Source: Rubidibacter lacunae KORDI 51-2
GTDB taxonomy: Bacteria; Cyanobacteriota; Cyanobacteriia; Cyanobacteriales; Rubidibacteraceae
Reading direction: 5' to 3'
NCBI RefSeq assembly: GCF_000473895.1
Contig: NZ_ASSJ01000079.1
Span: 1-64,000 of the forward strand
Length of the DNA: 64,000 nucleotides
Part shown: positions 1 to 64,000 of the stretch, piece by piece
Layout of the letters: each line of letters begins with the position of its first letter
Position numbering within the stretch: the first letter of the stretch is position 1
Notes under the pieces: model-generated
Told to the model about the DNA's origin: nothing
What the model saw: only the letters and a program-made list of their open reading frames with translations
Databases searched by the model: none
Made by a program: the position numbers and the translations under genes

Positions 1-1607
1 GCGAGTATTGATGCGTGAAGCAATTGGCGGAGGTTTAGGTTGTGGCGCGAAGCTATACCAAGCCGAGCCTCACCGCTGCGATCGCGATTAGGTGAGGCTT
101 CCCAGAACGGCGAAAGATTGGGGAGTGCCGTAGCGCCGAACATCGCGTCCAGTTGAGCGCTCGGATACTGTTGTCGCTGTTGACGGCGGTGCAGAACAAG
201 AGATCGGGCAACCCATTGCCGTTGCAGTGCCAAAACCAGCCAGAAAAACTTCTGCTCCGTAAAGTGGGTCGATCGGCGTGGCATCGATCCGACTGCTTCC
301 GCCTTAGAACCAGATCGAGTTTTCATCCCTCTTCAGTTAATTTATGGAGAGCATAAAAAGTCGCTCTGTCCTCCCTCTGTTTTATATTCTGTTCTCCCTC
401 TGTTTATATGATGTCCGAGCCCACTCGAACTAAAATCTCTCATTTAAACTATTCACTTCCGGAAGTAGCCAATGAGGGATAACCCGGCAAAGATTTGCCG
501 GTGAAATAATAGGGTGGTGTAAATATGCTTGCAGAGGCCGGCGACTCCCTTCAGTATGCTGATAATGCCAGCAGTGTATCGCTTTCAGGTTTTCGACCAG
601 TCAGTCAGGGGCATCCTCTTCGAGTGCTCGTCACGGCCAAACTCAAGAGCTACGGTGCAGCGAAGCAGCAGCAGCCCGAAGGAGGAGAGCCCAAACACCA
701 CAAGGACTAGAACAACCGAGCGGATAACCTGCACCAAGCAACGCAGTGAGGGAAAGTGGGGTGGATCCTTTGCAATCTCCAGGTCAAGCCAACCTTCTAT
801 TTAGCCTTCAAACCTATAGGAGGTCATGTCCACTTATCAGCACGAGCTGAGCTCAGCAGAATACCGGGAGGAAGGTCACGAGCCAACGATGTGAAAGTGG
901 GCGGAATTTGACAGGAACGAACGCAGTTGAGTAGATATCAGACCGAGGCGGCATTCACACCCAAAAATTCAGTCTTCTGAAGCACAACGCTTAGTTGACA
1001 ATGCTCATTGCAAAAGAGCACCTCGATTAATTCGCCTAAGACCGAAGATCGGACCAACGGCACGGGCATTTCAGACGCCGGTACACCTCAATCCGGCTTT
1101 TTCGAGGCACCCAAACCGTTTTGTAGTTCGATTGTTCTTATCTGGTGTAACTGCCCGCTCTCGCGGTTGGCGCTGCGAGCGCACGCGCACCAGGACACCG
1201 CACGGGTAGAGACTCCGCACCTTAATAAGATCTTGAAAATAAGAACATAAGTACCGATTTCTTCGGCATGTTAAGACAGCAATTACAGCGATCGCGAACC
1301 CATGTGCCGAACTGTATCCAGTACGCATCATTCGTAATGTTTATTTATGGTGCAGATGCGCTGGGCATGCAAGATACGGTTAACATAATGCCTAAACGCA
1401 CGATCCGCATGCACCTTAAGCCTTTGGCCACTCTAGTTTTGTCCGCAGGTTTATGAGAATATTTCGGCGTTTCGATGTTAGAGGTGCGACGCGGTAGAGA
1501 AGAGTTACTAAAAAAGACCTGTGTCGCGAACTTTGTGGTGCGGATATTCGTCAACGCAGACGACAAGTGCCCTGATGCCAATTAGCAGTCGAGAGGGAGA
1601 CCGAAAC
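1..1607. other. gene-poor region upstream of sepF
   Basis: I see no convincing gene here. The short open frames lack family resemblance and overlap each other. A 9-bp inverted repeat (positions 66-74 against 91-99) could terminate a gene that lies left of the window. A short palindrome sits at 484-501. On the minus strand an open frame of about 70 codons (roughly 585-800) has no ATG but encodes a hydrophobic stretch, so it may be a remnant of a small membrane protein. A perfect AGGAGG-like site just before an ATG at 826 leads into only 23 codons. In many cyanobacteria pipX/pipY-type genes precede sepF; nothing like them is seen here. Confidence 0.6.
1018..1115 (+). repeat. dispersed ~95 bp repeat, copy 1
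   Basis: This stretch shares an extended imperfect match with 38565-38665, including the blocks AAGACCGAAG, GGCATTT and CAATCCGG in the same order and spacing. Both copies contain a small inverted repeat (GCCGG...CCGGC type). Both lie in gene-free DNA. Function is unknown. Confidence 0.5.
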
Positions 1608-2213
1608 GTGAACACTGTTTTTACTAAGCTCAAGGATTTTGTGGGTCTCAATGAGGCCGAAGACTACGATTACGACTATGCCGAATCTGACGGTAACGAT
1701 TACGCTGCTTATTCCGAGGAAACTGCGCCTGCTATGGATGTAGAAGACCGTTCGAGTCGTCGTCGCTTGCGCGAGCGCGCTACCAGTTCCGAGTCCAGTC
1801 GGGCTGCTGCCAGTGTTGCTGCCTCGCGCAGTAATGTCATCGGGATGCCGGGCGTTAATGCCAGCATGTTTGAAGTGATCGTGATCGAGCCGCGCTCGTT
1901 TGAAAAGATGCCGCAAGTGATTCAGGCGCTGCGCGAGCGGAAGTCCGTCGTGCTGAACCTGACGATGATGGATCCCGAGGAAGCTCAGCGCGCGGTCGAC
2001 TTCGTAGCCGGAGCGACTTATGCGATCGACGGTCACCAAGAGCGCGTTGGCGAAAGCATCTTTTTGTTCACGCCGAACTGCGTTCAGGTGACGACTCAGA
2101 CGGGTGTCGTTCATGAAGTTGCACCACCTCTGCAGCGCGATCCGACGCGCTCGCCTTTAGCCGGTCCGCCCACATCTGCTTGGGCTTCCGAGGCGCACTC
2201 CATCGCCCAATAA
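1608..2213 (+). CDS. sepF: cell division protein SepF (Ylmf/Cdv2)
   Basis: SepF polymerises at the membrane and links FtsZ to the septum. The 201-residue product has a short amphipathic N-terminal helix (about residues 1-14), an acidic and low-complexity linker (15-85) and the conserved SepF core (about 88-161), with [10 protein letters not shown] followed by a beta strand VVLNLTMMD and the glycine-containing GATYAIDG segment. I chose the GTG at 1608 because a purine-rich GAGGGAGA lies just upstream and the resulting N-terminus matches the family's membrane helix; an upstream extension to 1521 would add unrelated sequence. proC follows after 143 bp in the same direction, the usual cyanobacterial order. 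Confidence 0.9.
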
Positions 2214-2356
2214 TGTCTGTTGCATGTGAGTTTAGCCTCTTGCACCGATCGAGCTCGGATGGCACGCTACGTAGCGGCAATCGAATCCGGCAATCCTTGC
2301 AGGAGGCAACTTCTTTGAAGTTCGAACCGAACGTATAGACCGACTGTATAGAAATC

Positions 2357-3181
2357 GTGGCGACAATTTTCGGAATCGTTGGCGGCGGGGTAATGGGCGA
2401 AGCGCTTTTATCCCGCTTGCTTGCGCTTGGAGTTTACGAACCGGATCGTATTTTAGTCAGCGATCCATCAATAGAGCGGCGCCAGCACTTGCATCAGCTT
2501 TATCACGTCTCGACCACGACCGATAATCGCCAGCTTTGGTGTAAATCGGACATCGTATTGATGGCAGTAAAGCCGCAGGTTTTTGCGCGGGTCGTCGCAG
2601 AGTTAACTCTGGGTGAATCGAATGCCGATGCTCCGGCTGCAACGCCGCTCGTGCTCTCAATCCTGGCAGGAACGCCGCTGGAGCGACTGGAAGCAGCTTT
2701 GCCGGGCTGTCCGGTCGTACGTGCGATGCCCAATACCAACGCCATTGTCGGAGCAAGCATTACCTCGATCGCGCCGGGCAGCCTCGTTCAGTCCGACCAC
2801 GTGGCGATCGCGCGGACAATTTTTTCGGCCGTCGGTGAGGTTGTAGAAGTACCGGAAGTACTCCTAGATGCCGTCACGGGCGTGTCGGGTTCCGGACCCG
2901 CCTACGTTGCAATCGCGATCGAGGCGCTGGCAGATGGTGGCGTGGCAGCGGGATTGCCCCGCGCGATCGCTCAGCAACTGGCCGTGCAAACGGTACTCGG
3001 GACTGCAAAGCAGCTCGCAGAAACCGGGCTGCATCCAGGGCAGTTGAAAGACCGGGTATCGAGTCCGGGGGGGACGACGATCGCCGCAGTCGCCGAACTC
3101 GAGCGCGCGGGGTTTCGGTCGGCGTTGATTCGAGCCGTGCGTTCGGCATACGAGCGCGCTCGCGCGTTGGGTCGGGACTAA
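2357..3181 (+). CDS. proC: pyrroline-5-carboxylate reductase
   Basis: ProC catalyses the last step of proline synthesis, reducing 1-pyrroline-5-carboxylate with NAD(P)H in the cytoplasm. The 274-residue protein has the N-terminal dinucleotide motif GGGVMGE (about 9-15), the RAMPNTNA motif (122-129), and the C-terminal dimerisation/active-site signature SGSGPAYV (177-184) followed by SSPGGTT (235-241). Length is normal for the family. Translation starts at a GTG. It lies downstream of sepF in the same direction, a common pairing; the two may share a transcript. Confidence 0.95.
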   Translation: MATIFGIVGGGVMGEALLSRLLALGVYEPDRILVSDPSIERRQHLHQLYHVSTTTDNRQLWCKSDIVLMAVKPQVFARVVAELTLGESNADAPAATPLVLSILAGTPLERLEAALPGCPVVRAMPNTNAIVGASITSIAPGSLVQSDHVAIARTIFSAVGEVVEVPEVLLDAVTGVSGSGPAYVAIAIEALADGGVAAGLPRAIAQQLAVQTVLGTAKQLAETGLHPGQLKDRVSSPGGTTIAAVAELERAGFRSALIRAVRSAYERARALGRD

Positions 3182-3207
3182 CGACCGAGCTGGCGCGATC
3201 GCAATGT

Positions 3208-3588
3208 CTAGGACTGGCACCGATCGCACAAACCGAAGAATTCTAGGTTGTGATAGAAGACTTGGAACTGATGGGAGGCTTGCAGCTGAGCTTCGAGTGC
3301 GTGGACCGGGCATTCTGCGATCGTTACGGACTTGCCGCAATTTAGGCAGGTTAAATGGTGCGTGTCATCATGTGCAGCCGTATAGAGCGACTCGCCATTG
3401 GTCTGCATGCGCACGTGTACCTCTCCTGAGAGTTTGAGCGCGTCGAGGGCGCGATAAACTGTTGCCAACCCCGTAGCTAATTGTTGCTTGCGCAGCTTCG
3501 AGAAGATTTCCTGCGCTGAGAGCGCGCGCGTGCTGGCATGCAGCAATTTGAGCACGCGCTTTTGAGAAGGGGTACGGCGACTTTTCAT
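3208..3588 (-). CDS. Fur-family metalloregulator, Zur-like
   Basis: A DNA-binding metal-responsive repressor of 126 residues. The winged-helix domain covers about residues 1-65 (GLATVYRALDALK is the recognition-helix region). The dimerisation half carries two CxxC pairs (81-84 and 121-124) for the structural zinc, a HH pair at 77-78 and further histidines. The short N-terminus, the position of the CxxC pairs and the FYHNLEFFGLC ending resemble cyanobacterial FurB/Zur more than FurA or PerR; this subtype is my inference. The ATG at 3588 was preferred because the longer upstream frame is proline- and arginine-rich and unlike the family. It converges on proC and is divergent from purS. Confidence 0.8.
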   Translation of the reverse strand: MKSRRTPSQKRVLKLLHASTRALSAQEIFSKLRKQQLATGLATVYRALDALKLSGEVHVRMQTNGESLYTAAHDDTHHLTCLNCGKSVTIAECPVHALEAQLQASHQFQVFYHNLEFFGLCDRCQS

Positions 3589-3780
3589 TGGCAGGCACTG
3601 GACAATAGCAGCAAGCGAGTGAGATCGGCAGAAACCTGGACGCGCAGTCGGGGTTGAAGTCGGTGGATTCGCGCGCGCACCCAGATGGGGAGGGGTGCGG
3701 ACTCGGGCTAGACTAGGGGGCGAAGAACGTGTGTTGGGTTCCCATCCGTCTTTTTGCATAGTAGAGCGAGGCAAACGGCC

Positions 3781-4086
3781 GTGGCACGACAAGACTACCG
3801 AGCGCGCGTTTACGTTACCCTCCGCCCCTCCGTCCTCGACCCAGCTGGCGCGGCTGTAGAGTCGGGTTTGCACGGGCTCGGTTACGATAGCGTTTCCAGC
3901 GTCCGGATTGGCAAATATGTCGAGCTACAGCTGCAAGCCAAGGACGATGTTACCGCGCGATCTCAGCTAGACCAAATCTGCGATCGCCTGCTAGCCAATC
4001 CAGCAATCGAGAATTACCGCTTCGAGCTCGATGCCATTACGCCGGCTGATGCAGAGGGCGAATCCCCTGCGCTGTCCCCACGGTAA
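3781..4086 (+). CDS. purS: phosphoribosylformylglycinamidine synthase subunit PurS
   Basis: PurS is the small scaffold subunit of FGAM synthase, connecting PurL and the glutaminase PurQ in step four of purine synthesis. The 101-residue product has the typical YRARVYVTLRPSVLDPAG start, GYDSVSSVRIGKYVEL in the middle, and a C-terminal helix ending in ENYRFEL. The GTG at 3781 was chosen since it matches the family N-terminus; an upstream ATG at 3754 would add nine unlikely residues. purQ lies about 720 bp downstream, separated by a decayed gene, so the purS-purQ pair is not tightly coupled here. Confidence 0.9.
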   Translation: MARQDYRARVYVTLRPSVLDPAGAAVESGLHGLGYDSVSSVRIGKYVELQLQAKDDVTARSQLDQICDRLLANPAIENYRFELDAITPADAEGESPALSPR

Positions 4087-4239
4087 CTCGCTCGCCTGTA
4101 GCGACCGCTCGACGTTTGCTCCCCCGCCCTCGCAAGCGAGTTCTCCCCTATGACATTCCGCCCGCCCGCACCAATAGCCCCCGCCCGCGCCAGTTGTCGT
4201 ACTGCTGGCCAGCAGCCGGACTGAGACTGGTTCCCTTGG

Positions 4240-4797
4240 CAGTCGTTAAATCCTCTTATGCGGCAGAGCACTCCTTCGACTGCCGGGTGCAAGCAGCACA
4301 GTCGAGGAGCTTATTTGCACCGATGATGCCTGCGCTACTCTCGACCGCCAAATCGACGAAACCTTTAGTGCCCCGCTCGCCGCTGCGCCAGAGTCCGATG
4401 GAGCTAACTTGCTGCCAAGCAACGCGGTTGGCTCTTCGGCCGCATCGACTGCTGGAAGTCCGCCGACGCCCGCACGTGTGGCGTAAGCGACTACAAATTG
4501 CGGGCGGCGGATTTGCAAGCCAAGTGGCAGCTGCTGCCTACTGGATCGGAGGCGTTCGCCTGCAACGACTAAACGACCGAGGACACAATCTCTACCTACT
4601 TTGCCACCGATTCGCCGACAGCTGTCATCGAACGCCGCGAGCGTGCCGAGGTGACCTATCTCGATCTGTCTGGTGGCGGTATGAAATACGACGGTCGTAA
4701 GGTCTCGATGCACGTCAGTGGCTCCGAGATTCTCATTTCAAAGAATGCCGGCGATCCGATCGCCATCGTCCGACAGACGACCGAACAAGCTAAGTAG
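4240..4797 (+). pseudogene. decayed gene between purS and purQ, probable exported protein
   Basis: No single frame is open, but protein-like sequence continues across three frames. Frame 3 gives SSYAAEHSFDC near 4250-4285. Frame 2 gives ELICTDDACATLDRQIDETF from about 4304. Frame 1 gives LFGRIDCWKSADARTCGVSD from about 4435, then a TAA at 4570-4572, then reads on without interruption to the TAG at 4795-4797 (TYFATDSPTAVIERRE, later EILISKNAGDP). The cysteine-rich pattern resembles small periplasmic proteins of cyanobacteria, though I cannot name the family. Two frameshifts plus one in-frame stop suggest a pseudogene. Sequencing error is an alternative. Stop-codon readthrough is less likely. 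Confidence 0.5.
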
Positions 4798-4808
4798 AAG
4801 GAGGTTGC

Positions 4809-5504
4809 GTGAAGTTTGGAGTCATTGTCTTCCCCGGTTCGAATTGCGATCGCGATGCGATTTATGTACTTCGCGACCTGCTCGGTCAGCCGACGCGAGC
4901 GATTTGGCATCAAGAGATCGATGTCGACGACCTCGACGCGATTGTCATCCCAGGTGGCTTCAGTTACGGCGATTATTTGCGCTGCGGCGCAATCGCGCGT
5001 TTTTCCCCGGTCATGAACCGCGTGATCGAGCATGCCGAGCGCGGCAAGTTCGTTCTCGGTATTTGCAACGGCTTCCAAGTGCTAACTGAAGCCGGGTTGC
5101 TACCCGGCGCACTCGTACGCAATCGCGATCGGCACTTCATCTGCGATCGCGTATCCATCCGCGTAGAGAGCGATCGTTCGCCCTGGACTCGCGCCTATCG
5201 TTCCGGACAGGTCATCGAGCTGCCTATTGCTCACGGTGAAGGCCGTTACTACGCTGACGCCGAGACACTTCAAGCCCTTGAAGATGAAGGGCGCGTCCTG
5301 CTGCGTTACTGTACGCCTGTCGGCAAGCTCGATGCGAGCGGCAACCATAACGGCTCTTGCCACAACATTGCCGGCATTACCAATCGTGCCGGGAACGTAC
5401 TCGGCATGATGCCCCATCCAGAACGTGCTTCGGACCCGATCCTTGGGAACAACCACGGACGCGCGCTATTTACAAGTTTGCTAGCCAACAGTGCGATCGC
5501 CTGA
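4809..5504 (+). CDS. purQ: phosphoribosylformylglycinamidine synthase subunit PurQ
   Basis: PurQ is the class I glutamine amidotransferase that supplies ammonia to the PurL/PurS complex for FGAM formation. The 231-residue protein begins MKFGVIVFPGSNCDRD and shows the oxyanion region GGFSYGDYLRCGAIA (about 57-71), the nucleophile cysteine in LGICNGFQ (about residue 88), and the HPE triad portion in MMPHPERASDP near the C-terminus. The GTG start at 4809 is supported by an AAGGAGG ribosome-binding site immediately upstream. Length is typical. Confidence 0.95.
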   Translation: MKFGVIVFPGSNCDRDAIYVLRDLLGQPTRAIWHQEIDVDDLDAIVIPGGFSYGDYLRCGAIARFSPVMNRVIEHAERGKFVLGICNGFQVLTEAGLLPGALVRNRDRHFICDRVSIRVESDRSPWTRAYRSGQVIELPIAHGEGRYYADAETLQALEDEGRVLLRYCTPVGKLDASGNHNGSCHNIAGITNRAGNVLGMMPHPERASDPILGNNHGRALFTSLLANSAIA

Positions 5505-5600
5505 CATGGAAAAGACGAGTTCAGTGCACGACCGGGATTGTCGCTTGCGATGCAATCTGCAACGGGCCAGCACACATAGTTTCGGCAATGCCGACCGAAT

Positions 5601-7214
5601 CTACCAAATGGCGCGCTTCCCGTCCGGGCGTGTCGTCGCCCAGTTGACTTTAGCTTGTTCGAGCTGCGCGTCACTAATGACCGCATTCGTCAGGTTGGCA
5701 CCACAGAGATTTGCCCCCTGCAAGTTTGCCTGCATAAAATTTACCGCAGACAGGTTGGCACCTCGCAGGTCGGCATTTTCAAGGTTGGCGTAACTGAGAT
5801 AAGCACCGTTCAATAATGCATCGCGGAAGTTCGCGTAACGGAGGTCGGCTTTGCCAAAGTCCGCGCGGTTGAGATCGGACTTGCGGAAGTTCGCCCGAGC
5901 CAGTTTCGCTTCGTGAAACCGCGCTCCGGGCAACGCGATCGTCTGCAAGTCGATTTGGGTCATATTCTGCTCGGAGAAGTCGCGCCGGCCGCCTTCGTAT
6001 GCATCGCGTACCTCGCGAGCAGTGAGTTTTTTCACCCGCACCATACCGCCTTCATTCCACGGGATCGGGCTGCCGCCGTATAGTGCCGTTGCAATCCCGG
6101 TGCGGTCTTCATCGCTGCGCCGACCGCCACTCCAAGTGCCTATCCCGCTCAGGTCGCGGCGGGCGCGCTGCTCGCGAATTGTCTGAGCGAGTTTAAGCGC
6201 TTGCGGCGAAACGTATTGCTTGAGTTTGTCGCCAGGCCGGAGGGCATCATCATCGCCGCTGCCGCTATCGTTAATCGGCTGCTGGACCAGCCCGCGCGAT
6301 AGCCCGTCCATATAGGACTCGAGTGCGAGTGCCTTTAGGGTTTCGTTCGCCGACTGATAGCGATCGCGTACGGCGATTTCCATCATGTTGCGCAGCACAA
6401 CTTTAAGGCGATCGCTGATGTTGACGTGTTGCTCCCAGTTGAGCACGCCGGTCGTGGGGTCGTAGTCGAGATCTTTAGGATTGCGGCCGGTCAACAGATA
6501 AATACAGGTCACGCCCAAGCTATAGATATCGCTGGCATAGACCGGACGCATCGCCATCTGTTCGGCTGGGGCAAACCCCGGCGTACCAACGGCAAATGAC
6601 GTTAGAGCAGTTTGGTCGGATGTCATCGCTGCCATCGCGGCATTAACCTGATTTTTAACCGCACCAAAGTCGATCAGCACTAGTTTGCGGTCGAGTTCCC
6701 GACGGATGATGTTCGCAGGCTTGATATCGCGATGAATCACCTGTTGCGAATGAACGAACTGCAGCATCGGTAAGATTTCGCTGAGGAATTCCTTGAGGTC
6801 CGCCTCTGTAAATGGACCGTTCCTCTTGACTTCCTCCTGCAGGTTGTTGCCACTTACATATTCCTGCACGAGGTAGAATTGCTCCGAATCTTCGAAATAA
6901 TCGAGCAGGCGCGGGATGTGCGGGTGGCTGCCGAGTCGGCCGAGCGTCTGAGCCTCGCGTTCAAACAGCTCGCGAGCCATAGACATAAAGCTGGGGGACG
7001 TTGCCGACGGACGCAGCTGCTTGATCACGCAAGCTGGCTCGCCTGGAAGTGACACATCTGTTGCAATGAACGTCGCACCGAACCCGCCTTGTCCAATCGA
7101 CCGACCGATGCGATAGCGTCCATTGAGAACGAGTTCAGTTCCACAACTCTGGCATGCATCCACGTCGATGGGATTCTGCGGTTGAGGACAGTCCGGGTTC
7201 GGGCAGTAGCTCAT
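5601..7214 (-). CDS. Ser/Thr protein kinase with zinc ribbon and pentapeptide repeats (SpkB-like)
   Basis: A 537-residue Hanks-type kinase. Residues 1-25 form a cysteine motif (C4, C9, C21, C24). The kinase domain follows: glycine loop GQGGFG (41-46), catalytic lysine in CVIKQL (K65), HRDIKPAN (161-168) and DFG (182-184). After a linker, about 430-525 hold pentapeptide repeats of the A(N/D)L type. The same architecture is known for Synechocystis SpkB, in which the cysteine motif is needed for activity; here that role is inference. I chose the ATG at 7214 because the family begins MSYCxN; an upstream start at 7385 adds non-conserved sequence. The gene converges on purQ. Confidence 0.85.
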   Translation of the reverse strand: MSYCPNPDCPQPQNPIDVDACQSCGTELVLNGRYRIGRSIGQGGFGATFIATDVSLPGEPACVIKQLRPSATSPSFMSMARELFEREAQTLGRLGSHPHIPRLLDYFEDSEQFYLVQEYVSGNNLQEEVKRNGPFTEADLKEFLSEILPMLQFVHSQQVIHRDIKPANIIRRELDRKLVLIDFGAVKNQVNAAMAAMTSDQTALTSFAVGTPGFAPAEQMAMRPVYASDIYSLGVTCIYLLTGRNPKDLDYDPTTGVLNWEQHVNISDRLKVVLRNMMEIAVRDRYQSANETLKALALESYMDGLSRGLVQQPINDSGSGDDDALRPGDKLKQYVSPQALKLAQTIREQRARRDLSGIGTWSGGRRSDEDRTGIATALYGGSPIPWNEGGMVRVKKLTAREVRDAYEGGRRDFSEQNMTQIDLQTIALPGARFHEAKLARANFRKSDLNRADFGKADLRYANFRDALLNGAYLSYANLENADLRGANLSAVNFMQANLQGANLCGANLTNAVISDAQLEQAKVNWATTRPDGKRAIW

Positions 7215-7832
7215 GCAATTCACCGACGATACTGTTCCGGCATCAAATCTGCCCGGTACCCGCTTGTCGGCACTGAAACGGGAGGTTGGGATAAGGTCTG
7301 CCAACTGAGTCGGCGATCGCGCTGTGGAATAGTTACTTCCGACCCTAGTGGATGCGTTACCTAAGTAACCTGTGGCGTTCCACAATGCATTGAGAAGGTG
7401 AACTCCTTCAAAGAATACCTTACTTTCTCCCGACGTTTGCAGTTTGCGATACTGTCTCGGTCAAATGGAATTGACTTAAGCCAAAGTCCCGGGTGCAAAA
7501 GGGGTTGAGAACACGGCAACAATACTCCATTAACCTCGGCTCAACAGCAAACCAAGGGTGGGGATTGGCTCACGACCGTGCAGGTACGCGTTCAACGAGT
7601 CAGGAGGACATCTACTCAAACGCCTAAATTCCTTTCCTGGAATAGGTCGCGCAGATTTGAGTCTCCACAAGTCAGCACCATTCCCATTTAAGTCCAGTCT
7701 GAGCGGGGCCGAGATTGCGGAGACTTTCCCGCGGGTTAGATCCGATTTAAAGCATTCCCCATTTTGCCGGTCGAGTCAGCGGGGGACGAACGGTAGAATG
7801 AGAACCGAGCAATATCGGGCATTACAGGGCAG
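7215..7832. other. intergenic region between kinase gene and pheT
   Basis: This 618-bp stretch should hold the divergent promoters of the kinase gene and pheT. An open frame at 7558-7875 overlaps pheT and has no family features, so I do not call it. No clear repeat, RNA or operator was recognised. Confidence 0.5.
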
Positions 7833-10316
7833 ATGCGGATTTCTCTTAACTGGTTGCAAGAGTTCGTCGACGTAAAGCTGTCACCTCAAGAGTTAGGAGA
7901 AACTCTAACGCTGGCCGGTTTTGAAGTAGAGGACATTGACGATCGCCGACAGCTTGCAGCAGGTGTTGTTGTCGGGAAGGTCTTGTCGCGCGATCGCCAC
8001 CCCAATGCCGACAAACTTAGCGTGTGCTCGGTAGATGTGGGCTCAGATGCGCCAGCAACGATCGTCTGCGGTGCCGCCAACGTTCGCGCCGGAGCATTCG
8101 TACCCGTAGCCGTGCCGGGCGTGTATCTACCGGCGATCGACCTCAAGCTCAAGCCGACAAAGCTGCGCGGCGTGCGTTCGGAGGGTATGATTTGCTCGCT
8201 AACGGAATTGGGGGTGGAGCAGAGCTCGGACGGTATCCACATCTTCGCAAGCGAGGGCGAGTCCGGGAGTGAAACCCTACACCCCGGCAGCGACGTTCGC
8301 CCGCTCTTGGGACTCGACGACGTAGTGCTGGACCTTACGACAACGGCGAATCGAGCCGATGCGCTGAGTGTCGTTGGTATTGCACGGGAGGTGGCCGCAC
8401 TGACAGGTGCGCCGCTGCGACTGCCCTCAGCTCCCAGCGAAGCAATCGATGCAAGCCAAGCTGGCGAGACCCTGAGCATAGTGCTGGCCGATACCGACGC
8501 ATGCCCGGCTTACATCGGCACGACGATCGCGGGCGTAACAATCGCGCCGTCGCCCCTGTGGATGCAGTGGCGCTTGCAGGCGGCGGGCGTGCGACCGATC
8601 AACAACGTTGTCGATGTCACGAACTACGTCTTGATGGAATGGGGGCAACCGTTGCATGCCTTCGATCGCGATCGCCTCCAAGCCGTTGCCGGCGATGCCT
8701 CGGTGGCGATCGGGGTACGGCTGGCGCGGGCTGGCGAGTCGCTGGTGACGCTGGACGGACAAGCGCGCGAGCTTCAGCCACAGAATTTGCTGATCGCCGC
8801 CAATGACGTACCCGTCGCGCTGGCGGGCATCATGGGCGGCGAAACGACAGAAGTTAATGACGGGACGACGAGTTTGATGTTGGAGGCAGCGTTGTTCGAG
8901 CCGGTCGCGATTCGTCGCTCGGCTCGAGTACAGGGGCTGCGGACAGAAGCGTCGTCGCGTTACGAGCGCGGAGTCAACCAGGCCGAGCTGAATCGTGCCT
9001 GTCAGCGGGCGATCGGGCTTCTGGTAGAGCTAGCCGGCGGGACGGTAGTGGACCAGGCCGCAGCTGACACGCGTCTGGAGCCGTCTCAGTGGAGCCGGTT
9101 AGTGGAATTGCGGTTAAATCGAGTCAATGCCTTATTGGGCCCGGTGCAAACCGACGACGGTAGCGTGGGGCAGATCGAATCCGAGGATGTAGAGCGCATT
9201 CTTAAGGCGTTGGGCTGCACGCTACAGAAGTTCGGCGGTACGGCCGAGACAACGGGCATCGTGTGGAAGGTCACGGTGCCGCCCTACCGCTACCGGGACC
9301 TAGAGCGCGAAATCGATTTGATCGAAGAAATCGCGCGGCTCTACGGTTACGATCGCTTCCTTAACGAACTCCCCGACCGCACCACCTCCGGTGGATACGC
9401 ACCCGCACAACGGGCAACACTGCAGGTGCGCGAGGCTCTGCGGGCAGTCGGGCTGACCGAACTCGTACATTATTCACTGGTCAAACCGTGCGGTGAAGAA
9501 GTGACGCTCGCAAATCCGCTGTTCGCGGAGTATTCGGCGTTACGCACGGAATTATTGTCGGGATTGATCGATGCCTTTGCAGCTAACTGGGCGCGAGGCA
9601 ATGGCGCACTCAACGGCTTTGAGATCGGGCGGTGCTTCTGGCAAGAAGCAGACGACTTGCACGAGACCGAGGTGGTAGCTGGAATTCTCGGCGGCGATCG
9701 CGCGCCGCTGGGGCGTTGGGCGGCGGGCGGGCGTTCCGAGCCCCTGAGCTGGTTCGAGGCCAAAGGCCTGCTAGAAACTGCGATCGCGCGCTTGGGACTG
9801 CACGTGGAATATCGCGCCGTGCCAGATGCGGGGGATCGGCTGCATCCCGGTCGGACAGCGTCGCTATGGCTTGAAGGGGAACAGCTGGGGATTTTCGGGC
9901 AGCTGCATCCGCAGCTGCAACGCGATCGCGACCTGCCGGCTGCAACCTATGCCTTCTCGTGGGAATTGTCCTTGCTACAAGCAGCGCTAACGCGGGAAGA
10001 TCGGTTGCGACCTTGTTTGCAGCCCTACTCGCTGTATCCAGCAGTCGCCCGCGACATCGCGTTTTTCGCGCCGTTGGAACTGCCGGTGAACTGTTTTATA
10101 CGAGTCATGAGGAAAGCAGGCGGTACGCTGCTCGAAAATGTAGAAGTGTTCGACGAGTATCGCGGCGAGCACGTCCCAGAAGAGAATCGCAGCTTGGCAT
10201 TTAGTTTGGTCTACCGCGCGCCCGATCGCACGCTGACCGATGAGGACGTAGAACCGCTGCTGCAACAGGTCCGCGATGCCCTAGTGTCTGCGTTTGATGT
10301 AACGCTGCGCAGCTAA
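7833..10316 (+). CDS. pheT: phenylalanyl-tRNA synthetase beta subunit
   Basis: PheT pairs with PheS (not in the window) in the alpha2-beta2 enzyme that charges tRNA-Phe. The 827-residue protein starts [14 protein letters not shown] and has an N-terminal EMAP/tRNA-binding fold (about 40-150, with [15 protein letters not shown]), the B3/B4 editing region ([22 protein letters not shown], about 257-278), the B5 domain ([21 protein letters not shown]) and the C-terminal anticodon-recognition FDX-ACB domain ([13 protein letters not shown]). Length is normal. It stands alone, as is usual in cyanobacteria where pheS and pheT are unlinked. Confidence 0.97.
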
Positions 10317-11103
10317 GATACCGAACAGCCGTAACCCACTCCTGAAAAGGTTCCAGGTGTGCAGCACGATCTCGAAATCGGCTGCTTTGACCAAGAAGTT
10401 TGGGTTCAAGAAAACCTTGGGCGTTGCACCATGGAGGGATGAAGCACTCGAACCACCATTGCGAAGGCATCAGAGTTAAATTGCCCAGACTCCCACTCCG
10501 AACGTATTCGCAAGAACGGACATCGCCGCTATAAGCAAAACCATCAATGCAAAGACCGCAACCGCTAAGCCAGCGAGTTTAACCACCCGCGGGGCATCTC
10601 CCGAGGTCCGTCCGGACTACCTGCAGCGTTATCTCGGTGGCCGGGGCTGCCGCAGCATCGAGTGCTGTAACGGGGTCTTCCATAACCCTGTCATCGACTG
10701 GGTTCGTCAGTGCGCTGCAGCCTGGCCGGACCTCCCAACCGACGATACCCCTGCAGCCGAGATTGGAGAACTCGACGAACCTCAATCGGTACTGGACTCC
10801 AAGAAATGCTCCAAGAAAACAAGATGGCTCTGGACTGTCGTTAACCACAAGCTACTGCAGTACTATGCCCTCTATCCGCATGATGCTCGGTTGGGGAACG
10901 CTATCATACCTCTGGTTTACGTTTGGATAGCTGCGGTCGTTACCACAACAGCACGTGCCATCGGCAAGTAACGCGACAGCAATCCTCTTTTTGCGGTATG
11001 TCTTAAGTTTTGCGAGATGATGTCTTGCTATCGGCACTAATGTGTCGGAGCTGAGCGATCGAGTGCTGTTGATATCGATACAAGCAACTACAAGCGGGCA
11101 GTC
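10317..11103. other. intergenic region between pheT and murQ
   Basis: No gene longer than 60 residues is credible here. One small hydrophobic reading frame on the minus strand (10476-10586) is listed separately. The overlapping frames on both strands near 10580-10930 have no recognisable features. Confidence 0.45.
10476..10586 (-). CDS. possible 36-residue single-span membrane protein
   Basis: A GTG-initiated frame encodes a 36-residue peptide that is almost entirely one hydrophobic helix (MVKLAGLAVAVFALMVLLIA, then AMSVLANTFGVGVWAI). A GGGAGA purine run lies about 12 bases upstream of the GTG. Cyanobacteria carry many single-span photosystem and NDH subunits of this size, but the sequence does not match any I recognise. 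It could also be a chance frame; there is no operon context. Confidence 0.3.
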   Translation of the reverse strand: MVKLAGLAVAVFALMVLLIAAMSVLANTFGVGVWAI

Positions 11104-12036
11104 ATGCAGGATAGCGAATCGCGGGGAAATCTACTGACGGAGCAAGCCAACCCCAACAGCACTGAACTAGACTGTCTCAGCCCCCTCGCATTTGTTGAAT
11201 TGTGCAATCGCGAGGACGAAAAAACGATCGCGGCCGTTCGTGCCGTTCGGCAAGAACTGGCAGATGCGATCGCGGCGATCGCATCTGCTTTGGTTAAGGG
11301 CGGCCGATTGTTTTACGTAGGTGCAGGTACGAGCGGACGCTTGGGCGTCCTGGATGCAGCCGAATGTCCGCCGACATTCTGCACGCCCCCAGAGCTGGTG
11401 CAAGGCATTATCGCTGGTGGTGAAGCCGCACTCGTCCGCAGTTCCGAAGCCCTGGAAGACCGTGCTGAAGATGGTGCGGCAGCAGTGCGCGAGCGCGAGG
11501 TCTGCGAGGTCGATGTGGTAGCGGGTATTAGCGCGGGCGGGACAACACCCTACGTACGCGGCGCGCTGCAGGGCGCGCGTCAGCTCGGGGCTACGACAAT
11601 TTTTATTGCCTGCGTACCGGCAGCTGACGTTCCGGCCGCCGTCGATATCGACATTCGCCTGCTTGTCGGTCCCGAAGTGCTCGCAGGGTCCACGCGCCTG
11701 AAAGCCGGCACCGCAACTAAAATGGCGCTGAACATCCTCTCAACCGGCGCGATGGTCCAGCTCGGGAAGACCTACGGCAACCGCATGGTAGACGTGGCGG
11801 TAACCAACAGTAAGCTGCGCGATCGCGCCCACCGCATCGTAGGCGACCTCACTGGCTGCGATCGAGCGGCAGCTGCCGATTTACTGGAACGCAGCCAGCT
11901 GCGCGTCAAGCTCGCGTTACTGATGCACTGGAGCGGTCTGGATGCCGTCGCAGGCGAGTGCTTGTTGGACGAGCATAACGGCAATCTGCGAATAGCACTT
12001 GCGGCTGCGGGCGTTGGCTCAAAATCGGGCAGCTAA
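11104..12036 (+). CDS. murQ: N-acetylmuramic acid 6-phosphate etherase
   Basis: MurQ cleaves the lactyl ether of MurNAc-6-phosphate, yielding GlcNAc-6-phosphate and D-lactate in peptidoglycan recycling. The 310-residue protein carries one SIS domain with the phosphosugar-binding motif YVGAGTSGRLG (71-81), the catalytic-acid segment LDAAECPPTF (E87) and the ISAGGTTPYV loop near 143-152. Length is standard. It is monocistronic by spacing: 787 bp of intergenic DNA precede it and about 175 bp follow. Confidence 0.93.
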   Translation: MQDSESRGNLLTEQANPNSTELDCLSPLAFVELCNREDEKTIAAVRAVRQELADAIAAIASALVKGGRLFYVGAGTSGRLGVLDAAECPPTFCTPPELVQGIIAGGEAALVRSSEALEDRAEDGAAAVREREVCEVDVVAGISAGGTTPYVRGALQGARQLGATTIFIACVPAADVPAAVDIDIRLLVGPEVLAGSTRLKAGTATKMALNILSTGAMVQLGKTYGNRMVDVAVTNSKLRDRAHRIVGDLTGCDRAAAADLLERSQLRVKLALLMHWSGLDAVAGECLLDEHNGNLRIALAAAGVGSKSGS

Positions 12037-12212
12037 ATCCCGCGCGGGGCTGCGGTAATCGCCCGCGATATAATTTGCTTAGCGTTGCGGATAGGTTAGC
12101 TTGCTTTTGTATCGCAACCGATCCAACAATCGGTTGCTAAATCTTGGCTTGGAACCTGCCTGCAACGGTGCCACATTAAATATCAATCCGACCGAAATCG
12201 CCCCACACACTT

Positions 12213-13727
12213 ATGGCTGAAAACACCGAGACACTGTTGGTCGCTGCGATCGCCACCATCGCTGTAGGGATTTCAGCATGGGGCTTCCAGCGCGCGCGAC
12301 CCTACGGGAAACTGGGTATCTTGGCATGGCTTCAGTCAGTCTTATTAATGGCTCCGTGGCTGCTATTTTTTGGGTTGTTTGCTGCCGGAATTTATTTAAA
12401 CTTAGTTGCAATTTTATTTCTACTCATCGCCTCTACTGGGGCCTACATCTACCTAGGCCGTCGTCTGCGAGCCGAAGGGCAGGAAGCGATTCTACGCGAA
12501 CGAGCCGCCCGGCGCTTGCAGGTTATCGAGACCGATGACGCGAGCGTACGTACCGATACCGAACAGACAATACCAACCGATGCCACTGACGATGGCGAAT
12601 CCGCTACGCCAATTCCCAACGAGGATTTGAAAGCAGTTCAAGGGATATTTGGTATCGACACATTTTTTGCAACGGAAACGATTCCCTATCAGGACGGGGC
12701 GATTTTTAAAGGCAACTTGCGCAGCGACCCTGACGTGGCTTACCAACAGCTTGTCGACAAACTGCGCGATCGCTTGGGCGAGAAATATCGTTTGTTCTTG
12801 GTGGAAAGTCCGGAAAACCGACCGGTTGCGATCGTGTTGCCCAGCACCAACGATCCGCGATCGTTAACCGTCTGGCAGAAAGGACTGGTCCTCGCATTGG
12901 CGATCGCGGCAATTGCGACCAGCTGCGAGGCGTTTGGACTGCTCGTCGGCTTCGACTTCTTCACGACCCCCCACCGCTACGGCGAGATCTTGCCTTTGGT
13001 ATTGGGGCTGTGGGCAATTCTGGTAGCGCACGAGCTCGGGCATTTCTGGATGGCAAAGCGCCACGGATTGAAACTGAGCTGGCCGTTTTTTATCCCGAGC
13101 TTTCAAATCGGAGCTTTCGGTGCGATTACTCGCTTGGAGTCGTTAGTCCCCACGCGCAGCGTGCTGTTCGACGTAGCAATTGCGGGACCGGCAGCAGGTG
13201 GGTTGTTGTCTTTATTGATGGTCGTGATGGGGCTGGTCCTCTCGCATCCGGGGAGTGCTTATCAGTTGCCGACGGAATTCTTCAAAAGCTCGGTATTAGT
13301 AGGTTCTCTAGCGCGGGTGGTGCTGGGCGAACAGTTGCAGACCTCGATCGTCGACATTCACCCGCTGACGGTTGTGGGCTGGTTGGGTCTGGCGATCGCG
13401 TCGCTAAACTTGCTTCCGGCGGGCCAGCTTGATGGCGGGCGCATTGTGCAAGCGATCTACGGCCGTAAGACAGCGCGACGCACCACGGTAGCGACGCTGA
13501 TCGTGCTGGGGATTGTGGCGGTCTTTAATCCGGGCAATCCAATTCCGCTGTACTGGGGCGTGCTCATTTTGTTCTTGCAGCGCAATTTGGAGCGTCCGAG
13601 CCTTAACGAGCTGACGGAACCGGACGATGCTCGGGCGGCATTAGGGCTATTAGCGCTATTTCTGATGCTGGCCGCCCTGATTCCGCTCAGTCCTAGTTTG
13701 GCCGGTCGCTTGGGCATCGGCGGATGA
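12213..13727 (+). CDS. site-2 protease family membrane metalloprotease (M50, EGY-like)
   Basis: A 504-residue polytopic membrane zinc protease. Two N-terminal hydrophobic segments (about 1-80) are followed by a soluble region (about 85-225) and then several membrane spans. The zinc site HELGH lies near residues 273-277, and the second ligand region NLLPAGQLDGGR near 397-409. A soluble insert before the catalytic core plus this motif arrangement resembles plant EGY1 and its cyanobacterial homologues. The substrate is unknown. Its stop overlaps the start of rsmA (ATGA at 13724-13727), indicating translational coupling. Confidence 0.85.
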   Translation: MAENTETLLVAAIATIAVGISAWGFQRARPYGKLGILAWLQSVLLMAPWLLFFGLFAAGIYLNLVAILFLLIASTGAYIYLGRRLRAEGQEAILRERAARRLQVIETDDASVRTDTEQTIPTDATDDGESATPIPNEDLKAVQGIFGIDTFFATETIPYQDGAIFKGNLRSDPDVAYQQLVDKLRDRLGEKYRLFLVESPENRPVAIVLPSTNDPRSLTVWQKGLVLALAIAAIATSCEAFGLLVGFDFFTTPHRYGEILPLVLGLWAILVAHELGHFWMAKRHGLKLSWPFFIPSFQIGAFGAITRLESLVPTRSVLFDVAIAGPAAGGLLSLLMVVMGLVLSHPGSAYQLPTEFFKSSVLVGSLARVVLGEQLQTSIVDIHPLTVVGWLGLAIASLNLLPAGQLDGGRIVQAIYGRKTARRTTVATLIVLGIVAVFNPGNPIPLYWGVLILFLQRNLERPSLNELTEPDDARAALGLLALFLMLAALIPLSPSLAGRLGIGG

Positions 13728-14584
13728 GACCGCGTAAGCGTTTCGCGCAGCACTGGCTGCGGAGCGATCGCGCCCTGAACGAGATAGTGGCGGCAGCGGA
13801 CATACAAACGAGCGATCGCGTATTAGAAATCGGGCCCGGCCGAGGTGCGCTAACGCGACGGTTATTGGCAGCGGGCGCGGCAGTGACCGCAGTGGAAATC
13901 GACCGCGACTTGTGTCGTTACTTGTGCCGGACCTTTGGCGATGCGGACACGCTCTTGCTGCTGGAAGGTGATGTATTACGGCTCGATCTAGCCACGTTGT
14001 TAACCGGTCGAGATCGCTTTGCCGCACCGAATAAGGTCGTCGCCAACATTCCGTACAACATCACCGGACCGATTCTCGAAACCTTGCTGGGCACGATTGC
14101 AGCGCCAACAGACGCATACGAGCGCATCGTGCTTTTGGTCCAAAAGGAAATCGGCGATCGCCTCTGTGCTCGGCCGGGATCCAAAACTTACGGCGCGCTA
14201 TCGGTGCGCGTGCAGTACTTGGCTGACTGCGAGATCGTCGCCCCCGTTCCCGCACGCGCATTCTCTCCCCCACCCAAGGTCGATTCGGCGATCGTGCGAC
14301 TGATGCCGCGCCCATTTGCAATCGCGGCAGTCAACCCAAAGCAGCTGGCAACGCTAGTTGCGCTAGGCTTTGCGAGCCGGCGCAAAATGTTACGAAATAA
14401 TTTGAAAGCTTGCATCGGCAGCGATCGCCTGATGCAATTGCTGAAAGAATTAGCAATTCACCCGCAAGCGCGCGCCGAAGCCGTAAGCGTTCGCCAGTGG
14501 GTCGAGCTAAGCAACGCGTTAGATCGGGAGCAGGAGTTACATCGCGCATCGGCCGGCACCTCATCGCTCGATCGGCGACCGTGA
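13724..14584 (+). CDS. rsmA: 16S rRNA (adenine1518-N6/adenine1519-N6)-dimethyltransferase
   Basis: RsmA/KsgA dimethylates two adjacent adenines in the helix 45 loop of 16S rRNA. The 286-residue protein begins RPRKRFAQHWL, has the SAM site VLEIGPGRGALT (about 34-45), and the catalytic NIPYNITGP (about 108-116). The C-terminal domain includes SPPPKVDSAIVRL. The start overlaps the protease gene by four bases. ispE follows in the same direction, a common rsmA-ispE neighbourhood. Confidence 0.95.
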   Translation: MRPRKRFAQHWLRSDRALNEIVAAADIQTSDRVLEIGPGRGALTRRLLAAGAAVTAVEIDRDLCRYLCRTFGDADTLLLLEGDVLRLDLATLLTGRDRFAAPNKVVANIPYNITGPILETLLGTIAAPTDAYERIVLLVQKEIGDRLCARPGSKTYGALSVRVQYLADCEIVAPVPARAFSPPPKVDSAIVRLMPRPFAIAAVNPKQLATLVALGFASRRKMLRNNLKACIGSDRLMQLLKELAIHPQARAEAVSVRQWVELSNALDREQELHRASAGTSSLDRRP

Positions 14585-14650
14585 TGGTCTTCAGTATCCG
14601 CTCGCCCAGTTATCTGATGGCGCATAAATACATATTTGGGTTCGATCGAA

Positions 14651-15595
14651 ATGCACGCGTTTTCGCTTCTCGCTCCAGCCAAAATCAATCTTTATTTGGA
14701 AATAATTGGCGATCGTGCGGACGGCTTCCACGAATTGGTAATGGTGTTACAGGCAATTTCCCTATGCGATCGCGTGGACGTACGAGCTGGCAGTACCGAG
14801 CGCATTCACGTGAGTTGCGATACGCCGGGCATGCCACCCGAAACTGAGAACCTTGCCTACAAGGCCGCGCAATTGATGTGCGAGCAGTTCCCCGCAGCCC
14901 ACGCACAATTTGGGGGGGTCGAGATCGCAATTGCCAAAGAGATTCCCGTTGCGGCCGGACTGGCCGGCGGGTCGGCCAACGCGGCAGCGACGCTTGTGGG
15001 CATCGACCATCTCTGGCAGCTCGGGCTGACCGTACCAGAACTGCAGGAGCTGGCAGCGCAGCTCGGTTCGGACGTACCGTTTTGTATCGCCGGGGGGACG
15101 GCTTTAGCTACGGGGCGCGGGGAATGTCTGAGCGCGATCGGCAGTCCGGACCCGCTCTCGGTGGTGCTCGCCAAGTCGCGCGTGCTAAGCGTGTCTACGG
15201 CATGGGCGTACAAAACCCACCGGCAGCAATTCAGCAGCACCTATGTCACGCGACCGGAAGATATCGAAACACGCGCGACCCAAGTGCATTCGGGACCGCT
15301 GGTCCGGGCAATCGCCCATCGAGACAACAAGCAGATCGGGAACCTCCTGCGTAACGATCTCGAACGGGTGGTGTTGCCGGAACATACTTTGGTAGCGCAG
15401 CTACGATCGGCATTTTTAGAACAGCGCGTATTGGGAGCAATGATGTCCGGCAGCGGTCCGACCGTGTTTGCACTATGCGAGTCGCCCGATCGCGCTGAAG
15501 AAGTGATGCAAGCCGTGCGTGCGCGTATCGACAATCCAACGGTCGACTTCTGGATTGCCCAACTGAGCGGTGCCGGGGTCCAAATTCTCGATTAG
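14651..15595 (+). CDS. ispE: 4-diphosphocytidyl-2-C-methyl-D-erythritol kinase
   Basis: IspE phosphorylates CDP-ME in the MEP isoprenoid pathway, which supplies carotenoids, phytol and quinone side chains. The 314-residue GHMP kinase has the substrate motif PAKINLYLEIIGDRADGFHEL split around residue 20, the ATP loop PVAAGLAGGSANAAA (about 100-114) and the C-terminal MMSGSGPTVFAL motif. The ATG at 14651 gives the canonical N-terminus; an upstream TTG at 14636 is in frame but adds only five residues. It lies 66 bp after rsmA. Confidence 0.95.
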   Translation: MHAFSLLAPAKINLYLEIIGDRADGFHELVMVLQAISLCDRVDVRAGSTERIHVSCDTPGMPPETENLAYKAAQLMCEQFPAAHAQFGGVEIAIAKEIPVAAGLAGGSANAAATLVGIDHLWQLGLTVPELQELAAQLGSDVPFCIAGGTALATGRGECLSAIGSPDPLSVVLAKSRVLSVSTAWAYKTHRQQFSSTYVTRPEDIETRATQVHSGPLVRAIAHRDNKQIGNLLRNDLERVVLPEHTLVAQLRSAFLEQRVLGAMMSGSGPTVFALCESPDRAEEVMQAVRARIDNPTVDFWIAQLSGAGVQILD

Positions 15596-15667
15596 CGATC
15601 GTTGTGAGGATTGTTCTCGTAGAATCCGGCTCTTATTCGAGTACTTGAACTGAATACGTAACTAGCA

Positions 15668-16759
15668 ATGAACCCTATTCTTCGTAGCATTTCACGCACT
15701 CTACCTCTAGTTGTGAAACGCCCCTTCAGAACCTGGGTCGGACATCTAGAAGCTCCAGTTACTAAGGACGAGCTAACGCGATCGCGCGAACAGGCATCGA
15801 TTCCTTCCTTCGGCTTCTTTTTCTTGCTAGCAGCTGCCGCAACCATCGCTACATTGGGACTCATTGCCGACAGTACGGCAGTGATTATCGGCGCCATGAT
15901 CGTTGCGCCTCTGATGAATCCAATCCTGAGCATGGCTTATAGCATCACTACAGGCAACTGGACCCTCTACCGGCGATCCATCCTGACACTACTGTTAGGG
16001 ATCGGTATAACGATACTGCTGTCTTTCGGATTGAGCCGCCTCATGGGCGTTTCGGTCGTCGGTAGCGAAGTTCTGGCTCGTACGGAACCGACCTTACTCG
16101 ATCTGGGTATTGCCATTGCCGCCGGGGCTGCCGGTGGCTTCGCTCTGACTCGAGCGAGCATTGCCAATTCCATTGCAGGTGTTGCGATCGCAGTCGCTCT
16201 GGTCCCACCTCTTTGCGTTGTCGGCATTGGCTTGGAACTGGGAAGTTCTGCTGTCTCTCCTCTAAGACTTTCCCTCGGTGCCAATAGTCTCGCAACTGGA
16301 GCGTTGCTCCTATTTCTTGCCAACTTAGCTGGGATAATCTTTACAGCTTGTTTGGTATTTCTGCTTCAGTCTTATGGAAGCATTCAAGCTGTACTTAAAG
16401 GCGGATTGAACTGGGTTTTGCTTGTTGTTCTCCTCTGCTGGCCTCTTTGGAACTCACTGCGGGAGTTTATAGCAACCTATGAAATCGAGCAAGCGATGGT
16501 ATTACTTCAGAAAGATACAAAGGGCAGACCTCAAGAATGGTTACTAGGTCAACTAGGGGTAGAACTGCATGGCAATAGGTTAAATATCGAGATGGGACTT
16601 TTCGCCGAGAAGGGGCTCATAAGTGAAGGTCAGATTGAAGCACTTCATGACTACTTAGTTGACAATATAGTCAGAACCAAAGGGGTAAAACAAATCAAAC
16701 TCAAAGCATTTGTTTCCCCGATTGAAGTATTTACTGTAGAGCACACTCTGACACCCTAG
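15668..16759 (+). CDS. DUF389 hydrophobic membrane protein
   Basis: A 363-residue integral membrane protein of the DUF389 (TIGR00341-like) family. About six or seven hydrophobic helices run from residue 45 to 260. The family signature DSTAVIIGAMIVAPLMNPI is near 73-91. The C-terminal 100 residues are soluble. No function is established for the family. The gene follows ispE by 72 bp in the same direction, so it may be read from the same transcript, although its A+T content rises towards the 3' end. Confidence 0.8.
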   Translation: MNPILRSISRTLPLVVKRPFRTWVGHLEAPVTKDELTRSREQASIPSFGFFFLLAAAATIATLGLIADSTAVIIGAMIVAPLMNPILSMAYSITTGNWTLYRRSILTLLLGIGITILLSFGLSRLMGVSVVGSEVLARTEPTLLDLGIAIAAGAAGGFALTRASIANSIAGVAIAVALVPPLCVVGIGLELGSSAVSPLRLSLGANSLATGALLLFLANLAGIIFTACLVFLLQSYGSIQAVLKGGLNWVLLVVLLCWPLWNSLREFIATYEIEQAMVLLQKDTKGRPQEWLLGQLGVELHGNRLNIEMGLFAEKGLISEGQIEALHDYLVDNIVRTKGVKQIKLKAFVSPIEVFTVEHTLTP

Positions 16760-17711
16760 AATCAATCTAAGTTGACGGGGATTGGAACCCGCTCGTAAAT
16801 GTAAAACAGTCAGATGATTCGGCAGCTCGCAAAAAGAGCCAGAAAGAGACTCATCTAAACCTATGTCGAAGTCAATCTTGAAAATCTCCATGCCAGACAT
16901 GAGGGAATGCGTTGTGGGATACCAGCTTGCTGCGAACACCACGATCGCACATCACCGCAGCCGGATGCTTTAGCCTCCGATAGAGAAACCGCTTCATTCG
17001 GTAACGAGCCTCTATAGTGCCAGCAGGAGGTATTTTCGCGCAAAAAACAATCGAGTTCCTTTCCGCGCGATCGCCCCTGCCCCCCATAACAACACTCCCG
17101 GCTGCAGCAGACCCGGCAGACAGCAAGGATTGGTTGGGTTGCCCCAACTTTCGTCTAACCATACAAACCATTACTGCGTTCGTGAATACGAGCTCTAGAA
17201 CCGCGCATCACATGGCGAAGCGATCGCGCCGGATATTCCTATTGGGAAGCCTGCAATCCGGCAATACGGCAGATAACTACGCCTGGCTCCGAACGCGAGA
17301 TGAAGGCATGGTTTGAGGAACGCCATCACCAGTAGTCGACCGGCAAACTCCAAGCGCGCATCCACGTTTAGCTCTAGCAAATTAGACCAGGACACTTTGC
17401 TGAGAACGCGCCCAATTACATACCACAACCTCAAAAAATTCTTGCCAACATTTTCGCATCCGATCTAGTGCCAATACCTCGAGCCCAGCAAGGAAAAATT
17501 GTTTTGTGTAGAAATGTTGAAGTTTTCAAAGGTTTGTGTTTTCGATTCTACGGTCGGGCGAGCGCGTTGTAATAGCATCGTATTCGCTTGGAAAGCTTTA
17601 CCAAACCCGGACTATTCGTAATGCTTGGCTATTTTGATTGGGGCAGTGAAAGACCGGTGGGGACTGCTACACTCGGATGCATCGATGCATTTGTGTGAAA
17701 GGTAGGTCAGC
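16760..17711. other. intergenic region before the glycoside hydrolase gene
   Basis: This 950-bp region has several short frames on both strands, none with recognisable protein features. It presumably holds the terminator of the DUF389 gene and the promoter of the hydrolase gene. I identified no repeat or RNA. Confidence 0.45.
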
Positions 17712-20270
17712 GTGGTAGCTGAGGCGACCCAACCGAATATCATCTCGCTTGTAGAGGACGAAACCGACCGATTCGAGGGCTGGGGACTGGCAATCGAAAA
17801 TGCCGACCTCGAAACGATGACCTACTTTGAGAAAGGTCAAGCCTACGCCCGCCGTTTGGGCGCGCATTATCGCTCGGATGGTTTGACAGAAGTCGGTTTC
17901 TGGACGCCAGAGCTAACCGGCGAAGTTCTGCGCCCGCGGGCGATTTATCTCGAAGTTTTTACGCCTTTGGAGACTGTCAATTTGCGATTTGAGGCGCAAA
18001 CCATTCGCGTGCGTCGCGATCGCCTTTCATTGCGCCAGCGAGGAGAATTCTTCTTCGGCGTCGTCTCCGGCTTGCAAGCCGGTACGCGCGATCGCCTTGG
18101 TTCGTTGTACTGGTTGCGCTATGTAGACCCCCAAGAGCAGCTGCAAATCGTCCGCGACCCAGTTGCCTATTCGCTACCGTTCGGTATTTTCGGTCCCGCC
18201 GAGGTTTACGACGTAGAGCGCCTGCAGAGCCAGCGCGCCGATCTCGAATACTTCCGACGTACGGGCGTCGCCGTCAGTAAGAGTGCGGCAAATGGCGAGG
18301 CTGCCGAACCCCAGACCGAGAAGGGCAATCCTGTCGCTGCTGCCGGAGCAAGCGCGGCGAGCATTCCCCGCGTTCCCGCCCCGCGCAACATTTTGCAAAT
18401 TCACATCGGGACCTCTGCTGAAGATCGCTCCTTTGAAGGACTGACCCAGCTTTACCGGCAAATTGCCGAGAAGATCGCCGCCGATCGCCCGTTGACTCCC
18501 TTCGAAGAGAATTTCGTCGGCTACGATGCGATCCAATTCCTGCCAGTAGAACCGACGATCGAATATCGCGACGACTACAGCCCGATCAGCGAATTCTTCG
18601 ATTACGCCGACCCCGATACCGAGCTTCCCAGTAACTCGGCCCTGCCGCTCTCCGACGAAGTCCAACTGTCCATTAAAGACCCAGCTACCTGCGATTGGGG
18701 CTATGACGTGCCGATTCTCGGCTCCAGTGCCTTCAGCCCCGACCTGCTAGCCGGTCTGCGTCCCGACGAAGCGATTGACTTGATTGCAGAGCTGCACAAT
18801 TTTCCGGAGGGGCCGATTCAGGTTATCTACGACCTGGTGTACGGCCATGCCGACAACCAAGCCGAACTCCTCATCAACCGCCAGTTTCTCAAAGGGCCGA
18901 ATATGTACGGTCAGGACCTCAACCACCAGTTGCCGACCGTGCGGGCGATCTTCCTGGAGATGCAACGGCGCAAACTTAACTCCGGTGCAGACGGCATTCG
19001 CGTAGATGGCGGTCAGGATTTTCGTTTCTTCAACCCGCTGAGCGGCCGCGTGGAACAAGACGACGCTTACCTGCTGGCTATGAGCGATGTGGTCCAGGAA
19101 ATTGGCGGTTACCAGCGCTTAATGTTCACGATATTTGAGGACGGTCGCCCTTGGCCGACGGAGGGTTGGGAAGAAACCTCAACTTATCGCGATCTCATCG
19201 AACTGCGTCCAGATGCTTACCAATGGGGACCGCTGATCTTCGCTCACAACACCCCCGCACTCCAAGGCTTCTGGGAGCGTAAATGGCGGCGCGTGTGCGA
19301 GGTGATGTCAATGGGCGATCGCTGGATCACGGGTTGTGCCAACCACGATACGGTCCGGCGCGGCAATCAAATCGATCCGCACGCGCAAATCGATTGGAAT
19401 TTGGGGAATACGCTTCAAGAGGTCTTGCAAAACGCCTATGACAATCCTGCCACTACCTTGTGGGTCTACGGCTTCAGCCCCGGCCTGCCGATGGATTTCA
19501 TTAATGCGCTAGTTCGCGCCCCCTGGATGTTTTTCCGCAACACGGACGAGCGGTATGGCGTAAAAGTCGTTTCTGAAGAAGTCGGTTTTCTCGACTGGCA
19601 AGTCACGCCCGAAATCTACGCGCGATCGCACTCGTTTCCGCGCCTCAAATCCCTGGGATTCGAAACTCTCGAACAAGTGCGCGAATTCGGTAAAGCGTTG
19701 CAGATCGCGATGTTGGAGCGCGACTACGACTTAAATGCCGTCGTCGAAGCCTGTCATTCGTGCCTGGGCGAAGCAACCGATCGCTGCGAGTTTCCCTTGC
19801 TGCAACGCTTAAACCGACCGGGCATGGTGAGCTTCCTGAACGGACTGGACATTCCCAAACTCAAGCATTTCGCGCTGATGTTCATGGAAGATTGCTTCGA
19901 GCTGTGCAATATCTGGCATTATCGCGACAACCTCGAAGCCCGCCAAACTGCCTTCAACTTGGGCTTGCGCCACTTCCGCCGCGCTCGTCCGTGGTTGAGC
20001 GACAACCTAACCGGCCGCGATCGTTTCAACAAAATAAGTGAAGATGGGCGGATGGTGTTTTACGGCATCCGCGCCCGTCCCGACGAACAGCAAGTCGCAA
20101 TGGTGGCCCACATGGGCGGCGCGCCGCTCACGGTGACGCTTGGCGACTGGTTGCAACTCGATATCGGTGAGTGGGAACTGGCGATCGCGACACCGGGACT
20201 GGAGGTGAACAACCTCGCGCACTTCGAACTCGGGCATTCCCAGGGCGTGCTCCTAGTCCGCTCGGCTTAA
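17712..20270 (+). CDS. gghA: GH13-like glycoside hydrolase, probable glucosylglycerol hydrolase GghA
   Basis: The 852-residue cytoplasmic enzyme is related to the alpha-amylase clan. An N-terminal beta domain (about 50-200) precedes a barrel with the clan-H motifs: GIRVDGGQDFRFF (nucleophile aspartate, about 430-442), a glutamate in TIFEDGRPW and NHD in TGCANHDTVRRGN (about 543-555). Cyanobacterial proteins of this length and architecture include Synechocystis Slr1670, shown to hydrolyse the osmolyte glucosylglycerol. The assignment here is by resemblance. The ggtBCDA transporter at 44-48 kb supports a glucosylglycerol economy in this organism. The GTG start has a GGTAGG purine run upstream. 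Confidence 0.7.
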   Translation: MVAEATQPNIISLVEDETDRFEGWGLAIENADLETMTYFEKGQAYARRLGAHYRSDGLTEVGFWTPELTGEVLRPRAIYLEVFTPLETVNLRFEAQTIRVRRDRLSLRQRGEFFFGVVSGLQAGTRDRLGSLYWLRYVDPQEQLQIVRDPVAYSLPFGIFGPAEVYDVERLQSQRADLEYFRRTGVAVSKSAANGEAAEPQTEKGNPVAAAGASAASIPRVPAPRNILQIHIGTSAEDRSFEGLTQLYRQIAEKIAADRPLTPFEENFVGYDAIQFLPVEPTIEYRDDYSPISEFFDYADPDTELPSNSALPLSDEVQLSIKDPATCDWGYDVPILGSSAFSPDLLAGLRPDEAIDLIAELHNFPEGPIQVIYDLVYGHADNQAELLINRQFLKGPNMYGQDLNHQLPTVRAIFLEMQRRKLNSGADGIRVDGGQDFRFFNPLSGRVEQDDAYLLAMSDVVQEIGGYQRLMFTIFEDGRPWPTEGWEETSTYRDLIELRPDAYQWGPLIFAHNTPALQGFWERKWRRVCEVMSMGDRWITGCANHDTVRRGNQIDPHAQIDWNLGNTLQEVLQNAYDNPATTLWVYGFSPGLPMDFINALVRAPWMFFRNTDERYGVKVVSEEVGFLDWQVTPEIYARSHSFPRLKSLGFETLEQVREFGKALQIAMLERDYDLNAVVEACHSCLGEATDRCEFPLLQRLNRPGMVSFLNGLDIPKLKHFALMFMEDCFELCNIWHYRDNLEARQTAFNLGLRHFRRARPWLSDNLTGRDRFNKISEDGRMVFYGIRARPDEQQVAMVAHMGGAPLTVTLGDWLQLDIGEWELAIATPGLEVNNLAHFELGHSQGVLLVRSA

Positions 20271-20400
20271 TGCGTTCGGAACAAGCGATCGCGCAACTGT
20301 CCGTGCCAGCATGGAGTCGTATCGATGTTCGGTGTCCTGCCAATCACTGTCATCGGTTCGAGTTTCAAGCGTTCGAGCCGCGTCGCGCGCAGCAGCACTC

Positions 20401-21225
20401 ATGACAACGACAGTACCGGCAACCGAGCCAACCAACACGGCAGCAGCAGTGCTGACGGTGGATCGCGCTAACCTCGTCGAGGTTTTCTCAGCTATTCAAG
20501 GGGAAGGATCGAACGTCGGAACGCGACAAATCTTCATTCGCTTCGCCCGGTGCGACCTGCGCTGCCACTTTTGCGACAGCGCTCGCACGTGGGGCACACC
20601 TGCCACCTGCCGTATTGAAGCCACACCCGGCGCGCGCGATTTCGAAACCCACGCCAATCCGGTAACGCGATCGCAGCTCTTGGCATGGGTGGTGCGGCAG
20701 CACGTCCCCGGTTTGCACGACAGTATTAGCCTGACAGGCGGCGAACCGCTGCTTCATGCCTCGTTCTTGCAAACATTTCTGCCCGAGGTCCGCAGGCTGG
20801 GCTTGCCGATCTATCTCGAAACGGGCGGCCACCACCCCCAGCAACTCTCGGCAGTGTTGCCGTTTCTCGATGCGGTTGGTGCCGACCTCAAGCTGCCGAG
20901 CGTCAGCGGCGAGCAGCGCTGGCAAGCCCACGCTGATTTCCTCAAGCGATGTTGCGATGCTGGCGTTGAGGTGTTTGCCAAGCTAATCGTCAGCGATCGC
21001 ACCGACCGGGCCGACCTAGAGCGCGCGGCCGCGATTGTAGCCGGCACGTCGCCGGAGATTCCAGTATTCTTGCAGCCGGTAACGCCACTCGCGGAACCTC
21101 TTGCTGTTGGGGCAATCTCACCACCAACTCCCGCCCAAGTGCTGGCATGGCAAGCCCTGCTCAAACAGCAGCTCGCCTGCGTCCGCGTCGTGCCCCAAAC
21201 CCACAAGGCAATCGGTCAGCTGTAA
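20401..21225 (+). CDS. queE: 7-carboxy-7-deazaguanine synthase
   Basis: QueE is a radical SAM enzyme converting 6-carboxytetrahydropterin to 7-carboxy-7-deazaguanine on the way to queuosine. The 274-residue protein has the substrate-facing motif VEVFSAIQGEGSNVGTRQIF, the cluster motif CDLRCHFC (C51, C55, C58) and a glycine-rich SLTGGEPLLH (about 113-122). I chose the ATG at 20401; an upstream ATG at 20311 overlaps the end of gghA region and adds a serine-rich stretch. No other queuosine gene lies in the window. Confidence 0.9.
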   Translation: MTTTVPATEPTNTAAAVLTVDRANLVEVFSAIQGEGSNVGTRQIFIRFARCDLRCHFCDSARTWGTPATCRIEATPGARDFETHANPVTRSQLLAWVVRQHVPGLHDSISLTGGEPLLHASFLQTFLPEVRRLGLPIYLETGGHHPQQLSAVLPFLDAVGADLKLPSVSGEQRWQAHADFLKRCCDAGVEVFAKLIVSDRTDRADLERAAAIVAGTSPEIPVFLQPVTPLAEPLAVGAISPPTPAQVLAWQALLKQQLACVRVVPQTHKAIGQL

Positions 21226-21390
21226 GTACTCGGTTCCGGGAGGCGACGGGCGCGCGCCAACCCCTTGCTGTGAAAGCAGATCGACCACACGGGCCTACAA
21301 GCACGCGCTCGATCGCATACCTCCATTCACAGGAAGGCGGCGGAAATATAATTGAGGCTGCCTCGCCCGGTCAACTCGACGTTACATACC

Positions 21391-21951
21391 ATGCCGGAAA
21401 CGACACCGAACGCCACGATTTTCCGCCTCTCGCCGATCGTGCGCATCACGTTGCTATGTTTGTATGTAGGGTTAACCGTGCCGTTACCGTTCTTAGCAAC
21501 GGCAACCGACGCCCCCATCCCGGCATCAGGATTGTGGATCGCGATCGCGATCGGGCTTGTGGCGCTGTACGGCGCGCTGTGCGAGCGCGTCGTCGTCGAT
21601 GCGGAGTGCATTAAAGTTACTTATCCACGCTGGATCCCCCCATTTTTCCGATCGGGCTGGTCGCTAGCATGGTCGGATATCGCCGACCTCAAAATGCGAA
21701 CTACCGGTCAAGGCGGCTTGGTGTATTACTTTGTAACGCGCAACGGCGATCGGGCTTACTTACTCCCTATGCGCGTGGGTGGGTTTACACGGCTCGTCGA
21801 AAATGTTAGCGCTCGTACGGGTCTCGACATGCGTGATGTGCGACCCCTAGCTCAACCGTGGATGTACTTAGTTCTGTTCGCGTTCGCGCTTCTACTTTTT
21901 CTGATTGATGTTTGGACAATTTGGACGGCGATCGCTCTCGGTCGCGCGTGA
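21391..21951 (+). CDS. uncharacterised membrane protein with PH-like middle domain
   Basis: The 186-residue protein has two N-terminal hydrophobic helices (about 12-65), a soluble middle resembling a bacterial PH-type domain (VVVDAECIKVTYP ... WSLAWSDIADLKMRTTGQGG) and one C-terminal helix (about 152-180). I recognise the architecture as common in cyanobacteria but know no function. Start choice: ATG at 21391 removes a 13-residue extension that would not suit a membrane N-terminus. Downstream lies repeat-rich DNA. Confidence 0.6.
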   Translation: MPETTPNATIFRLSPIVRITLLCLYVGLTVPLPFLATATDAPIPASGLWIAIAIGLVALYGALCERVVVDAECIKVTYPRWIPPFFRSGWSLAWSDIADLKMRTTGQGGLVYYFVTRNGDRAYLLPMRVGGFTRLVENVSARTGLDMRDVRPLAQPWMYLVLFAFALLLFLIDVWTIWTAIALGRA

Positions 21952-21966
21952 GGATCTTGGTCGCCC

Positions 21967-22016
21967 CAAGCAATTTCTCGTACCCCATAAACAAGCAATT
22001 TCTCGTACCCCATAAA
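21967..22016 (+). repeat. two perfect 25-bp tandem repeats
   Basis: A 25-bp unit beginning CAAGCAATTTCTCG is repeated twice head to tail with no mismatch, directly after the membrane-protein gene. Perfect identity suggests a recent slippage or duplication. Confidence 0.85.
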
Positions 22017-22060
22017 AGGGACTTGCTCCGATCGCGATCGCTCGGCCGGCAGCGATCGAA

Positions 22061-22200
22061 TCATACCAAATTGAAAAAAGGGAGTAACGAATGCCAGTGG
22101 TAGGAACAGCGACCCGAGGAAACTCAACGCTCGGGGAATATGACTTCATTCTCGGCGCTCTATCTGTCGTGCATATTCTTTGATTTGGTATGAGATGCGA
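22061..22200. repeat. MITE-like element with ATACCAA termini
   Basis: An inverted repeat (TCATACCAAAT at about 22061 against ATTTGGTATGA ending about 22193) encloses roughly 110 bp without coding potential. The outer sequence TTTGGTATGAGATGC recurs in opposite orientation at 36508-36525, and a third ATACCAAAT occurs at about 38541. This looks like a small non-autonomous element, perhaps derived from an IS. Confidence 0.4.
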
Positions 22201-22239
22201 ATGCTGGTTGATGATACAGCGACCATCTGAGAGTTTCGG

Positions 22240-22324
22240 TAGTCCTGCACAGTGAGGGGAACGCAGGTGCAGAACCCTTACTTATCCATGCTCCCAACCC
22301 AGCACGTTCGTCATACTTCAGGAC
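22240..22324 (+). repeat. dispersed ~85 bp repeat family, copy A
   Basis: One of four copies (others at 25695-26001, 36443-36515 and 57941-58025). Shared order: TAGTCC, CAGTGA, GGTGCAGAACCC, and an end of the type CTTCAGGA. The middle can fold as a hairpin with loop GCAGA. It lies about 65 bp beyond the 3' end of the minus-strand SH3b gene. Confidence 0.7.
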
Positions 22325-22389
22325 TGCCAGAATTTCTTCCGTTAAGACTGTGCATCATCTAGGCAAAGGAAGTTCCCAGTCTTCCAAGG

Positions 22390-22872
22390 TTATCGACAAA
22401 CAAAATCAGAGCGGACCCAAGCAACCCACTGTTTTGTTCCAACTTCCAGCCAAGTGCTTCCGTCCACACCGCGACTAAATGAATAGACAAGAACTAGCTC
22501 TCGGTCAGAGACTGTGTAATTGCGCTGTTCAAAGCGAGCAAAAACTCTCTCTCCTCCAGAGCCGACCTGAACTAATCCTTTAGGATGATTTGTTCCTGGT
22601 CCTGTACGTAGGTTTACGCTAGACCCTCTTAGTTCTTGTACAAATCCAACTTGAATAATTGCTTGCGTTCGCTGGCAAAAAAGAAAAATAATGAAGAGGA
22701 TTGAGTTAATACTGACTAAATCCTCTTCCGCATTGGAGACAGCATCCTTGCTAAGGAAACAGGCAAAGTGACGATAAAGGATTGCGCAGCTTACTGGTGG
22801 GGATTGTTTAGGGGCTATATTCCCCCAGCCATCCCCGAATCGCTGCAATCTTCTGAGACAATGATATGTCAT
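22390..22872 (-). CDS. small exported protein with C-terminal SH3b domain
   Basis: The frame gives up to 160 residues. The last ~85 residues form a bacterial SH3-type domain (RGSSVNLRTGPGTNH ... WLEVGTKQWVAWVRSDFVCR). A hydrophobic helix precedes it (SINSILFIIFLF), suggesting a signal peptide or anchor. The N-terminal ~65 residues before that helix are unlike a normal protein start, so the true start is probably an internal non-ATG codon or the gene is a truncated remnant. It is divergent from the NACHT gene, with the two ATGs only about 20 bp apart, so it might be part of the same accessory insertion. Such domains often bind cell-wall peptides. Confidence 0.5.
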   Translation of the reverse strand: MTYHCLRRLQRFGDGWGNIAPKQSPPVSCAILYRHFACFLSKDAVSNAEEDLVSINSILFIIFLFCQRTQAIIQVGFVQELRGSSVNLRTGPGTNHPKGLVQVGSGGERVFARFEQRNYTVSDRELVLVYSFSRGVDGSTWLEVGTKQWVAWVRSDFVCR

Positions 22873-22894
22873 CCCCCGAGCTGAGGTGCCGGCG

Positions 22895-25693
22895 ATGAGA
22901 TATCCGGGTAACAAGTTTGGCTTGAGCGTGACGAAGCCGGTATCGGTGTGGAACCAGGAGGTGAAGGCCGACTTTAGGAATCTGTTCAAAGCTCTCGGCA
23001 AAGCCGGGGTAGATGCGGTTTCTGGCAAATGGCTCGGGGTGGGCAAAGATGCAGTCGATGCACTGTCCGCACTGGGCTTGAAAGTAAATGAGCCGGGACA
23101 GTTGGCTTGGAGCCTGATTTACAACTCCCTGCAGCAGGCCACCGTAGAGCTGGCGATCGATTCTGAGGGGCTGCTGCCCGATGCCCCGGAGGACTTAGAA
23201 ACCTTTTGCGATCGCTTGGATTTGTCAGTGTTGGAGGCAACCGAGGTCGCGATCGGCGAGGACTTTTTCGCTCGTCCCGAGAACTTGTCGCTGCTGGAGC
23301 CCTGGCAGCAGGTGTTGCAGCGGTGGTTTATGGGATTTGGGGCGGACGAAAGGGAGGCAAAGACCATTGCCCAACGCCTGCCCAGCTATTTCCCGCTGGC
23401 AGTCGCGCGTGAATGGCGGGAAAACCAGACGACCTATGCCCCAATCCTGCAGGCTCTGGAGTCACCATTTAGCCAGGCAGCGGAGCGGGAGCTGGGATGG
23501 CGGCAATATCAAGCGTGGCTGAAGAAACAAGTGGCAGAGCCGCTGCTGGGAGAGCCCTTTGGTCTGGAAGATGTCTATGTCGATCCCTGTGCTTATTTCC
23601 GGCGCAAGTGCGAAGAGGATGGGGAGAGAAGTCGGTATGAGGAATGCGATCGCTACGAGCGCGTAGTGGTGAAGTTGGGGGCGGCGCTACGGGAATGGCT
23701 GCATCGAGCCGATCGGAATGACGCGATCCGGGTGGTGAGTGGTGGTCCGGGGTCGGGGAAGTCCTCTTTTGCCAAGATGTTTGCGGCGCGTCACGATTTT
23801 GACTTCCCCGTGTTGTTTGTGCCCCTCCATCAATTCGATTTGAAAGGGGACCTGGTGCAGTCTGTGGGGCAATTCGTGCGATACGAGGAGCTATCAGAAA
23901 ACCCCCTCGATCCAGATAATCGCGACCTGCGGCTTTTGATTATTTTTGATGGTCTGGACGAGCTGTCCAAGCAGGGCAAATTATCTGAAGGCGATGCTAA
24001 GGAATTTGTGCGCGAGGTAAACCAAAAAGTCAGCCAGATCAACCAACGCACGACTCACTTACAGGTGGTGATCACAGGGCGAGATGTGGCAGTACAAGGG
24101 GCTTTTCGCAATCTGGAGCGAGTTTTCCATGTGCTGCCTTATTTCGAGCCTGAAGCTAAACGATATGAAGAGAGCAACGAGTACTACATCGATGAAGGCG
24201 ATTGTTTGGCGGTCGATCTCCGGGATGTTTGGTGGCGCAAGTATGGTGAGGTGACCCAGAAGGCATATACAGGGATGCCTGAGGATCTAGATCGGGAGAA
24301 ACTCACCGAGATTACAGGACAGCCGCTGCTGAATTACTTGGTAGCTTTTACCTATGTAAAGGGCAAGCTCAACCTTTCTGATACAACCAACCTTAACTCC
24401 ATCTATGCCGATTTGCTTCATGAGGTTTACGAGCGTAGCTATGAGGGCAAAGGGAAGCGGCACAAAGCGATCGGCGATCTGTCCGAGGAAAATTTTCGCC
24501 GCATCCTTGAAGAAGTGTCGTTAGCTGCCTGGCACGGTGATGGGCGAACGACCACGGTTGGGGAGATTCGGCAGCATTGTCAGCGAAGCCGTTTGCAGCG
24601 TTTGCTCGAGCAATTTGAGGAAGGTGCTAAAGCTGGGGTGACGCGGCTCTTCCTGGCGTTTTATTTTCGCCAAAGTGGCAGCCGGGAAAACGAGCCGACG
24701 TTTGAGTTCACGCACAAAAGCTTTGGGGAATATCTGACGGCGGCGCGTATCGTGCGAGCCATGGCCCGCATCCAAGCCAAGCTCGACCAACGTGAAAAAG
24801 ATTTCGAGGAGGGCTGGGACGAACGAGACGCATTGCTCCATTGGGCAGAAATCTGCGGACCAACCAGGATGGACCCCTATCTGTTGGAGTTTGTCTGGAA
24901 TGAAGTGTCACTTCGGTCCAAGGAAGACGTGGCGAAATGGCAAAAGACCTTTGCTCGACTCATTGAGGAGATGCTGAAGCATGGGATGCCAATGGAGAAG
25001 ATCGTGCCGCCCCTGGTTTTCCATAAAGCCAATCGGTGGGCGATTCATGCGGAGGAGTGTTTGTTGGTGGCCTTGAATGCCTGTGCACGCGTTACACGAG
25101 AGGTTTCGACGGTTCAATGGACCGAACCAACAACATTTGGTAGTTGGCTTTTGCGGCTCCAAGGTCAGAGGGATTACGAAGACAAGAGTGTTGCTTCAAA
25201 ATGCCTTTCTTACCTCAATCTCTCGCAAGCAGAACTTTATGCGGCAAATCTGGATGAGGCGCATCTGGCTGGGGCGCATCTGGAAGGGGCGAATCTGTTT
25301 CGGGCGCATCTGGATCTGGCGAATCTGGCTGGGGCGAATCTGGAAGGGGTGGAACTGAAAGGGGCGGATCTGTCTGGGGCGGATTTGGAAGGGGCGCATC
25401 TGGCTGGGGCGGATCTGGCTAGAGCGCGTCTGGCTGGGGCGCATCTGGCTGGGGCGCATCTGGAATGGGCGATTCTGGCAGAGGCGGATCTGAAAGGGGC
25501 GGATCTGGCTGGGGCGCATCTGGATGGGGCGGATCTGGAAGGGGCGCATCTGGAAGGGGCGCATCTGGATGGGGCAGAACTGGATGGGGCGGAACTGGAA
25601 GGGGCGCATCTGGCTGGGGCAATAGGTCTTTTTGACAATCTCTCTTGTCCTGAAAAGTATCGCCTCAGAAAACCAATATCGGATGGGGGGTAA
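22895..25693 (+). CDS. NACHT (STAND) NTPase with C-terminal pentapeptide repeats, candidate anti-phage protein
   Basis: A 932-residue protein. Residues 1-270 are helical, with a segment (about 195-240) like the regions that precede NACHT in bacterial NACHT proteins. The NACHT core has Walker A GGPGSGKSS (283-291), Walker B LLIIFDGLDEL (about 346-356), VVITGRD (about 390) and the winged-helix-end motif FEFTHKSFGEYL (about 603-614). A ~150-residue linker leads to about 27 pentapeptide repeats (766-909), where leucine-rich repeats or TPRs act as sensors in relatives. Bacterial NACHT proteins include proven anti-phage factors; defence here is inference. ATG at 22895 is favoured by a GAGG site; a GTG at 22886 is possible. 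An SH3b gene diverges upstream and mobile elements follow. Confidence 0.8.
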   Translation: MRYPGNKFGLSVTKPVSVWNQEVKADFRNLFKALGKAGVDAVSGKWLGVGKDAVDALSALGLKVNEPGQLAWSLIYNSLQQATVELAIDSEGLLPDAPEDLETFCDRLDLSVLEATEVAIGEDFFARPENLSLLEPWQQVLQRWFMGFGADEREAKTIAQRLPSYFPLAVAREWRENQTTYAPILQALESPFSQAAERELGWRQYQAWLKKQVAEPLLGEPFGLEDVYVDPCAYFRRKCEEDGERSRYEECDRYERVVVKLGAALREWLHRADRNDAIRVVSGGPGSGKSSFAKMFAARHDFDFPVLFVPLHQFDLKGDLVQSVGQFVRYEELSENPLDPDNRDLRLLIIFDGLDELSKQGKLSEGDAKEFVREVNQKVSQINQRTTHLQVVITGRDVAVQGAFRNLERVFHVLPYFEPEAKRYEESNEYYIDEGDCLAVDLRDVWWRKYGEVTQKAYTGMPEDLDREKLTEITGQPLLNYLVAFTYVKGKLNLSDTTNLNSIYADLLHEVYERSYEGKGKRHKAIGDLSEENFRRILEEVSLAAWHGDGRTTTVGEIRQHCQRSRLQRLLEQFEEGAKAGVTRLFLAFYFRQSGSRENEPTFEFTHKSFGEYLTAARIVRAMARIQAKLDQREKDFEEGWDERDALLHWAEICGPTRMDPYLLEFVWNEVSLRSKEDVAKWQKTFARLIEEMLKHGMPMEKIVPPLVFHKANRWAIHAEECLLVALNACARVTREVSTVQWTEPTTFGSWLLRLQGQRDYEDKSVASKCLSYLNLSQAELYAANLDEAHLAGAHLEGANLFRAHLDLANLAGANLEGVELKGADLSGADLEGAHLAGADLARARLAGAHLAGAHLEWAILAEADLKGADLAGAHLDGADLEGAHLEGAHLDGAELDGAELEGAHLAGAIGLFDNLSCPEKYRLRKPISDGG
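25250..25622 (+). repeat. 15-bp coding minisatellite in NACHT gene
   Basis: About 24 units of a 15-bp sequence of the type GGGGCGCATCTGGCT/GAA run in tandem and encode A(H/D/N)L(A/E/D)G pentapeptides. The nucleotide identity between units is far higher than the protein fold would require, which points to recent expansion by slippage or recombination. Copy number is likely variable between strains. Confidence 0.85.
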
Positions 25694-25694
25694 T

Positions 25695-26001
25695 CCTGAA
25701 GTGTGTTGCTCATGCTGAGCTAGAGCACCGGTACAGAAGTCAAAGATCCTGCATTTTTTGCCCCCCCTGCCCCCCAGTTTTAGGGAGTTCTGAGTCCGGA
25801 AGTCCTCCAGAATTGGGGGATTTAGGGTGCTGAATAAGCTATGGGGCGACTAGCGTACCGGTGCTCTAGTCAGAGCAAGGGTTTGAGGCTTCGTCAAAAT
25901 CTTCATGAATAATCCAGGCTAGCCGCAATTCTGACTTCTGTAACGGTGCTCTAGGGCATGACCAAGTGCGAGTTCTGCACCTACACCCCCCAGCACTGAG
26001 C
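25695..26001 (-). repeat. dispersed ~85 bp repeat family, copy D, split by a MITE
   Basis: The left part (25695-25719) matches the CCTGAAGTGC...GCTGAG end of copy C, and the right part (about 25956-26001) matches its GTGNGNGTTCTGCACC...CACTGA part. The two halves are separated by a 235-bp insertion. It begins two bases after the NACHT stop codon. Confidence 0.65.
25720..25954. mobile_element. 235-bp MITE with 23-bp terminal inverted repeats
   Basis: The ends CTAGAGCACCGGTACAGAAG (25720 onward) and the reverse complement at 25932-25954 match over 22 of 23 bases. A further copy of the terminal motif, GTACCGGTGCTCTAG, sits internally at 25855-25869, so a shorter 150-bp unit (25720-25869) may be the basic element and the rest a second partial copy. 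It contains no coding frame. Flanks are consistent with a CTAG target. It interrupts copy D of the dispersed repeat. Confidence 0.7.
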
Positions 26002-26144
26002 AGATCTGCCTACTGGCTTATCTTTGTTCGATGACTACTCAAGGGCCAACAACGGCTATAGCACTAGAGAGATCCGTCGCAGTGCTTCGCCCATAGCCGA
26101 AGGCTTGGGGGGGTGGTGAAGCGGCGGGCGACCGAAGGGAGCAA

Positions 26145-26558
26145 TCACTCAATCTCCGCCTGCTGCTCAATGTAGTGCTTGATGACTGCCAAAGGTGCGC
26201 CGCCACATGAAAGCAGGCAGTAGGTTCGGCTCCAGAAAACAGGCTTGCCAAGGTAAATCTGATTGAGGTGCTCAGCAAATTCCTTCCTGATGAGCCGACT
26301 TGAAACGGTTTTCAGGTTGTTGACTAGCTTAGACGGCTGCACTTTGGGATTTACCGACATCAGGATGTGAAGGTGGTCGGCCTCTCCGTTGAACTCCACC
26401 AGCTCGCACTCCCACTTGTTCAACGTCTCTTCAAAGATTTGCCCGAGCCGCTCCAACATCGGCTTGGTGATACATTTGCGACGGTACTTGGTCGCGACGA
26501 CTAAGTGAAAATGAATCAGGTAACTGCAGTGTCTAAGTTTGTTTAACTGCTGTGGCAT
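26145..26558 (-). CDS. tnpA: IS200/IS605 family transposase TnpA (Y1 HUH)
   Basis: A 137-residue single-strand transposase. The HUH metal motif appears as HLHILM (about 62-67), and the catalytic tyrosine lies in VIKHYIEQQ near the C-terminus. Length and motifs are those of a complete family member, so it is likely active. TnpA excises and inserts the element as a circular single strand using the subterminal hairpins. The gene is divergent from tnpB, with only 29 bp between the starts, so both promoters overlap. Confidence 0.92.
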   Translation of the reverse strand: MPQQLNKLRHCSYLIHFHLVVATKYRRKCITKPMLERLGQIFEETLNKWECELVEFNGEADHLHILMSVNPKVQPSKLVNNLKTVSSRLIRKEFAEHLNQIYLGKPVFWSRTYCLLSCGGAPLAVIKHYIEQQAEIE

Positions 26559-26587
26559 TGCTGATGACTAAAGGTTAAAATGTCCCT

Positions 26588-27841
26588 ATGATAACCCTGA
26601 CGTATGAGTACAAACTGAAACCGACTAAGCAGCAAGCCGAACAAATCGTCCACGATTTAGAGGTGTGCCGCAAGGTCTGGAACTATGCGCTGAGAGATCG
26701 CAAAGATTGGATTGCTTCGCGGAAGTGTTCGATCGACGCCTGCTCTCTGCGTAGCGAGTACATCATTCCGGCAAATGAGCCTTACCCTAGCTTCAAAGTT
26801 CAATGCCAGCGTCTAACCCAGGCCAAGAAGGCAAATCTAGATCTAGCTTCGGTCAACGCCCAGGCTTTGCAGCAAGTCCTGAGACGCCTCGACCAAGCAT
26901 TTGAGCGTCGGCAAAAGCTGAGTGCTGGTTTCCCACGGTTCAAGAAAGCGGGTCGGATGCGGTCATACGTCTTTCCTCAACTGGGTAAGGTGCCGTTGGC
27001 ACAGGGACGAGTTAAGTTACCTAGTCTTGGCTGGGTGGCGATTCGTCAGTCTCGCCCTTATCCAGAGGGCTTTGTTGTCAAGCAAGCCAGGGTTATCAAA
27101 CGGGCATCGGGCTATTACCTGATGTTGTCGTTTCAGGCTGACATTGCCATTCCAGGGCCGCCGTCGGTGGGTCATGTTGTCGGGGTGGATGTCGGGCTGG
27201 AATATTTTCTTTCCACCTCAGACGGTCTTCAGGTTGTACGACCTAAGTTTTTTGTGGAACTGCAACGCCAGCTGAAATTGCTGCAACGTAGGTTAAAGCG
27301 GAAACAAATGGGGTCGGCCAATTGGAAAAAGGCTCAAGCTAAGGTGGCGAGATTGTACGAACGCATCGCCAATACCCGCAAAGACTTTCACTTCAAGCAA
27401 GCCCACAAGCTTTGTGATGTCGCTGACGCGATCGTGGTTGAAGACTTGAACCTGATTGGCCTGAGTCGCGGGGTATTAGGCAAGCATATGCTAGATGCTG
27501 GTCACGGGCAATTCCTTAATTCGGTGCTTCCCTGGGTTGCATTTAAGCGTGGCAAGGCAGTCGTCAAGGAGGATGCACGGGGAAGCAGTCAGGAATGTCC
27601 TGCTTGCGGTGCTGTGGTCAAGAAAAACCTTTCTGACCGCTGGCACCAGTGCTCCTGTGGATGTTCGATGCCCCGTGATGTGGCAAGCGGTATCGTACTG
27701 CGGAATAGGTTCTTAGGCCGTGGGGCGCACGGTCTTGAAAATGCCCCTGGAGACGATCTGACGGGGGTGCCTTTTGGGGCATCTAGTCAAGTGTCTGTGA
27801 ACGGGGAATCTCCAGCTATACGCAAAGCGTTAGCTGGATGA
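26588..27841 (+). CDS. tnpB: RNA-guided endonuclease TnpB
   Basis: A 417-residue IS605-type TnpB. The N-terminal helix-turn-helix (KPTKQQAEQIVHDLEVCRKV) and beta region precede a RuvC nuclease: D in GVDVGLEYF (about 200), E in VVEDLNLIGL (about 284) and D in MPRDVASGIV (about 364), with a four-cysteine zinc ribbon CPACG...CSCGC between the last two. All catalytic acids are present. Family members are guided by an omega-RNA made from the 3' end of tnpB and the right end; here the guide part would be the adjacent nblB 3' end. The last residues overlap the right-end hairpin. Confidence 0.92.
   Translation: MITLTYEYKLKPTKQQAEQIVHDLEVCRKVWNYALRDRKDWIASRKCSIDACSLRSEYIIPANEPYPSFKVQCQRLTQAKKANLDLASVNAQALQQVLRRLDQAFERRQKLSAGFPRFKKAGRMRSYVFPQLGKVPLAQGRVKLPSLGWVAIRQSRPYPEGFVVKQARVIKRASGYYLMLSFQADIAIPGPPSVGHVVGVDVGLEYFLSTSDGLQVVRPKFFVELQRQLKLLQRRLKRKQMGSANWKKAQAKVARLYERIANTRKDFHFKQAHKLCDVADAIVVEDLNLIGLSRGVLGKHMLDAGHGQFLNSVLPWVAFKRGKAVVKEDARGSSQECPACGAVVKKNLSDRWHQCSCGCSMPRDVASGIVLRNRFLGRGAHGLENAPGDDLTGVPFGASSQVSVNGESPAIRKALAG
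27812..27837 (+). repeat. right-end hairpin of the IS605 element
   Basis: The stem CCAGCTA(T)ACGC pairs with GCGTTAGCTGG around the loop AAA, with a single bulged T. It lies within the final codons of tnpB. In this IS family, such a hairpin is recognised by TnpA and is also the 3' scaffold part of the omega-RNA. Confidence 0.75.
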
Positions 27842-27844
27842 GCG

Positions 27845-28504
27845 TCAATCCGACATCAGGCGACGCGCTTCGTCGGCTACGGGTTCGGCAGCATCATCGG
27901 TCATCCGGGCCACGAGCGATCGCGCTTCGGGCGTATTCAGTCGTCCTAGGGCCTGCACCGTACGGAAGCGGATTTGCCAATCCGTATCGGTAACGAAGGG
28001 CTGCAGGAGCTGAACCGCATGCGGGTCGCCCAACTCACCGAGAGATCCGATCGCGACAGTTTGCTCCAAAGTGTTGCTGGAAGTCAGGGCCGTTTGCAGG
28101 AGGTCGAAGGCACGCGGGTCGCCCAGCTCCCCGAGCGCGGCTATAACGCTGACGCGCACGAGCCATTCCGACGTTCGCTCGTACAGCGCTTGCAAGTCGT
28201 CAAAGGCCCCCTCGGCTTTCAAGGCACCGATCGTATCGGCCGCTGCCGCTTGCACGTCGGGCTCAGGGTCGGATAGTAGCGATCGCAGCAGCGGCAGCAC
28301 GGCTGCTGGGTCGTCGGCAGCCAGCGAATCCATTTGGCTGACCGCTGCGTAGCGAATGCGCGGGTTGGGATCTTGCAGGACCGGCAAGATCAGCTCCAGG
28401 GCTTGCGATCGCTTTAGCTCTCGCAGTTGGTTAATCCCTTTGATGCGCTGGCCGAAGTCTTCGGAGGTTAGGAGAGCGCGGACGGATTCGGGCGTAATGC
28501 TCAT
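27845..28504 (-). CDS. nblB: HEAT-repeat protein NblB-like (phycobilisome degradation)
   Basis: A 219-residue soluble protein built of about six HEAT/PBS-lyase type helical repeats (for example DPNPRIRYAAVSQMDSLA and DPEPDVQAAAADTIGALK). Length, the MSITPESV start and repeat spacing match cyanobacterial NblB, which helps dismantle phycobilisomes under nutrient or light stress. The stop codon coincides with the TCAA at the right end of the IS605 element, so the insertion landed exactly at the gene end; the C-terminus looks full length. The ATG at 28504 was preferred over 28528 for family fit. Confidence 0.75.
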   Translation of the reverse strand: MSITPESVRALLTSEDFGQRIKGINQLRELKRSQALELILPVLQDPNPRIRYAAVSQMDSLAADDPAAVLPLLRSLLSDPEPDVQAAAADTIGALKAEGAFDDLQALYERTSEWLVRVSVIAALGELGDPRAFDLLQTALTSSNTLEQTVAIGSLGELGDPHAVQLLQPFVTDTDWQIRFRTVQALGRLNTPEARSLVARMTDDAAEPVADEARRLMSD

Positions 28505-28658
28505 AGCAGCAAGAGAACTCGACGGCAATACTCATGGACGAATCATGGGACGAACGCGAAACAATCGCTCTATCTCATTGTTTCAGCCGATCGTGTCGGC
28601 AGCAGTTTGCTTCAGCACGTTACGTCCGTCAGGGACGACGGGCGACGTTTTCGAACTT

Positions 28659-29459
28659 TTATTCGTAATCGAAAATGTCGCGAATCCACTGCGGCGGGCG
28701 CGGAATCGGATTGCCCAAGCGATCGAGCATCGCCAGTGCTACCAGATGCACCACGAAAAGGTAAATGAGGCTGTTAACGAACACCGCAACTAGGGCTACA
28801 GACTGAATTAGCTCCAAGCTAGGTTGTGCCAAAATGCCCAGCTTCACAAACGCCCACTCCAGAAACCCTGCCACCTGGACCAGTGCGAAGGCCCACAAGT
28901 CCTCGCCCAGTAAAAGCGACGCCAGCCAAAACCGGAAGAAAAACCCGATCGCGCCCAGCAGCGCGCCGAGCAAAATTGACAGCATCCAACTCGTTCCCCG
29001 CCGCCAGCAGGCACCCAACTGCACGCCCATCACCCCAAACGGCATGACGAATAGCACGCTGCGCGTCGGTCCCATCAACACCGTCAACAACAAACCCGCG
29101 ATCGCACAAGCCATCCAGCCCGCTCGCGGTCCTCTCCGCAGATACGCGAGGGCGATCGGGATCGGGAACGCGACTCGCAAAAGCGGCCCCGGCGGAAAGT
29201 ACGTATTGATCAACCAAATGAGACCTGATGCACTGGCTAGAAATGCAGTCTCGACCATTGCCAGCGAGCGACTCGGGGGTCCGCTTCGCAAGGCTTCCGC
29301 CTCCAAGCTCTCCCCGCCGTCCCAGCCGGATTCGTCGCCCGCATCGACCCAGTTTTCGTCGTCGTCGGGACTATCCGTTGGCTCGTCGGTCTCGTCACTA
29401 GCGTCGCCCGACGCTCGCAGTCGCGACTTGTCGGGTGCGGTTGGATCGTCAAAGGGCAT
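28659..29459 (-). CDS. DUF2232 membrane protein
   Basis: A 266-residue membrane protein. About 70 acidic, low-complexity N-terminal residues (many D and E) precede some six hydrophobic helices, with the family-like segment TYFPPGPLLRVAFPIPIALAYLRRG near 85-110. DUF2232 proteins in cyanobacteria have no fixed role. The final residues PRPPQWIRDIFDYE are typical of cyanobacterial members. It lies between nblB and a Crp-type regulator on the same strand, with about 150 bp spacing. Confidence 0.8.
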   Translation of the reverse strand: MPFDDPTAPDKSRLRASGDASDETDEPTDSPDDDENWVDAGDESGWDGGESLEAEALRSGPPSRSLAMVETAFLASASGLIWLINTYFPPGPLLRVAFPIPIALAYLRRGPRAGWMACAIAGLLLTVLMGPTRSVLFVMPFGVMGVQLGACWRRGTSWMLSILLGALLGAIGFFFRFWLASLLLGEDLWAFALVQVAGFLEWAFVKLGILAQPSLELIQSVALVAVFVNSLIYLFVVHLVALAMLDRLGNPIPRPPQWIRDIFDYE

Positions 29460-29575
29460 ACGCGCTCGTCACTGCAAACAGAACGGGACGATCCAGCCGA
29501 CCCGGTAACAAACGCATTTATCGAACTCGCATCGAGCGTCGGGCGATCGCGCCGCACCTAGCTTAACCCAGCTGT

Positions 29576-30289
29576 TCAATTCAGTATCTTCTCGAGAGCG
29601 CTGACATCGGGAATGCCGAGAATGTGATGTTCGCGCTGGATCAAACCTTTTTTCTCGAGTTTGGTCAGCACGCGCGTGACCGTTTCTCGCGCCAATCCGC
29701 TGAGACTGCTCAACTCGCGGTGTGGCAGGTTGGGAATTTCGATGCCGCCTTCTTCAACGAGCTTGCCCTGACCTTCCGCCAAGAACAGCAGCGTGTCCAC
29801 CACGCGAGAAACGCTATCGGCTTCGCGCAAGCGCAAGCGGCGGTTGACCTGGCGCAAGCGCTTGGCCATGAGTTGGGCCAAACGCACGCCAGCGGCGGGT
29901 TCGGTATTGACAATCTTCAAAAAGTCCTGAGCTGGAATGCTGGAGATTTTGGTCGGCGTTAGGGTGATGACATCGGTCGAGCGCGGGACCTCATCCATCG
30001 CGGCCATTTCGCCAAAGACTTCGCCCCGCCCGAGAATATTGAGCGTAACTTCCTTGCCATCTTGGTTATAAGTGCGAATTTTCACCCATCCATCAAGGAT
30101 GAAATAAACCGAACCACCCCAATCATTTTCGAGCAAAATAACTTGATTGGCGGGGTGATTGCGCATCACAACGTGATTGACAAGCTTCTCCAGCGTCTCT
30201 TCGGGTAATCCTGCAAAAAAGAAAGCCGCCTCAGTCAGCTCTTTTAGATCGACTGGAGTATTGCGCGCAGCAGTGTATTGATCGTCCAT
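29576..30289 (-). CDS. Crp/Fnr-family transcriptional regulator
   Basis: A 237-residue regulator. Residues about 25-140 form the cyclic-nucleotide-binding fold; the phosphate-binding cassette reads GEVFGEMAAMDEVPRST, keeping the glutamate and the R-S pair that contact cAMP in Crp. The C-terminal helix-turn-helix (HRELSSLSGLARETVTRVLTKLEKKG) is intact. It is not NtcA: the sequence differs throughout. It is closer to other cyanobacterial Crp-type proteins, and cAMP binding is inferred only from the cassette. Start at 30289 chosen since the 14 residues upstream look non-coding. Confidence 0.85.
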   Translation of the reverse strand: MDDQYTAARNTPVDLKELTEAAFFFAGLPEETLEKLVNHVVMRNHPANQVILLENDWGGSVYFILDGWVKIRTYNQDGKEVTLNILGRGEVFGEMAAMDEVPRSTDVITLTPTKISSIPAQDFLKIVNTEPAAGVRLAQLMAKRLRQVNRRLRLREADSVSRVVDTLLFLAEGQGKLVEEGGIEIPNLPHRELSSLSGLARETVTRVLTKLEKKGLIQREHHILGIPDVSALEKILN

Positions 30290-30457
30290 TGGCCGCAAGC
30301 TGATGTGAATTGAGCAGGATTCTCCTTGCAAAGTTGGTCCAGAACCTCAACGGTTCCGCAACTTTTAGAAGATAACTGGCAAGCACCTCCTACCGAACCC
30401 GGCAAGCGGAGGCAAGCCCATTCCTTTTTAACCTATCTCTGGCAAAAGCGAAGCGGA

Positions 30458-31333
30458 TTACAACGTTCCCTTAAACAATCCTTGCGGTCGCACTAGCAAC
30501 ACGATTGTCATTAGGAACAGGGCCACACCTAGTTTGTACTGGGATCCAAGCAGCGGCACGCTAAGTTCCTGAGCAATGCCGATCGTGTAGGCACCCGCGA
30601 TCGCCCCGTAGGGATTGCCGATACCACCAAGGATCGTTGCCGCGAACATCGGCAAAATCAAAAACCACCCCATATTCGGACGAACGGCGGCAATCAACCC
30701 GTAAGTTGCCCCCCCAGCTGCTGTCAGCACGCCGGCGATCGCCCAGGTCCACAGCACAACCCGCTCGACGTTGATGCCGGCGACGCGTGCGAGGTCGATG
30801 TTATCGGCAACGGCACGCATGGCTTTGCCAACCTTGCTGCGCTGCAGGAAAAAGTGCAGTGCCACGATCGCTACAATTGATAGGATGACGACGACGATCC
30901 GGTTAAAGGCGATGCGGACGATCGGATCGTCGGGTGGCAGTGCGATTGCAGGCACAACGGGCAAGTCATAGGACAGGTTGGTGCCGCCCCAGACCATCAA
31001 GATGGCACTGCGAATAAACAACGCCAGTCCGATAGAGATGACGATCAGCGTCGTCGGCTGCGCGCGGACCTGGCGCATGGGTTGCCATAGGGTACGCTCG
31101 GCCAGCAGCATCGCAGCGACAGTAGCAATCGCCCCGAAGATCGTCGACAACCAGATATTCCATCCAAAATTAACGTTCGCGAGCAGCGTGGCGTAGGCGC
31201 CAAGGGTCATGAAGTCGCCGTGGGCGAAGTTCGGCAAGCGGAGGATGCCGAACGTAAGCGTCAGACCTACGGCGGCAAGGGCAATGATGCTGCCGAGGGC
31301 AATGCCGTTAACGAGGAGTTGCAGGGGGTCCAT
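30458..31333 (-). CDS. branched-chain/neutral amino acid ABC permease LivH/NatD-like
   Basis: A 291-residue inner-membrane permease with about eight hydrophobic helices. The N-terminus MDPLQLLVNGIALGSIIALA and the motif LPNFAHGDFMTLGAYATLLA are LivH-family hallmarks, and the EAA-like loop GKAMRAVADNIDLARVAGIN is present. In cyanobacteria the equivalent subunit is NatD of the N-I neutral amino acid transporter, whose genes are typically scattered; no partner is in the window. The ATG at 31333 fits the family start. Confidence 0.85.
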   Translation of the reverse strand: MDPLQLLVNGIALGSIIALAAVGLTLTFGILRLPNFAHGDFMTLGAYATLLANVNFGWNIWLSTIFGAIATVAAMLLAERTLWQPMRQVRAQPTTLIVISIGLALFIRSAILMVWGGTNLSYDLPVVPAIALPPDDPIVRIAFNRIVVVILSIVAIVALHFFLQRSKVGKAMRAVADNIDLARVAGINVERVVLWTWAIAGVLTAAGGATYGLIAAVRPNMGWFLILPMFAATILGGIGNPYGAIAGAYTIGIAQELSVPLLGSQYKLGVALFLMTIVLLVRPQGLFKGTL

Positions 31334-31696
31334 CGAGGGTTTCGTTCGGTATCCGGTAACAGCCAAACGCAAATCGCTATCGACCCACTTTACCGGATCG
31401 GCGCCATCGAGAGCTGCTCGACGGTCGGTCGGAGCCAGGTAATACTCTCCACGGACCGTGAGCCTGCCAGAGTGGGCCACCGGATCGCCGAACCGGGCTG
31501 GCTCAGGACAATGCAACCGCAGTTGATGCTGTGTACGACCGGGCAGGCACATGTCGAGTCACCCGAGGCGGCAAGGCGATGTCGCGGCGATCGCGGGAGC
31601 GGTGGGGCAAAGCTTCGGGATAGAGCGCACGAGCGTGTCATTCCCAACCTCCTGCACTCGGGTGATTATGCTGGGAACGTAGGGCTGGTGAGCGAC
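31334..31696. other. intergenic region between natD-like gene and ndhB
   Basis: About 360 bp without a credible gene. A plus-strand frame (31220-31858) antisense to both neighbours is rich in arginine and is judged a shadow. The promoter of the permease gene should lie here. Confidence 0.45.
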
Positions 31697-33286
31697 CTAT
31701 TCGCTGCGAGCGAATACCGGCTCGAGAACGAGCGATACTTGCGGTTGCTCCGCAGCCGCAGACTGCGGCTGCACGAGTGCTGGTTGCAGCATCGTCGTGT
31801 GCGCAACGGATTCAGTCACCAACGTGAAGAGCGGATTGGAGAGAATACCTGCCAGTGACGTTGCCACGAGCGATAGGACCAAGCCAGCTCGTAGCGGGCG
31901 CATACCGTTAATATTCTCGTCGCCCGAGGGATAGTTCTTCACTGCCTCGGACATCTCCTGGGGCTCCTTCACGACCATCATCTTCACGACGCGGACGTAG
32001 TAATAAATTGAGATGACGCTCGTGACCAATCCCAGCAATACCAAACCATAGAGTCCGGCTTGCCAACCCGCCCAGAACAAGTAAATCTTGCCGAAGAAGC
32101 CGGCCAGGGGTGGAATGCCGCCCAACGACAGCAAACATACACTCAAGCTCAATGTCAGCAGCGGGTCTTTTTGATAAAGTCCTGCATAATCACTGATTTG
32201 GTCCGTCCCCGTCCGCAATGCAAACAGAATCACGCCAGCGAACGCGCCCAGGTTCATGAACAGATACACCAGCAAATAAAAGATCGTGCTGGAGAAGCCG
32301 GCCTCCGTCGAAGCCACCAAGCCGATCGTGATGAATCCCGCTTGCCCGATCGACGAGTACGCCAGTAGGCGCTTCATGCTGGTTTGCGCGAGCGCAACGG
32401 CGTTCCCCAGAACCATGCTCAGAATCGCCAGGGTGGAGAAAATCAAGCGCCACTCTGCCGTATCCAGCGGAAATGCCATCACCAGCAGTCGAATTGCCAG
32501 GGCGAAGCCAGCTGCCTTCGAACCCACAGACAGAAACGCCACCACCGGGGTCGGCGAGCCTTCGTATACATCCGGCGTCCATTGGTGGAACGGCACCGCC
32601 GAAATCTTGAAAGCGATACCGGCAATCACAAACACTAAGGCGATCGCCGTTGCCAAGGTTTGGGTACTGCCAGCTGCTGCCATACCGGCGGCAATTTCCA
32701 CCAGATTCGTCTCGCCGCCGGAGAGCCCATACAGCAGCGATGACCCGTAGAGAAAGATTGCCGAACTCGATGCACCGATCAGCAGGTATTTCAATGCGGC
32801 TTCGTTCGACCGCGAGTCGCGCTTCATGTATCCCGTCATCAAATAAGAGGAGATACTGAGTGTCTCCAAGGAGACAAAGATCGTGACCAAGTCGTTCGCG
32901 CCGGACAAAAACATGCCGCCGAGCGTCGCGGTTAACAGCATCGCTACAAACTCCGACAGCGCCGTTCCCGACTGCTCCACATAGCGAATCGACATCAGGA
33001 TCGTGGTTGCTGTCGATAGGGCAATGATGCCTCGGAACAGAATGCTTAAGTCATCCCCATTGAAACTGCCCAAGAGTGCCAGGGGGTGGGGTGAATCCCA
33101 CTGGTAGCACAGTGCCACAATCGCGCCCAGCAACCCCGCGATCGCTACGTACGGCAGCCAGCGGGCTGCACCGCGTCCGAAAATCAAGTCGCCTACCAGT
33201 ACCGCCATCAGCGCCACCAGGACGATCGACTCGGGGAGAATCGGGGCGACGTTGAGCGGACCGGCAAAATTGCTGCTGTAGTCCAT
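31697..33286 (-). CDS. ndhB: NAD(P)H-quinone oxidoreductase subunit 2
   Basis: NdhB is a proton-pumping antiporter-like subunit of the thylakoid NDH-1 complex, used in respiration, cyclic electron flow and CO2 uptake. The 529-residue protein has about 14 hydrophobic helices and NdhB hallmarks such as [51 protein letters not shown] (lysine channel) and [13 protein letters not shown]. The ATG at 33286 ([12 protein letters not shown]) matches the family N-terminus. The gene is monocistronic in most cyanobacteria, as here. Confidence 0.96.
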
Positions 33287-33603
33287 CGCGTTAGGCTCGG
33301 GTGATGAATAGTGAAGTTCAGATGCCAGCTTACAGCCTACCAAGATCTGCTTAACTAATTGCAATGATTCCGAAAGAGACCGCTGCGTCCGGCGATCCCT
33401 CCGCGCGACCGAGCAACGTTTTCCACCGCGAATGTTAAGGTCATTAGCAACTTAGTATTAGATTTGGTATTCGTAAGGAATGCTGGCAACCATTGGTTTC
33501 CATGCGCCAGAGTTCCTCTCCCGGCTTTCCGCTCGGCTACCCTGCTGTAGTGGTGGCAACCTAAAACTGAGCCATTCACCTGCTCTCTCTCACCGTGCCG
33601 CCG
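33287..33603. other. divergent promoter region of ndhB and topA
   Basis: About 315 bp between the two divergent starts. It is less G+C rich than the neighbouring genes, and no specific operator was recognised. Confidence 0.4.
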
Positions 33604-36432
33604 ATGTCTAAGCTCGTCATCGTCGAATCCCCGACCAAAGCTCGTACGATCCGCCAGTACTTGCCGACCGGTTATCGCGTCGAAGCCTCAATGGGTCACG
33701 TCCGCGACCTCCCAGCGTCGGCAGATGAAGTGCCGGCAAAGGTTAAGGGTGAAGATTGGGCAACGCTCGGCGTTAATGTTGCGGCAAGTTTCGAGCCGCT
33801 CTATGTCATCCCCAAAAAGAAACAAAAAGTTGTTAAGGAGTTGAAAGCCGCGCTGGCCGATGCCGACGAACTCGTATTAGCAACGGACGAAGACCGCGAA
33901 GGCGAGAGCATTTCCTGGCATTTGAAAGAGCTGCTCAAGCCCAAGGTGCCGATCAAGCGTATGGTTTTCCACGAAATCACTCGCGAGGCCATCCGGAAGG
34001 CGTTGAACAACTGCCGCACCCTCAATGAAGACCTCGTTCACGCCCAAGAAACCCGCCGCATCCTCGATCGCTTGGTGGGCTATACGCTTTCTCCGTTGCT
34101 CTGGAAAAAGATCGCGCCGGGGCTTTCGGCCGGGCGCGTTCAGTCTGTAGCAGTGCGGCTCCTGGTGCAGCGCGAGCGAGAAAGACAGGCGTTTAAGTCC
34201 GGAACGTACTGGGACCTTAAAGCTTTACTCGCCAAGGATAAAAGCGATTTCGAAGCCAAGCTCGTTTCCCTCAGCGGCAGGCGTCTGGCTACGGGCAGTG
34301 ATTTCGATGCCAGCACCGGTCAACTATCGGCCGGTCGCAACGTGGTGCTTCTCAACGCCGAGGACGCTGCCGCGCTTAAAGACCGCCTCGACGGTAAGCC
34401 CTGGTCGGTGAGTGCCGTGGACGAGCGGCCGACTACCCGCAAGCCCTCGCCTCCGTTCACGACTTCGACGTTGCAGCAAGAAGCCAACCGCAAATTGCGT
34501 ATCTCCGCACGCGACACGATGCGAGTCGCTCAGAGCCTTTACGAGCAAGGTTTCATCACCTACATGCGGACGGACTCCGTCCACCTGTCCGACCAAGCCG
34601 TGACGGCCGCGCGCTCGTGCGTCGAGCACAAGTACGGCAAAAACTATCTCAGCCCCAAGCCGCGTCAGTACAAAACCAAATCTAAAGGCGCACAGGAAGC
34701 CCACGAAGCCATCCGTCCTGCTGGTGAAACCTTTCGCACGCCCCAAGATACTGGATTGAGCGGTCGGGAGCTGTCGCTGTACGACTTAATTTGGAAGCGG
34801 ACGGTAGCGTGCCAGATGGCCGACGCCCGCTTGACCCAGACTAGCGTGCGCCTTCAAGTCGAAGATGCCGAGTTTCGCGCATCCGGCAAGCGCATCGACT
34901 TTCCCGGCTTCTTTCGGGCTTATGTCGAAGGGTCGGACGATCCGGAGGCCGCGCTCGAAGATCGCGAAGCCATTCTGCCGCATCTGGGCGTGGGCGATCG
35001 CCCCGATTGCCGCACCCTCGAAGCCCTCTCCCACGACACGCAGCCGCCCGCTCGCTTCACCGAAGCTTCTTTGGTTAAAACCCTGGAAAGCGAAGGCATC
35101 GGTCGTCCCAGCACCTACGCCACGATCATGGGCACGATCGTCGATCGCGGCTACGTGTTGATGCGCAATAGCACGCTGATCCCCACTTTCACGGCCTTTG
35201 CAGTCACTGGATTGTTGGAAGAACATTTCCCCGACCTTGTCGATCCGGGTTTCACGGCTCGCATGGAACAAACCCTCGACGATATTGCTACCGGGGGCGT
35301 GCAGTCGGTGCCCTACTTGGAGACTTTTTATTCGGGCGATCGCGGCTTGGAGAACCAGGTCAAGGAACGCGAAACCAACATCGATCCAGCAACAGCAAAA
35401 GCCATCTCGATGGCGACCCTGGAGGACGCGATCGTGCGCATCGGTCGCTACGGTCCATACGTAGAAGTTAAAGCCGACGGAGCGGAGCCAGTGACGGCAT
35501 CCCTCCCCGAAGACTTAACGCCAGCCGATCTCGACCCGGATCGCATTCAGACCTTGGTGCGCCAGAAGCTCGAAGGTCCCGACAAGGTGGGATTGCATCC
35601 AGAGACGGGCGAACCAATTTACTTGCTGGTGGGACGCTACGGCCCGTACGTGCAGCTCGGCGATAAAACCGAGACCAACAAGCAACCCAAGCGTGCATCC
35701 CTGCCCAAGGGCACGCCTCCCGAAGAGCTGACGCTCGAGCAGGCGGTCGGACTTCTAAAACTGCCGCGACTGCTGGGCACGCACCCGGAAACCAACCGCC
35801 CCGTGAAGGCAGGTGTCGGTCCTTACGGTCCCTACATCGTTCACGAGCGGGGCAAAAACGAGCAGGGCAAAGTCGTCAAGGACTACCGCTCACTGAAAAA
35901 GGAAGACGATGTGCTGTCAGTTGGGTTGGAGCGCGCGCTGGAACTGCTGGCGCAACCCAAGGCCGGACGCGGGCGCGGTACGAAACCCCCCCTGCGCGCA
36001 CTCGGCAACCACCCCGAAGATGGCGAACCCGTAAACTTGTTCGACGGCAAGTACGGTCCCTACGTCAGCCACGGGAAGGTTAATGCCTCGCTACCGGATG
36101 GCGCGACACCAGATAACATCACTCTGGAGCAAGCGATCGCGGCGATTGCTGCGAAAGGTCCGACTAAGTCGAGGAGCAAATCGAGCAAGTCGGGCAAGTC
36201 CACTGCAACAAAATCCCGAACCGTTAGCAAGTCTGCAAGCGCCTCGTCGTCGAAGACGACTAAGTCGACGGCCAAGGCAAAGTCTTCAAAGAGTAAGTCC
36301 TCGGAAAGTAAATCCTCAGCTGACAAGTCGTCGTCCAGCACATCTACTTCTACCAACGGTCAATCGGCGGACTCGACGGCGAGCAAGAAAACAACCGGAA
36401 AAACCACAGGGCGAAGCAAGAAAGTGACGTAA
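33604..36432 (+). CDS. topA: DNA topoisomerase I
   Basis: Type IA topoisomerase relaxing negative supercoils. The 942-residue protein begins with the Toprim domain ([17 protein letters not shown], and [14 protein letters not shown] near 99-112), followed by the catalytic tyrosine in [10 protein letters not shown] (about 319-328). In place of zinc ribbons, the C-terminus has four repeats with GxYGPYV (about 618-835), then an ~90-residue serine/lysine-rich tail. This tail is of cyanobacterial type and low complexity. I took the ATG at 33604; a GTG three codons earlier is in frame. Confidence 0.95.
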
Positions 36433-36442
36433 AGACAACGGG

Positions 36443-36515
36443 TAGTCCGGCACAGTGAGGCTAGCACAGGTGCAGAACCCTCATTTAGCATGCTCCTAGC
36501 CCATTACAAGCATCT
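36443..36515 (+). repeat. dispersed ~85 bp repeat family, copy B
   Basis: Begins TAGTCCGGCACAGTGAGG, contains GGTGCAGAACCCTCATTT, and lies 10 bp after the topA stop codon in the same orientation. The 3' half is more diverged than in copies A and C. Confidence 0.6.
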
Positions 36516-36614
36516 CATACCAACTCTAGGAAGTGCTGCGACAAATGGCAGCTCGGGAACTTTTACTCCCGGGGCTCGCTAGCACCATCTGTCTTAGGCA
36601 TTTCTGCAATTGGT
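36508..36614. repeat. ATACCAA-ended element, second copy
   Basis: Starts GCATCTCATACCAAC, the reverse complement of the right border of the element at 22061-22200, and ends with GCAATTGGTATCAC. The interior differs from the first copy except for the borders. Probably a decayed small element. Confidence 0.35.
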
Positions 36615-37189
36615 ATCACTTCAGGAAAACAGACAACTGATTCATTCTCGTGGGACGAGTTCGCCTACGCCGGCAGCATAGGTTTGTATTGAATCTCATG
36701 CAGCGGCCCGCGCATTGTCACCCAAGAGGCTGCCTGTGTCGTTCAGTTGTATTTGTCGGCATTAGTTCTCTTGCTACCAGTTGTTGCCGATGTCGTTGTC
36801 TTTGGGTTCTACGCCCTAATTGATTGGCCGGTACTCAAGCAAGTTTTTCAGAACTATTAGACCTTGGTAGCGCATTCGCAGAGCCTATCCAAGCTATTGG
36901 TTGCTGCAGCCGCTCAAAACACTCACCGCATCATCTGTTTGCAAGAGAGTGGCTGCACGCTGCCAAGAGCGATTCTTGGCACCATGAATGGAGTTGGATG
37001 GTCTCTGCAATGCACCATAGCGGCCTAGTCGGAATTGCACTTGAAATCGACTTTTTACCCGACTGTGACGCCTCTGTGCGAGCAGTTGTGGCAGTTGGCT
37101 TGGCGGCACTAGGTTGTGTGAAAAACTGGCAACTTTCGGCATTCAAGTCGGACTGCAACTGTTATAAGAACCGTCGAACTGAGCCATTG

Positions 37190-37623
37190 TGACGATATGT
37201 TTCCGAGGGTGTAAGGGGATGCTGGGAAGCGTTAACGTGAGGTTAAGGCACAGAGGAGCCGACAGGAAGGTTCCGATTAAGGATTAGGAATCGCAGCACC
37301 GTGCCATCCGCTCGATTCCAACGCAGCCCGAACCCGCCAATCCTCAAAAAAGGGTAGTGCATCTTCCTCAATAAGAACTTGATGCCGCCGTGCTCGATCC
37401 AAGCTCGATGTGAAGCTAGAGTTCGCGAGGAACGCAACTCGACCTCAAGCCAGGTTAGGCAACGTTGAAGGCGAGTAAGTTCTGAAGGGTTGTGGTTTAG
37501 TGTCCCATTACCGACTCGAAAGAAGAGTCGATTCATTCATTGCCAACCCAAAAAAAGTCAATCACACTTAACGTACTTCAGAAGGAGATAGGGAGCGAGG
37601 TTGCCATCAGCCTTGCTCCTTTT
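37190..37623 (+). repeat. duplicated ~430-bp element, copy 1
   Basis: Shares ordered blocks with 37873-38298: ATATGTTTC, AAGCGTTAA, GAGGTTAAGGCACA, CCGACAGGAAGGTTC, GTGCCATCCGC, GATTCCAACGC, GAACCCGCCAATCCTCAAAA, GGTTAGGCAA and CAGTCAATC-like ends. The copy ends in a GGAGCGAGG...CCTTGCTCC hairpin followed by TTTT (37592-37623), a plausible intrinsic terminator for a plus-strand RNA. Neither strand keeps a common reading frame between copies, so a structured RNA or dead element is more likely than a protein. Confidence 0.6.
37592..37623 (+). terminator. candidate intrinsic terminator, copy 1
   Basis: Nine-pair stem (GGAGCGAGG with CCTTGCTCC, one G-U pair) followed by four T residues on the plus strand. 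Confidence 0.5.
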
Positions 37624-37872
37624 CAGTTGCTCCGGACTTTTGCATTCGCAAACCCGAGAATTGGACGCGATCGTGGTTGCCATCCGAGGGTGCAGTGTCT
37701 GCGGTTTGTTTTGCAATGTACTGGCTCTCTATCAATAATCATTGAGCTGCTTTTAGGCAATCATGCAGAACGATGGAGACAAATAAATGAACCGCTTTAA
37801 CTCGTGCAAGCAGCTGTTGCTACGCAGTGCTCAATTGGCAAACGTTCAGCATGAGATTGCCGAGCAGCGATA

Positions 37873-38298
37873 TTGTGAAAATATGTTTCTGGGGTTGCAG
37901 AGGGGGCTAGAAAGCGTTAATTTGAGGTTAAGGCACAAGAGAACCGACAGGAAGGTTCTTAAGAATTTGGGAAATCGAGCATAGTGCCATCCGCTTGATT
38001 CCAACGCGACCCGAACCCGCCAATCCTCAAAAAAAAGGAAGCTCGTTTTCCTCAGCTGGTATCAGTACCGACTGCTCGAAGAGACATTAAAGTCTCTGGG
38101 GAGGGGCCACGAGGAAAGCACTCAACCGCAAGCCTGGTTAGGCAAGCTCGAAGGCGAGACAGTTCTGCAAGGTTGCGTCGTTGTTCTTATCGTTACCGGC
38201 TCAAACAGTAGAGTCGCTTCGCTCATTGTCAACTACAAAGTCAATCGAAACTTATAGCTCGAGAAAGGGCTAGGTTGCCGTCAACCTAGCCCTTTCTC
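37873..38298 (+). repeat. duplicated ~430-bp element, copy 2
   Basis: Second copy, about 680 bp downstream of the first and in the same orientation. Conserved blocks alternate with strongly diverged segments. The copy ends in a perfect 17-bp stem (38261-38298) at the position where copy 1 has its terminator-like hairpin; the stem sequences differ, but the location and pairing are kept, which suggests that structure rather than sequence is preserved. Confidence 0.6.
38261..38298. terminator. perfect 17-bp hairpin at end of copy 2
   Basis: GAGAAAGGGCTAGGTTG pairs perfectly with its complement around the loop CCGT. No T-run follows on the plus strand, so it may be a terminator, a processing site or a transcript-protecting end. 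Confidence 0.6.
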
Positions 38299-38564
38299 AA
38301 TTGCATTCGCGTTTCGCGCTGTATGTTTGCTGTCGCTTGGTTTCAATATCGATTCGAACCAGCGCAACTCGAGCCAATGGAGATCGCATTAGCTTCCTCG
38401 GAGATCGGTTCACCATCTCGGCCTCACGGCAAATGATTCAATTAGCAACGGATAGGGGACTAAGAACAATTGCCAAGATGGGCGTTCTGGGGCTCGCTTG
38501 TTTTTGACTCGGAATATTCGATCCTACCCCTCAAAACCATACCAAATCCAGAAAAAGAAACTTC

Positions 38565-38665
38565 AATGCACCTCGATCGAATCGCCCAAGACCGAAGGTC
38601 GGCACGGCGGAAGGCATTTGAGCTGCCGGAACGCCACAATCCGGTAAATTTTGATGTGCCCTTCA
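38565..38665 (+). repeat. dispersed ~95 bp repeat, copy 2
   Basis: Matches 1018-1115 in block order: CACCTCGAT, AAGACCGAAG, GGCATTT, CAATCCGG and TGCCC. An ATACCAAAT motif lies about 25 bp upstream. Confidence 0.5.
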
Positions 38666-38846
38666 TGTTAAGTACGCCTCTGGTCTCACATAAATAGGAA
38701 GCTTGTGGGAGTGCCCTCGCTGATAGCCTCTAGGGAGGAGGTCCCCTTCGCTCTGTTTGGTTCGTCGCAACTGTTAGATGACGGAACGAGAGACCTGAGC
38801 AGCATCGCGTCGAGCGATCGGTGGGGTACCGTATTTGCTCGATCGC

Positions 38847-40604
38847 TTACGGCATTACCTCGCCTGAGGGATTGCGGGCGATCGCCTGTGGGCTGCCCCA
38901 CAAAACCCGTTCGTGGGAATAGATTGCTGTGCCGGGAAGCGCACCTTTGGGTTTGAAGACGTGTTTGGGCTCGGTGTAGATCACCGGGACGCGATCGCCC
39001 TGCCGCGCTCGGCTGTGGAAAGCAGCGAGGTCTGCTGCAAATTGGAGATCGGCATCGTCAGGAACCGCACCGGGTGCGAGACGCAACAGCACGTGACTGC
39101 CGGGAATTTCTTGGGCGTGGAACCATAAATCGTACTCGACAGCTGTGCGGAAACTGAGGCGATCGTTTTGGCGGTTGTTGCGGCCGACGAGCAACTCGCA
39201 GCCGCTCGGTGCGCGATATCGTAAGGGCTGCGCCTCAGTAAGGTTGTCGGCATCGCCGCTATTGCGACGGCGATCGCGCGGCGAAATCAAGTAGTTTTCT
39301 TGAATTAACTCCGCGCGGATTTCTTCGAGCGCCTGCAGATCGTCGGGTGTCGTGTAACAATCGAGGCGCGCGAGCGCGGCTTCGACGCGCCCCAGATAAT
39401 CGGCTTCCGCGCGCACGTCCTGCAGCAACGGCTCGATAGCAGTGCGAGCGCGCTTGAGTTTCTGGTGGCGTTTGTAGAGAGCCTGAGCATTTTGAACGGC
39501 ATTCTTTTCGGGATCGATCGCAATCTCTACGGGCTTTCCCGTTGCGAAATCCGGTAGCGCGATCGCTGTCATTCCCGGCTGCCATTCGTGAAGATAAGCC
39601 ATGAGCAGATCGGCTCGCTCGCGATAGCTATCGGCATCGTTGGACTGCTGCAATCGTTCCTCAAAACGCCGGATCTTTTGCTCGATTTTAGTAGTTGCAT
39701 TCTTCACTTTCTGCAACAGTTGTTGGTGCAATTGTGTGAAGACTTGCCGTTCGAGAATCCGCCCGTAATAGCTCTGTAACAATGTCTGAACCGACTGCTC
39801 GGGTGCGACGCAATTCCAACCGAGGACCGTGTAACCGCCGTCCGTCCAGCCCGGAACAAATGTCTTGTTTTCCAAGGCACTTAACCACTCGTGCCAGCGT
39901 TCGTATAACAAGTGCCACTCGCCATCGTGGAGGTCGTCAGTCGAGCGGTCGGCATCGATGCCCACTGCCGCGCTCAGCGATCGCGCTAGGGTCGGACCGA
40001 CGCCGCGATAGCTTTTCAACAGCTGCTTCCAAAGTTTGCCCGGTACCAGTCGCACCCGATCGCGCCAGTCAGTGAAGGCCTCCTCACCGGTCGGCACGGT
40101 GCCCGTCAGCGGCGGTGGTGGTTCGTAGGGTTGCCCCGTCAGTACCGGCCGCAACCGCGACTGCTCGGGGGATACTTGGTGCGCGACCGTCACCACGTTG
40201 CCACCGGCATCCACCAACACCGTGTTGCTATACTTGCCAACGATTTCTACGTACAGGTGCCACAACACCGCATCGCCCGGCCGGGGGGCAAACTGCAGAT
40301 CGACCACCCGTTCCCAGGGGGCGATCGTGGCAATATCGACCAGGGCCAATCCGTTGACTTGGTGACGTAATTGCTCGCTGAAGGCAAACGTATCGGGCGT
40401 TCGCGGCGGCGGCTCGCCCACATGCAAGCGCGCGGCTTGGGGGTGCCAAGAAATCGTCAGCCAGTCCCGACCGCGCAGCGTCCGCAACGCGAGCGATAAC
40501 GTGTGGCGATCGCGTTGATAAACTTGCTCGGCGCGGGCAGGCAACCATCCCGCTCGAAGCTCAACTAGCACCGCGCTTAATGTGGTGAAATCTACTCCTT
40601 GCAT
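38847..40604 (-). CDS. NFACT family protein (RqcH/FbpA-like)
   Basis: A 585-residue protein with the NFACT-N domain (MQGVDFTTLSAVL at the start, then GKYSNTVLVD near 135), a helix-hairpin-helix and long coiled-coil middle (about 290-440) and the C-terminal NFACT-R domain (SGCELLVGRNNRQNDRLSF ... DLWFHAQEIPGSHVLLR). Bacterial RqcH recruits tRNA-Ala to stalled 50S subunits to add C-terminal alanine tails; cyanobacterial members are annotated as fibronectin-binding-like. The ATG at 40604 gives the family start. It is divergent from remA-gmk by about 200 bp. Confidence 0.88.
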   Translation of the reverse strand: MQGVDFTTLSAVLVELRAGWLPARAEQVYQRDRHTLSLALRTLRGRDWLTISWHPQAARLHVGEPPPRTPDTFAFSEQLRHQVNGLALVDIATIAPWERVVDLQFAPRPGDAVLWHLYVEIVGKYSNTVLVDAGGNVVTVAHQVSPEQSRLRPVLTGQPYEPPPPLTGTVPTGEEAFTDWRDRVRLVPGKLWKQLLKSYRGVGPTLARSLSAAVGIDADRSTDDLHDGEWHLLYERWHEWLSALENKTFVPGWTDGGYTVLGWNCVAPEQSVQTLLQSYYGRILERQVFTQLHQQLLQKVKNATTKIEQKIRRFEERLQQSNDADSYRERADLLMAYLHEWQPGMTAIALPDFATGKPVEIAIDPEKNAVQNAQALYKRHQKLKRARTAIEPLLQDVRAEADYLGRVEAALARLDCYTTPDDLQALEEIRAELIQENYLISPRDRRRNSGDADNLTEAQPLRYRAPSGCELLVGRNNRQNDRLSFRTAVEYDLWFHAQEIPGSHVLLRLAPGAVPDDADLQFAADLAAFHSRARQGDRVPVIYTEPKHVFKPKGALPGTAIYSHERVLWGSPQAIARNPSGEVMP

Positions 40605-40808
40605 CCCTCGCCCTCGGGTGAAATCGCCCAGTTCGATCCTCCTAAAGGAGGAGAATTGTCGCGAAAACACAGGCAATTGGTCGTAAATTTAACCAAATCG
40701 ACGAGAACCTCATGCTCGCTTAACTTTTCGATTGTAGAACTATTCATTATCGATACTATTGAGGCAGCAGCCCTACCCCGCCTTGCGAGCGTCCGCTCGT
40801 TTCTCTGA

Positions 40809-41075
40809 ATGGATATCCAATTGATAAATATCGGCTTTGGTAATATTGTCTCTGCCAACCGAGTAGTTGCTATTGTCAGTCCCGAGTCAGCGCCGATTAA
40901 ACGCATCATTACCGATGCCCGCGATCGCGGGCAGCTCGTTGATGCTACTTACGGTCGCCGCACTCGTGCTGTTATCATTACCGACTCCAGCCACATCATT
41001 CTTTCGGCGATTCAGCCGGAAACCGTGGCGCATCGCTTTGTCGTTCACCGCGACGGGCACGAAGATCGCAATTAA
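40809..41075 (+). CDS. remA: RemA/DUF370 family protein
   Basis: An 88-residue DNA-binding protein family; in Bacillus RemA activates matrix and osmoprotection genes. The sequence [20 protein letters not shown] and the [20 protein letters not shown] segment are characteristic. It sits 15 bp ahead of gmk, the arrangement found across Firmicutes and cyanobacteria. The role in this organism is not known. Confidence 0.9.
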
Positions 41076-41090
41076 CGCGACAGTTATTCC

Positions 41091-41687
41091 ATGCAAGCAA
41101 CCAAGCTCATCGTTCTCACCGGCCCGAGCGGTGTCGGCAAGGGCACTCTTGTGCGCTCGTTACTTCAACGCCACCCGGATTTACAACTCTCGGTTTCGGC
41201 TACGACTCGCGCCCCCCGGCCTGGTGAAGTCCACGGCCAAGATTATTGGTTTCTCGCGCGCGCGGAGTTCAAAGCAGCGATCGCTGCGGGCGAGTTACTG
41301 GAATGGGCTGAGTATGCGGGTAACTATTACGGCACGCCGCGCCAAATGGTATCGGAGCAATTTGCGGCGGGGAAGTCGGTGTTGTTGGAAATCGAGCTGG
41401 CGGGAGCGCGGCAGGTGCGCGCGCAGTACGATGCAGAGATCGTTTCCATCTTTCTACTGCCGCCGTCGCTCGACGAGTTGGAGCGCCGCTTGCGCGATCG
41501 CGGTAAAGACAGCGAAACGGCGATCGCCAAACGCCTTGCCCGCGCCCGCGAGGAAGTTGCCGCCCAGCACGAATTCGATTGGCAAATTATCAACGATGAT
41601 TTGGAAACGGCCCTGCAACAGTTGGAAACTGCCATTTACGGCGCGACCTCCTGCGCGACCGCCGATCCCATGAGTCCGTCGGCATGA
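41091..41687 (+). CDS. gmk: guanylate kinase
   Basis: Gmk phosphorylates GMP to GDP. The 198-residue protein has the P-loop [10 protein letters not shown] (10-19), the GMP-binding [20 protein letters not shown] (about 37-56), and [14 protein letters not shown] (about 99-112). Length is standard apart from a short serine-rich tail. It probably shares a transcript with remA. Confidence 0.95.
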
Positions 41688-41775
41688 TGGTTGGAGACGC
41701 AACGCGATTGTCGCCGCGCTGTCCGATGCGATCGCCCCGCAACTGCCGAACTGCCCCTGGCAAGTCGCCCGAACT

Positions 41776-42396
41776 TTACTCTTCCGTCAGCTCGTAGAGA
41801 ATCTCGTTAACCGGACGGCGTTTCAGCTCGACGGATTCCGTTCGCGGGAGTAGGTCGAACACTTCGCGGAAGGCATCGTCGACCGCTTCAAATTCCACTT
41901 GTCCCGTGCCATCGAACGCCACGGCACCGCTACCGTCGATCAAAACCGTTTGAGGCACTGCTCCACTATAAAAGTAACCGGCTTCGGTGCGCGCGAACTC
42001 GCGACCGTCCTGCAATGAGTCGACATTGATGGCAATGAAACTGGCGGCGCGTCCGTAGAAGCGTTGTAGCCGGGTGACGGACACGGCATACTCTTTGCAA
42101 TCGCGGCTGTCGTCAAGATAAAACACAAGCAACGCCGGTTTCCCGGCCCGCAACGATTCGGCGAGAGTGACGTGCGGCGGAACCAACGAGCCGTTCCCGC
42201 CATAAAGCGCGAAAATATTGCCTTCGTAGCGATCGTCGTCGACGCTGGCGATCGCGGGGGCGCCACTCAGCAACAAGCCGATTGCTGCTAGCGTCACGGT
42301 CAGGTAGCAGAGGCGACGAACCGTCTGCCACGGCAGCGAGCGGACGCGCGCTAGAGCGGGCAGTAAAACATGCGGCAGTACGTGCGGAAAATCCAT
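41776..42396 (-). CDS. thylakoid PSI-accumulation factor, thioredoxin-fold (Slr1796-like)
   Basis: A 206-residue protein with a hydrophobic N-terminal helix (about 30-50), then YEGNIFALYGGNGSLVPPHVTLAESL and a thioredoxin-like fold (KPALLVFYLDDSRDCKEYAV). The usual CxxC is absent, with only one cysteine at that place. These features match Synechocystis Slr1796, a thylakoid protein needed for normal photosystem I levels. Assignment is by sequence resemblance. It is convergent with gmk and divergent from murT. Confidence 0.75.
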   Translation of the reverse strand: MDFPHVLPHVLLPALARVRSLPWQTVRRLCYLTVTLAAIGLLLSGAPAIASVDDDRYEGNIFALYGGNGSLVPPHVTLAESLRAGKPALLVFYLDDSRDCKEYAVSVTRLQRFYGRAASFIAINVDSLQDGREFARTEAGYFYSGAVPQTVLIDGSGAVAFDGTGQVEFEAVDDAFREVFDLLPRTESVELKRRPVNEILYELTEE

Positions 42397-42534
42397 CAGT
42401 CATCCCTCGCTTATATTCCTGCGGACCCGAACGTTCCTGCCGAGCAGTGCGAGCGCGTCCGTAAACTTTCGTAGACTCCGTAAACTATTGTGCAACCAGG
42501 CGGACGCAACGCGCGATCGCTCAGGAGGACGACC

Positions 42535-43884
42535 GTGCCAAGCAAACAGCAATTCGGCGACCGGCTGCGGCTGGGACTTGCCGTACTCGTCGCGAAAAGC
42601 GTGACGGCTGCGGTACGCGGCTTGCGGTTGGGTGCCGCCAGCGTGCTACCGGGCGAAATCGCGCGGCGGCTGCATCCGCGCTTATTGCCGTTGTTGTTCG
42701 AGCAGGTGTGCCAGGGCGTCGTGCTGGTGGTCGGCACGAACGGCAAAACGACGACGTCGCTGCTGTTGCGGACGATGTTGGAACAAACTGGCGCGCGCGT
42801 CACTCACAATGCCGCTGGCGCAAACCTATTGAACGGGTTAATAACGGCATTGCTGGCCGATGCCAATTTATTCGGGCAACTCGACGCCGACTACGCCATC
42901 CTAGAGGTTGACGAAAACATTTTGCCGCTGGTGTTGCGGGACTGCCGCCCGCGCTCGATCTTGGGTCTCAACCTATTTCGCGACCAACTCGATCGCTACG
43001 GCGAAGTCGATACGATCGGACGGCGCTGGCAAGCAGCGATCGCGCCACTTCCTACCGATACGGCGATCGTGCTCGCTGCCGACGACCCGACCCTAGCGAA
43101 TTTGGGAGCGAAACTATCCCAGCGCGTGGCTTACTTTGGACTGAGCGAGCCCGAGCTCTATCTCGACGAGATTCCCCACGCAGTCGATTCGATCTACTGT
43201 CCGCGCTGCGGTACCGCTTTGGATTATGCAGGAGTCTACTTGTCTCACTTGGGCGATTACACTTGCTCGAACTGCGGGTTTGCTAAGCCGCAGCCGGCAC
43301 TGAACAGCCGCGAGTGGCCGCAAATCCTCATCGGCGTTTACAACAAATACAATACGCTCGCGGCGGCAACTATTGCCAAGGAACTTAACGTTCCGCTCGA
43401 GGGCGTAAAAACCGCTATCCAATCGTTTCGAGCTGCGTTCGGTCGCGCCGAGGAACTGACCGTTGCCGGCAAACACGTCCGCATTCTCCTCTCGAAAAAC
43501 CCCGTCGGCACCAACGAAACTATCCGCGCGGTTGTACAACAACGGGATGGCGGAAAAACGTCAGTCGTGCTAATTGTTCTTAACGATCGCATTCCCGACG
43601 GCACGGACGTATCGTGGATTTGGGACGCCGACACGGAGAAGTTACTCGCTAGTGGCACGCTTGTTGTTAGTGGCGATCGGGCTTACGATATGGCACTGCG
43701 GCTGCAGTACGGTTGCGAAACTTTAAAACAAGCCGGAGCGGCAATCCTCGTCGAGCCGGAACTGTCCCGAGCGGTCGATCGCGCGCTGGAACTAAGCCCT
43801 ACAGGTGAAACCCTGCATGTCTTGCCGACGTATTCGGCCATGCTCGAAGTCCGGCAATTGTTGACCGGGCGCAAGATCTTGTAG
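42535..43884 (+). CDS. murT: MurT-like Mur ligase (DUF1727)
   Basis: MurT, with the glutaminase GatD, amidates D-glutamate of lipid II. The 449-residue protein has the ATP loop VVGTNGKTTTS (about 64-74), a Mur ligase centre with NLFRDQLDRYGE, a four-cysteine zinc ribbon (CPRCG ... CSNCGF, about 222-248) and the C-terminal DUF1727 domain. The GTG start at 42535 has an AGGAGG site eight bases upstream. No gatD lies next to it in the window, unlike many bacteria. The zinc ribbon is typical of MurT. Confidence 0.9.
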   Translation: MPSKQQFGDRLRLGLAVLVAKSVTAAVRGLRLGAASVLPGEIARRLHPRLLPLLFEQVCQGVVLVVGTNGKTTTSLLLRTMLEQTGARVTHNAAGANLLNGLITALLADANLFGQLDADYAILEVDENILPLVLRDCRPRSILGLNLFRDQLDRYGEVDTIGRRWQAAIAPLPTDTAIVLAADDPTLANLGAKLSQRVAYFGLSEPELYLDEIPHAVDSIYCPRCGTALDYAGVYLSHLGDYTCSNCGFAKPQPALNSREWPQILIGVYNKYNTLAAATIAKELNVPLEGVKTAIQSFRAAFGRAEELTVAGKHVRILLSKNPVGTNETIRAVVQQRDGGKTSVVLIVLNDRIPDGTDVSWIWDADTEKLLASGTLVVSGDRAYDMALRLQYGCETLKQAGAAILVEPELSRAVDRALELSPTGETLHVLPTYSAMLEVRQLLTGRKIL

Positions 43885-44111
43885 TTCAGGAACTCTGGCA
43901 ATTCGCGCGGTCTGCGATCCCGTCATGACACGCAAACAGAGTAATGGCAACTAATGCCTTCAAAGCCACAAGCCTCTCTCAAGGAACGTTAGTTAATCGT
44001 CTCAAAAATGAGGGTGTCAAGTTTTTTGTTTAAGCCAGTGGACCTCAATCGGTGCAGAACTCAGCCTTTTCCCTTTTCCAGCACGATGCCCTAAGCTGGC
44101 GGTGCTAGTAC

Positions 44112-45194
44112 TCAGCCTGAATCCGACTGTGAGAGGCGATCGCCCGACTCCGCGTCGAACCAATGCAGCCCGCCGGACGCGATCGCGAGCTGGACGTCAT
44201 CACCGTGGGAGGCATCTGCCGGAACCAGCGCGCGCAGCGTCTTTTCCGCATCGCCGTCAAGCCGCACGCTAAGCAGTTTCTCTTTGCCGAGATCCTCCAC
44301 CAGAAACACCTTGCCGCCTACTGTCAGTTCGCCTTCATCAGTCGCCAACGTCAGGTCTTCCGGACGGATGCCGAGAACCACACGCGACGGTTTTTGCTGT
44401 AGGTCTGGTAAGAGAATTTCAGCATTGCCTAAGATGGCGCGATCGCCCTTGCAGCCGAGCGTTAGCAAGTTCATCTGCGGGCTGCCCATGAAGCTGGCGA
44501 CGAAGGCATTAGCCGGGACGTTGTAGACCTCGTAGGGCGTCGCGAGCTGCTGCAGCACGCCGTCGAAGAGTACGGCAATGCGCGTCGAGAGCGTCATAGC
44601 TTCAACTTGGTCGTGCGTGACGTAGACGACGGGTTTGTTTTGCGCTTCGAAGATTTGTTTGAGTTCGGCACGAACTTGTTCGCGCAGCAACGCATCGAGG
44701 TTGCTCAGCGGTTCGTCGAGCAAGAATGCCTCCGGTTTGCGCACGAGCGCCCGTGCCACGGCGACGCGCTGCCGCTGACCGCCGGACAGTTGACCGGGCT
44801 TGCGCCCGAGTAATGCCCGATCCAGTCCGAGCTTTTGAACGACGCCGTTGATGCGCTGTTGGATTTCACTTGCGTCAACCTTGCGAAGGCGTAAGGGCGA
44901 GGCAATGTTCTCGGCAACGGTCATGTGCGGGTACAGAGCATAGCTTTGGAAAACCATGGCAATGTTGCGATCGCCAGGTGGCACGTTGTTAATGGTTTTG
45001 CCATCGAGAATCACGCGTCCGCGGGAGGGCTCTTCCAAACCAGCAATCAGGCGCAGCGTCGTCGATTTACCGCACCCGGACGGACCGACGAAGGTCAGAA
45101 ATTCCCCGGAGTCAACCTCGATACTGAGTTCCTTGATTGGAACGGTTTTGGAGTTATATTCCTTGCGGACGTTTTGTAACTCGAGTTTTGCCAT
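44112..45194 (-). CDS. ggtA: ABC transporter ATP-binding protein, GgtA/UgpC-like
   Basis: A 360-residue ATPase of the sugar-ABC (MalK) type. Walker A is GPSGCGKST (37-45), Q-loop VFQSYALYPHMTV, signature LSGGQRQRVA (about 134-143), Walker B AFLLDEPLSNLD and H-loop VTHD. The C-terminal ~120 residues form an OB/TOBE regulatory domain. It is last in the minus-strand operon after two permeases and a binding protein. In Synechocystis the glucosylglycerol transporter ATPase GgtA is encoded apart from ggtBCD; here it is joined. Substrate is inferred. Confidence 0.85.
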   Translation of the reverse strand: MAKLELQNVRKEYNSKTVPIKELSIEVDSGEFLTFVGPSGCGKSTTLRLIAGLEEPSRGRVILDGKTINNVPPGDRNIAMVFQSYALYPHMTVAENIASPLRLRKVDASEIQQRINGVVQKLGLDRALLGRKPGQLSGGQRQRVAVARALVRKPEAFLLDEPLSNLDALLREQVRAELKQIFEAQNKPVVYVTHDQVEAMTLSTRIAVLFDGVLQQLATPYEVYNVPANAFVASFMGSPQMNLLTLGCKGDRAILGNAEILLPDLQQKPSRVVLGIRPEDLTLATDEGELTVGGKVFLVEDLGKEKLLSVRLDGDAEKTLRALVPADASHGDDVQLAIASGGLHWFDAESGDRLSQSDSG

Positions 45195-45253
45195 GGTTTT
45201 CGCGATCGCGTGTGGTCGTTTAGAGTGTGTACGCGCCGGCCGAGATAGCTCTG

Positions 45254-46129
45254 CTAACCTTTAACCGCACCTGCCGTCAGCCCCTGAACGATGCGGCGTT
45301 GGAAGAACAGAACCAGCAGAACGAGCGGTAGCGTCCCGGCCACGGTGGCAGCGGCGATCGGTCCGTAAGGAATTTCGAAAATCGACGACCCGCCGATCTG
45401 TGCCGTGGCCACCGGAATGGTTTTCATGCTCTCGCGCGTTACGAACGTCAGGGCAAAGATAAACTCGTTCCAAGCAAAGATAAACGCCAGAATGCCCGTT
45501 GTGACTATTGCTGGAACGGTCATCGGTAAGATAATACGCGTGAGTAACTGTACGGTACTGTAGCCGTCCATCTTGGCCGAGTCTTCCAAATCTTTCGGCA
45601 ATTGCTGAAAGAAGCTTCGTAACACCAAGATCGTTAACGGCAAGTTCTTGCCGGCGTAGGGAATAATCAGTGCCAAATAGTTGTTGCCCAAACCGAGGGC
45701 TTTGACAACCTCGAACAAACCGAGAAAGAGCAGTACGTAGGGAAACAGCGTCACGATCAACACGATCGCTACGAGAACGCGCTCGCCGGGAATCTTCAGC
45801 CGCGCTAGAGCATAGGCTGCTGGCGCCCCCGCTGCCAGGGCCACGAGCGTTGCTGCGGCTGCCACGAACAAACTATTGAAAACGTACAGCAGAAAGGGCC
45901 GGCGCGAGAACAGGTCGATGTAATGATCGAACGTCAGCTGTGTGGGACTCGGTAAGTAGATATTGGGGATGCGCGCGATCGCGGTGTCGACCTTAAACGA
46001 CGTCAGCACCTGCCACATGACCGGAGCCAAACAGAAGACGACTAACCCGACGATTCCACAAACTAGTGCCACGTTACGCCAGGAAACCGATCGAGATTGC
46101 CCTTCATTTTGCTCTTGCACGATCGCCAC
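45254..46129 (-). CDS. ggtD: sugar/osmolyte ABC permease, GgtD-like (MalG type)
   Basis: A 291-residue membrane protein with six predicted helices. The EAA loop EDSAKMDGYSTVQLLTRIIL (about 193-212) couples to the ATPase. It lies two bases after the upstream permease stop and 59 bp before ggtA, so translation is likely coupled with ggtC. The MalG-type topology pairs with the MalF-type partner to form the channel. Confidence 0.85.
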   Translation of the reverse strand: MAIVQEQNEGQSRSVSWRNVALVCGIVGLVVFCLAPVMWQVLTSFKVDTAIARIPNIYLPSPTQLTFDHYIDLFSRRPFLLYVFNSLFVAAAATLVALAAGAPAAYALARLKIPGERVLVAIVLIVTLFPYVLLFLGLFEVVKALGLGNNYLALIIPYAGKNLPLTILVLRSFFQQLPKDLEDSAKMDGYSTVQLLTRIILPMTVPAIVTTGILAFIFAWNEFIFALTFVTRESMKTIPVATAQIGGSSIFEIPYGPIAAATVAGTLPLVLLVLFFQRRIVQGLTAGAVKG

Positions 46130-46131
46130 GT

Positions 46132-47043
46132 CTATCGTTCTCCTATCGCGTTTGTTCGGATTTTAGAAAGCACGAAGGCCGCTAGTGCCACGGCAGCAAG
46201 TAAGATGCCGAAGGTAATAACAATTAATGCCGCACCGTAGCCGAAATCCAGGTAGCGCATGACCGTGTTATAGACATAAAGCGACACGGTTTCGGTCGAA
46301 CCAGCAGGGCCGCCACCGGTCATGACCAGCACGAGTTCGAAGACACCGAAGGCTTCCGCAAATCGGAACAGCAGCGCGACGGTTATCTGCGGTGCGATCG
46401 ATGGCAGTGCAATCTTCCGAAAGTTCTGCCACGGGTTGGCACCATCAATGGCATGTGCTTCGTATAAGTCCTGCGGAATGGACTGCAATCCGGCTAAGAG
46501 AATGACTGCAATGAAGGGCGTTGTCTTCCACACGTCGGCAACGATCAGTGCCACCATGGCATAACCTGGTTCGCCCAGCCACGTAACGGCATCGGCGCCG
46601 AATAGCCGCAGAATATCGTTGGCCACGCCGTACTGGTCGTTGAAAATCCACTCCCACGCCAAGCCCATGACTGCCGTTGGCAGCGCCCAAGGCAAGATCC
46701 CGATCGTGCGCACGAGGCCGCGACCGCGAAACTCGCGATCGAGCACCAGTGCCATCCCCATCCCCAAAACCAACTCCAACAGCAGCGACACAAGGGTGAA
46801 CAGGGCCGTGTTGCTCAGGCTCTGCCAGAAGCGGCCGTCACCGAACATGCGCGCGTAGTTTTCCAATCCAGAGAAAATGGGTTGCAGTTGCGTGCCCAGA
46901 TTCTCGGTAAACAAGCTCAGCCAAATCGCGCGCCCGATCGGGTACGCAAACACCAGCAACAAAATCACGAGTGCGGGCAGCGAGAGCAACCAACCCGTCA
47001 ATTGGTCCTGTTCTTGAATGGTTTGTGGTTTGAGAATAGACAC
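46132..47043 (-). CDS. ggtC: sugar/osmolyte ABC permease, GgtC-like (MalF type)
   Basis: A 303-residue membrane protein with six helices and the EAA loop EAHAIDGANPWQNFRKIALP (about 198-217). The true start is unclear from methionines: the upstream frame overlaps the binding-protein gene and is arginine-rich, so I chose the GTG at 47043 (MSILKPQTIQEQDQLTGWLL). ggtB ends about 45 bp upstream and ggtD begins two bases downstream. Confidence 0.82.
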   Translation of the reverse strand: MSILKPQTIQEQDQLTGWLLSLPALVILLLVFAYPIGRAIWLSLFTENLGTQLQPIFSGLENYARMFGDGRFWQSLSNTALFTLVSLLLELVLGMGMALVLDREFRGRGLVRTIGILPWALPTAVMGLAWEWIFNDQYGVANDILRLFGADAVTWLGEPGYAMVALIVADVWKTTPFIAVILLAGLQSIPQDLYEAHAIDGANPWQNFRKIALPSIAPQITVALLFRFAEAFGVFELVLVMTGGGPAGSTETVSLYVYNTVMRYLDFGYGAALIVITFGILLAAVALAAFVLSKIRTNAIGER

Positions 47044-47087
47044 GATCGCGTACGCTCGAAGGTTAACTAAACTTCCCCGCGCAACGG

Positions 47088-48416
47088 TTAGGATGCCCGC
47101 GGCGCCGAGCGCAGCAGCGCCCGCGTCTCGCGCGCGGCGGCTTCCATGGCTGCGTCCGGCGTCATCGTACGCGAGAATGCCGCACTCAGATAGCGCTGGA
47201 GAATGTCGGATGCTTGGGAATATTGCGCGATCGGCGGTCGCAACACCGAGTTCTCGATGACGTTCAACAAATCCGGTAGATAACTGAATTCGGCAACCAG
47301 CTCGGGATCCGCGAACAGCTCGCGACGGCTGGGAACATAGCCAGTCTCTAAGCTGTACTGCTTCTGCGTTTCCGCGCGAGCGAAGTATTCTGCAACTCGC
47401 CAAGCTGCGTCCGGATGCGCCGTGGTTTTAGCAATGCCCAAGCCCCAACCGCCCTGACAGGCTCCGCTGCGCCCCTGAGACGATCGCACCATCGGCTGGA
47501 TGGCGAACTGACCCGCGATCGCCGACTGCTGTCCCAGGCTGTAGGCGTACGGCCAGTTGCGCATGAAGGCGGTCCGTCCGTTCTCGAACAAGCGGCGTAC
47601 CGGTTCCTCGGAATACGTTGTCACTCCCGGCGGGGACACGCCCGAGGTGATGGTGCTGACGAGAAACTCCACGGCAGCGATCGCCTCTGATCGGTCTAAG
47701 CCGACATCCAGCGTGTCGGGATCGACCCAGTACGCTCCGTAGCCAGCGAGCACCTCAACGAACATCGCCGAGAGTCCTTCATATTGCTTGCCCTGCCAAA
47801 CGTATCCCCAATCCGTCAGTCCCTGCGCTTGCAACTCTTGGGAGACATCGACCAATTCGTCAAAGGTTGCGGGCGGCTGCCGTCCGACTGCTTGCAACCA
47901 ATCCGTACGGTAGTAAAGCATGCCGCCGTCGGAGCGAAACGGCATACGATAGAGCTCGCCGCGGTAGCGTCCGCCATTGACGTCGCCCTGGAGAAACTTG
48001 CCAAGGTCGATGCCCGCCCGCTCGATGCGATCGTCCAGCGGCAACAACCACCCGGCTGCCGCGAACTTCGGCACCCATACGATATCCATGTAAACCAGGT
48101 CGTAGGGCGACTGGCCTAGCAAAAACGCCGAGGTGTAAAGATCTTCGACGTTGTTCGTATCGTTGGGCGCTTCGACAATGTCGAGCTCGATGTCGGGGTT
48201 TTCGCGGTGAAAGCGCTCTACCAACGGTGCTAGCTGTGCACCTTCAAGCGCTTGGACCAGTACCTTCACGGTCACCGGTTGCTGGGTGAATGCCGGGAAT
48301 ATAACCCATTGCAACAGAGCGATCGCGCCGACGACCGCGACAAACAAGCGCCTACTCGTAGAGCGCCAGCTGTCGCGCAAGAAACTTGTCAAGAAATGTA
48401 GTAAAAGCCCGAACAT
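47088..48416 (-). CDS. ggtB: extracellular solute-binding protein, GgtB-like
   Basis: A 442-residue periplasmic binding protein of the sugar type (SBP family 1). The N-terminus has a hydrophobic signal region (RLFVAVVGAIALLQWVIFPA) and mature sequence begins near TVKVLVQALEGAQLAPLVERF. Hinge segments DLVYMDIVWVPKFAAAGWL and GELYRMPFRSDGGMLYYRTDWL are characteristic. It is first in the ggtBCDA operon. The start is uncertain between 48416 and 48470; neither has a strong ribosome-binding site. The solute (glucosylglycerol, sucrose or trehalose) is inferred from Synechocystis Ggt. Confidence 0.82.
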   Translation of the reverse strand: MFGLLLHFLTSFLRDSWRSTSRRLFVAVVGAIALLQWVIFPAFTQQPVTVKVLVQALEGAQLAPLVERFHRENPDIELDIVEAPNDTNNVEDLYTSAFLLGQSPYDLVYMDIVWVPKFAAAGWLLPLDDRIERAGIDLGKFLQGDVNGGRYRGELYRMPFRSDGGMLYYRTDWLQAVGRQPPATFDELVDVSQELQAQGLTDWGYVWQGKQYEGLSAMFVEVLAGYGAYWVDPDTLDVGLDRSEAIAAVEFLVSTITSGVSPPGVTTYSEEPVRRLFENGRTAFMRNWPYAYSLGQQSAIAGQFAIQPMVRSSQGRSGACQGGWGLGIAKTTAHPDAAWRVAEYFARAETQKQYSLETGYVPSRRELFADPELVAEFSYLPDLLNVIENSVLRPPIAQYSQASDILQRYLSAAFSRTMTPDAAMEAAARETRALLRSAPRAS

Positions 48417-49090
48417 TCCGACCCATAACTCACTAGTCCCTAACGACTTAGCAAAGATTGTGGGAATCATAAACGAGTAAAAATCCCACAGCGACCCGAC
48501 CTAATCGGGGCCGACCGCGTTTGCTTGCGCCGGGTTCGCGAACTGCAGATACCGCTTACGCAGCTGCACGTTCGTCGATTGCTTAGGCTCAGTCTACACC
48601 ACTCGCTTGCCCCGCTCGCGTGATGACGATCGATCGGCGGAGTGAAGAACGACTGCGATCGCCCGGGCTATCCGAACGCTTTGGCAAGATTGCGGACGGT
48701 ATCTGGCAGTTCGAGGTGGCTGCCAGCAGCAGGCTCGAGAAGGGCTCTATGCGGGCGATCGCCGGCGCAAGAGCGATGATGCTGAGGGCGGAACGCGCGC
48801 GCAGATCTTTGACGCAACGACAATCTGCTGGGCGTCTCCAACAAACTCAACCGCACCACGGCAGTTGTCAAGCTGAGGCAATGGTAAGCAAACGATGATG
48901 ACGGTGGATGATACCCCACTTGAAGCAATTGCGGGGCTGACGAACGTCCACTAGTGGGCAGAGACGGTATAAAAGTGATTTCGTAGGAATGATATGACAG
49001 CGGTCTGTCCCGGAGGACAGACCGCTTGTTCGAGTAAGTGGGGCTGTATGCAGCGCGGTGCGTATTGCTACGACATCGCGGCGGTGGGTA
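48417..49090. other. intergenic region between ggtB and groEL
   Basis: About 670 bp. It must carry the ggtB promoter. Two short overlapping frames (48620-48898 plus, 48668-48928 minus) have no recognisable features. The groEL terminator hairpin sits at 48999-49026. Confidence 0.5.
48999..49026 (-). terminator. hairpin downstream of groEL
   Basis: A perfect 12-bp stem (AGCGGTCTGTCC) with a four-base loop, 65 bp after the groEL stop codon. No strong T-run follows, so termination efficiency is uncertain. Confidence 0.6.
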
Positions 49091-50825
<1,735 letters not shown>

Positions 50826-50893
50826 CCGCAGTTGGGTCGGATTCCCGAACGCAATTATGGCGCTTCGGCAAAACCGAATGGGCGGCATTTAGC

Positions 50894-51856
50894 TTATTTC
50901 AGCGTCCGCTTGCTCGGCTCGGAATCGTAGGCGAGGCGAAACCCGAACAAGATGTGTCGCGAGGCTAGCGGGCGCGCGTGACGGTAGGCAGCACGGCAAA
51001 ACCCCGGCAGGTCGTCCCACGAGCACCCCTTGAGAACAACGCGATCGCCGTTGGCTGTCAAAGTGGCGGAGTATTCGAAGATGTTGCCGGCAGCGTCTTC
51101 CATTCCGAAAGGGCTGCGGCTGAGGGGGTAGCTCGCGATTGCGGTCGTGTAATCCGGGTCCGTCCCCCAATTGGTGGCGTCGTCGCGCCAGCGATCGCCC
51201 CAGGGGAAATAGCGACCGTCGGTGCCGCGGGCGGCTTTTTCCCACTCCAGAGCGCTCGGCAGTCGGTAAGCGATGCCGTCGCGATTGCCGCGCCAGCGGG
51301 CATAGGCTAGAGCGTCGCGGTAAGACACGAGTACGACGGGATGTCTCCCCGTCCCGGCAGGGTAGCGATCGCCCGTCCAGAGGAAGCGCTCGACGGTGGT
51401 GTAGGGATGGACGAGAAAGCCTTGCTGCTGGTACTCCGTAGCGGAGATACCCGGAATGCGGTGTCTGGTGGCTTGCACGAACGCGCGGTAGTCGGCGTTG
51501 GTAACGAGGTTGCGTGCGATACAGAACCCCGGTAAGGAGAGCGTCTGACGCGATCGCTCGTTTTCGAACCAGCGAGCTTGACGCAGGCGCTGTTCGACTG
51601 CGGGGACGCGTTCGGCTTGTGGTGCCGCGGCCAGGGCGGAGATGCGGTAGCCGTAGTCGCGTTCGGCGCGATCGCTGCCGGCCGCAAACTCGCCAGCGGG
51701 CACGGCGGCAAAGTCATCTCGGCAAACAGGGGTCGGTCCACCAGTCACTGGCAATGATGCCAACCAGATCGCGGCGATCGCTCCAGCTGCTGACCCGGCT
51801 AGGATGGGCGCGAGGAACCGGACAAGCGGCGGCTTAGAAAGGGTTAAGTTTGCCAT
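50894..51856 (-). CDS. SUMF1/formylglycine-generating-enzyme fold protein
   Basis: A 320-residue protein with one N-terminal membrane helix (about 12-36) and a SUMF1/EgtB/PvdO-type domain (VPAGEFAAGSD at 52-62, YRLPSALEWEKAARG about 218-232, FPWGDRWRDDATNWG, and the C-terminal GFRLAYDSE). Two cysteines, in LKGCSWDD and PGFCRAAYRHAR, lie near the catalytic position, but they are eight residues apart rather than in the C-x4-C spacing of true formylglycine enzymes. It is therefore probably a different member, substrate unknown. Its start is 35 bp from the divergent cupin gene. Confidence 0.75.
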   Translation of the reverse strand: MANLTLSKPPLVRFLAPILAGSAAGAIAAIWLASLPVTGGPTPVCRDDFAAVPAGEFAAGSDRAERDYGYRISALAAAPQAERVPAVEQRLRQARWFENERSRQTLSLPGFCIARNLVTNADYRAFVQATRHRIPGISATEYQQQGFLVHPYTTVERFLWTGDRYPAGTGRHPVVLVSYRDALAYARWRGNRDGIAYRLPSALEWEKAARGTDGRYFPWGDRWRDDATNWGTDPDYTTAIASYPLSRSPFGMEDAAGNIFEYSATLTANGDRVVLKGCSWDDLPGFCRAAYRHARPLASRHILFGFRLAYDSEPSKRTLK

Positions 51857-51891
51857 GCTAGCTTGAGGCCGATTCAGAGCTGAGACCCCGT

Positions 51892-52500
51892 ATGGATGCC
51901 CGTAACTGGCTTGTTATAGACGACAGCACTTACACCGAACTCGACTTAGAGTGCTTCGAACCGCCGTTGGAACCCTACCGACTCTATCGGTTCTTGAGCG
52001 ATCTCGAAGACATTTTGGCGCAGGAGCCCGACGATCGCCAACGCTTGCAAGCAATCCTGCCGCGGGTGCGGACTCTATTAAATAGTTCGTACTGGTTGCA
52101 GATGGAGTTCGACCCGCCCTCGCCGCGGACGGGTTGGGCGGTGAGGTTTTTGTATCGAGACCACGAGTTCCCGCTGACGCTGCAGATGGTGACCTGGGCG
52201 CCGGGGCAGGTGTCGCCAATTCACAATCATGCGTCCTGGGGCGCGATCGCCCTGATAGCCGGGCAGGAGCGCAACCGGATCTGGAAGCGATCGCCGACAG
52301 CGGACGCACGGGACCGCATCGAACCGGTCGGCGAAGTCGTGTTGAATCCGGGTGATGTTATCGGGCTAACTCCGGAAGCCATTCATAGCGTAGAAGTCCT
52401 CGGCAACGAACCCACGATTTCGTTCAACCTTTATGGGGTAACGAACTTCCAGAAACGTTTCGAGTTCGACCGCGAACGAGGGACGGCAAAGCTTTACTGA
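51892..52500 (+). CDS. cysteine dioxygenase-like cupin
   Basis: A 202-residue single-domain cupin. The iron-binding motif PIHNHASWGAIALIAGQERNR (HxH, about 112-132) and the third-ligand histidine in EAIHSVEVLG (about 165) follow the cysteine dioxygenase family, which oxidises thiols to sulfinates. The bacterial Tyr/Cys crosslink cysteine was not identified, so the substrate may be a thiol other than cysteine. It is divergent from the SUMF1-type gene across only 35 bp. Confidence 0.75.
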   Translation: MDARNWLVIDDSTYTELDLECFEPPLEPYRLYRFLSDLEDILAQEPDDRQRLQAILPRVRTLLNSSYWLQMEFDPPSPRTGWAVRFLYRDHEFPLTLQMVTWAPGQVSPIHNHASWGAIALIAGQERNRIWKRSPTADARDRIEPVGEVVLNPGDVIGLTPEAIHSVEVLGNEPTISFNLYGVTNFQKRFEFDRERGTAKLY

Positions 52501-52515
52501 ACAATCCCCGCAACG

Positions 52516-53082
52516 TCACGGAGCATCCGCCAAGATTTCACCGACGGCAAACGGTCGATCTGGGAATGCTTGGAACGCCAGAGATTCACCCGGCCGGACG
52601 GTCTGCACGCTGGTGTAGCCGTCGGGACTCGGATTGCGGTAGATCTCGATCGCGGGCGTGTTGAGATCGACAATCCAAACTTCGCGAATGTCGGCACGGG
52701 CATAGAGCGGGGCTTTGACGGTGCGATCGTAGTTGATGGTCGTATCGGCTACTTCGACGAGAGCAAAGATGTCTTCTGGCTCGGGAAGCTTGCCGCTATA
52801 GAAGTCCGAGCGCCGTTGCAGGATCGCAAGGTCGGGTTGGGGTTGAGAACGATCGCTTACCCGCACGGAGCTTTGAACCTGCACCAGTGCGACATCTGAT
52901 AGTGCCATGAAGAACAGTTCGGCTAGGCGATTGACGCAACCGATGTGCTTGCTGCCCAGGGGTGACATTTCAACGATCGCTCCTTCAATCAACTCGACGC
53001 GATCGCATTCGGTGAGAATCCCCACTTCGGCCATGCGCTGATACTGCTCGATCGTGAACTTTTTGTGTGCGAGGGCAACCAC
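52516..53082 (-). CDS. Uma2-family (DUF820) restriction-endonuclease-like protein
   Basis: A 188-residue member of the Uma2 family, extremely abundant in cyanobacteria. The PD-(D/E)xK-like core is visible: ELIEGAIVEMSPLG near 30-43, QPDLAILQRR (D about 84) and LVEVADTTINYDRTVKAPLYA (E about 108, K about 122). Function of the family is unsettled, with nuclease activity inferred. It is convergent with the cupin gene, 15 bp apart. Confidence 0.88.
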   Translation of the reverse strand: MVALAHKKFTIEQYQRMAEVGILTECDRVELIEGAIVEMSPLGSKHIGCVNRLAELFFMALSDVALVQVQSSVRVSDRSQPQPDLAILQRRSDFYSGKLPEPEDIFALVEVADTTINYDRTVKAPLYARADIREVWIVDLNTPAIEIYRNPSPDGYTSVQTVRPGESLAFQAFPDRPFAVGEILADAP

Positions 53083-53654
53083 TTTGACTTCCTCGAACCC
53101 GTGCTTCGATGTTACTGCGCGGCAGGGCTGGGGCGGCGAGTGGTATCAGGCGATCGCTTCCCCGACGCGATGGCTTAGCGCTCCAGAGCGATCGCGCCAT
53201 TGGAGAGCCGATTGCTGCCGTAGAGGATGGTAAGGACGATCGATCCAGAGCTGCAATAGGTCGGCGGAAATTGTCCTTGGGCTCTGCGATCGCGTAGCTA
53301 CGCCGACAAAAGCCATGATTGGTGTCGTTTCCTCAGAACGGAAGCGTGAAAACATGTACTCGTTACTCCGAGACAACACGCCGAGTTAACTTTCTAACTC
53401 CATTGGCCTTTCCCCAGCGATAACGCCTCGACTTCCTTGCCTAAGAGACTGGAGGGACTGAAAGGCTTACTACCTGCGCCAACGTATCCGTCAACATGTG
53501 GTCGCGGGAAGGTTGGGGTCATCGAGTTTCCCCTATTTGCCCCCCAGATACCCGCCGATAAACTCGGACTCTCGAGGACAAAAAATATATGAGAAAACCG
53601 GCTCCCAGAGTGGGTTTACCGGTCGTTGATAGAGATTATTGGGTTATTTGATGA
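53083..53654. other. intergenic region before tRNA-Ala
   Basis: About 570 bp without a credible gene; short frames on both strands overlap each other and have no features. Confidence 0.45.
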
Positions 53655-53727
53655 TGGAGCTAAGCGGACTCGAACCGCTGGCCCCCTCAATGCCATTGAG
53701 GTGCTCTACCAGCTGAGCTATAGCCCC
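53655..53727 (-). tRNA. tRNA-Ala (GGC anticodon)
   Basis: A 73-base cloverleaf: acceptor GGGGCTA with TAGCTCC (one G-U pair), D arm GCTCAGCTGGTAGAGC, anticodon stem CCTCA/TGAGG with loop ATGGCAT (anticodon GGC), T arm with GGTTCGAGTCC. The terminal A of the discriminator position is encoded, while CCA is not. Confidence 0.95.
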
Positions 53728-53972
53728 ATAGTGAGACTGTCATCCTAGCTTGCGATTTCCAGATTCGTCAAGCGACGGCAGCACTCTCACTCGGAATCCG
53801 TGCAGCACAGACGAGTGTCAGGCAAACATGACAGAGACGCAACGTTGCTTTTCCGTTACCCTCCAAAGTAGGGGGAGCCCGTAAGTAAATTTGTTGCACG
53901 AGCGTTTGGGCAATATTCCAGCTTGCTTCGCCGAGCAAGGGTCCGAGTTAAAGCTCCATAGCATTGTCGACC

Positions 53973-55169
53973 ATGACACAATCCGCGATGCACTGGCGAC
54001 GGTTGAGCGGCATCGTCGCCGTCCAAGGCTCGATTTCTTTGGGCTGGGTCATTTACGTTCTCTATTTGCCCGACTTGCTCGTTCGACTGGGCTTTCCGCA
54101 GGAGTTGGCCGGAGTTCTCATACTCTTGGAACATGCCCTTGAGGCGATCGTCCAGCCGCTCTTCGGTCATCTCGCCGATCGCTCGGAGCGCGAACGCGGA
54201 ACTCGTTTCCCCTGGATTATCTCCGGCGTGGTCTTGGCATCGGCGTGCTTCCTGGCAATCCCCGCGATCGCACTCTTCCTATCGCCGGCAAGTCCCTGGC
54301 GCTGGATGTTACCGGCAACAGCAGTGCTATGGGCTTCAGCAATGGCTGTTTTTCGCAGTCCTGTCGTTGCTTTGCTCGCACGTGCTGCACCCAAACCCCA
54401 ACTGCCGATCGCGGCCAGTTGCCTGACCTTGATTCAGCAGTGCATTAATGCCATTAGGTTCTCCGCATTCGGCTTTATACTCGGCATCGGTCCGTTATTT
54501 ACCTTTGCAACTGGCACGTTCGTCCTTTTAGGCGCTGCTACGCTCTTGCGTCGAGTCACGCCGGTGCCTGCATCACCAGCACCAGTGCGCAACGAACCCG
54601 CGCCAGCGATCTCCGTTCCGGCGATCGTCGCCATTATTGGAACGGGTATCGGGCTCTGCTGGGGGGTACGTTTCCTTTTCGCTGGGTTGACTCAAACAGT
54701 CGCACTGCGGTTTAGCGAAGCGTCCGGAGACTGGGCACTGCTGGGGTTTAATGTGTTGGTCGCCCTGACTGCCTTACCGGCAGGATGGGTTGCCAGCCAA
54801 ATCGGCAATACGCGTGCGATGGCGATCGCCACGATTGCCACGGCTCTGCTCCTCGGGATTGTCTCGTCTAACGCACCCATGGCGATCTTTCTTGTAAGTG
54901 CGGCTGTCATGAGTTTTACCCTCAGCACGGTTCTGAACGGCATGGTTCCCTTCGTTCTGGAGTTAGTCCCCGAATCTAGGGCCAGTTTGGGGGTCGGTAC
55001 GTTTTTTGGCGCATTCAGCGGTGCAATTGTCTTCTTCGAACTAGCATTTGCTCGTTTTCAGGGTCCGGACGCAGGGATGCTTCCGGGGATGACAGTCCTC
55101 ACGATCGCCAGCGGCTTCATCGCACTTGGCTGGTGGCAGCTTCGGCAACGAGATCGGCAGTTCCCTTGA
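53973..55169 (+). CDS. MFS transporter
   Basis: A 398-residue membrane protein with twelve hydrophobic helices and a cytoplasmic loop at the middle (about residues 195-215, rich in proline and alanine). The motif between helices 2 and 3 reads GHLADRSERERGTRFPWI, a variant of the MFS G-x-L-x-D-R signature. Substrate cannot be named from sequence. I chose ATG at 53973; a TTG at 53964 is in frame. tRNA-Ala lies about 245 bp upstream, on the other strand. Confidence 0.8.
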   Translation: MTQSAMHWRRLSGIVAVQGSISLGWVIYVLYLPDLLVRLGFPQELAGVLILLEHALEAIVQPLFGHLADRSERERGTRFPWIISGVVLASACFLAIPAIALFLSPASPWRWMLPATAVLWASAMAVFRSPVVALLARAAPKPQLPIAASCLTLIQQCINAIRFSAFGFILGIGPLFTFATGTFVLLGAATLLRRVTPVPASPAPVRNEPAPAISVPAIVAIIGTGIGLCWGVRFLFAGLTQTVALRFSEASGDWALLGFNVLVALTALPAGWVASQIGNTRAMAIATIATALLLGIVSSNAPMAIFLVSAAVMSFTLSTVLNGMVPFVLELVPESRASLGVGTFFGAFSGAIVFFELAFARFQGPDAGMLPGMTVLTIASGFIALGWWQLRQRDRQFP

Positions 55170-55387
55170 CGTTCGCAAAACCGAGCAAGCTGCCGTTACA
55201 CGCAGTTAGCCGTAACACGCAGTTAAAAGTCTTAGGGACTTCCGAAACAGCCAAAGCGTCAGTCCCGAGTCTGTGGATTAGCCTGAAATTGGCGTGGCGA
55301 AGTGCAGGTTGGATCCGCGCGATCGCCAACAGTAAGCGTTTAGAGCATTTGGATAGTCCAGTCGCTTGTCCGGCGCGATCGCGGTTG

Positions 55388-56335
55388 CTAAGCCAACCAA
55401 CACGCCGCGGGCAACAACAGATACTCCAAAAAGAACAACTTCCAGATGAACTGGTAAAAGCTGACAATTTCCGGTTTGCGGTCGAGATCGACGCCTCGGC
55501 TGCGCCACCACAAGCCGCCGAGCAACAAAAAATGCGTTGCTACGAGGAAAACTGGGTTCAGATCCACCTCCCAGACTAAGCTGACAGCTATCAATCCGAG
55601 ATAGCAGCTGCTGGCAATCCAGCGCGCGATGTTAAACACCGAGCGTTTCCCAAGCAGGATTGTCAGCGTCGTGATGTTGAACTGCTTGTCGCCTTCAAGG
55701 TCGGGAACGTCTTTAAAGATCGCGATCGCAATCGTAAAAACAAAAATAAATCCACTCAGCGCCCACACCGACGGTGTCAGCAGTTCCCGTCCGGCGATCG
55801 CACTCGTGAAGTGCAAGAACAACCCCAGATTCACGACTACGCCACGGACGAACAAAATGCACAGGGCCGCGAGCAACGGCGATCGCTTCAAGCGGATCGG
55901 CGGCAGCGAATACGCTGTGCCGACGATTAGGCTGGTGGCAATGGTTGCGAATAGCCAGCGCCCAGACAGGGCCGCGATCGCCAAGGCCGAGCTGCCGGAT
56001 AGCCCGACCAGCCATCGTGCTTGTGCGGGGGCGAACTCGCCGGCTGCAATAGGTAGGTGCGGTTTGTTGATGCGATCGATACCGACGTCGGTCAATTGAT
56101 TGAGTCCGACTATATAAATGTTGCCGCCCAGGCATGCCAACCAGGCGATCGCTGCCACGCTCGCCCCAGATAGTGACTGCTCGCCGACGGTGTCGACCGC
56201 GATCGCGTAGAGCGCCCAAACGCTCAAACTAGTGCCAATCACCGTATGCGGGCGCGAGAACGTCCAGAAACTCTGCAGCCACGCCCTCGGCTCGCGCCAA
56301 AAACTTCGCGGTTGGGTACCAGAGGGTTGGCTCAT
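55388..56335 (-). CDS. vte2: homogentisate phytyltransferase
   Basis: The enzyme prenylates homogentisate with phytyl diphosphate, the committed step of tocopherol synthesis, in the membrane. The 315-residue protein has eight or nine hydrophobic helices and both aspartate motifs: NQLTDVGIDRINKPHLP (about 92-108) and IFKDVPDLEGDKQFNI (about 211-226). The ATG at 56335 gives MSQPSGTQ; a longer frame to 56383 adds arginine-rich sequence. The next gene upstream on the same strand is the tocopherol methyltransferase, giving a pathway pair. Confidence 0.9.
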   Translation of the reverse strand: MSQPSGTQPRSFWREPRAWLQSFWTFSRPHTVIGTSLSVWALYAIAVDTVGEQSLSGASVAAIAWLACLGGNIYIVGLNQLTDVGIDRINKPHLPIAAGEFAPAQARWLVGLSGSSALAIAALSGRWLFATIATSLIVGTAYSLPPIRLKRSPLLAALCILFVRGVVVNLGLFLHFTSAIAGRELLTPSVWALSGFIFVFTIAIAIFKDVPDLEGDKQFNITTLTILLGKRSVFNIARWIASSCYLGLIAVSLVWEVDLNPVFLVATHFLLLGGLWWRSRGVDLDRKPEIVSFYQFIWKLFFLEYLLLPAACWLA

Positions 56336-56467
56336 AGCTCTCGTTGGGTAAAGATGCCGATCCAAAGGCTGGCGCGATCGCACTCGACGTAATTCCCATA
56401 TCGAACGAGGGGAGCGATCGCAGGCTCGGTCGCGAATTCGGAAGGTTTAAGGGAGTCGCCTGCGCTG

Positions 56468-57361
56468 CTAGAGTGCTCGAGAGTACTCGGACTTACGAGC
56501 TGCAAGCAACCCAAAGCGAATCAGCCCGCGGGCGTAGCCCTTACTCATCAATCCCAGCGATAAAGCAGCTTGAACGGTTTGCCAACCGCTGGAGACCAAC
56601 CCTTGAATTGTCTCTAGGTTGAAGGCAGAGGCAATGACGACATCCCAAAATGGCGCAACAGCGGCGGACCAATCCGCCGTCAGGATTCCCTCCCAACCGA
56701 GCGCGCGCGCGATCTCTTCGTAGTCCGGTAAAGAGATGACATAGGGCAAGCAATACACGCGATAGATCTCGTTCAGATGGCGGCGCTCCTCATCTGTCAG
56801 CGCACCGGCCAGCGAAGCGGTCGGCCGGTGGCACCACGTTGCCATTAAAAAAAGTCCTCCCGGTCGCAGGACGCGATCGCATTCGCGCAGGAACTTTGCT
56901 TTGTCGGGCATGTGTTCGCCGCTCTCCAACGACCAGACTATGTCGAAGCTGTTGTCGGGAAATGGCATGGCTAGCGCGTCGGCCACTTCAAATCGGACGC
57001 GGTCGTCCAACCCGGCTGCTGCCGCGCGCTCGCTAGCGCGATCGGCTTGCACCGGCGATAGGGTGATGCCCGTTGCGCGGGCGTTGAAGGTTTCGGCCAA
57101 ATACAGCGTGCTGCCGCCAATGCCGCAGCCCACGTCCAGGATCTGCTGCGGGCGATCTTCGCTTGCGCTCGGCGTCCCCGCTTTTACCCCCCAATTCCAA
57201 AACTCTTCGATGAGATCGATTTGCGCTTGGCGGCGGGGCACGCGTCGCGTCCCCGAGCGACCGTAATATCCGTGGTGCATGTGCTCGCCCCAAGTGCGCT
57301 CCCACAGGGCACTCGAAGCATCGTAAAACCGCCGGATATCGCGATTGAGGGTCGAACTCAC
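56468..57361 (-). CDS. vte4: gamma-tocopherol methyltransferase
   Basis: Methylates gamma-tocopherol to alpha-tocopherol using SAM. The 297-residue protein starts MSSTLNRDIRRFYDASS, followed by WERTWGEHMHHGYYG (about 22-36), the SAM site ILDVGCGIGGSTLYLAE (about 73-89) and WSLESGEHMPDK (about 143-154). The block YVISLPDYEEIARALGW and the C-terminus match cyanobacterial Vte4 (Slr0089 type). The GTG at 57361 is preceded by GGAG at about ten bases. It lies 132 bp before vte2 on the same strand. Confidence 0.88.
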   Translation of the reverse strand: MSSTLNRDIRRFYDASSALWERTWGEHMHHGYYGRSGTRRVPRRQAQIDLIEEFWNWGVKAGTPSASEDRPQQILDVGCGIGGSTLYLAETFNARATGITLSPVQADRASERAAAAGLDDRVRFEVADALAMPFPDNSFDIVWSLESGEHMPDKAKFLRECDRVLRPGGLFLMATWCHRPTASLAGALTDEERRHLNEIYRVYCLPYVISLPDYEEIARALGWEGILTADWSAAVAPFWDVVIASAFNLETIQGLVSSGWQTVQAALSLGLMSKGYARGLIRFGLLAARKSEYSRAL

Positions 57362-57482
57362 AATGGCATTAACTCCGCACGTTGACTGCAAGTAATGTAA
57401 AAGCTGCCGGTGCGGCGATCGCGCGCGGCCCGAGCCTGCGGAGATGCTAGCATTTGGCGAGCGAGTACTGAGGTGAAAACCC

Positions 57483-57782
57483 ATGGCCGATCCGCTCACG
57501 CCGCAAGTCAGCGATCGCATCTGCGCCCACATGAATGACGATCATGCCGAAGCCGTGTTGCTATACGCGCGTATTTTTGGTCAAACGCCGCAGGCAACCG
57601 CCGCGCGCATGGAGTCGATCGACACCGAGGGCATGAACCTCACCGCCGATGTAGCTGGACAGCCGACTCCGGTGCGCGTTAGCTTCGAGCAACCGCTACA
57701 AACCTCAGAAGATGCACACCACACATTAATCGATATGGTGAAGCAAGCTCGCCAGCAAGCCCAAGCAGCCGGCGCATCCTGA
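57483..57782 (+). CDS. DUF2470 domain protein
   Basis: A 99-residue stand-alone DUF2470 (HugZ C-terminal-like) domain: RICAHMNDDHAEAVLLYARIFG (11-32) contains the MNDDH signature, followed by IDTEGMNLTADVAGQP and VSFEQPLQTSEDAHHTLI. In heme-binding HugZ the domain carries the heme ligand histidine; stand-alone cyanobacterial copies may bind heme or other tetrapyrroles, but this is not proven. It is divergent from vte4, with about 120 bp between. Confidence 0.85.
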   Translation: MADPLTPQVSDRICAHMNDDHAEAVLLYARIFGQTPQATAARMESIDTEGMNLTADVAGQPTPVRVSFEQPLQTSEDAHHTLIDMVKQARQQAQAAGAS

Positions 57783-57940
57783 CCGAGTCATCCTGACGTA
57801 TCGTTTTAGATCCAGGCAGTCCCATTAGTTTTGGGAACCGATCGCAATGCAGGGACGGGCGATCGCTTCGCACCGAACGTCGAGTGCAGCCCCGAAGCTT
57901 AGCGGGTGTGGGGACAACCGGCGATTCCGCAGGCAGGAGC

Positions 57941-58025
57941 CCTGAAGTGCGATGCTCGTGCTGAGTTGTAAGCAAGGCAAAGTGAGGGTTCTGCACCCGC
58001 ACTTCCCTTCACTGAACTGGACTAA
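57941..58025 (-). repeat. dispersed ~85 bp repeat family, copy C
   Basis: The best-preserved copy. Read on the minus strand it begins TAGTCC, where TAG is the stop codon of rnhB, and then carries AAGTGCGGGT-GCAGA-ACCCTCACTT, a near-perfect hairpin, before ending CGCACTTCAGG. Orientation matches rnhB transcription, so it would form the 3' untranslated region. Confidence 0.75.
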
Positions 58026-58702
58026 TCCTCGGACGATGGGTGCGGGGACACTACACGGCACGGGCGAAACGACAGGCGATGCTGCGGTGACGGCCCGTAT
58101 CGCTGTAGAGCCTGGCCGTGGGCAGGTGTGCCATAGCCTTTGTTACTGGCCAGATAGTACTCGGGGTAGCGCTGGGCAAAGCGGGCGATCAAATCGTCGC
58201 GCCACACCTTAGCCAGGATGCTCGCTGCCGCAATTGCGGGGGAGCGGCGATCGCCGCCAACCATCGGCACCTGCTCCATCGGCAACTCCGGCAAAGCGAA
58301 GCGCCCGTCGACCAAGCACAGTGCTGGACGCGGCGCGAGCTTCAGCACCGCTCGCCGCATTGCCCGTAGCGATGCTTGCAAAATGTTGATGCGATCGATT
58401 TCTGCCGCGGTGGCGTAACCAATCCGCCAGTCGAATGCCAGCTCCTGCAGGTAACCGACTAACTTGCGGCGGCGCAGCGGCGTCAGCTGCTTACTATCTT
58501 TTACTTCCAATTCAACGAGTTGGGGCAGCGCCGACTGCGGCATCACAACTGCCGCCGCAACCACCGGACCGAACAGCGCGCCGCGTCCCACCTCATCGAC
58601 CCCCGCCAAGAGCGTCTGGGGATCGACCGACGGTCCGAGTTCCCATACGGGTGGATCGCCCTTGCGATCGGGTGGAGTAGCAGAGGAATGCATAACAGTC
58701 AT
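58022..58702 (-). CDS. rnhB: ribonuclease HII
   Basis: RNase HII nicks RNA-DNA hybrids at single ribonucleotides. The 226-residue protein has GVDEVGRGALFGPVVAAAVV (D, E ligands, about 34-53), VKDSKQLTPLRR, the AIAAASILAKVWRDD motif and the catalytic aspartate in LVDGRF. The N-terminal ~25 residues are variable. The start is uncertain between 58693, 58702 and 58756; I used 58702. The stop codon TAG is also the first three bases of dispersed repeat copy C. Confidence 0.9.
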   Translation of the reverse strand: MTVMHSSATPPDRKGDPPVWELGPSVDPQTLLAGVDEVGRGALFGPVVAAAVVMPQSALPQLVELEVKDSKQLTPLRRRKLVGYLQELAFDWRIGYATAAEIDRINILQASLRAMRRAVLKLAPRPALCLVDGRFALPELPMEQVPMVGGDRRSPAIAAASILAKVWRDDLIARFAQRYPEYYLASNKGYGTPAHGQALQRYGPSPQHRLSFRPCRVVSPHPSSED

Positions 58703-59140
58703 CGTAACGATATACAAGTAGTAGTGGGTTGCAGCCAAGCAAGGCAGGGCCTTCAAGCAATTTTGGCTAACCCGATTGAACTAGCAATGGTGCAATCCTA
58801 TCTTGATTTCTTATGAAAAATTTCGCCTTTCCGCTGCTCTTTTATCTCTTTGCCTGCCTCATAGAGGATGCTAAGTAACTAAGAGACTTAGGTCTTAAAA
58901 TACATCAGTCAATTGTTTGCTGGTACTCCCAGCAGCATCGAGGTTTCACCCAAATCTAAAGGTCGGCTGAGGATTGAGTGTGAAGAGGTTTGGTCTTTTG
59001 TCGGCTGCAACTAAAACCACATCAAATTTATAAGCTGCTATTCGCGCCCCTAACTCAACGTTCGGGCAAGAGAATCGACGCTTGGGGACGATTCTCTTGC
59101 CCGTGAGTGGAAGCATTAATTGCGTGCGGGCGGTGGCAAC
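58703..59140. other. intergenic region between rnhB and GST gene
   Basis: About 440 bp lower in G+C than the neighbours. It contains a strong hairpin near its right end (59064-59104) and no gene that I can support. Confidence 0.5.
59064..59104 (-). terminator. hairpin downstream of the GST gene
   Basis: A 15-bp perfect stem (CGGGCAAGAGAATCG and its complement) with an 11-base loop, 37 bp after the GST stop. Likely the transcript end, though a T-run is lacking. Confidence 0.65.
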
Positions 59141-59941
59141 TTACTCGATTTCAATTGATGTTGGCGGGCCGTCACTGGATGAGGGACCGCTACTGGCTGT
59201 CAGTGGTTTGCGGAAGTCTGCATAAAGGCGATCGCGCCACTCGAAGAACGGTGCGAAGGCGCTATCGTCGCCGAGTCCGGGCACGCCTTTGCCGGCCAAT
59301 CCGGCCGGAATATCGAGATAGGTGCGATCGGGGAATTTGAGCGTGATGCTCAGCGCCGCCACCGTCAGGTCCGCCAGCGTCACCGCGTCGCCAATCAGGT
59401 ACGAACGGTTCTGCAACATCAAACACAATGCTTCGAGATCTTGCCTGAGCCCGTCTGTTGCATACTTCAGCGCATCGCCGCTTGCACCAACGCCCGCACC
59501 CAAGACGTCTAGTAACTCGCCCGGTACGGCCCCGACAATCGTTTTGACGAAATCCGGTGTGTCGTCCGGTAGCACTGCCGTGCGCAGATTCTGGTTGTGC
59601 GCGATCGCGCCCAGAAATGCTTGGCGGGCCTTCAGCCCGATCGACTCGTCCGCCCACTCTTCCATCATCAAGCACAATCCGCGTTGGTAAGGCTCGGTCG
59701 GCAGCAGTGCCGGTTCGGGATATTTGCGCTCCAGATACAGTGCGATTTCGGTCGAATCGCCGACGTAAATTTCGCCGTCTTTGATTACGGGGACCTGACG
59801 CCGTCCCGATGCCTGCATGAGCTCGAACTGCCCGACACCGGGCGTTACCTCAACCTTGTGGTAGTCCACGCCTTTAAAGTCGAGGATCAACCGAACTTTC
59901 TCGGAAAATTGCGACAATTCAAACTGATATAGCTCGATCAT
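59141..59941 (-). CDS. glutathione S-transferase family protein
   Basis: A 266-residue protein with the N-terminal thioredoxin-like domain (MIELYQFELSQFSEKVRLIL, and the GSH-binding GRRQVPVIKDGEIYVGDSTEIALYLE near 47-72) and an all-helical C-terminal domain (AVTLADLTVAALSITLKFP). The catalytic residue may be the serine in SQFSEKV. A ~30-residue serine/proline tail follows. Role (detoxification, isomerase or reductase) cannot be set from sequence. Confidence 0.85.
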   Translation of the reverse strand: MIELYQFELSQFSEKVRLILDFKGVDYHKVEVTPGVGQFELMQASGRRQVPVIKDGEIYVGDSTEIALYLERKYPEPALLPTEPYQRGLCLMMEEWADESIGLKARQAFLGAIAHNQNLRTAVLPDDTPDFVKTIVGAVPGELLDVLGAGVGASGDALKYATDGLRQDLEALCLMLQNRSYLIGDAVTLADLTVAALSITLKFPDRTYLDIPAGLAGKGVPGLGDDSAFAPFFEWRDRLYADFRKPLTASSGPSSSDGPPTSIEIE

Positions 59942-60067
59942 GGGTCGTTACCTCGACTCGCCTCTAAAACGTTACACCAATTTTTCAGGAAGCCGAACCC
60001 GCAAACGCGATCGCTGCCGGTTGAGGACTCACCCTGAATGTATTGATAACGAACACCAGCCTGCGAT

Positions 60068-61258
60068 TTAATCCGTCGTGCTAACGCGCGGCAGTCGGTG
60101 CTTGAAACCGCACAGAATTTCCCAAGAAATCGTTCCCAGTTTCTGCGCCCATTCGTCGGCAGAAATGGCAGCATTGCCATCTGTACCCAGCAATACCGCC
60201 GTTTCGCCCGCTTGCACGTCGGGTACGGCATCGACATCGAGCATGAGCTGGTCCATCGCGATCGCTCCGATCTGCCGGACGCGCTGCCCCCGCAGCAACA
60301 CCTCCAGGCGATTGGACAGATTGCGCGGTACGCCGTCGGCATAGCCGATCCCCACCACTGCCACCCGAAGCGGTCGGTCGGTCACGAACAGGTGCCCGTA
60401 GCTGACGCCCGAGCCTGCGGGAATGGTTTTGACTTGCGTGACCCGAGCCTTCACCTGCATCACCGGACGTAAAGCCACTGCCTCGCGCAGGTGTGCTGCT
60501 GGATAAAGCCCGTAAAGCGCCAGCCCCACGCGGACTAAGTCATAGTGCAGCGCGCGATCGCTTAGCATCGCGGCTGAGTTCGCTAAATGCAGGCGCGGCG
60601 GGGCGAGGTTGGCAGCTCGGAGTGCCCCAATCGCCTCGGTAAAACGTCGGTGCTGTTGGCGCGCGATCGTCGGATCGGGGTCGTCAGCTGTCGCCAGGTG
60701 CGAATAAACGCTGGCTACCGACAAGTTCGGCAGCTGGGCGACGAAACGCCCGAATCCAACCGCATCCGTCCACAGCGTTCCCAAACGCGACATGCCCGTA
60801 TCGAGCTTGAGATGGACGGGTAACGTTTGCCCCAGTGCTGCCAGCGTTTCGGAAAAGACCAGTGCCTGTTGCACCGCTCCTAAGGTCGGCTGTAATTTCC
60901 AGCGCGCGATCGCCTCGACCTCTTCGGGCGTGTTGCTCGCTCCTAGTAATAAGATGGGTGCCTCAATGCCTCCAGCCCGAAGCTCCACCCCTTCCTGCAG
61001 TGTTGCTACGGCCAGCCAACTAGCCCCGGCTGCTAGCACCGTTTGGGCAACCTTCAATGCACCGTGACCGTAAGCATCGGCTTTGACGACTGCCATCAGA
61101 TCGGTTTGCGGACCGAGCAACTGCCTGAGGTGACGGACGTTAGTGCTCAGCGCACGATCGCTAATTTCGACCCAAGCCCGCTGGCGAACTACTTGTTGCG
61201 CCGATGCGATCTGTCCCGGCTGTGCCAATAGCGCCGGAAGCTGTTCCCAACTCAGCAC
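60068..61258 (-). CDS. alr: alanine racemase
   Basis: PLP enzyme making D-alanine for peptidoglycan. The 396-residue protein has the PLP lysine in AVVKADAYGHG (about 57-67), the substrate-loop motif KLDTGMSRLG (about 151-160), and the catalytic tyrosine region SYGHLFVTDRPLRVAVVGIGYADGVPR. The GTG start at 61258 is supported by a GAGGA ribosome site about 10 bases upstream; an in-frame ATG at 61315 would read through a small upstream frame. Length is normal. Confidence 0.92.
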   Translation of the reverse strand: MLSWEQLPALLAQPGQIASAQQVVRQRAWVEISDRALSTNVRHLRQLLGPQTDLMAVVKADAYGHGALKVAQTVLAAGASWLAVATLQEGVELRAGGIEAPILLLGASNTPEEVEAIARWKLQPTLGAVQQALVFSETLAALGQTLPVHLKLDTGMSRLGTLWTDAVGFGRFVAQLPNLSVASVYSHLATADDPDPTIARQQHRRFTEAIGALRAANLAPPRLHLANSAAMLSDRALHYDLVRVGLALYGLYPAAHLREAVALRPVMQVKARVTQVKTIPAGSGVSYGHLFVTDRPLRVAVVGIGYADGVPRNLSNRLEVLLRGQRVRQIGAIAMDQLMLDVDAVPDVQAGETAVLLGTDGNAAISADEWAQKLGTISWEILCGFKHRLPRVSTTD

Positions 61259-61263
61259 CGTTT

Positions 61264-61473
61264 CTAATCCTCGAATGCAGCGGTTATTCCGGTCAAAATT
61301 AAAACTACTCCACATTTAGCGAGTAGCAAACTGAGGATTTGTTCCGCTCGGGAACGAAACCGAACCTCCCATTTTCTAGGTGCCTGGCAGGGTTGGAGTT
61401 GCTGCAAAGTGGTTGCGTAGGTTTCTAAATCCCCCTCGGCAAGAGACTTGCAACGGTTTTTACATGGATCCAA
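61264..61473 (-). CDS. possible small ORF just upstream of alr
   Basis: A 69-residue frame ending five bases before the alr start. The C-terminal half is hydrophobic (AEQILSLLLAKCGVVLILTG), while the N-terminus has four cysteines. The tight spacing and a shared GAGGA site within its last codons suggest coupling to alr, but I recognise no family and there is no strong ribosome site for it. It may equally be the alr leader. Confidence 0.3.
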   Translation of the reverse strand: MDPCKNRCKSLAEGDLETYATTLQQLQPCQAPRKWEVRFRSRAEQILSLLLAKCGVVLILTGITAAFED

Positions 61474-61521
61474 CCCTATGCTAATATCTGGAGTAATATT
61501 AACCCAACCTCTACCGATACC

Positions 61522-62019
61522 ATGGGCAAGGTTCTGGTGTTGAATGCCTCCTACGAGCCGCTAAACCTTACGAGTTGGAGGCGGGCGGTCGTGCTCCTTC
61601 TCAAGGGTAAGGCCGAGCAGCTCGAGCACAATGGCAAACTTGTTTATACTCAATTCCCGCTCCCGACCGTTATCCGCTTGCGCCATTACGTTCGCGTTCC
61701 CTATAAAGAGATTCCCCTCACCCGTCGCAACATCCTCGAACGCGACAACAATATGTGTCAGTACTGCGGCACCCGCAACGAACAACTGACTCTCGACCAC
61801 GTCCTTCCCCGCTCGCGAGGCGGTCCCGAAACCTGGGAGAACATCGTCGCCGCTTGCGTCCGCTGTAATGTCAGGAAAGGCAGCCGCACGCCCCGCGAAG
61901 CCAACATGCCGCTCAACCGCCATCCGCGTCGTCCCCACAGCAGTCTCCATTTCGAGCTAACGCGGCACCTCCAAGGCGATCGCAACCAAGAGTGGAAGAA
62001 GTACGTCATTGGCGCTTAG
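61522..62019 (+). CDS. HNH endonuclease
   Basis: A 165-residue HNH nuclease common in cyanobacteria. The N-terminal domain begins MGKVLVLNASYEPLNLTSWRR; the HNH core has MCQYCG (about 78-83), DHVLPRSRGGPETWENIVAAC (about 93-113) and CNVRKG. Zinc-binding cysteine pairs are complete. The gene is usually chromosomal and single copy, so a mobile origin is not implied. The cellular role is unknown. Confidence 0.9.
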   Translation: MGKVLVLNASYEPLNLTSWRRAVVLLLKGKAEQLEHNGKLVYTQFPLPTVIRLRHYVRVPYKEIPLTRRNILERDNNMCQYCGTRNEQLTLDHVLPRSRGGPETWENIVAACVRCNVRKGSRTPREANMPLNRHPRRPHSSLHFELTRHLQGDRNQEWKKYVIGA

Positions 62020-62405
62020 GGTTTAGTTTTCTCCACGCATCCTACCCCTGCCTCCCGATATATCGATAAATTCAAGCCGGTTGTCCGAGCGCGACCGTAT
62101 AGATTTCATGGGCTTAGACTTAAAAAAAGACATAGATAGGCAAGGTGACTGTCTTTTTGTTGTTTCCCGAGCGTAACTACAATCTTGGATAGCTGATTGG
62201 TTGGGCGATGGTATTGAAAATACACCCGATAGATTCACTCAAATAAGAACCTTGCAAGGTCGTACTTGGTGCAGTCGGCAACCTCACCGATAGCTAAAGC
62301 TTTCCTCCAGTTTCGAGTAGAACAGGCTCTTGCAATTCAGCCTCGTATTCTCTCCTTCAATCCGAGTCATACAAGTCCGATCGGCGCATCAAACCGCAAT
62401 GTCGC
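62020..62405. other. intergenic region before the terminase remnant
   Basis: A short inverted repeat (AAAAAGACA near 62124 with TGTCTTTTT near 62150) could end the HNH transcript. No gene was recognised. Confidence 0.45.
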
Positions 62406-62953
62406 TGGTACGGGATTCAGGGTCGCTCGGGCGATCGCCAGCTGGTGTCGGCCCCGTCGGCACAAGAGATCAGCTACCGGGGGCGCAAGGTTAAGGGTGG
62501 CATCGCGCTTTACACGGTTGGCACCGACCGAGCAAAGGAGCTCATTTACGCGCAGCTGCGAGTGTCCGAGCCGGGCGAGCGCTTCGTGAACTTCCCGAAC
62601 CGTTTGGAGGCGCGCTACTACTCCGGACTTTGTTCGGAAGTGCAGATGATTCACCATCGCAACGGGATTGCGTCAGTGCGATGGGTCGAGGTTGCGCCTG
62701 TCGCTTCTAACGAACCGCTCGCCTGCGCAGTGTCTGCATTCGGTCATTCGCCCACCTGGTGCGCTCGGCACAGGAGTGGAAGGCTGGTGTGAAAGTGGCG
62801 AAGTACGCGATCGCTGCTAACCTCAACGAGAACGACTTACCCGATGACCTGCGCGCGGCAGTGGAGCAAGCAAAGGCAGAATCGCTCCCAAAGTCCCGAG
62901 GTGCGGAGGCGATCGCGCAGGAGATCCTGAGCTGGAGCGGGTCCTTGCAGTAA
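62406..62953 (+). pseudogene. remnant of phage terminase large subunit (GpA-like)
   Basis: The frame around 62406-62735 encodes RWYGIQGRSGDRQLVSAPSA, then ISYRGRKVKGGIALYTVGTD and AKELIYAQLRVSEPGERFVNF, closely resembling the C-terminal third of GpA-type terminases (the motif where the nuclease domain ends). A frameshift near 62735 moves the continuation to the frame reading AFAHLVRSAQEWKAGVKVAK, ending at 62953. The N-terminal ATPase is missing, so this is a decayed prophage fragment. Confidence 0.65.
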
Positions 62954-63090
62954 TGCTGGCAGCGGGACAGTTTAAGACGCGATCGCTGCTAGTCGTGGCG
63001 ACGATGACCGTGGGGCTGGCGCTGTGGCGGGGGCGCTATGGGCTGCTGGTGCTGGGTGGGGTAGCGATCGCGCTGACTTGGCGAGGGTAA
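62953..63090 (+). CDS. 45-residue membrane protein after the terminase remnant
   Basis: The start ATG overlaps the terminase stop codon (TAATG at 62951-62955). The peptide, MLAAGQFKTRSLLVVATMTV then GLALWRGRYGLLVLGGVAIA and LTWRG, has one or two membrane spans. The start-stop overlap indicates it was a phage gene translated with the terminase. No family recognised. Confidence 0.45.
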   Translation: MLAAGQFKTRSLLVVATMTVGLALWRGRYGLLVLGGVAIALTWRG

Positions 63091-63103
63091 GCGATCGCGC
63101 GCG

Positions 63104-63535
63104 CTACGCAAACTCGTCGATAGCCTGCTCTCTGGGAATCTCCCAGAAGTACTGCACGCCAGAGCGCCATCCGAAATACAGGGCGCGGTTAATCATTCCT
63201 CTGCCCTCGGCAAGCTCGCGCTGAACCAGGGGAATCGCCATCCGGAGGGACTCCAGCTGTTCGGAGCGGCGCAGGTCGGCATCGAGCAGGAGAATCAGCC
63301 CGCCGTGAACTTCGGAGGCTCGGGCGATCGCCTCAAAGTCTTTAACGTTGGCGGTTACCAGAATTCTGTCTTCTTTGTATGCGAGAGCCCAAACTTCGCG
63401 ATCCGAGCGCCCGCAATGCCCGCGATTTCTGATTGAGACCGCGTCAACCAGATCCTCTTCGCAGAGAGTCTGAGCGATGTTGGGAGAGAGGTTCTCGTCG
63501 AGCAGCAGTTTGAGGCTTTCCGTGGCTTCAGGCAC
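63104..63535 (-). CDS. DUF5615 PIN-like protein, candidate toxin
   Basis: A 143-residue PIN-like protein of the DUF5615 family. Key acidic residues appear in LKLLLDENLSPNIA (D, E near the start), SDREVWALAYKEDRILVTANVKDFEAIA (two D). Such proteins often pair with DUF433 antitoxins. The start is uncertain: GTG 63535 (used) or TTG 63565. It overlaps the 3' end of the DUF433 gene, implying translational coupling. The C-terminal ~40 residues are longer than usual. Confidence 0.7.
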   Translation of the reverse strand: MPEATESLKLLLDENLSPNIAQTLCEEDLVDAVSIRNRGHCGRSDREVWALAYKEDRILVTANVKDFEAIARASEVHGGLILLLDADLRRSEQLESLRMAIPLVQRELAEGRGMINRALYFGWRSGVQYFWEIPREQAIDEFA

Positions 63536-63794
63536 GAGGATTGGAGCGGGCGTAGACCTGAGCAAAGCGCAGATCCTGCTCGGACAAGAATGGGTAGTCC
63601 TCTAGAATCTCAGCCTCAGTTGCAGCGTCAGGACTGCGGTCCAGCATGCTACCGATGTGGTAGGCCGTCAGCCGAGAGTTCGGAAAGACTGGCTCGCCGC
63701 CCATTATGCTAGGGTCCTCCGTCAACCCAGCTCTCCAATTCGCGTAGTCAGGGTAGGCTCTGCTCTCAAAACCTTTTGCTTTCGCAGTAACCAT
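63528..63794 (-). CDS. DUF433 protein, candidate antitoxin
   Basis: An 88-residue winged-helix DUF433 protein: ITEDPSIMGGEPVF-like segment (here LTEDPSIMGGEPVFPNSRLT, about 24-43), then YHIGSMLDRSPDAATEAEILEDYPFLSEQDLRFAQVYA. An unusually strong GGAGG site sits eight bases before the ATG at 63794, so I rejected the longer frame to 63914. It precedes the PIN-like gene on the same strand with overlap, the usual order of this toxin-antitoxin-like pair. Confidence 0.75.
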   Translation of the reverse strand: MVTAKAKGFESRAYPDYANWRAGLTEDPSIMGGEPVFPNSRLTAYHIGSMLDRSPDAATEAEILEDYPFLSEQDLRFAQVYARSNPRA

Positions 63795-64000
63795 GCCGCG
63801 CACCTCCGTAGTGGTGTGCTTCTCGCTCGTACTCCAATCGTACAACCCGCTTGCGAGCACACTCGTTCTCGGTTGGTACTCGCCAGTCTCCGCATTTCCT
63901 GCATAGTTGACCAATTCGCAATCGCAACCCCAGGAAAGCGCTTGGCGAGAGTATCACGGCAGTAGTCATCGCACTCGCAGAGCCCGACGAACCGGAACCC

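What the first reader, a model, noticed from the sequence alone, without database searches (positions are those of the whole stretch)
22895..25693. NACHT NTPase with pentapeptide-repeat C-terminus, next to mobile DNA
Sequence shows a helical N-terminal domain, a complete NACHT core (Walker A and B, FTHKSFGEYL) and, instead of leucine-rich repeats or TPRs, about 27 pentapeptide repeats as the C-terminal domain. NACHT proteins of bacteria are known anti-phage STAND proteins whose C-terminus senses the phage. A right-handed beta-helix sensor would be a distinct way to recognise phage DNA mimics or DNA-binding proteins. An SH3b exported-protein gene diverges just upstream and an IS lies downstream, an accessory-island setting.
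Basis: partly seen in the sequence, partly recalled or inferred. Interest (0 to 1): 0.65.

Follow-up and report, generated by a model that had tools for sequence, protein, structure and literature searches.

The report
NLR-like switch with self-renewing sensor
A (probably cyanobacterial) relative of animal NLR immune receptors carries a C-terminal beta-helix of 15-bp repeats that is kept uniform and swapped quickly while its surface residues differ, which suggests a fast-evolving sensor; the protein family itself is already known and common.

Summary
Window 22895-25693(+) is one intact 932-aa ORF: helical N-domain (Pfam NNH3, 2e-44), NACHT module with intact motifs, and about 27 pentapeptide repeats. 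AlphaFold places the NACHT core with NLRC4/NLRP3 and the tail with pentapeptide beta-helices. The architecture is not unusual: pentapeptides are the standard C-terminus of NNH3-NACHT proteins (68 of 71 ORFs examined; NNH3 in 47 of 386 genomes of the phylum). No defence neighbours were found, and the IS200/IS605 element is incidental. What is new is how the array evolves. In this gene synonymous sites are nearly uniform across repeats while surface codons differ; it is the most homogenised of 16 arrays in its genome. Across the family there are two regimes. 'Fixed' arrays keep their repeat number and are usually at least as conserved as the NACHT core. 'Turnover' arrays, including most of this gene's clade, change by 2-12 repeats and mostly lag 9-24 identity points behind the core. 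This resembles high-internal-conservation NLRs of fungi; I did not find it described for bacteria. Best reading: an NLR-like switch with a rapidly renewed beta-helix sensor. Phage defence is plausible but untested.

The parts
22895..25693 (+). NNH3-NACHT-pentapeptide protein, 932 aa
22961..23566 (+). NNH3 domain (NACHT N-terminal helical domain 3), putative effector or adaptor
   Evidence: Pfam 2.2e-44; genome search coordinates; no solved relative by fold
23732..24136 (+). NACHT NTPase domain (Walker A, Walker B, sensor)
   Evidence: Foldseek to NLRC4/NLRP3
24647..24738 (+). winged-helix segment with the FTHKSFGEYL motif
   Evidence: conserved in 18 homologues
25223..25621 (+). pentapeptide array, about 27 units of 15 bp; buried codons GCG/CTG and GGG nearly uniform, i-1 and i+1 codons variable
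22390..22745 (-). divergent SH3-like exported-protein gene, frameshifted in its signal-peptide region relative to the intact copy on contig C14
22329..23364 (.). 1.04-kb segment duplicated on contig C14 (89% identical): there the SH3 gene is intact and the NACHT gene decayed
25866..25923 (.). about 58-bp dispersed repeat with some three dozen copies in the genome
26145..27841 (.). IS200/IS605 element (TnpA minus strand, TnpB plus strand)

Best explanation
The gene encodes an NLR-like STAND switch. The pentapeptide beta-helix is the ligand-sensing arm, the NACHT module is the ATP-dependent oligomerisation switch, and the NNH3 helical domain is the output part. Shown here: the domains, intact NACHT motifs, predicted folds, internal homogenisation of the array, and rapid array replacement between relatives in the turnover class. 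Inferred: that ligand binding to the helix surface releases autoinhibition, that oligomerisation brings the NNH3 domains together, and that the outcome is growth arrest or cell death. The array is probably kept homogeneous by unequal recombination between its 15-bp units. This would let surface residues at i-1, i+1 and i+2 be reshuffled without breaking the solenoid, so the sensor can track a changing ligand, most simply phage or other non-self proteins.
For: Domains and motifs. Folds: human NLRC4 and NLRP3 at Z 18.7 and 17.8 over 327-340 residues, beta-helices at Z 24.6. Array: pS 0.21 and pN/pS 1.4; at i-1, pN 0.41 against pS 0.03; the lowest pS of 16 arrays in its genome, where 13 of the other 15 have pS 0.68-0.89. 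His, Asp, Asn and Gly codons in the array are uniform and differ from the preference of six neighbouring genes. Family: 17 of 68 arrays are homogenised. Pairs with core identity of at least 70%: turnover arrays differ by 7.0 units on average and are mostly 9-24 points less identical than the core; fixed arrays differ by 1.0 unit and usually equal or exceed the core (Mann-Whitney p 2e-5 and 5e-6). Sister species with 95% core identity keep the array ends but have replaced the middle (L066 and L067). Pooled surface codons of turnover arrays show fewer synonymous steps than neutral expectation (56 against 74.5, p 0.0075). Patchy presence: 1 of 9 genomes of its family.
Against: No defence genes beside this gene or beside its close relatives. 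No ligand, phage or phenotype data. The test for diversifying selection is modest and assumes a ts/tv ratio of 2; the pairs are not independent. Some stand-alone pentapeptide proteins also have homogenised arrays, so the pattern is not unique to NLR-like proteins. The genome is a 99-contig draft and repeats can be misassembled, although the same pattern occurs in genomes of 1-10 contigs.
Confidence: 0.55

Rival explanations
1. The array is a structural scaffold or spacer whose length and surface are under weak constraint. Homogenisation is neutral slippage and unequal crossing-over of a recently expanded 15-bp tandem repeat.
For: Tandem 15-bp DNA repeats are prone to slippage; homogenised arrays also occur in some stand-alone pentapeptide proteins. 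L067, one of the fast pair, has an in-frame stop.
Against: Other members of the family with similar repeats keep their number fixed and are more conserved than the core. Surface codons vary at non-synonymous sites while synonymous sites do not.
Confidence: 0.25
2. The protein is a housekeeping or developmental regulator (stress or programmed cell death) that senses a host ligand, not an anti-phage receptor.
For: A 24-member sister clade has fixed arrays and shares conserved neighbours such as a Fur-like gene; no defence neighbours.
Against: This gene and its clade are patchy (1 of 9 family genomes) and mostly have turnover arrays, unlike the fixed clade.
Confidence: 0.3
3. The beta-helix is a DNA mimic acting on gyrase or other DNA-binding proteins, as Qnr and MfpA do.
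For: It matches QnrB1 and MfpA folds (Z about 17-18) and is net acidic on all four faces.
Against: Closer matches are non-mimic beta-helices (NP275-276, HetL, designed solenoids); in homologues the i+1 and i+2 residues are often Arg or Lys (ANLER, ANLKR), so acidity is not conserved.
Confidence: 0.05

Closest known systems
Cyanobacterial NNH3-NACHT-pentapeptide proteins (Pfam PF22735 + PF05729 + PF00805)
   Same: Same three domains in the same order; 42% identical over residues 10-841 to the best genome hit, up to 50% in alignment to members of its clade.
   Different: Long branch of its own; sporadic in its family; array of the homogenised class with His/Asp-rich i-1 positions.
Bacterial NACHT anti-phage proteins (bNACHT; e.g. 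bNACHT25/32, PMC12169576)
   Same: Tripartite N-effector, NACHT and C-sensor plan.
   Different: No nuclease or other recognisable effector; beta-helix sensor instead of NCH1 or SNaCT; no significant PADLOC match; no phage data.
Fungal NLRs with high internal conservation (het-d/het-e NACHT-WD and related; PMC4986451, PMC12222747)
   Same: NACHT plus a C-terminal repeat array with near-identical units, repeat-number change and variable surface positions.
   Different: Pentapeptide beta-helix in a bacterium instead of WD, ANK or TPR in fungi; no known incompatibility function; no allele data yet.
DGR-diversified NACHT/STAND sensors (PMC10907252)
   Same: NACHT switch with a diversified C-terminal sensor.
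   Different: No C-type-lectin variable region and no reverse transcriptase near the gene; the RT found in this genome lies on contig C41 beside a separate SUMF1-like gene, and the array shares no sequence with it.

Membership tests
NNH3-NACHT-pentapeptide STAND family | NNH3 domain over the Pfam cut-off | tested here: met
   152.4 bits against cut-off 27
NNH3-NACHT-pentapeptide STAND family | NACHT with Walker A, Walker B, sensor and winged helix intact | tested here: met
   fold match to NLRC4/NLRP3
NNH3-NACHT-pentapeptide STAND family | C-terminal pentapeptide array | tested here: met
   68 of 71 family ORFs have at least 12 units
bNACHT anti-phage proteins | NACHT module in tripartite STAND plan | tested here: met
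bNACHT anti-phage proteins | recognisable anti-phage effector or C-domain of known clades, or PADLOC match | tested here: not met
   (no PADLOC family below E 0.01); NNH3 alone shows no solved relative
bNACHT anti-phage proteins | protection against phage | not testable with these tools
   needs a phage challenge
High-internal-conservation NLR | repeats near-identical to each other | tested here: inconclusive
   pS 0.21, mean unit DNA identity 73% (76% in the 26 core units), lowest pS of 16 arrays in the genome; but the 85% amino-acid cut-off used for fungi (PMC4986451) is not reached, because two or three positions of the five-residue unit vary
High-internal-conservation NLR | repeat-number polymorphism among alleles or close relatives | tested here: inconclusive
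   shown for turnover members in related species; no second strain of this species was available
High-internal-conservation NLR | positive diversifying selection at surface positions | tested here: inconclusive
   synonymous deficit p 0.0075 pooled over 17 arrays

The most novel reading that the evidence does not exclude
One bacterial NLR-like family holds two kinds of receptor side by side: 'fixed' receptors with a conserved beta-helix for an invariant (perhaps host) ligand, and 'turnover' receptors whose beta-helix is continually homogenised and reshuffled to follow changing non-self ligands. That would be a bacterial, DGR-independent counterpart of fungal HET and plant R-gene repeat diversification.
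Probability: 0.35. Interest if true: 0.75.

Novelty: new variant of a known kind. Interest (0 to 1): 0.5.

Why it matters
If right, bacteria diversify an NLR-like sensor by recombining 15-bp units of a beta-helix, without a reverse transcriptase. The fixed and turnover classes within one family would allow a direct test of which receptors guard a constant ligand and which chase a changing one. A pentapeptide solenoid with two or three variable residues per unit on a constant frame is also a simple, designable recognition surface.

Tried and rejected
(1) Defence-island setting: PADLOC on ten window neighbours gave only TnpB as Cas12f-like and generic HEAT, CRP-like and radical-SAM matches; on 88 neighbours of turnover and mid loci and 84 of fixed loci only scattered or generic matches. 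(2) The synteny NACHT then HEAT gene shared with L102: the HEAT gene has a clear orthologue in nearly all relatives and the upstream genes differ, so I give it little weight. (3) The SH3-like gene as functional partner: found at no other NACHT locus and decayed here. (4) DGR as diversifier: one RT gene in the genome, on another contig next to a SUMF1-like gene, no sequence shared with the array; I found no template repeat there. (5) Exchange with other pentapeptide genes of the genome: no shared DNA with the other fetched stretches. (6) N-domain identity: Foldseek best E 1.0 and VIA Z under 5, profile search of PDB nothing convincing, so effector type is open. (7) A scan of genome contigs with the core found no relative; phages none, five plasmids.

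Full report
What is there. The ORF at 22895-25693 on the plus strand encodes 932 residues without a stop; the ATG has a GAGG 9 nt upstream. Pfam finds NNH3 (NACHT N-terminal helical domain 3) at 23-224, NACHT at 280-408 and pentapeptide repeats to about 910. All NACHT motifs are present, and most are invariant across 18 homologues. AlphaFold2 gives a good model (pLDDT 77, pTM 0.72). Foldseek and VIA-align place the NACHT to winged-helix part with human NLRC4, NLRP3 and rabbit NOD2, and the tail with pentapeptide beta-helices. The N-domain modelled alone (pLDDT 80) matches nothing solved.

How common it is. NNH3 occurs in 47 of 386 genomes drawn across the phylum and in none of 14 control genomes. 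Of 71 NNH3-NACHT ORFs read out of those loci, 68 carry an array of at least 12 pentapeptides. The architecture is therefore the family norm. The gene is sporadic in its own family: 1 of 9 genomes. It also occurs outside the cyanobacteria, on a Skermanella plasmid, where it is cut by an IS256 element. That the host is a cyanobacterium is my inference from gene content and hits; the tools did not name it.

Surroundings. Neighbours are ordinary genes (a QueE-like radical-SAM protein, a HEAT protein conserved in nearly all relatives, a membrane protein, a CRP-like regulator, an NdhB-like gene; names beyond the Pfam hits are my reading of the ORFs) plus one IS200/IS605 element. PADLOC finds no credible defence gene. 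A 1.04-kb segment covering the divergent SH3-like gene and the start of the NACHT gene is duplicated on contig C14 at 89% identity. There the SH3 gene is intact and NACHT is broken; here NACHT is intact and SH3 is frameshifted. The two genes have decayed in reciprocal fashion, which speaks against a tight functional link. No relative elsewhere has this SH3 gene beside it.

The array. The units are a mosaic of few codons: Ala GCG, Leu CTG and Gly GGG almost throughout, with CAT, GAT, AAT or GAA at i-1 and GCT, GAA, GAT, AAA or TCT at i+1. These third positions differ from the preference of six neighbouring genes (CAC, GAC, GGC) and hardly vary. Measured between units, pS is 0.21 and pN 0.29; at i-1, pN is 0.41 and pS 0.03. 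Of 15 other pentapeptide arrays in the same genome, 13 are saturated (pS 0.68-0.89) and two are at 0.40. The array shares no DNA with those other genes, so homogenisation is internal.

Two regimes in the family. Of 68 arrays, 17 have pS under 0.35 ('turnover'), 43 have pS over 0.55 ('fixed') and 8 lie between. Among pairs of homologues with at least 70% core identity, fixed arrays differ by 1.0 unit on average and are usually as conserved as the core or more so. Turnover arrays differ by 7.0 units and are typically 9-24 points less conserved (10 of 11 pairs; Mann-Whitney p 2e-5 and 5e-6; pairs are not independent). Example: L066 and L067 share 95% of the core and both array ends, but the middle has been replaced; L067 has an in-frame stop, so the intact set L074/L105/L106/L170 is the cleaner case. 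On a tree of the cores the window gene falls in an 11-member clade (SH-aLRT 100) with six turnover, four intermediate and one fixed array, while a 24-member clade is wholly fixed; the regimes are clustered but need several changes. Fixed members share more neighbours (0.47 against 0.30). Pooled surface codons of the turnover arrays have fewer synonymous steps than neutral expectation (56 of 332 against 74.5, p 0.0075).

Meaning. Fungal NLRs with high internal conservation show near-identical repeats, repeat-number change and variable surface positions (PMC4986451). I found no report of this for bacterial NACHT proteins in the held library; that is a search of open-access papers only. DGR-driven variation of NACHT sensors is known (PMC10907252) but does not fit here. 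Homogenised arrays also occur in a few stand-alone pentapeptide proteins, so the behaviour is not restricted to NACHT proteins.

Verdict. The interpretation as a novel defence protein is only partly supported: the architecture is known and the defence role untested. The mode of evolution of the array is the part worth following.

Noticed in passing
window 25866-25923: About 58-bp dispersed repeat with roughly three dozen copies (89-98%) over the genome, just downstream of the NACHT gene; looks like a small non-coding repeat family; no notable hairpin.
   Followed up: partly
window 22329-23364 and L059:7823-8859: Duplicated SH3/NACHT segment with reciprocal decay of the two genes.
   Followed up: yes
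L060:5464-6200 (contig C89) and L013, L018: Stand-alone pentapeptide proteins with homogenised arrays; L013 and C89 share an HWNxWR-like N-terminus, C89 with an in-frame stop.
   Followed up: partly
L181:3-2415 (contig C41): SUMF1/FGE-like gene followed by a reverse transcriptase, resembling a diversity-generating retroelement; no template repeat found in a quick look.
   Followed up: partly
L180:6001-9510, Skermanella mucosa plasmid pSM-3: Alphaproteobacterial NACHT-pentapeptide homologue (29.5%) split by an IS256 transposase.
   Followed up: no
loci L080, L083, L088, L114, L115, L117 and others: Fixed-array NNH3-NACHT genes with conserved neighbours, among them a Fur-like gene in nine loci: a possible conserved regulatory role.
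   Followed up: no

Follow-up and report, generated by a model that had tools for sequence, protein, structure and literature searches.

The gene-free tract between topA and the NFACT gene of Rubidibacter lacunae holds two tandem genes that are, with high confidence and for family and fold jointly, distant members of a family of structured non-coding RNAs spread across the Cyanobacteria. Each copy is best explained as a stand-alone gene for an RNA of about 370–380 nt, and the account that we consider likely as a whole is that of a trans-acting, RpaB-activated structured RNA whose genes stand in tandem in the window, that is, in the analysed stretch comprising positions 1–64,000 of contig C79 (genome G000, 4.15 Mb).

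The copies are direct repeats on the plus strand (37186–37625 and 37872–38302), flanked by topA (33595–36432, plus strand) and the NFACT gene (38847–40676, minus strand). They are 72% identical (E 2e-50) in a BLAST search of 37160–37640 against the whole 4.15-Mb genome, in which no third copy was found, the reverse query agreeing; the BLASTN check proposed in an earlier sequence-only reading of the tract thus leaves the pair alone in the genome. That reading had described two diverged copies with ordered blocks, no common reading frame and a hairpin at the end of each, and all of this was borne out. Four blocks of 68, 67, 56 and 44 nt occur in the same order at a constant spacing of 683–686, interspersed with freely variable stretches; the longest stop-free sense segments (41 aa in copy 1, 90 aa in copy 2) are unrelated in sequence; and both end hairpins are present, as a perfect 17-bp stem in copy 2 (38261–38277/38282–38298) and as a weaker, GGAGCGAGG-type stem in copy 1. 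Two of its views required amendment. The element of ~430 bp is indeed duplicated, but ~60 bp of it is promoter and the RNA proper measures ~370–380 nt. Similarly, the RNA is structured as proposed, but the end hairpins taken as the mark of this are best read as intrinsic terminators in both copies, and the main evidence for structure lies further inside (Table 1). Taken singly, the copies have modest fold z-scores (−2.7 and −2.2), the minus strand of copy 2 being equally good (−2.9), and RNAalifold on both copies yields hairpins and a long-range helix, a fold that cannot be proven from two sequences alone.

Table 1. Features of the two copies in the window, and loci of the upstream protein family in relatives
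Feature	Position	Strand	Remarks
Copy 1 HLR1-like box (RpaB box, reverse orientation)	37186..37203	+	TGTGAC-N4-TGTTTC, 13/16, −61 to −44 from GG
Copy 1 −10 element TAACGT	37233..37238	+	8 nt 5′ of GGCACA
Copy 1 RNA gene, predicted	37246..37623	+	5′ end at AGGCACA, 3′ end at terminator
Copy 1 pseudoknot strand GGCAC	37247..37251	+	partner 37301–37305
Copy 1 hairpin P3	37287..37319	+	GGAATCG/CGATTCC plus GC/GC; loop GTGCC 37301–37305
Copy 1 P4 5′ strand CGCAGCC	37322..37328	+	partner GGTTGTG 37488–37494
Copy 1 intrinsic terminator hairpin, then TTTT	37590..37623	+	sequence and RNAalifold fold
Copy 2 HLR1-like box TGTGAA-N4-TGTTTC	37872..37889	+	13/16, −60 to −43
Copy 2 −10 element TAATTT	37918..37923	+	8 nt 5′ of GGCACA
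Copy 2 RNA gene, predicted	37931..38302	+	
Copy 2 pseudoknot strand GGCAC	37932..37936	+	partner 37984–37988
Copy 2 hairpin P3	37974..37999	+	ATCGAGC/GCTTGAT core; loop GTGCC 37984–37988
Copy 2 P4 5′ strand CGCGACC	38005..38011	+	partner GGTTGCG 38171–38177
Copy 2 terminator-like perfect 17-bp hairpin	38261..38298	+	clear T-run absent
Upstream protein family	L198:4352–5350, L206:2872–3543, L210:4784–5476	same as RNA	

DNA BLAST with the window copies found no homologue in 60 relatives, 386 genomes of the phylum or plasmids. A covariance model of the two copies, R1, built on their 117 best-conserved columns, was searched against the 386 phylum genomes. Of its five other matches there, one is real, an intergenic locus in G383 (E 0.086) with a GGYAC strand and a hairpin with a complementary loop; L064, which lies antisense inside a protein gene, was rejected, as were the remaining three, the signature being absent from their alignments. 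A cobalamin riboswitch (Rfam, 32.5 bits) is located at L065:2603–2748, near a false R1 match. Pattern scans of the CCGAACCCGCC type returned 9 places in genome contigs and 48 in viral contigs, a chance level, and when R1 was run on these 57 loci plus the window the convincing matches were the two copies only. A BLAST search with the G383 region matched 54 of 100 relatives of G383 at one place per genome, mostly in family f33, which we take to be Nostocaceae-like from gene content rather than by name. Of 30 sequences 28 were usable for alignment, and the resulting f33 alignment gave a consensus fold and an RNA gene of ~340 nt. Applied to 39 family loci (130 kb), R1 produced nine matches at E ≤ 10, all on the correct strand and in register, seven from one genus and two (L118, L129) from others.

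Two further models were applied to the window and to the rest of the phylum. R2, a covariance model of the 3′ domain built from f33 only, detects the RNA in 36 of the 386 phylum genomes; the window copies were found neither by R2 nor by sequence-only profiles. R3 models 96 positions of the 5′ core, and its training set of 20 sequences excludes the window. Searched against all 64 kb of the window at E ≤ 10, it has only two matches (37243–37343 and 37928–38026), each with E 1.1 and each exactly in register on one of the copies. Weak as these E-values are, two sole matches that both fall in register are implausible by chance, and homology between the window copies and the family is accepted on this ground.

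Beyond the window, R3 matches at E ≤ 0.1 come from 54 of the 386 phylum genomes, and a search of 39 chosen genomes gave matches at E ≤ 1 in 10 of them. Sixteen weak R3 places were inspected, and 13 of them carry the full 5′ signature; at L173 the 3′ part remains but the 5′ strand is lost, and weak places L182 and L183 are false. Twelve R3 places from the 39-genome search comprise eight real members, including the already known L212 (= G019) and L218 (= G051), and the false L219, L220, L222 and L223. Members thus come from 17 families, that of the window included (f1, f4, f8, f12, f13, f16, f17, f18, f21, f23, f24, f32, f33, f35, f38, f40, f45), with f35, f38, f40 and f45 belonging to the same class as the window and lying outside its order. 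In the other eight genomes of the window's own family no member was found by pattern, R1 or R3 searches, an absence that means little since the same genome search missed the window's own copies; their pattern matches were rejected by eye where a −10 element or P3 was absent, two G003 matches lying outside this inspection, and their R1 and R3 matches were taken collectively, not one by one. A second tandem duplication occurs in G028 (f21; L131:82–708), both copies having the pseudoknot, P3 and the 3′ motif. Two loci depart from the common organization: at L173 (G264:C1:134700–136000, f33), possibly a broken copy, the 3′ part is intact and the pseudoknot strand and promoter are apparently replaced by unrelated sequence, and at L134 (G113:C1:2926000–2927200) the 3′ part seems interrupted by an insert 5′ of the GTCCACC motif.

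Evidence for the fold comes chiefly from hairpin P3 and from P4, a long-range helix directly 3′ of it. Both covary across 26 representatives in an alignment-free test that compares each sequence's own partner with the partners of other sequences. The own-versus-deranged pairing z is 7.9 for P3 (n = 26) and 7.4 for P4 (n = 24, L070 and L123 being dropped because their 3′ anchor pattern was unmatched), the latter becoming 4.9 without f33 (n = 16) and 3.5 with one sequence per family (n = 11), versus 0.3 for a control region. The structured RNA proposed from the window alone, a proposal that was to fall if covariation were lacking, is thereby supported. Counted pairs in alignments A6 and A5 are 97.3% and 89.4% paired, none of 500 shuffles being as high and slid controls giving 26–53%; the pseudoknot counts in both alignments lean in its favour because rows were chosen after a search for the pseudoknot complement, a choice in which P4 played no part. 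The window, L128, L130 and L131 are not among the rows of A6, either because they were held out or because MAFFT misaligned them.

The pseudoknot pairs 5′ GGYAC with GURCC in the P3 loop and is present in both window copies (GGCAC/GTGCC). Its pair at A5 columns 18/97 is UA in 9, CG in 8 and UG in 8 sequences, and GACAC/GUGUC is also present. In families found by R3, a model that does not contain the pseudoknot helix, it takes the form GGUAC/GUACC (f8a, f13), GGCAC/GUGCC (f4, f8b, f8c, f16, f23, f24, f32, f35, f38, f40, f45) or, with one G-U pair, GGCAC/GUGUC (f18). P3 stems are diverse in sequence (TTAGAGC/GCTCTAA, GTATTAGATA/TATCTAATAC, GATTAAAGC/GCTTTAATC), and that of copy 1 carries one mismatch. 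P4 reads CGCAGCC/GGUUGUG and CGCGACC/GGUUGCG in the window and, for example, CATAGCAATCAG/CTGATTGCTATG, GCAATATTTTTG/CAAAGATATTGC, CGCAACAG/CTGTTGTG and CGCAACG/CGTTGCG in relatives; in f33g, f4, f38a, f38b and f8c the best P4 run is short or elsewhere. A GUNNACCUUAGU motif 3′ of P4 was matched by a loose pattern in 24 of 26 representatives; the window copies do not clearly carry it, having only GTCAACT and GCCAACC further downstream. In f33 and f17 GGAGG looked, on visual inspection, as if it could pair internally with the P3 loop, but this pairing fails in other families and was abandoned.

The ends of the RNA are gene-like. TANNNT lies 6–10 nt 5′ of GGYACA in 28 of 28 sequences, window included, so that the RNA should start at GG or one base earlier; the element is mostly an extended −10 (TGnTAnnnT), those of the window being without the TG extension. 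Terminator hairpins recur in relatives as well as in the window. Measured from GG to the end of the hairpin, the predicted RNA is 332–344 nt long in 10 of 12 rows (one gene being listed twice), the other two giving 368 nt and, from a false start, 374 nt; the predicted length is 344 nt in G095 and ~370–380 nt in the window. In the proposed scheme the −10 element would start the RNA at (A)GGYACA, the pseudoknot would tie its 5′ end to the P3 loop, P4 would close the central domain and the intrinsic terminator would end transcription, the gene being duplicated in tandem in the window genome, where each copy retains its promoter and terminator hairpin. Decay of the window copies into pseudogenes of the family, to which the 28% of positions differing between them, the P3 mismatch of copy 1, the unclear 3′ motif and the missing clear T-run of copy 2 could point, is unlikely: the differences lie outside the conserved blocks, and the −10 element, HLR1-like box, pseudoknot, P4 and terminator hairpin are retained in both copies.

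The genes flanking the RNA differ between families, yet certain pairs of families have a neighbour in common, a metallophosphoesterase in f17 and f33 (71%) and an aminotransferase in f35 and f38 (83%), a pattern expected of a vertically inherited, free-standing gene rather than a cis element. A protein without Pfam match, encoded directly upstream on the same strand, is likewise common to f12, f17 and f38 (33–35% identity) and may be functionally linked to the RNA. That the tract might be a remnant of a mobile element or protein gene, or the long leader of a neighbouring gene, is suggested by its being gene-free and duplicated, but such an origin is the least probable of the explanations weighed, given the two copies only in the genome, the lack of a plasmid match by BLAST, the varying flanks in other families, the RNA's own promoter element and terminator, and helices maintained by compensatory change; an IS or protein-gene remnant, which the sequence-only reading had named as one outcome that would overturn it, did not come to light. 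Nearly as improbable is an mRNA for a small protein, in which the GGAGG of the Nostocaceae-like genomes would precede the code for a short, conserved peptide. GGAGG is followed by TTG in f33 sequences, but indels there are mostly not multiples of three (561 of 3355 pairwise cases are), single-base indels and stops break the frame between close relatives, the window copies have no common frame, and the GGAGG-TTG frame was not noticed in the other families inspected.

Comparison with known RNAs gave no identity for it. None of the Rfam 15 covariance models matches 36430–38850, even at an E-value of 10, and on 18 loci holding relatives (E up to 1) they gave one tRNA match, outside the RNA. RNase P RNA, tmRNA and 6S RNA, from which the tract had been set apart at the outset, were accordingly rejected: the RNase P RNA of this genome lies elsewhere (G000:C35:62677–63044, 266.8 bits), RF00010 being unmatched in the tract. 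The sole Rfam match in the window is a tRNA gene at 53655–53727 on the minus strand. 6S RNA, Ms1, GOLLD, ROOL and OLE are large structured bacterial RNAs that stand alone, several of them protein-bound; the family resembles them in being stand-alone and highly structured and differs in that Rfam gives no match. By description it can also be likened to Yfr1 and Yfr2, non-coding RNAs conserved over the cyanobacterial phylum, although Yfr1, in the portion of PMC4734099 available, is about 54–57 nt long with a CACUCCUCACACC motif, and to PsrR1 (SyR1), a cyanobacterial non-coding RNA tied to RpaB, although this measures about 130 nt according to the available text of PMC2662882. Together with RpaB, PsrR1 forms a feed-forward loop in which it prevents photosystem I transcripts from being translated (PMC13421787, available sections). 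Nearest in size are two sRNAs of Nostoc sp. PCC 7120, 4261534f (344 nt) and 268249f (340 nt), which the accessible part of PMC4734099 describes as having many homologues, by BLASTN only in heterocystous strains, and of which 268249f is very abundant and seen on Northern blots. These promoter-to-terminator non-coding RNAs of matching length are likened to the family by length and description alone, and their confinement by BLASTN to heterocystous strains contrasts with its wider spread; a Nostoc member may thus already be among published sRNAs. The family is apparently unnamed, a description of it, its fold, spread or promoter not being found in the accessible parts of the open literature searched.

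The RpaB site HLR1 is an 18-bp KTTACAWW-N2-KTTACAWW repeat, from which RpaB activates when the site lies between about −45 and −66, sites closer to the start being repressive (PMC13421787, in the text available); the atpT box lies at −45 to −60 (PMC9241938, likewise in part). Most families carry upstream of the RNA, at −62 to −45, an 18-bp direct repeat that matches the reverse complement of HLR1. It scores 16/16 in f23, 15/16 in f18 and f24, 14/16 in f4, f16 and f32, and 13/16 in both window copies, whose second half-site TGTTTC matches at 4/6; scores are only 8–9 in f13a, f40 and f21a, and f33 is among several families in which the motif is weak. When 34 promoters are scanned, the reverse box scores best with its 5′ edge at −62 to −59, where the mean is 12.03 versus 8.76 (sd 0.89) for all positions, and over 18 units (16 families and the two window copies) the HLR1 mean is 12.22/16 versus 8.50 (sd 0.33) in shuffles, contrasts that are optimistic since the motif was noticed by eye in the same promoters before scoring. 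The position of the box falls in the activating interval of RpaB (−45 to −66), which leads us to predict activation in low light. On this promoter evidence we lean towards RpaB control of the RNA: phosphorylated RpaB, on an HLR1-like box centred near −53, would probably activate transcription, with synthesis of the RNA expected in low light and expected to cease once the photosynthetic electron chain becomes over-reduced.

If the RNA acts in trans, as proposed, it could do so in either of two ways. That it is protein-bound, an RNP RNA rather than an antisense sRNA, we rate at even chances, favoured by conservation that is nearly all structural, a closed 5′ end and a covarying fold. A trans-acting antisense sRNA is possible though doubtful; its P3 loop (UCC/CCUCC) or GUNNACCUUAGU would pair with mRNAs near ribosome sites, in the manner of PsrR1 or NsiR4 but at greater length, the fold merely presenting the seeds. 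A CCUCC-like loop in most members and the recurring 3′ motif fit such a role, and RpaB-controlled antisense sRNAs exist, PsrR1 being an example (PMC13421787, available part). However, CCUCC is missing from the window copies (GTGCCATCC instead), as is a clear 3′ motif, the pseudoknot uses up part of the loop, and the conserved structure far exceeds what such sRNAs need.

Pursuing the protein-bound reading, we tentatively put forward a new class, namely a phylum-wide, RpaB-activated large RNP RNA with a pseudoknotted 5′ end, which would couple the photosynthetic redox state to a core process in low light and whose occasional tandem duplication would give two versions per cell. 6S RNA, which couples growth phase to RNA polymerase, offers an analogy. 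An RNA gene found in 17 cyanobacterial families and without an Rfam entry would rank among the phylum's widest-spread unnamed RNAs, and any member genome displays its landmarks in the sequence (GGYACA start, P3 loop, P4, and the HLR1-like box at −62 to −45). If the proposal is true, the low-light branch of RpaB regulation would gain an RNA output, PsrR1 acting, as far as the available sources describe it, on the stress side.
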